Part shown: positions 1 to 15,713 of the stretch, one piece after another
Layout of the letters: every line of letters begins with the position of its first letter
Numbering within the stretch: the first letter of the stretch is position 1
DNA from: Hepatocystis sp. ex Piliocolobus tephrosceles
Taxonomy: Eukaryota; Apicomplexa; Aconoidasida; Haemosporida; Plasmodiidae
Direction of reading: 5' to 3'
Assembly (NCBI GenBank): GCA_902459845.2
Contig: CABPSV020000469.1
Coordinates: 1-15,713, forward strand
DNA length: 15,713 nucleotides
Notes under the pieces: model-generated
Databases searched by the model: none
What the model saw: the letters and a program-made list of their open reading frames with translations, nothing else
Told to the model about the DNA's origin: nothing
Translations under genes and position numbers: made by a program

Positions 1-733
1 AACAAAATGATAGTTATATATGAAGAACAACACGTTTAAATACGCTTCCTTTTAGTGCATTTTTTTTTTGTTAAAAAATAGTTTGAAAAAAAAAAAAAAA
101 AACTTAAAACCACTGTAGTACTTAAATATTATATATATATATATATATATTGATTTGATGATTGCTCAAGCAATAAAACTTAATTATACAAAAAAGCGTA
201 ACAATAAAAATAAAAAAAAAAAATATATATATATATGTATTATATATATACTAAAACACGAAACACTAGAATAGAAAAAAAATAGGCATATATATATATA
301 TATATATATGTATTATCAAAAAAAGGTTATTCGGAGTTGATGTACATGTACATATATGTACCAAATTGTTTATATGCTTAAACTAAGGGAATATACTGAC
401 CCAATGTATAGTTGTATATACACCACAATATATGTACATACACATATGTACATATATATATATAAATGCATTATGTATAAAACACACACAAGTATTTGCA
501 TAATACATTTATATAAGTCTACACACGAATGCAGATATTTAAATAAACAATATACAAAATTGTTGTAAAAAAAATAAGAGAGGAAAAAAAGTAACATAAA
601 TGCATAAATGTAAAAATCGTAAAAATCGTAAAAATTGTAAAAATCGTAGAAATCGTAAAAATCGACGAATAAACTGAATCGGTAGGCATAGTGATAGTGT
701 TTGTTGTGCGATTTTTTTTTTTTTTTTTTTTTT
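1..733. other. AT-rich intergenic region, no gene recognised
   Basis: This stretch holds poly(A)/poly(T) runs, (TA)n tracts near 130-151, 220-250 and 291-310, and a short 9-bp tandem repeat at 610-664. Open frames at 356-568 (+) and 370-597 (-) exist only because the AT/ACA-rich DNA lacks stops. Their products are Tyr/Ile/His strings without domain character. It lies 3' of the minus-strand gene that ends at 734, so it should include that gene's 3' UTR. Confidence 0.7.
610..664. repeat. 9-bp tandem repeat (GTAAAAATC), about 6 copies
   Basis: Six consecutive near-identical copies of GTAAAAATC are seen, with single-base variants (one TTG for TCG, one G for A). It sits in the 3' flank of the 734-2713 gene and looks like a non-coding minisatellite. 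Confidence 0.75.
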
Positions 734-2713
734 TTAAGCCACCACCTTCAACCTGTTCAACTTTTTATCGCCTAAGGCTGCTTCAAAATAAAGACCCGCA
801 TGTTTTGCAAAATTAATAGCTTTTATTAACTCATTTTCATTTTCTGCTGTCCTTAGAAGGTCTCTTATTTTCTCATCTTTTACAAACTTTTTAACTTTTT
901 TTTTGTTATACATATTTTTCATAAGACGTTTTTCTAATGTTAACATTTTTTTGGGTGTTTGTAATTCATAAATGAAATCTCCACATTCTCCTCCCGTATA
1001 TTGAGACGACATATAATTGTTTAAAATCATACTACTGTTATTGTTATTATAATTTAATGTATATTGTGTATTCTGAAAATTATTACTTTTTATATTTTTA
1101 TCAAAATTATAATTATTCCAAATCTTTTTTTTTTTAGATTTCCAATTATTTATATTATATAATCCTTTTTTAAAATTATCGTTATAAATATTATTGTCAT
1201 AACTGTAGTTACTTCTCATGTAGTTATTTGTGTAATTGTTATAATTACCACTACTATATTTATAGTTGGTATTATAGTAATCATTATTTTTGTTATAGTT
1301 GTGTCCATAAGCAGTATTACTATTAGTAATTACATTGTCACTATCCCATGTATTGTTTAGATTGTTTTGATGAACAATACCAAAATTATTATGCTTTTTC
1401 ATAGAGTTAAATCGATTAAAACTTGCATTTAAAGTTGAATACATATAAAAATCTGTTACTAAAAGATTATTACTATCATTATAAAACTGACTTTTTATTT
1501 GTTTTTTATTATGACTATTTGAATAATTGTCATAAAAATTATTTTTTAATGTATTCCTATGTAATAATCCTGCATTTTCATAATGTGTATATTTATTTAA
1601 ATTTTTTAAATTACTACTTGAGCTATGTAATAATTTTCTTTTTAATTTTTTGTTTTTCATTATAAGTGGATCTGTTTTGTTAAAATATTTTCTTAATGGA
1701 AAATAAAAAGATCGATTACTGCCACTAATTCTTTTTGTTAATTTATGTTTAAATACATCTTCATTATCTTTATATGTATTTTTTTTTTTTATTTTATTTT
1801 TTTTACTTCCTAGTTTTTCTATGTCAAACTTTTCAACAAGCTTATGTAATCTATCAATTAATTCAATATCAATCATAATTGTTTTCTTTTCTTTAATGGT
1901 ATTTTTCTCGAGTTTCTTTTTGTTACTATCTGCATCTTTTTTTTTATCACCTAGTTTTTCTTTTTTTTCATCACCTAGTTTTTCTTTTTTTTCATCACCT
2001 AGTTTTTCTTTTTTTTCATCACCTAGTTTATCTTTTTTTTCGTCACCCAGTTTTTCTTTTTCTGCCTCATCCAGTTTTTCTTTTTCTTCCTCACCCACTT
2101 CCTGCTTTTCGCCAGTCACGTCCTGCTTTACGCTAACCACTTCCTGCTTTTCGCTAACCACGTCCTGCTTTTCGCTAACCACGTCCTGCTTTTCGCTAAC
2201 CACGTTCTGCTTTTCGCTAACCACGTTCTGCTTTTCGCTAGTCACATCCTGCTTTTCGCTAGTCACATCCTGCTTTTCGCTAGTCACATCCTGCTTTTCG
2301 CTAGTCACGTCCTGCTTTTCGCTAGTCACGTCCTGCTTTTCGCTAGTCACATCCTGCTTTTCATTAGCTACTTCCTGCTTTTCGCTAACCAACATTTTCG
2401 CCTTTTTGGCATTTTCAAGACCTCCTTCCTCCAAATGAACGTCAGGAAGCTTATTAACAACTTTTGTTATTTTTATTAACTGCGTTCGTACTATCCTATA
2501 TTTTCTTCTAAACCTTCTTCTCATTTCTTTAATTTTATAATCATATTTATTAAATGAGTTACTAAACATGGTAGGGGTTGTTTTCATCATCATCATGTGA
2601 TTACTTTTTAATTTATCATACCCTTTTCTTTTCCTAATTTTTTTTCCTCCTTTTTCTTCTTTATTTTTGTCAGCATCTAATGACAAATATTCATTTGAAA
2701 AAATATTCCACAT
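734..2713 (-). CDS. Conserved-type Plasmodium protein with SEKQDVT heptad array, unknown function
   Basis: I do not recognise this 659-residue single-exon protein as a named family. The start is the first ATG of the frame, directly after an A-rich leader typical of Plasmodium. Residues about 20-90 are strongly basic, with an Arg-rich helix-like stretch at 63-89 (RRRFRRKYR). Residues 110-207 are 14 heptads of the form SEKQ(D/E/N)V(T/V/A). They pass into about seven octads (DEAEKEKL, GDEKKEKL) at 207-262. Residues about 380-590 are Asn/Tyr/Ser-rich low complexity. The last 50 residues regain normal composition (DLLRTAENENELIKAINFAK) and look like a helical pair that is probably the conserved module. 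No signal peptide or clear transmembrane helix is visible. The highly charged repeat region is probably extended or helical and non-globular. Its T-rich upstream flank is the long 2714-5333 gap. Confidence 0.85.
   Translation of the reverse strand: MWNIFSNEYLSLDADKNKEEKGGKKIRKRKGYDKLKSNHMMMMKTTPTMFSNSFNKYDYKIKEMRRRFRRKYRIVRTQLIKITKVVNKLPDVHLEEGGLENAKKAKMLVSEKQEVANEKQDVTSEKQDVTSEKQDVTSEKQDVTSEKQDVTSEKQDVTSEKQNVVSEKQNVVSEKQDVVSEKQDVVSEKQEVVSVKQDVTGEKQEVGEEEKEKLDEAEKEKLGDEKKDKLGDEKKEKLGDEKKEKLGDEKKEKLGDKKKDADSNKKKLEKNTIKEKKTIMIDIELIDRLHKLVEKFDIEKLGSKKNKIKKKNTYKDNEDVFKHKLTKRISGSNRSFYFPLRKYFNKTDPLIMKNKKLKRKLLHSSSSNLKNLNKYTHYENAGLLHRNTLKNNFYDNYSNSHNKKQIKSQFYNDSNNLLVTDFYMYSTLNASFNRFNSMKKHNNFGIVHQNNLNNTWDSDNVITNSNTAYGHNYNKNNDYYNTNYKYSSGNYNNYTNNYMRSNYSYDNNIYNDNFKKGLYNINNWKSKKKKIWNNYNFDKNIKSNNFQNTQYTLNYNNNNSSMILNNYMSSQYTGGECGDFIYELQTPKKMLTLEKRLMKNMYNKKKVKKFVKDEKIRDLLRTAENENELIKAINFAKHAGLYFEAALGDKKLNRLKVVA
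1926..2091 (-). repeat. 24-bp repeat encoding GDEKKEKL-type octads
   Basis: Immediately after the heptad array (in coding direction) come about seven 24-bp units. The first are degenerate (EEEKEKL, DEAEKEKL). Then come GDEKKDKL, three GDEKKEKL copies, and a decayed final unit, GDKKKDAD. Three units are nearly identical at the DNA level, so the array looks recently amplified. It adds an alternating acidic/basic tract to the protein. Confidence 0.85.
2092..2386 (-). repeat. 21-bp minisatellite encoding 14 SEKQDVT-type heptads
   Basis: Fourteen in-frame 21-bp units lie within the 734-2713 gene. Each is anchored on the minus strand by AAGCAGGA or a close variant (KQD/KQE; KQN where AAGCAGAA). 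Five central units translate to the identical SEKQDVT. Flanking units vary at the first, fifth and seventh residue (NEKQDVT, SEKQNVV, SVKQDVT, GEKQEVG). Homogeneous centre and divergent ends suggest copy-number turnover by slippage or unequal exchange. The array is noticeably richer in G+C than its surroundings. Confidence 0.9.
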
Positions 2714-2804
2714 GTTTTTTTTTTTTGTTTTTTTTTTTTTTTAACAAGCAAAAACCGCTTGTTAAGATAATATAGGAATTTTTGTATGCGACAAAGCGAA
2801 AGAA

Positions 2805-2807
<3 letters not shown>

Positions 2808-2855
<48 letters not shown>
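2808..2855. repeat. 48-base poly(A) run
   Basis: An uninterrupted run of A follows GAAAGC and ends at GGCAAC. It lies about 95 bp upstream of the start codon of the minus-strand gene ending at 2713, where the coding strand would read it as poly(T). Such tracts are common in Plasmodium intergenic DNA and are thought to disfavour nucleosomes. Confidence 0.9.
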
Positions 2856-2859
<4 letters not shown>

Positions 2860-3850
2860 ACACGCTTAGTAATAGTAAAAATATATGTTTGTAAAAAAAA
2901 AAAAAAAAAAAAATTAGAAGTGCGACATAAATAAATGAATACACAATAACCTGAATTTTTTAAATGTGTCAGCCAAAAAGAACAATAAATAAATAGTTGT
3001 AAACACAAAAAAAACATATACATAAAACGTATATAGGAGCTTATAGTGTAATAATCTACCATAAAAAAATAACCAATCAAATATAATTTACAAATATATG
3101 TATCGCATCATCAATCTATGATATGCATGATAAAAAGATACACAATTAGGATACACAGTTAGAATAAAAGTTACATAAAAAATTATTATTATTTAATTCT
3201 ATTTATTTAATGATATTTGTGTAGAAAAAAAAAATATATATTAAAATACAAAAAATTTTGTATAGCACTTAAAAGGTGTGTGTATATATACATATATATA
3301 TATATATAGTATATGTAGTTGGGTACGATATTTTTTATAAACTGTTATAGTTATATGTTGTATTCATATTTTATACACATCTTAATATAATAAATGCTCC
3401 ATCAATTTCTATGTATTTATTAAAGTGATAAAAATACATAACAGCATACTTTTTATTACTACATTGTAGAAGTATTTATTTAAATAATCAAGTAGGGACG
3501 TTGTTTTTTTTTTTTTTTTTTTTTTTTTATAAATATATAGATTATTCCATTTTTTTTATAAAAAAAAAGGAAAATAGGAAATGTAAAAAATGTAACATAA
3601 AAATATAAAATATATTGTAGTACGATTTTTTATTTTTTTATAATAGATAAAAAAAAAAAAAAAAAATTTCAATATAAAAATAATAAAACCTACTAAATTC
3701 GATATATGTAATGTATTTACAGATATACTTATGTTAAATATTAAGCTACACTTTTTTTAATTTATTTTTTTAAATTTTAAGTATCAATAAGATATATAAA
3801 AGTTACACACACACACACACGTATATTGTTAAATGTTAACACATACATAT

Positions 3851-3853
<3 letters not shown>

Positions 3854-3899
<46 letters not shown>
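3854..3899. repeat. (TA)n microsatellite
   Basis: A long alternating AT/TA tract flanked by ACACATAT on the left and AGTATACAC on the right, with a preceding (CA)n stretch at about 3804-3819. It is non-coding. Confidence 0.9.
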
Positions 3900-3902
<3 letters not shown>

Positions 3903-4144
3903 TACACAACATATGTTTATATATTTTATTTTTGAAACAATTTTAAATAACAAGAATGATGAAATTCCTGTTCTTGCACAATCCGTTCTATTTATATAAA
4001 GGCATATTTATATATACATGCATATATACATACATGTATACATACATTCATGTAAGTATAGCTCGCTATTGTTTTAAAAACAATACACAACTGCTGTACA
4101 TACTTCATTTTAACAACGTGTCAGGTCAAATACTTTTTTAAACG

Positions 4145-4175
<31 letters not shown>

Positions 4176-4566
4176 AACCTGAAGATTGGGTATATATAAG
4201 TCTTAATTATTTTTTTTTTTTTTTTTTTTTTTATATTAAACTCAATTTTTTACATCTATTCAAAATTTTATTTAAATTTTTTTTTAACATAGTGTTAATT
4301 ATATTATTATAACATTTAACATAACAAAAAAAAAAAAAAAAAAATAATAACACTAAAAAAATATATATATTTAATGGCAATTTTCCATTGTTACAACTGT
4401 TTATCATTGCATTTTATCTTTTTTAAGGTTTTTTTTTATCAATTTAAAAGAAACTAAAACAAGTTTATTTATATTTTTAGACAAACAACAAATTCAAATG
4501 TTTTGTATTAAAGGTTTAGATTAATTTTGGAAATGATAGAAGCTATCCTAAGTTTGAAAACACTTC

Positions 4567-4600
<34 letters not shown>

Positions 4601-5333
4601 TTTTTAAAAATGTCCTTGTTATCATAAAAATTGCATAGATTGTAAAATAATGCGAACCTACATTTTTTTCGTTTTTTTTATGAAAATTCCCTAATACCAG
4701 TAAATTTATGTGTTATATCAAAAATATATAGTTTCAAAAAAAATAAAAAAAATAAAAAGACAACTTTTTTAATTCGTTGTTAATGAATTTTTATTTTTAT
4801 TGAAGTAAAATGGTCATTTGTGCATGTATTTATAAATCTTTTTTAACTTATACATATTTATATATTTTTTACATTCAGTACAATCTTTTGAAAAAAAAAA
4901 AAAAAAAAAAAAAAAACAACAACAGCAACGACAATAAACTTAATAAACGTTGTATATATAGTCCGGTTAAATATATATATTTGAAATATATAAAGATAAA
5001 TTGAAATGCATTGAATAAAAAGTAAAACGATTAACAAAATATATATTCCTTTTTATAAAATTAATAAAATTTTAATGATTTTACTCGTGTTGTTTCAACA
5101 CACTTATTCTTATTAGCACTGCTATTACTTCATGTTGAAGCATAATAATATATTTTTTTTTATTAAACTGCTTTTTTTTTTTTTTTTTTTTTTTTTTTTG
5201 AAGTATTCAGATTTTTGCATTAAGACATAAATTTGTAACTATGTATGTAAATTATATATATATATATATATATATATTTTATATTAGCATTTACACCTTT
5301 TTATTCGTCATTATAAATTTTATCAGCTCCTTC

Positions 5334-6599
5334 TCATTCTTCTTCTTCTATTTCTTCATCTATTTTTTCTGCTGTTTCTTCTGCTCCTGCGTCCTTTTTT
5401 ATTTTTTCATTATTATTATCAGTTTGATTATTTTCTTTAACATTTTCTTTTTGTTCTTCTGCTTTGCTCTTTTTTTTTTCATTTTCCATTTGGTTTTTGA
5501 TTTTATTTAAACTAATAACATTTCCATTATTTTCAAGTTTATGCTCTTTATCATTAACAAACACACGAGTGATAGTTTCTTCAGGTTTTAACTCAATTTT
5601 TAATAAGTTATCATCATTGGTTTTTTTTTTATTTTTTTTATTTAATTTATCTTTAACACTATTTGTATCAATTAAAATGCCTTTTGTTCCAAAATTCGAA
5701 CATATCGAAGCTTCAGATAAACTATTTACCCAAGAAGCAGTTTTTAATTTATTGTCTGTACAAAAAATTTGATTACTATTTTTATAAACAAAAAAAAAAC
5801 ACTGTTCTACATTACCTATTAATTTAATAGGCAAATCTATCATATTCCATAAGTAGGCCATTTTTTTTTTATTTTTATAAAATATAAAAAAACCATTATT
5901 ATTAATTTCAGCTTGCACTTTATCAACTGAATGTGTTAACCCATTAACAGAAGTAACAAATTTTAAAATACCTGTTTTTGATATGGTACAATTATTATTT
6001 TTCCCATCATCCTTATCAATACCACTGTTTAAATGATTTTTTAATTCTAAAGCTTTTTTTTCTAAATATTCTGATTTTTTTATTAAATAATCTATTTGTT
6101 CTAAATTATGTTCTAACACATGTCTTGCCTTATCATCATCATTGTTACTATTATAATATGTACTACTATTTACACTTGCTCCTCCACTTCTTCTTTTTTT
6201 TTTCTTTTGTTCTAACGATTTTAATGCACGATCATATGATAATTTTATTTTTTTTGATAATGATCTTTTATTTTCAGCTTCTTTTAATAATGAATTTATT
6301 TCATCTTCTAATGAAGAATCATAATCATTTGTTACTAATTTATCAATAATATCATCTTCCAAGTCATCACTTCTATATTCTTCCCATTTATTTTTTAATA
6401 ATTTTACTTTACTAGCAATAAAATTTGTTACTATGTTTCTTAAATCATTTTTTATATCATGAGAATTCGCTTTATTGAATGAATACAACGTATGTGTTGT
6501 GTATGGTGGGGGTAAAACTGGTTGACACTCCACATTACTATATTTTAGTAATAAAAACGAAACAAAGAAAATATACGACAACAATGCCTTATGATTCAT
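5334..6599 (-). CDS. Secreted protein with divergent PH-like domain, paralogue of 7925-8812
   Basis: This is a 421-residue single-exon protein. Residues 1-25 form a signal peptide (basic start, hydrophobic core FFVSFLLL, likely cleavage near VEC/Q26). Residues 45-195 are charged and helix-rich, with a Lys/Arg cluster at 132-137. Residues 204-300 form a PH-like domain: GIL near the first strand (210-212), Phe/Tyr-rich strands in the middle, and a final helix with the single Trp expected there (W290, KTASWVNSL). It has cysteines C204, C267, C280 and C300. The tail is Lys-rich and ends in an acidic run (EEIEEEE). Its divergent neighbour has the same four Cys and Trp at near-identical spacing, so I infer a duplicated pair. 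The signal peptide predicts entry into the secretory pathway. No PEXEL motif (RxLxE/D/Q), transmembrane helix or ER-retention signal is evident, so the final site (vacuole, organelle or outside) is open. Classical PH domains bind phosphoinositides or proteins; the ligand here is unknown. Confidence 0.88.
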   Translation of the reverse strand: MNHKALLSYIFFVSFLLLKYSNVECQPVLPPPYTTHTLYSFNKANSHDIKNDLRNIVTNFIASKVKLLKNKWEEYRSDDLEDDIIDKLVTNDYDSSLEDEINSLLKEAENKRSLSKKIKLSYDRALKSLEQKKKKRRSGGASVNSSTYYNSNNDDDKARHVLEHNLEQIDYLIKKSEYLEKKALELKNHLNSGIDKDDGKNNNCTISKTGILKFVTSVNGLTHSVDKVQAEINNNGFFIFYKNKKKMAYLWNMIDLPIKLIGNVEQCFFFVYKNSNQIFCTDNKLKTASWVNSLSEASICSNFGTKGILIDTNSVKDKLNKKNKKKTNDDNLLKIELKPEETITRVFVNDKEHKLENNGNVISLNKIKNQMENEKKKSKAEEQKENVKENNQTDNNNEKIKKDAGAEETAEKIDEEIEEEE

Positions 6600-6618
6600 T
6601 TTGGCTTTTTATTTTAGA

Positions 6619-6651
<33 letters not shown>

Positions 6652-7138
6652 AAAAAAAAAAATAAAAAAAAAAAAAAAAAAAAACTAAAATAAAAATCAG
6701 ATAAATCAAAATTTTAGTACGTTTTACCAAAAAAAAGACAAATTTACATTTAGTAAAAAAATTTATAAAAATAAACACTATTACGTGAGTGCTTGCTTAA
6801 AAATATTTAAAAAAATAAAATAAATATAATTTGTTTGTTTTAAAAATATACTCGTGTTATAGTTCGCTAATTTTTTTTTTTTTCTTAAAATAAGACAGGT
6901 TTATACAAATTTTGAACAATAGAATACGTATACAGACATATGTATAATATACATATATACACGAGTTGGTAATAGCTTATAAATACGTGATAAACAAATG
7001 AAATATAAAGTCGTAAAAAAATCTACCAATTTACAAAAAGTAAAAAAAAAAAAAATAAAAAATATGATAAATTATATTTTTTGTATATAATTTGGTTACT
7101 TTAGCTGTAGACATTCGTTGAATGTTGTTTATTGCTCC

Positions 7139-7174
<36 letters not shown>

Positions 7175-7375
7175 ATATACACATATCGACTAATTTCTCC
7201 TTTAGATATTTCGTTTTTACTATTATTTTATATTTATTTATATTGATAAAAACATGAATTGGTCTAGACATGCAATCACGTAAAATTGGGTATATATTTA
7301 GAAAGTGTATATTTTATTACACTTAACGCGCCCCAAAACGGTTCTAATTAGAATACTAAGTTGTTGTTTTGTTCT

Positions 7376-7552
7376 TATTATTTTTATTATTATTTTTATT
7401 ATTGTTTTTATTATTGTTTTTATTATTGTTTTTATTATTATTTTTATTATTATTTTTATTATTGTTTTTATTATTGTTTTTATTATTGTTTTTATTATTG
7501 TTTTTATTATTGTTTTTGTTTTTATTGTTTTTGTCTTTGTTTTTGTCTTTTT
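7376..7552. repeat. 12-bp tandem repeat (TTTTTATTATTG), about a dozen copies
   Basis: Units of TTTTTATTATTG or TTTTTATTATTA repeat in register and degrade into TTTTTG/TTTTTGTC at the right edge. All three plus-strand frames stay open because the unit has no in-frame stop, which creates spurious Phe/Ile/Leu/Tyr open frames. It lies about 370-550 bp upstream of the 7925 start codon. Confidence 0.88.
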
Positions 7553-7721
7553 TTTTTTTTTTATTTGTTGCTTTTGTTTAACTAAAAAGTATAATATATA
7601 AAAAGCTGATTTTTTTTTTTTTTTTTATAATTAAGTTTTTTTTTTTGTTTGTGTTGCTTAATTTTATTTTTCATCATTACTTTTTGTTTTTGTCTTGTTC
7701 TCTTTTTTTTATCATTTGTTT

Positions 7722-7860
7722 TTTTACCGTTGTTTTTTTTTTTTACCATTGCTTTTTTATCGTTGTTTTTTTTTTTACCGTTGTTTTTTTTTTACCACTG
7801 TTTTGTTTTTTTTTTACCACTGTTTTGTTTTTTTTTACCACTGTTTTGTTTTTTTTTGTT
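7722..7860. repeat. T-rich imperfect tandem repeat with ACC(A/G)(C/T)TG cores
   Basis: About seven units of 18-21 bp each consist of a poly(T) segment plus ACCGTTG, ACCATTG, ATCGTTG or ACCACTG, the last three being the most alike (ACCACTGTTTTG). It lies directly upstream of the 47-base A run and the start codon at 7925. It is probably 5' UTR or promoter DNA of that gene. Confidence 0.75.
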
Positions 7861-7877
7861 CTATCTTTTAAATAACA

Positions 7878-7878
<1 letters not shown>

Positions 7879-7925
<47 letters not shown>
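7879..7925. repeat. 47-base poly(A) run ending in the start codon
   Basis: The run begins after AACAC and its last A is the first base of the ATG at 7925-7927. On the mRNA it would form a poly(A) leader touching the start codon. The reading frame is open through the run (poly-Lys), so frame alone does not set the start. The signal peptide beginning at 7925 does. Confidence 0.9.
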
Positions 7926-7927
<2 letters not shown>

Positions 7928-8812
7928 AAAGTTGTTTTGTCTGTTTCAATTATTCTCCTTTCTGCCTTTTGTAAAGGTCACTACCATTCTATGTCCGGTA
8001 GAAATAATATGGTACAATACCTAAGATCTGGATCATTTATGGAAAATCAAAATCTTGATGCAAGTCCAAATAATATATACTCAGAAGATATAAATGAGTT
8101 TGATGACTATGAAACTGATGATGCTTATCTTATTAGTAATGAAAGTTCCAAAAAACGAAAAGAACAAATAATGGATAATACTACTGAAAATAAAAATAAA
8201 AATAAATTAGTTTTTAAAAATATAGAAAATGAATTAAATACAACACAAGTATATAATGACAAAAATAATTTGAATAGTTTAGGAAGTGGAGCAAGAGAAT
8301 GTGTTGTTGATGAAAAGGGAATATTAAATATTTCAATACATTCGAATGATATTTTTAATTTAACTACTTTAATGGTTGAACTAACAGCAAATAATATATT
8401 AATTAAAGACACTAAAAAATTAAATGTTATAAAAGAGTTACCATATAATAGTATTAAATTACCAATAGAAACTATAGAAGAAACAAGAGAGTGTTGGAAA
8501 ATAAAAAGTAAAAAAGAAAAAATTTTGTTCTGTGCAAAAAAAAAAGAAGAAAGAGATTTATGGATTAGAAACATATTAAAAGCCTTATTTTGTTATAATA
8601 CAAATAATTTAATTATTGAAAATAGAAAAACAAATACTAATACTGTAGTGGATATACCAAAAAAATCAACAGTTGATGAAAGAATTGTAAAAGCAAAAAT
8701 GGGAGATAATACTAGTGATGATAATAAACCCAAATATGTTAAAAAAACAAATAATAATATTATAGAAATTTCAGATTTAAAAAGTAGCCAACCCAATATT
8801 TCGATTGACTAA
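7925..8812 (+). CDS. Secreted protein with divergent PH-like domain, paralogue of 5334-6599
   Basis: This is a 295-residue single-exon protein. I chose the ATG at 7925 because it opens a clean signal peptide (MKVVLSVSIILLSAFCKG). An upstream ATG at 7652 would add only translated poly-T/poly-A tract. After the signal come an acidic stretch (51-68, EDINEFDDYETDDAYL), a charged linker and a PH-like domain at about 126-223: C126, GIL at 132-134, C190, C203 (ILFCAKKKE), W213 (DLWIRNIL) and C223. The Lys/Asn-rich tail contains NNNIIEISDLK (276-286), echoed by a similar segment in the partner gene. The C126-C190-C203-C223 spacing (64, 13, 20) matches the partner's (63, 13, 20), so the four cysteines probably form two disulfides in an oxidising compartment. 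No PEXEL or membrane anchor is seen. Function and ligand are unknown; secretion is inferred from the signal peptide. Confidence 0.9.
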
Positions 8813-9045
8813 ACGTCTTTATTCTTAAACTGGGTTTGGCAGGAGTAAACGGAACGAATTAAATGGGTACACAAAAACAGATACACATATATACATATAT
8901 ATGGAAGTGAAAAAAAAGAAAAAAAAAAAAAAACATATAAACCTGGGTAAATAAAGAAATTATGGAAGGGAGTTACAAATTTGTTATTCCACATTTATGT
9001 TAGTTGCCTTTTTATTCATTTTTTAATTTATTTATTTATTTATTT

Positions 9046-9080
<35 letters not shown>

Positions 9081-9610
9081 GTTCTTTTTATTTTATTTAA
9101 TTACCACACGTTATCCCATTTTTTTAATTGTTTTAACATACATATATTTACACGTATATAAACATATACAATTTTAATTTTTTTTTTTTTATTTAAACTG
9201 TATTTGCTTATTTCATTGTGCTTCAACTTAATATTTATATTGAATTTAATAAAAATTAATTACCTGTTAACCATGATAAAAAAACAGAAATATATTGTTT
9301 CTTAAAATAAAAAAAATTGACAATCTAAAAAGCGAATAAAAAAAAAAAAAAAAAAATGACACAAATAAGTGATAATGTAAGAAAACGGATGAAATAAATG
9401 AACTAATGAAACGAACAAATAAAGCAAAAAGGGTTTAATAAACCAAAAAGGGTTTTTATCATTTTTTAAGCATTATAAGTAAAAAAAAAATAAGCTTAAT
9501 GAACACATGTAAACATTGTAAATATCTATCACCATTTAGTTCTTTTCAGAAAAATAAGCAAACAAAAAAATAAAGGAAAATACAAGTAATGTACATACAT
9601 ATACATATAT

Positions 9611-9770
9611 ATATAAAGGTGTATATATATAAAGGTGTATATATATAAAGGTGTATATATATAAAGGTGTATATATATAAAGGTGTATATATAAAGATGT
9701 ATATATGTAAAGATGTATATATATAAAGGCGTATATATATAAAGATGTATATATATAAAGATGTATATAC
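9611..9770. repeat. 16-bp minisatellite (AAAGGTGTATATATAT), about 10 copies
   Basis: Ten units share the core AAAG(G/A)(T/C)GTATATATA. The first five carry AAAGGTG, and the later ones AAAGATG with one AAAGGCG. Most units are 16 bp and one is shorter. On the minus strand it translates as Tyr/Ile/Leu/Thr strings in more than one frame, consistent with non-coding DNA. Confidence 0.88.
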
Positions 9771-10113
9771 ACATACGCAATAAAAGGATTATATAAGTAA
9801 AACCGCTATATTTATTTTTTTCCCAGCAGTAATTAAATTTAACATATATTGTGTGCAGCATATCATAACAAAATAAACATACTACGTATATGTATATAAT
9901 AATATTCATCACAACTGTTTAAATAACAGGACTAACAAAAATAGGACAATTTTTTTTTCCTGTCATAAACTAGTTACACGTTTTGCTTTGTTGAAATAAT
10001 TTACTATATATGAATTAAAGCGTAAAATGTCCTACATTTGCATCACAAAAGTAAACTTTTGAAAAAAAATAAAAAAAAATATATTTATTACTTGATTTAC
10101 ATTTGTCTTATAC

Positions 10114-10176
10114 ATATTATATTATATTATATTATGTTATATTATATTATATTATGTTATATTATGTTATATTATA
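10114..10176. repeat. ATTAT pentanucleotide microsatellite
   Basis: About a dozen ATTAT units, some changed to GTTAT, lie 60 bp upstream of the COA5 start codon, probably in its promoter or 5' UTR. Confidence 0.85.
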
Positions 10177-10236
10177 TGACTGTATAATTTTTTATCATTT
10201 ATTTTTTATTTTTATTCTTTTTTTTTTTTTTTAAGC

Positions 10237-10494
10237 ATGCTACATGTAAACAAAGACACTCCACATAGGAAGGCATCTAATTCGTGTAAACAAATATTAA
10301 ATGATATGATAGCATGTTATCAAAATACAATATGTTACAAAAAAACAAACACTACATTTGAAGATTGTTTACATAACCAGGATTTAAGAGAAATTGATGA
10401 AAATTGTATTATTTTAAAAAAGGCTTACGCCCAGTGTCGTCGTAATTTATTAAATGGAAATTACAAACTGAAGGGTAACCCCTTATCCAGGTAA
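10237..10494 (+). CDS. COA5: Cytochrome c oxidase assembly factor PET191/COA5
   Basis: This 85-residue protein matches the PET191/COA5 family along its whole length. The family is needed to assemble mitochondrial complex IV and acts in the intermembrane space, imported by the Mia40-type disulfide route where present. Six cysteines fit the family pattern: C17-x9-C27, C33-x10-C44 and C57-x9-C67. The first and third pairs are the twin CX9C helices. The end (YAQCRRNLLNGNYKLKG) matches the family's conserved CKR...RFRG region. Its length lies between the human (74 aa) and yeast (108 aa) forms as I recall them. The start at 10237 leaves 16 residues before the first Cys, as in relatives. A TTTAAG acceptor-like site just before it leaves room for an upstream intron. 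The stop codon overlaps a good splice donor (CCAG/GTAACT), so the true C-terminus may be longer. Confidence 0.94.
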   Translation: MLHVNKDTPHRKASNSCKQILNDMIACYQNTICYKKTNTTFEDCLHNQDLREIDENCIILKKAYAQCRRNLLNGNYKLKGNPLSR

Positions 10495-10939
10495 CTGAGA
10501 AGAATATGGATAACAAAAAGAAGGTGGGGAAAAGTTGGTCATATCTTTTAATTTAAAAAAGTAAAAAAAACAAAACGCAAAAGGAAAAAAGCAAAAGGAA
10601 AAAAGCAAAAGGAAAAAAGCAAAAGGAAAAAAGCAAAAGGAAAAAAGCAAAAGGAAAAAAGCAAAAGGAAAAAAGCAAAAGGAAAAAAAGCAAAAGGCAA
10701 AAAGAAAAAACAATTAGATTAGATTAATATGAACACGAGAGGGAATTCAATGAATGAGTAAAAATATAAATAAAAAACGCTTAGCAGCAATAAAACTAAA
10801 ACTTTTATGTTACTGCCTTAATTTTTTTTTTTTTTTTAATTTGTTGGATTTGATTCAAGTTTATCAAAATTGAATAGACATTATTTATTTATTTTTTTTA
10901 TTTTATTTCTAACATATTTGATAAAATGAAAACAATTAA

Positions 10940-10979
<40 letters not shown>

Positions 10980-11066
10980 AAACGATATTTTTCTTCCTTT
11001 TCTTTTTACCATTTTTTTATATTTTAAAATTTACTGTACTGTTAATGTTACTGTTATTGAAATTGT

Positions 11067-11096
<30 letters not shown>
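10495..11096. other. Convergent intergenic region between COA5 and KRI1
   Basis: The 3' ends of two genes face each other here. It contains a 14-bp A-rich minisatellite (10577-10700), a T-run near 10819-10838, an A-run near 10939-10976 and a T-run at about 11069-11094, which on the KRI1 strand is a poly(A) run just past its stop. No gene is seen. The minus-strand open frame at 10483-10713 is the minisatellite read as Phe/Leu/Cys. Confidence 0.65.
10577..10700. repeat. 14-bp minisatellite (GCAAAAGGAAAAAA), about 9 copies
   Basis: Nine GCAAAAGG cores are spaced mostly 14 bp apart, the last one degenerate. The plus strand is purine-rich and lacks T, so all three plus frames are open through it. 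Because 14 is not a multiple of three the frame rotates, which argues against selection as coding sequence. It lies 80 bp past the COA5 stop. Confidence 0.88.
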
Positions 11097-11099
<3 letters not shown>

Positions 11100-13454
11100 T
11101 TTATAACGTGTTAAAACCCTTTTCAACGGTAAAATTTTATCTAATTTTTCTTCATCTGCTTTTAAAATATAATCAGCTGTTAATTTAAAATTCATAGGTT
11201 TTACTCTCAGGTATTTATACCTAATTGGCATTTCGTTAATTGTGTCCTCACAGGCACTGGAATCATATTCTAAAAATTCGTTTTCAAACTTGATAGTATG
11301 ATCCATTGAATTATTATCTTCGTTGGTGTCATCTGTCATATCCTCGTCCGATTTAACACCGTTATGCATAATATCATCTCCTTTGGCATGACTATTTTTG
11401 CGATAACTCTGTGGAGGTACACAATGTTTTGGAAGTAAGAATTTTTTAAAAGTATGATCATTATTATGATCCATTTTATTAAAACATTTTTTACATAAGG
11501 TAAAATCTGTACAGACTGTACATTCGTATACATAATTTAAAGGTTTAATAGGAAGTTGACATGAATCACATAAAAACCATAACTCTTTTCCCATATAATC
11601 TGCAGCGTTCAAAATAACATTTATTACTTTTTTCCCATTTTTTAGTTCATTTTTTGTTTTTATAGATTCAATAGAAGTAAAATATCTTTTAAATTTGTCA
11701 ACTTTTTTTTCTTCCTCCTGTAAGTTGTTTCCATTATTATTACTAATATTATTACTAATATTATTACTAATATTAGTACTAATATTGTTAATAATATTGT
11801 CATTCACATTAGTACTACTAATATCTTCTTTTTTTATATTACATAACATATCACTATTTTTCTCAGTTGAATCATAAATAGTCATAACGTCTGTTTTACA
11901 ACTTATTACATCTTCTAAAATTTTTCTTTTATTTTCAAATTGTATCATTTTCTTTCTTTCTGCTCGTTTTTTTTTTTTTTCAATTTTTTTTTTATTTATT
12001 CTTACACTACTGTTGATTTTACGAGGAGCTGTATTAATCACTCTACCATTATCTTCCTCATGACGAAAATTATAAACCTTTTCAGACTTTTCTATATTCT
12101 CTAAATTGTTTTCAGTATTTTCGTTCATATTTTCATAAAAATTATTAACTTTATCCTCTCTCCATAATTCATTTAACATATAGTCTCTTAAAAATTCTTC
12201 TTCTTTATTTAGATTATCTTTCCAATACTGTTTTAATAAATTATTTCTATCTGTTAATTTGTTGGATTCGTTTAAAAATAATTCATAGTTGTTTTTTTCT
12301 TCAATTAATTCTTCTTCAGTATTTTTTTTTATTGTAAAAAAGTCATCTTCCTCATCATTATTGTTATCGTTGTTATTGCCATTATTACTTTCATTGTTAT
12401 CACCATGTTTAATATCACTTTGTTCATTTAGTACATTGTTACAAGCATCATTTATTTTTTTTTTTAATTCTTCTTGTTCATTTAAATAACTTATATTATT
12501 TTTTTCTTTTTTTAATTCTTTTTCTTTTTTAACTATTTCTTCTTCTTCTTTTTCAATTGCATCAGGTCCTTCTTTTAATAACATTTTTCTGTAATGTTCT
12601 GAATAATTTAAAAATTTTTGTTCATCTTTGTTTTCTCTTTTTACATCCACAATTTTATTACTTCCTTTTTTGTTTGAATCATTTTTATTACTAATTGGGT
12701 CACTGTTATCGTCTGATGTATCTGTTTCAAAATCGCTATCATGAAAAAAATTAGGATCTTCTAATTTTAACAAATTAGAATCATTGTTTTTTAATTTAAG
12801 TAACAAATCAGTATATTTTTTTTCAAACTTTGATGTTAATAATAAACCATCATGATCTTCATCACTACTTGAACTATCTCCATCATCACTACTTGAACTA
12901 TCGTTACTAGTCGAACTGAATTCGTCGTTTCCTGATTTTTGTTTATCTTTGTTTGCGTTATGTTCATTGTCTATCGAGCTACAGTCATCATCCATTGAGC
13001 TGTATTTATCGTTGAGCGAGTCATATTCATCATTACTATCGCTTTGATCAGTATTACTATCGCTTTGATCAGCATTACTATCGCTGTAATTATCAGTTGT
13101 AGAGTTGTCTTTATCATTAACAGAGTTGTCTTTATCATTGCTCAAATTATGTTTATTTACGTTTAACCCATCTTTATTATTGGTTTTATTTGTTTCATTT
13201 CCCAAATCAAACTTAACACGTTTATTATTTATCTTATCAAAACTGTTTCTATCTGTTTCTGTTTTTACATTAAGCCATGATTTCTTTTCAACATTCTTAT
13301 CATTATTATTATTTTCATTCTTTATATTATTATTTAAATGAGTTGAGTCCTTTCCATTGAGTTTTTTATTATTTTCACTTTTTATTTTAATAAATTTTTT
13401 AGCCTTTCTTTTCTTATCATTTTGTATTTTTTTTTCGTTTTGTAGTTCCATCAT
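11097..13454 (-). CDS. KRI1: KRI1-like 40S ribosome-assembly factor with ZZ-type zinc finger
   Basis: This is a 785-residue single-exon protein. In yeast, KRI1 is a nucleolar protein that works with Krr1 in small-subunit rRNA processing. Family landmarks appear in order: an acidic Ser/Asp/Asn N-terminus (about 100-205); FEKKYTDLLLKLKNND (210-225), equivalent to the family's short block before the acidic DSD; LKQYWKDNLNKEEEFLRDYML (407-427), matching the hallmark YW...FLRDYIL; YNFRHEE (461-467), followed by APRKINSSVRINKKK (476-490) and a Lys/Arg helix; and a C-terminal block, MPIRYKYLRVKPMNFKLTAD (742-761), through LPLKRVLTRYK, matching the Kri1 C-terminal domain. Between them lies a ZZ-type finger: C629, C632, C645, C648, C654, C657, H663, H667 (C-x2-C-x12-C-x2-C-x5-C-x2-C-x5-H-x3-H). 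Asn runs at 350-366 and 551-577 are typical Plasmodium insertions. It is somewhat longer than yeast or human KRI1. The start is the first of two adjacent ATGs. Confidence 0.95.
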
Positions 13455-13807
13455 ATATTACTCACTTTGTAAATATTCCGTTTTTTTTTTTTTTTTTTTT
13501 TTTAATATTCTGCCTAAAATAAATTATATATATATATATATAGTTATAAGTTATTTATAATATAGTTTTACAAGTTATATATAACAATCTAACGATATAA
13601 CGATATAGTTATATATAACATTCATAGATTGTTAATAAGTAAATGCATATTAACATATGCGTATATATATTTATATATATAATACAATATTTTGGGAACT
13701 TTATATTTTTCATAAATATGTTAATGTTTTTTTTTTAATTTTCAAAAAACTTGCATTCTTTTTTGTACAACTCTTTTATAAAATTTGTTTTTAAAAATTT
13801 ATGAATG

Positions 13808-13849
<42 letters not shown>

Positions 13850-13923
13850 ATTTTTTTTTTTTTTTTTTTGGGAGAGAAACAAAAAAAATAAATAATAGTA
13901 AACATAGAACATTAAACTTTAAG

Positions 13924-13958
<35 letters not shown>

Positions 13959-14129
13959 TTTTTTTTTTTTATTTAAAAAAAAATTCAAAACTAAGTCATT
14001 TAAATAATAATACATATATACGTATATAAATATACGTTCATATGAACATGTTGCAGCATATGTTTTATATTTAACCGTTGTGTTTATTTTTAACAGTTTT
14101 GATTAAAAATGTAAACGGAAATGAATACG

Positions 14130-14165
<36 letters not shown>

Positions 14166-14815
14166 AGAGCAAAGTGTTCACAAAATAATATTAATTTGTT
14201 TATGAAAAAAGGTCAAGTAAAATAATGTACCAAAAAAAAAAAAATTGTGAGAGTTCAATAAAATTATAAATACCACATAATGTTTTAAAATAAAATCTGT
14301 ATATATACTTAAATATATTTCTTCCTTATATGTAAAGATTGTAAAGATTGTAAAGGTACGAAAAAGAACGTTTCATATTCACTATTGTTTCATTTCCATT
14401 TAGTGCTGTTAACTATATGTTGTTTTTATCTTATGTTTAAACGAACAAGCAAACAAAAAAATGATAAAATAATAAAATAATGAAACAATTAAATAACTAA
14501 ATATTAAAAAAAATAAACGACAAATATATATATGTGTATATATATGTATATATGTTTGAGTAAGATCGTGAATTTTTTTTTGAAAAATAGTTGCAAAAAC
14601 AATTAAAGCTTCATTCCTATACAATAATTATTTTTAGAAAAAAACTTCATATCATTCATCCGTTTGTGTTATAGTCGGTACTTATCATCTCTGTAAAATT
14701 TGAAAGGTGTAAAAATTGATACATATGTATGTATATATATACAAAAGTTTCACATGTAAATTTACGAACATATGTGTTATGTACAAAAAGTTCATATTTT
14801 ATTTTTCCATTACAG
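13455..14815. other. AT-rich intergenic region 5' of KRI1
   Basis: It should contain the KRI1 promoter (left part) and the promoter and 5' exon of the small plus-strand gene whose terminal exon starts at 14816. It holds T-runs at about 13482-13503, 13850-13869 and 13927-13951, (TA)n tracts at 13529-13542 and 13816-13846, an A-run at about 14133-14160, and 2.6 copies of a 10-bp unit (TGTAAAGATT) at 14330-14355. No RNA gene is recognised. The open frames at 13791-14015 and 14409-14624 are homopolymer or AT-repeat readings. Confidence 0.6.
13816..13846. repeat. (TA)n microsatellite
   Basis: An alternating AT/TA tract lies between GATATATAC and TTTGTATTTT, in the intergenic DNA upstream of KRI1. 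It gives the Tyr/Ile runs seen in short open frames on both strands. Confidence 0.88.
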
Positions 14816-14904
14816 TGGCTGAAATGGTAGCCTTAAAGCAACCGGGTCGTAATATTGACATAAGTTCCCTAAAAACAAAACAAAAGAAAAATAAAAAAAA
14901 ATAA
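14816..14904 (+). CDS. Terminal exon of a very small spliced gene, product unknown
   Basis: A strong acceptor (TTTTTCCATTACAG) is followed by a stretch clearly less AT-biased than its surroundings. It reads (N)TG GCT GAA ATG GTA..., giving AEMVALKQPGRNIDISSLK and a Lys-rich end (TKQKKNKKK), then TAA. The exon needs one base from an upstream exon. If that base is A, the start codon itself is split by the intron (A/TG). One matching donor is TTTGA/GTAAGA at 14559/14560, which also leaves short in-frame upstream ATGs open. Another possible donor is GTCG/GTACTT near 14677. Without splicing, an ATG at 14725 is in frame and would give about 59 residues. The product is tiny and basic in all models. 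I do not recognise the family. The 5' exon is unproven. Confidence 0.5.
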
Positions 14905-14982
14905 AATAAACATAGTTATTCAATTAATTGTTATAATTATGTATATATCATGATCTTGTTCATTTTATCACACTACTCTTTG

Positions 14983-15035
<53 letters not shown>

Positions 15036-15087
15036 ATTTCTTTGTTTTACTTTATTTATTTATTTATTTTATTTTTTTTTTTTTTAT
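14905..15087. other. Short convergent intergenic gap with (TA)n tract
   Basis: The 3' ends of the small plus-strand gene and the right-edge minus-strand gene meet here. It holds a (TA)n tract at 14986-15033 and T-rich/TTTA-repeat DNA from about 15052. Nothing else is seen. Confidence 0.7.
14986..15033. repeat. (TA)n microsatellite, about 24 units
   Basis: A perfect alternating TA tract between TTTGTTC and TTAATTTC, in the convergent gap between two small genes. Confidence 0.9.
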
Positions 15088-15530
15088 TTATTTATTTTTT
15101 TTTTTTTTTATACCGATATATTTCATTGATAAATCATAACCCATATCGTTGTAAAACAACATTTGCTTTTCCATATATCGTCTTCTACTTTCATTTGATA
15201 CATGCATAGTGTCAAAATAAGTAATCTTTAAATATCTATATAAATAATAGGAACCATAATACGTAAGACCTAACATTTATTAAAAAAAAACGTATAATAA
15301 TAATAATGATAGTAACAGTAATCGTACAATAAATGTGTCAAAAAAAATTACATTCTATGTTAATTTTATAAAAATATAATATATTTATAATAAAATATTA
15401 AATGCTTTTAACAAAAAAAAAAATAAAAATTTCTAAAATATACCTCCAAATATTCCAAATAAAATGCTGTGGGTTACACTAGGGCCTTTGATTGTACCAA
15501 AAAGTTTACTACAACATTTTTTTCCAAAAC
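15088..15530 (-). CDS. Last two exons of a small membrane protein (5' part outside window), unknown
   Basis: Two exons join cleanly. The first runs 15530 down to 15444, with acceptor TTTCTTTAAG before it and donor GGAG/GTATAT after it. A 174-nt intron (15443 to 15270) ends in TTTAATAAATGTTAG. The final exon runs 15269 down to the stop at 15088. The phase fits exactly: the first exon starts with two bases of a split codon and ends with G, and the second begins GT, restoring Gly. The visible part has FGKKCCSKLFGTIKG, then a glycine- and tyrosine-rich hydrophobic stretch across the junction (SILFGIFGGLTYYGSYYLYR) that looks like one transmembrane helix, then a charged tail (NESRRRYMEKQMLFYNDMGY) and a Lys-rich end read from an A run. 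An ATG in the intron (15276-15274) is in frame and offers an alternative unspliced start, but the upstream exon is good. I do not recognise the family. A small single-span organelle-membrane subunit is one guess only. Confidence 0.62.
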
Positions 15531-15686
15531 CTTAAAGAAAAAAGAGAGTCACAGTACAATTAAAACGATTAGTAACGAACAATAGCGAATAAATGAAGGC
15601 AAAAGGATGTAAGCATGTATATGTTTTAATTTTTTATTTCCAATTTGGTAATCTTTTTGTTACTTATTGTACAACTCTTTCTTTAC

Positions 15687-15713
15687 ATATATATATATAT
15701 ATATATATATATA
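15687..15713. repeat. (TA)n microsatellite running off the window end
   Basis: Alternating AT/TA sequence follows CTTTAC and reaches the last base, so its full length is not visible. It probably lies in an intron or the upstream region of the right-edge minus-strand gene. Confidence 0.85.

Follow-up and report, generated by a model that had tools for sequence, protein, structure and literature searches.

A head-to-head gene pair in the Hepatocystis window

The stretch of DNA analysed here, hereafter the window, comprises 15,713 nt of AT-rich Hepatocystis sequence, with a GC content of 17 to 32% per kilobase. It carries two divergent genes in head-to-head order, with start codons 1325 bp apart according to the ORF coordinates (Table 1). 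It is near certain that the plus-strand gene is the orthologue of Plasmodium CryPH and the minus-strand gene that of CryPH2, also named CryPH-p. The ATG at position 7925 was taken as the start of the plus-strand gene, the longer frame beginning with TTG being mechanical. In Plasmodium the pair was called "tail-to-tail" in a 2018 paper (PMC6291999) and "head-to-head" in a 2026 paper (PMC13223096). For the Hepatocystis species the window settles this conflict: the order is head-to-head.

Table 1. Features of the CryPH2/CryPH locus (positions in the window; one row is one homologous protein)
Feature	Positions	Strand	Basis or remark
CryPH2 / CryPH-p orthologue, 421 aa, CDS including stop	5334..6599	-	homologues, CryPH neighbour, PHL signature
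PH-like (PHL) domain of CryPH2, residues 204-303	5691..5990	-	sequence comparison; model pLDDT 28-51
Cys300 codon, CryPH2	5700..5702	-	11/11 rows
Trp290 codon, CryPH2	5730..5732	-	11/11 rows
Cys280 codon, CryPH2	5760..5762	-	11/11 rows
Cys267 codon, CryPH2	5799..5801	-	11/11 rows
Cys204 codon, CryPH2	5988..5990	-	11/11 rows
Predicted long helices, CryPH2 residues 46-192	6024..6464	-	structure model
Likely signal region, CryPH2 residues 1-25, ending at invariant C25	6525..6599	-	by eye
Divergent intergenic region, 1325 bp, 17% GC, simple repeats	6600..7924	.	
Single TGTRNNYACA site (PFG/AP2-FG motif)	7172..7181	.	weak
CryPH orthologue, 295 aa, CDS including stop	7925..8812	+	homologues
Likely signal region, CryPH residues 1-18	7925..7978	+	by eye
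Conserved acidic motif SEDINEFD, CryPH residues 53-60, pLDDT under 50	8081..8104	+	
PH-like domain of CryPH, residues 126-232	8300..8620	+	structure model
Cys126 codon, CryPH	8300..8302	+	20/20 rows
Cys190 codon, CryPH	8492..8494	+	20/20 rows
Cys203 codon, CryPH	8531..8533	+	20/20 rows
Trp213 codon, CryPH	8561..8563	+	20/20 rows
Cys223 codon, CryPH	8591..8593	+	20/20 rows

A search for promoter motifs between the two start codons yielded nothing for the gene pair beyond one weak site. This site matches TGTRNNYACA, the PFG/AP2-FG motif (PMC10945693), for which 0.07 sites were expected in the 1325 bp and at least one was present in 6.6% of resampled sequences; the whole window contains seven. 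GCTCA, TGCACA, TAGCYA and YMTGWACR do not occur in the 1325 bp, which is little informative because only 0.17 to 0.25 sites of each were expected. The same region harbours an array of approximately 12 copies of the 12-base unit TTATTGTTTTTA (7375-7517), after which T-rich repeats extend to 7857.

Elsewhere in the window, the minus strand encodes a 785 aa protein (11097-13454) whose C-terminal domain is KRI1-like (42.8 bits against a cut-off of 25) and is preceded by a zinc finger of the ZZ type (22.9 bits against a cut-off of 21.4). A 659 aa asparagine-rich frame on the same strand (734-2713) contains, by eye, more than 12 seven-residue repeats resembling SEKQDVT as well as others resembling KLGDEKK. 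Pfam matched this frame to an antifreeze beta roll, below the cut-off and on the repeats.

Homologues and the shared cysteine/tryptophan frame

Searching 5.8 billion proteins with CryPH returned 20 CryPH-like sequences including the query, 13 of them from Plasmodium and 6 others, and the UniRef name of 8 of the 13 Plasmodium rows starts with "Crystalloid". The CryPH2 search of 5.8 billion proteins, in which the best 7995 candidates were scored, gave at least 11 CryPH2-like sequences including the query (9 named and 1 other). At least 22 proteins were found with a mixed 13-row profile (best 7990 candidates scored), all of which had already come up in the CryPH or CryPH2 searches. With these numbers of scored candidates absences prove little; neither relatives outside Plasmodium-like lineages nor the other two PHL paralogues were among the matches listed.

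The closest match of CryPH is P0003 (63%), and the best named matches are from P. malariae and P. berghei at 54%, the identity with the P. berghei protein being 53-54%. For CryPH2 the best named match among those listed comes from P. ovale (61% over 85% of the query), and the nearest rodent row among them is from P. vinckei. The minus-strand gene was assigned to CryPH2 by its adjacency to CryPH and by the PHL signature, not by a direct match to CryPH2 of P. berghei or P. yoelii. In the CryPH tree, the window protein and P0003 (support 100/100) fall inside a 12-row group (81/83) whose named rows are Plasmodium species of mammals, and the CryPH2 tree left the placement of the window protein unresolved. 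Of the 31 proteins, 17 entered A3 and 13 entered A4. The two genes are ordinary orthologues of a known family.

All cysteines of the minus-strand protein are at residues 25, 204, 267, 280 and 300, and all those of the plus-strand protein at residues 16, 126, 190, 203 and 223. The last four of each, together with W290 and W213, lie exactly where the original prediction, made from the sequence of this DNA, had placed them. The spacings of 63/13/20 and 64/13/20, the GIL six residues after the first cysteine and the tryptophan offsets are equally exact. Both proteins share C-x62/63-C-x12-C-x9-W-x9-C, and C-x9-W-x9-C occurs at a single site in each. A check run on the orthologues found the four cysteines and the tryptophan to be identical in 20 of 20 CryPH and 11 of 11 CryPH2 rows. 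Every row was retained for these counts, including P0030, in which about 35 domain residues are missing, probably through a gene-model fault. Judged by eye, any further cysteines belong to the signal region at the N-terminus or to the N-terminal extension that the gene model of P0009 carries. Conservation of the four cysteines between CryPH and CryPH-p and among CryPH orthologues was described in 2018 (PMC6291999). That paper is also the source for conservation beyond the Plasmodium-like lineages, in Babesia, Theileria, Cryptosporidium and possibly Toxoplasma.

An old duplication of a single domain, with little in common outside it, had been proposed for the pair, and the comparisons agree with both statements. 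BLASTP joined residues 204-337 of the minus-strand protein to residues 126-259 of the plus-strand protein (E = 2e-07) and nothing with support elsewhere, the other pieces having E values of 2 or more. Profile-profile comparison of CryPH with CryPH2, done as a check, gave a probability of 63% and an E value of 7e-05. The domain alignment scored 101, the maximum of 2000 shuffles being 58. With the cysteines and the tryptophan masked the score was 45, a value reached by 14 of 2000 shuffles; as this is only moderate, the pairwise signal comes for the most part from the cysteine/tryptophan frame. When four cysteines were placed at random in 111 residues, spacings of 63-65/13/20 arose in 3 of 200,000 draws.

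Likely signal regions, fold and possible cysteine pairing

The N-termini of both proteins are hydrophobic by eye. In CryPH2, C25 is a fifth invariant cysteine (11/11 rows), followed by an invariant Gln26. Cleavage presumably occurs right behind C25, as the usual rule would have it, and C25, if retained after cleavage, would make one cysteine odd. A signal peptide was reported in CryPH and CryPH2 orthologues (PMC6291999), in agreement with the proposal that both proteins enter the secretory route.

Between its signal region and the PHL domain, CryPH2 is predicted to form the long helices listed in Table 1, with a pLDDT per ten-residue block of 66-86 in residues 91-140 and 68-82 in 151-190, and of 35-54 in 41-90 and 44 in 141-150. 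In the N-terminal part of CryPH, the SEDINEFD-type stretch was found by a loose pattern in 20 of 20 CryPH rows, and P0019, P0020 and P0021 have a second copy at the C-terminus. This stretch may be a binding motif.

The best of five AlphaFold2 models of CryPH (mean pLDDT 57.2; 41.7-45.6 for the other four) shows seven strands, the first of them broken, and a helix at residues 207-226, and its top fold matches are PH domains. For CryPH2, the model of the domain (residues 201-300) remained in the pLDDT range given in Table 1, with 0 Foldseek matches at E ≤ 0.001. Phyre2 has assigned a PH-like fold to both proteins (PMC6291999). The PH-like barrel put forward for the pair was therefore recovered by our modelling in CryPH, in the best of the five models, and for CryPH2 it is taken from the published assignment.

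Profile and sequence libraries gave little for either protein. The Pfam PH family PF00169 matched CryPH with 17.9 bits, under the cut-off of 25.1, and no match to it was listed for CryPH2; at E ≤ 0.1 it matched 6 of 20 CryPH and 0 of 11 CryPH2 rows. Searching PDB sequences gave 0 matches for the minus-strand protein and one weak, unusable match to pleckstrin (E 0.2) for the plus-strand protein. The PDB profile searches returned pleckstrin (E 0.59), ribosomal protein L27 (0.06, two chains) and acetyl-CoA carboxylase (0.98), which were set aside. The same was done with the Pfam matches of the minus-strand gene to Rpc31 (residues 313-420) and UL145 (residues 269-319), both below the cut-off. No match was found in NCBIfam, a bacterial and archaeal library.

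In the CryPH model, Cys126 is situated at the start of strand 1 and Cys223 near the end of the helix, and Cys190 opens and Cys203 closes the strand pair of the last hairpin. Because of these positions, internal pairing of the first cysteine with the fourth and of the second with the third appears reasonable, and we regard it as plausible on the basis of the model. A cross-strand bond with a spacing of 13 is favourable when the turn has two residues. The model has three residues (196-198) between the hairpin strands, and C190 and C203 would therefore be out of direct register.

CryPH migrates as a major band of approximately 35 kDa whether or not reducing agent is present (PMC6291999). This speaks against multimers linked by disulfides and is compatible with bonds inside a single chain, without proving them. 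Since equal mobility is no proof of bonds, it would also suit cysteines that are free thiols, serving only packing or regulation. We consider this improbable, given that all four are invariant in 31 of 31 rows and that the proteins follow the ER route. The same invariance would be expected of four cysteines that bind a metal ion instead of forming two disulfides. This is slightly less probable still, as their spacing is not known from any zinc motif and cysteines of this kind are usually oxidised in secretory proteins. The word "disulfide" is absent from the main texts of PMC6291999, PMC13223096, PMC7487766, PMC4818878 and PMC6084407, and the two-bond pairing was not found in the freely accessible literature searched.

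A probable role in the crystalloid and comparison with known proteins

The crystalloid is an organelle of the ookinete formed of ER-derived vesicles (PMC7487766), and it is required for infective sporozoites (PMC13223096, PMC7487766). In rodent parasites, to which the following results refer, PyCryPH was localised in crystalloids in 2018, and CryPH-p was described as its adjacent paralogue (PMC6291999). In 2020, four such proteins were reported in the LAP3 interactome and their domain was named PHL, with the signature C(X)9W(X)9C; CryPH and CryPH2 both came down with LAP3 in crosslinked pulldowns, and the localisation seen with GFP was of the crystalloid type (PMC7487766). An earlier study had placed one family member, PbPH, on the surface (PMC4818878). 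CryPH2 was located in the crystalloid in 2026, and its loss resulted in misshapen crystalloid particles, reduced salivary-gland invasion and an approximately 25-fold lower infectivity (PMC13223096). Parasites without CryPH only showed nothing unusual to the eye (PMC6291999, PMC13223096).

The pair, its four shared cysteines, the signature, the head-to-head order and the knockout phenotype are thus already published. Novelty of the domain cannot be upheld for a pair published in 2018 and a family named PHL in 2020 (PMC7487766). The original prediction had proposed an extracellular use, from which the orthologues depart by lying in the crystalloid, an ER-derived organelle of the ookinete. The window contributes a diverged copy of the pair in which both the divergent order and the cysteine/tryptophan frame have been kept.

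Taken as a whole, the best explanation is that the two genes encode the CryPH/CryPH2 pair, which would act as a disulfide-locked scaffold in the lumen, and we hold this to be probable. CryPH and CryPH2 are two of the four PHL proteins in the crystalloid of Plasmodium ookinetes. In the oxidising lumen of the ER, the PH-like barrel would be locked by two internal disulfides, one linking the first strand with the final helix near its end and the other spanning the last hairpin. A PHL domain devoid of the usual phosphoinositide motif would then serve as a protein-protein scaffold, a mechanism to which we give even chances. The additional N-terminal helices would enable CryPH2 to set the shape of the particles, which CryPH, having no such helices, could not do. 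The effect of losing CryPH2 but not CryPH is possibly due to this extra helical part.

The motif in question is Kxn(K/R)xR between strands 1 and 2 (wording of PMC6084407). In the stretch tested it is absent from both window proteins, and it was found in 0 of 20 CryPH and 1 of 11 CryPH2 rows (P0025), P0030 being without most of the stretch. Such a distribution speaks against an alternative in which PHL attaches to the head group of a lipid in the lumenal leaflet of the crystalloid vesicles and the particles are shaped by membrane contact. Phosphoinositide signalling moreover acts at cytosolic faces, as is generally known (see also PMC10543664). On the other hand, direct phosphatidylinositol binding has been suggested for PbPH, and phosphatidic acid is bound by APH although the canonical motif is missing there (PMC6084407). 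The alternative is unlikely, though less so than the free thiols or the metal ion discussed above, and lipid binding at a non-canonical site, as in APH, may occur. Returning to the protein scaffold, we tentatively propose that PHL is a PH fold adapted to the lumen of the secretory route. It would have gained two disulfides and lost the lipid motif, a cytosolic lipid sensor becoming a protein scaffold in the lumen. The size and shape of the crystalloid particles might then be set by such domains working in pairs.

Canonical PH domains are cytosolic. They and PfAPH resemble the CryPH model in the barrel and in the C-terminal helix with its tryptophan; the window proteins, unlike canonical PH domains, have four invariant cysteines and are without the canonical phosphoinositide motif. 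PbPH (PBANKA_0417200) and PBANKA_0902900 are the other PHL proteins, neither of them encoded in the window. The minus-strand gene shares with CryPH2 / CryPH-p (PBANKA_0704800, PY17X_0705100) the head-to-head CryPH neighbour and C(X)9W(X)9C. The plus-strand gene has the same PH-like domain, four cysteines, tryptophan and divergent neighbour as CryPH (PBANKA_0704900, PY17X_0705200), from which it differs only in sequence at the level expected between species.
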